Source: an uncultured Alphaproteobacteria bacterium
GTDB lineage: Bacteria; Pseudomonadota; Alphaproteobacteria; GCA-2731375
NCBI GenBank assembly: GCA_913049615.1
Contig: CAJWZI010000098.1
Location: 1-6,389, forward strand
DNA: 6,389 bases
Reading direction: 5' to 3'
Shown here: positions 1 to 6,389 of the stretch, in pieces
Layout of the letters: each line of letters opens with the position of its first letter
How positions within the stretch are numbered: the first letter of the stretch is position 1
The notes under the pieces: generated by a model
Databases searched by the model: none
Told to the model about the DNA's origin: nothing
What the model saw: only the letters and a program-made list of their open reading frames with translations
Position numbers and translations under genes: made by a program

Positions 1-347
1 TGTCGGGCAGTGCCTTCAGTACAGTCTTGGTGGTCAAGTCCGAAGATTTAACCGTCGAGGGGACACTGAAACTATGGGAGCGGGCGACCGATACTGGTCG
101 GCGTAGTCATGCGTATTTTTGCCCTGATTGCGGCAACAGAATTTATCACCAAGACCCTGATAAACCCCACATCATACGCATTCGTTCCGGATCACTGGAT
201 CAGCCCGAAATTCCAGAACCTCGAATTCATGTGTTTGCTGAACGAACGCAATCTTGGCTTCAATTTGCGGAAGGCGCTATCAAATACGAGAGGCAACCGC
301 TTGATGCAGAAGAACTTTATGAAACGTTGACCGACATAGCTGAGTAA
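1..347 (+). CDS. GFA-family protein (glutathione-dependent formaldehyde-activating enzyme/CENP-V fold), 5' truncated
   Basis: The reading frame is open from base 3 to the TAA at 345-347, giving 114 visible residues; the N-terminus lies outside the window. The first visible residues read SGSAFSTVLVV, the hydrophobic strand that follows the first zinc cysteines in GFA proteins. Further on comes FCPDCGNRIYH (visible C40 and C43), the family's C-terminal zinc CxxC. The spacing between these motifs, the Gly-rich turn before the CxxC and the tail length suit a GFA protein of about 130-140 residues. The family is named after a glutathione-dependent formaldehyde-activating enzyme, but most members have no proven reaction, so only the fold is assigned. 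A TTG at 27 could be read as a start but would cut the fold, so the gene most likely begins upstream. The next genes lie on the same strand close behind, and one of them is a thiol-redox protein, so a role in thiol metabolism is possible but inferred. Confidence 0.85.
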   Translation, partial: SGSAFSTVLVVKSEDLTVEGTLKLWERATDTGRRSHAYFCPDCGNRIYHQDPDKPHIIRIRSGSLDQPEIPEPRIHVFAERTQSWLQFAEGAIKYERQPLDAEELYETLTDIAE

Positions 348-358
348 ACACAGTAAAA

Positions 359-555
359 TTGGGCTCACCAACAATCAAAGACTTCCCCACCGATCCGATT
401 GAGGTGGAGTGTAAGAAGTGTGGCCGCCAGGGGCGTTATCGGAAGGCGGCGTTGATTAAAAAATACGGCAGTGACATCGTATTGCCGAATCTGTATTAGG
501 CGACTGTGACGAAGCAAATTCTTTGATTTGAATACGATATAGGAGGGATACATGA
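359..555 (+). pseudogene. Small CxxC zinc-ribbon-like protein, apparently frameshifted
   Basis: From a TTG at 359 the frame encodes 46 residues beginning MGSPTIKDFPTDP. It then shows ECKKCGRQGRYRKAALI, a CxxC followed by a basic helix, and ends at LPNLY with TAG at 497-499. The CxxCGRxGRY pattern followed by an L-I-x-x-Y-G-x-D-x-x-LP stretch resembles a family of short uncharacterised proteins that I associate with alphaproteobacteria; those run longer and carry further cysteines. The missing part seems to continue in another frame (496-552: GDCDEANSLI, then TGA at 529-531, then IRYRRDT). That frame ends in a TGA at 553-555, which overlaps the next gene's ATG as ATGA. A decayed or mis-sequenced gene once coupled to its downstream neighbour explains this best. 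No clear Shine-Dalgarno precedes the TTG. Function is unknown; the CxxC suggests metal binding. A genuinely short 46-residue protein is the alternative. Confidence 0.5.
541..546 (+). promoter_or_regulatory. Strong ribosome binding site that fixes the ATG at 552
   Basis: AGGAGG lies five bases before the ATG at 552-554 and matches the anti-Shine-Dalgarno core fully. It argues that translation is meant to start at 552 even though an in-frame TGA follows twelve codons later. The internal ATG at 672 has no comparable site. Confidence 0.85.
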
Positions 556-1313
556 ACGAAGCAATCAAGGTATTTTGGCAGCCTCATTGAACGAGCTGTC
601 TCAGGGTAAAAGACTACCTGTCGGTCCGTGGGATCGAATTCGATTCGATTAACGTACTGGAAGACAGCGGGATGGAGGAGTTGCGCCGGATCGGCGCACG
701 TACTGTGCCCGTCGTTTCCAGGGGTAAAAAATTTGTATTTGCCCAAGTCATAAGGGATGTCGTCGATTTCCTGGAATTGGAGGATGATACCACCCCAGAA
801 TTGTCGCCAGCACAACTGGCCCAACGCTATGACTATATTTTGCAAACAGCAATCCGCCTGATCAGACAAATGCCTGACGATCGTCTACACGATGAACTGC
901 CGAACCGTCCACGCTCGTGGCGTGTGTTGATGCATCACGTTTTCCAAATTCCGATAGCATTTCTCAATATGGAGGAGAAGGGTGAGACATTGACCTATGA
1001 GACTATGATTGCGCCTCCACCGGAAAATTTGATTACTAGTGCCGATATCGCCGACTTCGGCGAGGTGGTGAGAAAACGTTTTAGTTCTTGGTGGAATGAG
1101 GCCGAAGGCAAGGATTTTGCCAGCGACGTACCGACTTATTTTGGGTCAACCACACGGCATGAGATGCTGGAGCGAACCGTATGGCATTCGACGCAGCATG
1201 TTCGCCAGGTCCACTCCCTTTTAGAACAGGCCGGTGTAATCCCAGATCAACCACTGACCACGGAGGACATTCAAGGTCTGCCGTTGACCGAGAAGGTTTG
1301 GGACGAAACTTAG
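552..1313 (+). CDS. Glutaredoxin-like/DinB fusion protein, candidate selenoprotein with in-frame UGA (UxxC)
   Basis: Read from ATG 552 through the TGA at 588-590 to TAG at 1311-1313, the product has 253 residues. Residues 1-75 form a glutaredoxin/thioredoxin-like domain: strand IKVFWQPH, redox motif U13-T-S-C16, helix LRVKDYL, strand FDSINV, and T51-V52-P53, the cis-proline signature beside the active site. Residues about 85-225 are a DinB-like four-helix domain with candidate metal ligands H128 or H129, H212 and H216 (WHSTQH). As I recall, homologues read WQPGCTSCLR at the active site, so the TGA falls on the first catalytic cysteine. A hairpin follows directly, as expected of a bacterial SECIS element. 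The frame is otherwise unbroken and codes for conserved motifs on both sides of the TGA. The likely role is thiol-disulfide or S-transfer chemistry in the cytosol, since DinB relatives include thiol-dependent transferases; the substrate is unknown. Alternatives: a nonsense mutation, a sequencing error, or a DinB-only product from ATG 672, which would split the thioredoxin fold. Confidence 0.75.
591..629 (+). promoter_or_regulatory. Putative bacterial SECIS hairpin immediately after the in-frame UGA
   Basis: An RNA hairpin can be drawn starting at the base after UGA 588-590. The upper stem is 602-605 (CAGG) with 617-620 (CCUG). The loop is 606-616 and begins with G606; two extra pairs, U607-A616 and A608-U615, would leave G606 bulged. 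The lower stem pairs 591-593 with 627-629, plus C596-G624 and G598-C622, with wobbles 595-625 and 597-623 and an internal loop at 599-601/621. The apical loop begins 16 bases after the last base of the UGA. A G in the first loop positions at about this distance is what is known of bacterial SECIS elements bound by SelB. The fold was done by eye, without an energy calculation. Confidence 0.55.
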
Positions 1314-1330
1314 TTGAGCTAGATGCACCA

Positions 1331-2002
1331 ATGTATCCCTCTTTTGTATTAGTAGACGGCACCACGACTGCACTCCCGCCCCACTTGTTTAGGCGAGACG
1401 ATGAGGCTGACGATGCAAATTTCTATGCCGTTCCCCGGCTCGTTACACATATTGACGATGAGGCTTGCGCAGCACTTACTGGGTATTACTGTGGCGTATT
1501 GTCATCAGGTGCTTCCGTCCTCGACCTCATGTCGAGTTGTGTTTCCCACTTTCCGTCTAACACGTCGTATGCGGAAGTGGTTGGTGTGGGGATGAACCAC
1601 ATCGAGTTGCAGGAGAATTCCCAGCTAACTCGTTACCTTGTTCACAACCTCAATCGGGATTTCAGCCTCCCCTTTGAAGACAATTCATTTGATGCCTGCA
1701 CACTTGCCGTTTCTATTCAATATTTAGTCCACCCGGTTGACGTGTTTCGTGAAGTTGGCCGGGTTCTCAAGCACGGTGCGTCAATGATCGTCTCGTATTC
1801 GAACAGATTATTCCCAACCAAAGCGGTTATGATTTGGAAAATGCTCGACAACACGAACCACGGTCGCCTTGTTGCTCATTATTTTGAAACGTCGGATTGT
1901 TTTGATACCGCCAAAATTGAGAATATCAGTCCCAATCCAGGTATTTCGGACCCGTTGTACGTCGTCGTTGCGGATTGCGCTATAAACTCTCCCGCAGTCT
2001 AA
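1331..2002 (+). CDS. Class I SAM-dependent methyltransferase-like protein
   Basis: The product has 223 residues from ATG 1331, which lies 17 bases after the preceding stop, so co-transcription and perhaps coupling are likely. The start has only a weak GAG upstream; the frame is open further 5', but that part overlaps the preceding gene and looks non-coding. Residues 63-75 (VLDLMSSCVSHFP) occupy the place of methyltransferase motif I. They lack the usual Gly-x-Gly and match a divergent subfamily that I recall as DLMSSWVSHLP. GVGMN (85-89) fits the ribose-binding acidic-loop region. LPFEDNSFDACTLAVSIQYL (113-132) is the motif II/III region typical of class I methyltransferases. FREVGRVLKHGASMIVSYSNRLFP (139-162) is the late motif and includes SNR. 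No substrate is known for this subfamily. The unusual SAM loop leaves open whether it binds SAM in the standard way. Its placement beside a thiol-redox protein may mean shared function; that is inference. Confidence 0.75.
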   Translation: MYPSFVLVDGTTTALPPHLFRRDDEADDANFYAVPRLVTHIDDEACAALTGYYCGVLSSGASVLDLMSSCVSHFPSNTSYAEVVGVGMNHIELQENSQLTRYLVHNLNRDFSLPFEDNSFDACTLAVSIQYLVHPVDVFREVGRVLKHGASMIVSYSNRLFPTKAVMIWKMLDNTNHGRLVAHYFETSDCFDTAKIENISPNPGISDPLYVVVADCAINSPAV

Positions 2003-2040
2003 TCAAACGTTACCACCAGCGCAGCAGACCTGAATGACAA

Positions 2041-2118
2041 GATAAAATGCTAAAATTCGTCGCGTATGTGCTCCGACCGCAACTCTTATTGTAGTTACTA
2101 TTGCGATGAAATTTTATC
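2041..2118. repeat. Imperfect inverted repeat between convergent genes
   Basis: Left arm 2041-2063 (GATAAAAT, seven extra bases, TTCGTCGC) pairs with right arm 2103-2118 (GCGATGAAATTTTATC). The outer 8 bp match perfectly and the inner 8 bp have one mismatch, around a spacer of about 39 bases. It sits in the gap between the convergent methyltransferase and VOC genes. It could form a long, loose hairpin in transcripts from either side and act as a weak bidirectional terminator, or be a remnant of a small mobile repeat. It lacks the compact GC stem and T-run of a classic intrinsic terminator. Confidence 0.4.
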
Positions 2119-2134
2119 AAAGGTACTTGTGAAC

Positions 2135-2539
2135 TTAGGCAAACTGCTGAGTGGAAATTGCCGGGTGGTAAATTGGTTGGATGATATTTCCAGCCGGGTC
2201 CTTGATGTGGAAACTGCGCGCTCCGTCTGCATGATCATGCGGCTGGTCAATCACTGGCACATCTATGGATTTGAAATAGTCGTGCCAGGCATCTACGGAT
2301 TCTTTGCTCTCCACGATGAATCCATAGTGATCAAAGACGCCGCCGTCGTTCGGTTCCGAGTCGGAACGCGCCAACGACAAATTGTCATTTCCACAGGTGA
2401 GATAAACAAGGTTGTCGTTTGCGCGATTGAGAAGCTTCATACCCATTACATCGATATAAAACTTCTCGCACTCTTCCATGTTTTTCACCCTAAAGGCAAT
2501 GTGGCGAATACCGCGAAAATTGGGTGGACGTGTCTTCAT
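2135..2539 (-). CDS. VOC-family (glyoxalase/bleomycin-resistance fold) protein
   Basis: The product has 134 residues starting at ATG 2537-2539, with GGAG several bases upstream (about 2548-2551 on the complement). It is one compact VOC unit of two beta-alpha-beta-beta-beta modules: module 1 opens at IRHIAFRV (H13) and carries the FYIDVMGMKLL helix-turn; module 2 opens at FDHYGFIV (H71) and closes with IKDPAGNIIQP. H13 and H71 lie at the usual metal-ligand places. The final ligand, normally Glu in GNxIEL-type ends, is Q121 here, and the second ligand position in NDNLSLA has no obvious ligand. Metal binding may therefore be altered, or the protein may be a binding protein or a dioxygenase-like relative. 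The upstream same-strand SDR gene ends 207 bases away, which allows an operon but is wide. The substrate cannot be called. Confidence 0.85.
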   Translation of the reverse strand: MKTRPPNFRGIRHIAFRVKNMEECEKFYIDVMGMKLLNRANDNLVYLTCGNDNLSLARSDSEPNDGGVFDHYGFIVESKESVDAWHDYFKSIDVPVIDQPHDHADGARSFHIKDPAGNIIQPIYHPAISTQQFA

Positions 2540-2746
2540 CTATACGCTCCAAATTTGTTCCGACAGGTTTGAAGTTAGCGACTACGATAGCAAAATATAA
2601 CACCGAAGTTCATAGAAGGCGTTATAGGCTCTTCAATAGACTTTTGGCCACACCCCGCTACCGCAGGTTGACTTGAGATTTGTTTCAGCCAAAGAGTTTC
2701 CTCTACTTCCATTAGGATCCCGTTTGGTCGGTCTATTTTGTCCAAA

Positions 2747-3517
2747 TCAGGCGATTTCCGCAGGGTCATACGCTAGGCCCGCCGCGTTATAGCCACCATC
2801 GACATTCAGTATATGCCCGGTAATCCATTCGCATTCGTCCGAGGCCAAGAACAATGCTGCATTGGCGACCGCCTTGATCGAACCATAACGTCCAACGGGA
2901 ATTCGGTCGAGATAGCCCCGTTTGCGCGTTGGTCCATGAATACTTATGCCCGTTTCAATTGGTCCCGGTGCAATAGCGTTTACCATCACGCCCATACTGG
3001 ACAGTTCCACAGCCATAACTTTACATACATGCATTACTGCCGCCTTGGATGCACCATAGGCGATGCCGCCCATATTGCCGCGTTGGCCGGAGATTGAACC
3101 AATTTGAATTATGCGCCCGCTTTCTTGCGCTACCATATGTCGCGCCGCCGCCTTAGCGGTCAGAAAAGAACCAGTGAGATTGATGTCCAGCACCCGCTGC
3201 CAGTCCTCCAGGCTAGTTTCTAAGGCTAGCCGGTGCAGCGCGATCCCAGCATTGTTGACCGCGATATCGATACGACCATAACGCTGAATGGTCTCGTCCA
3301 CCTGAGCTTCACAATCGCCTATATCTGCTACGTTGGCTGCTAAAGCGTTCGCCGTGCCACCGTTCTTAGTGATTCCTGTAACTGTGAATTCGGCCTTTTC
3401 GAGGTCGAGGTCCGTACACAGTACACATGCGCCCTCGGCAGCAAATCGTTTTGCGATTGCGCTGCCAAGTCCACCACCAGCTCCGGTCACCAAGGCCGCT
3501 TTACCCTTCAGTTTCAT
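2747..3517 (-). CDS. Short-chain dehydrogenase/reductase (classical SDR)
   Basis: The product has 256 residues, the usual size for a classical SDR, and is a predicted cytosolic NAD(P)-dependent oxidoreductase acting on a hydroxyl or keto group. The cofactor motif TGAGGGLG spans 11-18. D36 at the end of the second strand favours NAD(H) over NADP(H). NNAG is at 88-91. The catalytic tetrad N113, S141, Y154 and K158 is complete (YGASK 154-158). The APGPIETG turn (183-190) and the C-terminal ITGHILNVDGGY are standard. ATG 3515-3517 is chosen because MKLKGKAALVTG is the normal SDR beginning and GAGG lies several bases upstream. A longer in-frame reading to 3607 would run across the start of the divergent VOC gene and adds non-family sequence. 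The neighbouring VOC genes and M24 hydrolase suggest a catabolic or detoxification context, but the substrate is unknown. Confidence 0.93.
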   Translation of the reverse strand: MKLKGKAALVTGAGGGLGSAIAKRFAAEGACVLCTDLDLEKAEFTVTGITKNGGTANALAANVADIGDCEAQVDETIQRYGRIDIAVNNAGIALHRLALETSLEDWQRVLDINLTGSFLTAKAAARHMVAQESGRIIQIGSISGQRGNMGGIAYGASKAAVMHVCKVMAVELSSMGVMVNAIAPGPIETGISIHGPTRKRGYLDRIPVGRYGSIKAVANAALFLASDECEWITGHILNVDGGYNAAGLAYDPAEIA

Positions 3518-3594
3518 TCTTGTCGTCCTCACAATGTTGCAGGCAGACTTAGCATGCCTTAGCGTTCGATGGCTTGACTCGGGATGGACTAACC
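3518..3594. promoter_or_regulatory. Divergent intergenic region with a candidate operator
   Basis: These 77 bases must hold the promoters of both the SDR (-) and the second VOC gene (+). CTTAGC occurs twice, at 3548-3553 and 3558-3563, exactly 10 bp apart, so on one helical face. AGGCA (3541-3545) and TGCCT (3555-3559) form an inverted repeat overlapping them. Such an arrangement suits a regulator site shared by both genes. No convincing -35/-10 pair was found by eye. Confidence 0.3.
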
Positions 3595-4053
3595 ATGCGA
3601 ATTTCACACCTTGAACACTTTCTGATCATAGCGGACGACATCGAGAAAACCACGTCTTGGTATGTGGATAATCTTGGATTTTGTGTGGGTGAGACACCGG
3701 ACTTCGGCGTCCCGGTCAATTGGCTCTACCTGGGCGACAGGGATGTCATTCACGTCGCGCAATCTAACGTTAGCAATAGTTCGAAACGGCCAGTCGCCAC
3801 GCGGTCCGAGATCACCAAGGGTGGCCACCCGATCCATCACGTAGCTTTCAGGGCCAGCGGCCTAGACGAGACCCTAGTCCATTTGCAAGCGAACGGCATT
3901 GAATACGTGGAACAGCAGGCCAGTGGCCAGAACGTCTATCAGGTCTTCCTGCAAGACCCCAACGGCATCACTGTGGAACTCAATTTTCCGGCCGAGGAGG
4001 CTGCCGGACGGCAGGCACCAAGGCTGGCCCTGACGTTGGGCGAGGACAATTAG
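3595..4053 (+). CDS. VOC-family (glyoxalase/dioxygenase fold) protein
   Basis: The product has 152 residues from ATG 3595, preceded by a GGGATGG purine stretch. A TTG at 3574 would add seven residues with no family match, so it was not chosen. Two modules are visible: HLEHFLIIADDIEKTTSWYVDNLGF begins module 1 (H8), and HHVAFRASGLDETLVHLQANGIEY begins module 2 (H82). FLQDPNGITVELNFP ends with E129. With H53 in DVIHVAQS, the four positions H8, H53, H82 and E129 give a full metal site, unlike the VOC protein at 2135-2539. It may be a lyase, epimerase or extradiol-type dioxygenase; the sequence alone does not decide. It is transcribed away from the SDR and shares its intergenic region, so joint regulation is plausible. 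The gene converges on the M24 gene with only 39 bases between stops and no clear terminator there. Confidence 0.88.
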   Translation: MRISHLEHFLIIADDIEKTTSWYVDNLGFCVGETPDFGVPVNWLYLGDRDVIHVAQSNVSNSSKRPVATRSEITKGGHPIHHVAFRASGLDETLVHLQANGIEYVEQQASGQNVYQVFLQDPNGITVELNFPAEEAAGRQAPRLALTLGEDN

Positions 4054-4092
4054 CTGCGCGCCTTCTTGTCTAAAGTTGGGTTTTGTACTTCC

Positions 4093-5328
4093 TCACGCAA
4101 TAAAATCTTCTAAGTTTAGGGACTTTGAATTTGATGTTAATCGGTAGACCCCATCGTCCGTGACCACGACAGTGTCCTCGCATAAGAAGCCCATGACGCC
4201 TTGGATGTAGTATCCAACCTCAATGGAAAATGTCATACCAGCCTCGAGACCACCGTCCACTGCTGGCATCAGAAAGGCTGAAGATTCCGGGTCGGCCAGG
4301 GTTATGATCGGTGGGTCATAAACCGAGACGCCAATACCATGGCCACAATGGAAGCGTTCGAAATTCTCTAAACCAAGTTTTCGGCCTGGTGCCATGGCCG
4401 CTTTGTAGACATCACGCACATCGACACCAGGACGCATAAGAGCCACCGCATCGTCGACGCCTTGGGCCATGGCTTCCCAGGTCCGGCTCTGCTCTCTGTT
4501 TGGCGTGCCCAAAACCACGGCACGGGCATTATCAGCATGGTAATATTCATAGGTGCAGCCGATATCATAGCGGATTAAGTCACCGGCCTTGATAATTTTA
4601 TCGGAGGCGAGCGCATGTGGCTGCGACGTTCGACTGCCGCTCCCAAGAATGCAAAATGTCGAGCGTCCGCCTTCGGCTGTGACGACACTGTGATACCTGT
4701 CGATCACCTCCCGTTCCGTCGTACCGGGCCTAAGCTCTCGAAGAGCGGATTTTATGGCTATCTCGGTAATGGCCGAGGCACGGGTCAGCCTTTCGATCTC
4801 GTCAGGGGTTTTGACCATGCGCACTTCCCACCAGATCGCATTGGCATAGACAATATCCACGTTAGGTAGTCGTTGTTGTAGTTCCCACCAAAACATGGGT
4901 GAGATACCGCTTTCGTCTATTCCGATACGGGCTTTTGTTAGTCCGCGGCTCTCAATCGCGGCGACAAGGCCATCCAATGCCCGGCCAACATGATGTGCAC
5001 GCTCTGATAGTTCCTTGGCGGCGCGCCCAATGTCGTCCATGGCGTCCATTTGAGCCGGCCCACGGGGGAATGGACTGAACAGGTAAATGTCATCTACCCA
5101 GACATCGCCATCGACGATGGCGTCTAATTCGAGACTCGGGGCGATCAATGAAGCGTCGGGTGCGTGTCCCGGCGAGAACAGAGAGTAGAGTTGGAAACCC
5201 TTGTTCAACCAGTGGGTTACGCATTCATAATTGGTTGCATAGAGAACGTTGTCCGGTGAAGCCGCCACGATGGCATCCAGACCATGGCGCTGCATGACTA
5301 ATTCGGCACGTGCTCGGTTAAACAGCAT
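4093..5328 (-). CDS. M24-family metallohydrolase (Xaa-Pro aminopeptidase/creatinase-like)
   Basis: The product has 411 residues, typical of two-domain M24 proteins. Residues 1-165 form the creatinase-like N-terminal domain (LVMQRHGLDAIVAASPDNVLYATNY). Residues about 175-400 form the pita-bread catalytic domain, with the dinuclear metal ligands D255 (RYDIG), D266 (HADNAR), H330 (CGHGIGV), E370 (FSIEVGYY) and E384 (LCEDTVVV). H238 in QPHAL matches the conserved catalytic-side histidine. All five ligands are intact, so an active enzyme cleaving a C-N bond in a peptide, creatine-like or other amide substrate is expected. There is no signal peptide, so it is cytosolic. ATG 5326-5328 is chosen because GGGGGAG lies several bases upstream and the family alignment starts there; the frame is open 30 codons further but reads as non-family sequence. 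The protein is not DddP (DMSP lyase), since the extra Asp of that subfamily is Gly257 here. The substrate is unknown. Confidence 0.9.
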   Translation of the reverse strand: MLFNRARAELVMQRHGLDAIVAASPDNVLYATNYECVTHWLNKGFQLYSLFSPGHAPDASLIAPSLELDAIVDGDVWVDDIYLFSPFPRGPAQMDAMDDIGRAAKELSERAHHVGRALDGLVAAIESRGLTKARIGIDESGISPMFWWELQQRLPNVDIVYANAIWWEVRMVKTPDEIERLTRASAITEIAIKSALRELRPGTTEREVIDRYHSVVTAEGGRSTFCILGSGSRTSQPHALASDKIIKAGDLIRYDIGCTYEYYHADNARAVVLGTPNREQSRTWEAMAQGVDDAVALMRPGVDVRDVYKAAMAPGRKLGLENFERFHCGHGIGVSVYDPPIITLADPESSAFLMPAVDGGLEAGMTFSIEVGYYIQGVMGFLCEDTVVVTDDGVYRLTSNSKSLNLEDFIA

Positions 5329-5592
5329 TCGACGCTCTCCCCCGAATGACCGGAAAGTTGGCAGAACCAGGAATAACGGCAACATTGAACATGAGGAACA
5401 ATAGCACGCCATCAACACGGCAACATCCTGTCCATTCGAAGAGTGTGTGCCGCTTTCTAACCGTCATGAAACGCTGCGGTGGCGGTGGGTGCCTATATGA
5501 TATTTGGTGGGCCTTCACGGCGAAGCATTTTTTTCAGAAGCACGGGGCCTCGGCCTTTCTTGCGCTGAACCTCATACTTCATTTGCTGATCT

Positions 5593-5608
5593 ATGGGTAA
5601 TCACCCAT
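5593..5608. terminator. Short perfect hairpin after the membrane-protein gene
   Basis: ATGGGT (5593-5598) and ACCCAT (5603-5608) make a perfect 6-bp stem with the 4-base loop AATC, starting 10 bases beyond the stop of the - strand membrane-protein gene. On the + strand the hairpin is followed by a T-rich stretch ending in TTTTT (5616-5620); on the - strand, the direction that matters, no T-run follows. It may therefore be a weak or non-functional terminator. The remaining 5329-5618 gap holds no supported gene; its open frames are low-complexity or overlap the M24 leader. Confidence 0.3.
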
Positions 5609-5618
5609 TTCTCGATTT

Positions 5619-6188
5619 TTAGTACTTCCAACTCCAGTTCAAATCTTTCTTGATCAGATTGTACCTTGCTTGCTCGGATAAAACCTCTGTAGAACCGTAG
5701 TAGAAATCCATGAAAGCCCAGCCACCCAGAAATACGGACAGTACGAGCGTTCCCAGTAGGGTGGCAACGCGAGCCATATAGGCAAAATTGTGCAAGGCAC
5801 TCCCTTTGATTGTTCGTAGTTGTTGTTCTACCCTGCGGGCATCATCCTGCGATCGCTCCCAGGTTAGGTAGGCCTCTAAGCGGTCCTTATGCACTCCCGC
5901 GTTTTTGTCGGGTGTGCCGTGGGGCGAATGATCAGGAAACAGCAGGCCCTTCAAATATGCCAAAATTATGAAGGCAATAAAGGACCCGCAGCCAACCGAC
6001 AAAACTATATAGAAAGCCGTGTTAGCAAATGGTCCGCCAAAGGGTACTGTCCAAATGGCCAGCGGGGTGATGACGACGATAAGACCCAATAGGGTCATGA
6101 CACCTTCGTACAATCCACGGGCCATTTGGTTGGCGATGGTTAGTGGTTCATTAGTCCGTCTCAACCTGGAATCTCCATGCTCTAACAT
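5619..6188 (-). CDS. Membrane protein of unknown function, three predicted helices
   Basis: The product has 189 residues and I do not recognise it. Predicted helices by hydrophobicity are residues 26-48 (GVMTLLGLIVVITPLAIWTV region), 55-79 (FYIVLSVGCGSFIAFIILAYL region) and 136-160 (VATLLGTLVLSVFLGGWAFM region). Between helices 2 and 3 lies a charged stretch (about 95-130: KDRLEAYLTWERSQDDARRVEQQL), likely helical or coiled-coil and on one side of the membrane. The tail is rich in aromatic and charged residues (LIKKDLNWSWKY). ATG 6186-6188 has no clear Shine-Dalgarno. M22 (MARGLYEG) is a possible later start that would still keep all helices. Traces of two tightly packed upstream genes on the same strand suggest it is the last gene of an operon entering from the right. 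Coding is credible from length and hydrophobic pattern; function is open. Confidence 0.65.
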   Translation of the reverse strand: MLEHGDSRLRRTNEPLTIANQMARGLYEGVMTLLGLIVVITPLAIWTVPFGGPFANTAFYIVLSVGCGSFIAFIILAYLKGLLFPDHSPHGTPDKNAGVHKDRLEAYLTWERSQDDARRVEQQLRTIKGSALHNFAYMARVATLLGTLVLSVFLGGWAFMDFYYGSTEVLSEQARYNLIKKDLNWSWKY

Positions 6189-6191
6189 ATT

Positions 6192-6331
6192 TTATGCCCG
6201 TAACTGGCCTGTCCCACGACAAACGACGTACGCCTTGCCATTGGCTTGAGCGATACCTTTTATTCTAACTATTCTGTCCCAATCAATGTCTCGCCCGTCA
6301 AATCAAAGGCTATTTTGTAACCTAAACACAT
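6192..6331 (-). pseudogene. Tiny ORF apparently frameshifted by a 5-bp tandem duplication
   Basis: On the - strand, ATG 6329-6331 starts MCLGYKIAFD, which soon runs to a stop. A second frame reads 36 codons, FDGRDIDWDRIVRIKGIAQ onwards to CRGTGQLRA, ending at TAA 6192-6194. The switch point is a perfect tandem duplication (TCAAATCAAA on +, 6298-6307). Removing one copy joins the two into one 44-residue frame. The stop would lie three bases before the membrane-protein ATG and the start eight bases after the stop of the gene entering from the right, which is operon-like spacing. No family is recognised. It may be a real small gene with a recent lesion or a sequencing error, or coincidence. Confidence 0.35.
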
Positions 6332-6339
6332 CTTTAATC

Positions 6340-6389
6340 TCAAGGGGTTGCACCGTCGATACCGCGCGCCGTCTCTAGGACCCGCCTGA
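6340..6389 (-). CDS. Possible C-terminal end of a gene entering from the right edge
   Basis: Fifteen codons on the - strand read RRVLETARGIDGATP before TGA at 6340-6342. The stretch is GC-richer than the bases to its left, and its stop is followed eight bases later by the ATG of a small ORF, as in a packed operon. It is too short to identify. The + strand is also open here, so this is a weak call. Confidence 0.3.
   Translation of the reverse strand, partial: RRVLETARGIDGATP

Follow-up and report, generated by a model that had tools for sequence, protein, structure and literature searches.

What does a bacterial gene encode when an in-frame TGA falls on the first active-site position of its glutaredoxin-like domain? 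This question is raised by a gene at positions 552–1313 of the forward strand of a 6,389-nucleotide stretch of DNA from an uncultured alphaproteobacterium (the whole stretch is referred to here as the window). The original prediction of a glutaredoxin/DinB selenoprotein held that ATG 552 is preceded by a full AGGAGG site and that codon 13 is TGA (588–590), and the frame bears this out: the AGGAGG Shine-Dalgarno sequence (541–546, forward strand) lies 5 nt ahead of the start codon, with AGGAGG-GATAC-ATG spanning 541–554, and decoding of the TGA gives 253 residues with a single TGA at codon 13, no other stop, and a TAG at 1311–1313. The full-length product would be 29.3 kDa, computed with cysteine in place of selenocysteine. 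TGA is the ordinary terminator of two window genes, encoding an SDR (2747–2749) and an M24 peptidase (4093–4095), indicating that the standard code is in use and ruling out a general reassignment of TGA across the window.

The sequence on both sides of the TGA was expected to code for a single thioredoxin-fold domain. Consistent with this, the Pfam Glutaredoxin model (PF00462) matched residues 5–62, straight across the TGA, over its cut-off (E 1.9e-10). We assigned residues 1–77 (552–782, forward strand) to the glutaredoxin domain, within which U13-T-S-C16 is the active-site motif; C16 (597–599), its second position, is invariant in 48 of 48 aligned rows, and P53 (708–710) presumably occupies the usual cis-Pro position of glutaredoxins. 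Residues 83–236 (798–1259, forward strand) form a DinB/YfiT domain, assigned from the fold of a structure model and a Pfam DinB_2 match (residues 99–220) that, at 21.1 bits, is below the cut-off of 24.8. The model (pLDDT 95.2, pTM 0.91) has a glutaredoxin fold and a DinB fold, and comparison shows the modelled protein to have this two-domain architecture. The predicted metal triad of the DinB domain, H129 (936–938) and His212-x-x-x-His216 (1185–1199), is invariant in 48/48 rows, as is the glutaredoxin active site. GST chains took the top ranks in a Foldseek search, with rmsd mostly above 4–13; we rejected kinship with GSTs on the basis of these high values and read the matches as a common thioredoxin fold plus helices.

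We read codon 13 from the DNA of homologues. Matches at E <= 1e-20 were found in 32 of 385 genomes from the class of genome G001 and in 10 of 17 from the order of G002; in the class of G002, 20 of 369 genomes matched at E <= 1e-3, with full-length matches in G002 and G122 only. The TGA-form set consists of 27 rows, from the window and 26 genomes (19 from the G001 class, seven from the G002 order), and the Cys-only set of 17 genomes (13 from the G001 class, three from the G002 order, plus G122); with four plasmid records, these 17 genomes account for the 21 distinct rows among 23 Cys rows in total. Codon 13 was TGA in 27/27 TGA-form rows and TGC or TGT in 21/21 distinct Cys rows, such that Cys homologues do place cysteine opposite the TGA, and selenocysteine is the predicted residue 13. 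The recurrence of the same TGA in 26 relatives, with identity to the window protein as low as 43.5%, agrees with the earlier argument that a nonsense mutation would hit this codon only by chance. The distinct Cys rows are more distant than the TGA rows; one protein, P0006, is a close Cys relative that is 77% identical to the window protein and has C-T-S-C. One of the 26 TGA-form genomes, G712, carries both forms, with a TGA copy and a Cys copy on contigs C24 and C25 (L128, L082). There was no carrier besides G001 itself in the G001 order (1/27 genomes), no relative among the viral contigs searched, and a further 398 genomes sampled from the phylum contained two carriers, both already known; as no more than six candidates were scored per genome, that sample may have missed some.

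The frame upstream of the TGA appears to be maintained. Random lesions elsewhere in the frame of relatives, which the original prediction took as telling against a selenoprotein, were looked for, and none was found in the 27 TGA rows: no further in-frame stop precedes the natural end of the gene in any of them. The second TGA noted in L129 (codon 252 of 253) and in G382 (codon 252) is the gene's own end rather than a lesion. Pairwise comparison of TGA rows gave a pN/pS of 0.36 for codons 2–12, ahead of the TGA, indicating that the upstream part is under selection at the protein level.

The alignment of the 27 TGA rows pointed to a feature absent from the original prediction: a putative bacterial SECIS hairpin at window positions 620–638 (forward strand; columns 33–51 counted from the UGA). 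The outermost positions, 620 and 638, carry G and A in the window and do not pair, which restricts the window hairpin to 621–637. The spacing from UGA to hairpin is 36–37 nt in 27/27 rows, at the far end of the permitted range. Across these rows 96.8% of cells are paired, and three of the seven pairs have changed on both sides (10 cells). None of 500 shuffles, and no slid version, equalled the covariation score, while the observed values were reached in 7/500 shuffles for pairs changed on both sides and in 10/500 for further pair types; the hairpin was picked on the same rows used for counting, and the pair shuffles take no account of kinship. By contrast, the same columns in the 21 Cys rows were 37.4% paired, at the shuffled level, with no covariation signal. 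By itself, hairpin covariation is not proof of a SECIS element. Synonymous codon choice is, on the aligned sequences, frozen exactly at the hairpin in the TGA rows, with a same-codon frequency of 0.92 at codons 24–30 (n=7) versus 0.48 at codons 45–252 (n=163; Mann-Whitney p 1.2e-5); the Cys rows gave 0.52 (n=4 codons) versus 0.45 (n=120; p 0.25). We also applied the bSECIS model as given in the available text of a 2026 review (PMC13188914), which specifies a loop of 3–9 nt with G in the first two positions, a stem of 4–16 bp, a spacing of 16–37 nt and an MFE <= -7.5. All constraints were satisfied in 24 of 27 TGA rows versus one of 21 Cys rows, and the three remaining TGA rows (L118, L125, L127) failed on energy alone. 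The window hairpin passes, with an MFE of -7.5 that is exactly at the limit. Folded alone, the window stretch is ordinary (z -0.79; 35/200 shuffles fold as well), indicating that the hairpin signal comes only from comparison, and an Rfam scan of the window returned nothing at the gathering threshold. We regard the predicted SECIS hairpin as the strongest evidence added for the selenoprotein reading.

We next counted the selenocysteine machinery in the relatives' genomes (26 TGA-form and 17 Cys-form; the window's own genome is not among them). Genes for tRNA-Sec, SelB, SelA and SelD were found in 24, 25, 24 and 26 of the 26 TGA-form genomes, respectively, versus three of the 17 Cys-form genomes in each case, the same three each time (G465, G466 and G604). 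The association with form gave Fisher p values of ~1e-7 to 1e-6 for tRNA-Sec, SelB and SelA, with kinship ignored. Control genomes at the same thresholds had tRNA-Sec in 2/14, SelB in 2/14, SelA in 1/14 and SelD in 2/14. The misses among the TGA-form genomes, whose completeness is unstated, were tRNA-Sec, SelA and SelB in G420, tRNA-Sec in G772, and SelA in G001; selB of G001 begins at base 143 of its contig, so selA may lie past the contig end. ARAGORN called the best tRNA-Sec matches of G001 and G002 SeC(tca). On contig C48 of G462, the TGA-form gene (65037–65789) lies ~7 kb from tRNA-Sec (72592–72685), which selB and selA adjoin (locus L121, 57000–74000). Separately, one of two selD matches in each of G688, G595 and G765 contains an in-frame TGA, and these SelD proteins are probably selenoproteins themselves.

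The presence of an in-frame TGA in a glutaredoxin/DinB frame is confirmed, and the reading of this gene as encoding a selenoprotein is strongly supported, because TGA/Cys pairing, hairpin covariation, frozen synonymous sites and co-occurrence with the selenocysteine machinery all point to it. From these comparisons, we consider it very probable that the UGA at codon 13 is decoded as selenocysteine. Two explanations without selenium have to be weighed against this. The database annotation of just a 213-aa product is what would be expected of a pseudogene, in which a nonsense mutation had created the TGA and translation from ATG 672 yielded the DinB part alone; however, a TGA shared by all 27 rows without any other lesion, purifying selection upstream of it, and a hairpin that TGA rows have but Cys rows lack leave this explanation with a very small probability. 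Alternatively, near-cognate decoding or a changed code could place an ordinary residue, such as Trp or Cys, at the UGA. An open frame on both sides of the TGA and the existence of a close Cys relative, P0006, speak for this reading; against it, TGA ends two window genes, the residue aligned with the TGA is Cys rather than Trp in every distinct Cys row, the selenocysteine machinery goes with the TGA form, and the hairpin conforms to the bSECIS model. We therefore judge decoding as an ordinary residue to be very improbable, and take selenocysteine to be the predicted residue in what follows.

Gene callers that are unable to cross a TGA yield starts right after the motif, and database copies of this protein have the corresponding gap. 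A homology search of protein records with the window protein gave 1286 matches, and a search with L122, a distant member of the TGA form, gave 2184; all figures here are from the 120 matches listed for each. Among those listed, 119 of 120 in the window search begin at or after codon 17, with P0006 alone reaching codon 13, and 0 of 120 in the L122 search reach codon 13. Codon 17 is the first residue after U-x-x-C, and 18 of the matches listed in each search start there, a clustering that fits gene callers unable to cross the TGA. The expectation that standard gene callers miss the N-terminal domain thus holds for 239 of the 240 matches listed, which begin after the TGA position, and so does the more specific expectation of a start at 672: close database copies are 213-aa proteins that begin MEELRRIG at the equivalent of ATG 672–674. 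Truncated proteins named Reyranella soli and Vineibacter terrae begin directly after the motif, and these named species may be available carriers.

How would such a protein work? SelB and Sec-tRNA(Sec) would read the hairpin 36–37 nt past the UGA, inserting selenocysteine at codon 13 and generating U13-T-S-C16 in a glutaredoxin domain joined to DinB/YfiT. The DinB domain would bind a metal via H129, H212 and H216, and this metal site could activate a low-molecular-weight thiol for reaction with an electrophile; in these proteobacteria the thiol would probably be glutathione. The U13 selenol might then reduce or release a mixed disulfide or thioether, or recycle the thiol, with C16 resolving, a role we take to be as in glutaredoxins. 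The pairing of a selenol site with a metal-dependent thiol-transferase site is, in our view, the likeliest role suggested by the modelled folds, from which we infer it because there is no widely shared neighbour. We propose only tentatively that the protein is a one-chain, selenium-dependent redox thiol transferase with a metal-bound DinB site and a selenol glutaredoxin site. A true selenoprotein could instead act solely as a glutaredoxin-type disulfide reductase, with DinB as a noncatalytic scaffold or substrate-binding part. In keeping with that simpler activity, the glutaredoxin active site and the His triad are equally invariant, and a sequence search of solved structures ranks glutaredoxins and other thioredoxin-fold proteins at the top, with a DinB chain only at E 0.021. 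On the other hand, H129, H212 and H216 are invariant in all 48 rows, and the triad resembles the three His residues of the metal-dependent Bst enzymes described in PMC5815605; we consider the reductase-only role rather unlikely.

Selenocysteine in a glutaredoxin is itself known; what appears to be new is its fusion with DinB. A Sec-containing glutaredoxin (PF00462, U-x-x-C) is in Table 1 of PMC13188914 and likewise combines a glutaredoxin fold, selenocysteine at the first active-site position and a second Cys; that protein has no DinB partner, whereas the window protein has one. The review covers 119 prokaryotic selenoprotein families and subfamilies, none with DinB in Table 1, and its text does not contain the word "DinB". 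The premise that selenocysteine replaces a redox Cys in thioredoxin-fold proteins of marine and environmental bacteria fits what the available portion of the same review describes. We found no report of a Sec-glutaredoxin/DinB fusion in a search of the literature by titles and abstract beginnings, mostly outside subscription journals. Other selenoprotein fusions are described in the GOS survey, which also tallies sequences labelled "Grx" and "Grx-like", and ten glutaredoxins are recorded in the Sargasso Sea survey; some of these glutaredoxin reads could belong to the Sec-glutaredoxin/DinB family.

Weak sequence likeness suggests that the glutaredoxin part probably has its nearest selenoprotein relatives in UXX-star and HUGP/GUXX-star, but the DinB part is missing from their models (NF041114, NF041211, NF041212, NF047338, NF045501). 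NF041212 was matched by 46 of 54 family members at E <= 0.001 (best 4.1e-12) and NF045501 by 15. The window protein and P0006 were under every NCBIfam cut-off, with the window protein scoring 25 versus 66 bits for NF041212 and 11.8 versus 325 for NF045501. GOS_C (NF045500) was absent both from the NCBIfam families found at E <= 10 for these two proteins and from the 17 families found over the 54 members, noting that HMMER filters drop weak matches. On the DinB side, members of the DinB/YfiT thiol-transferase-like family (bacillithiol transferases BstA-H, mycothiol S-transferase 8f5v and mycothiol-dependent maleylpyruvate isomerase 2nsf) have no N-terminal Sec-glutaredoxin, unlike the window protein. 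In Cys homologues encoded by plasmids of Variovorax, Roseomonas, Caballeronia and Rhizobium, the same frame runs over both parts with C-x-x-C; these differ in having Cys at the selenocysteine position, 31–43% identity and no comparable hairpin, and are annotated as "glutaredoxin domain-containing", "DinB family" or "hypothetical" proteins.

A quick tree of 50 proteins required at least four changes between selenocysteine and Cys, two of them forced by well-supported branches. In this tree P0006, with Cys, forms a supported set of three with the window protein and L110, and this grouping suggests a recent switch between selenocysteine and Cys at P0006. We also clustered ORFs from 40 genome regions, three plasmid regions and the window. 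The two widest clusters were the gene itself (18/18 members) and ORFs antisense to it (14/15 members), and the next spanned five loci. There was no widely shared neighbour in these regions, a weak result since the ORF calls include false antisense ORFs and may mask real genes. A promoter and terminator scan around the gene was at the shuffled level. Upstream of the gene, the window contains the 3' part of a GFA (glutathione-dependent formaldehyde-activating) family gene (3–347, forward strand) and a frame without a visible start (362–499, forward strand) that reads ...DFPTDPIEVECKKCGRQGRYRKAALIKKYGSDIVLPNLY* and resembles a small protein's zinc-ribbon end; this frame may be a gene remnant. On the reverse strand, 5622–6188 encodes a predicted protein of 189 aa with no Pfam match at E <= 0.001.

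With this family the bacterial selenoproteome gains a well-supported member, one in which selenocysteine occurs together with the DinB thiol-transferase fold, a combination we did not meet in the literature and families searched. The family also exposes a systematic annotation error, in that the part holding the catalytic position is absent from 239 of the 240 homologues among the matches listed. If the proposed role is correct, the protein would be the proteobacterial, selenocysteine-using equivalent of a glutathione transferase, with another helical domain as partner, and a thiol transferase would have escaped annotation because its records lack the N-terminal start.
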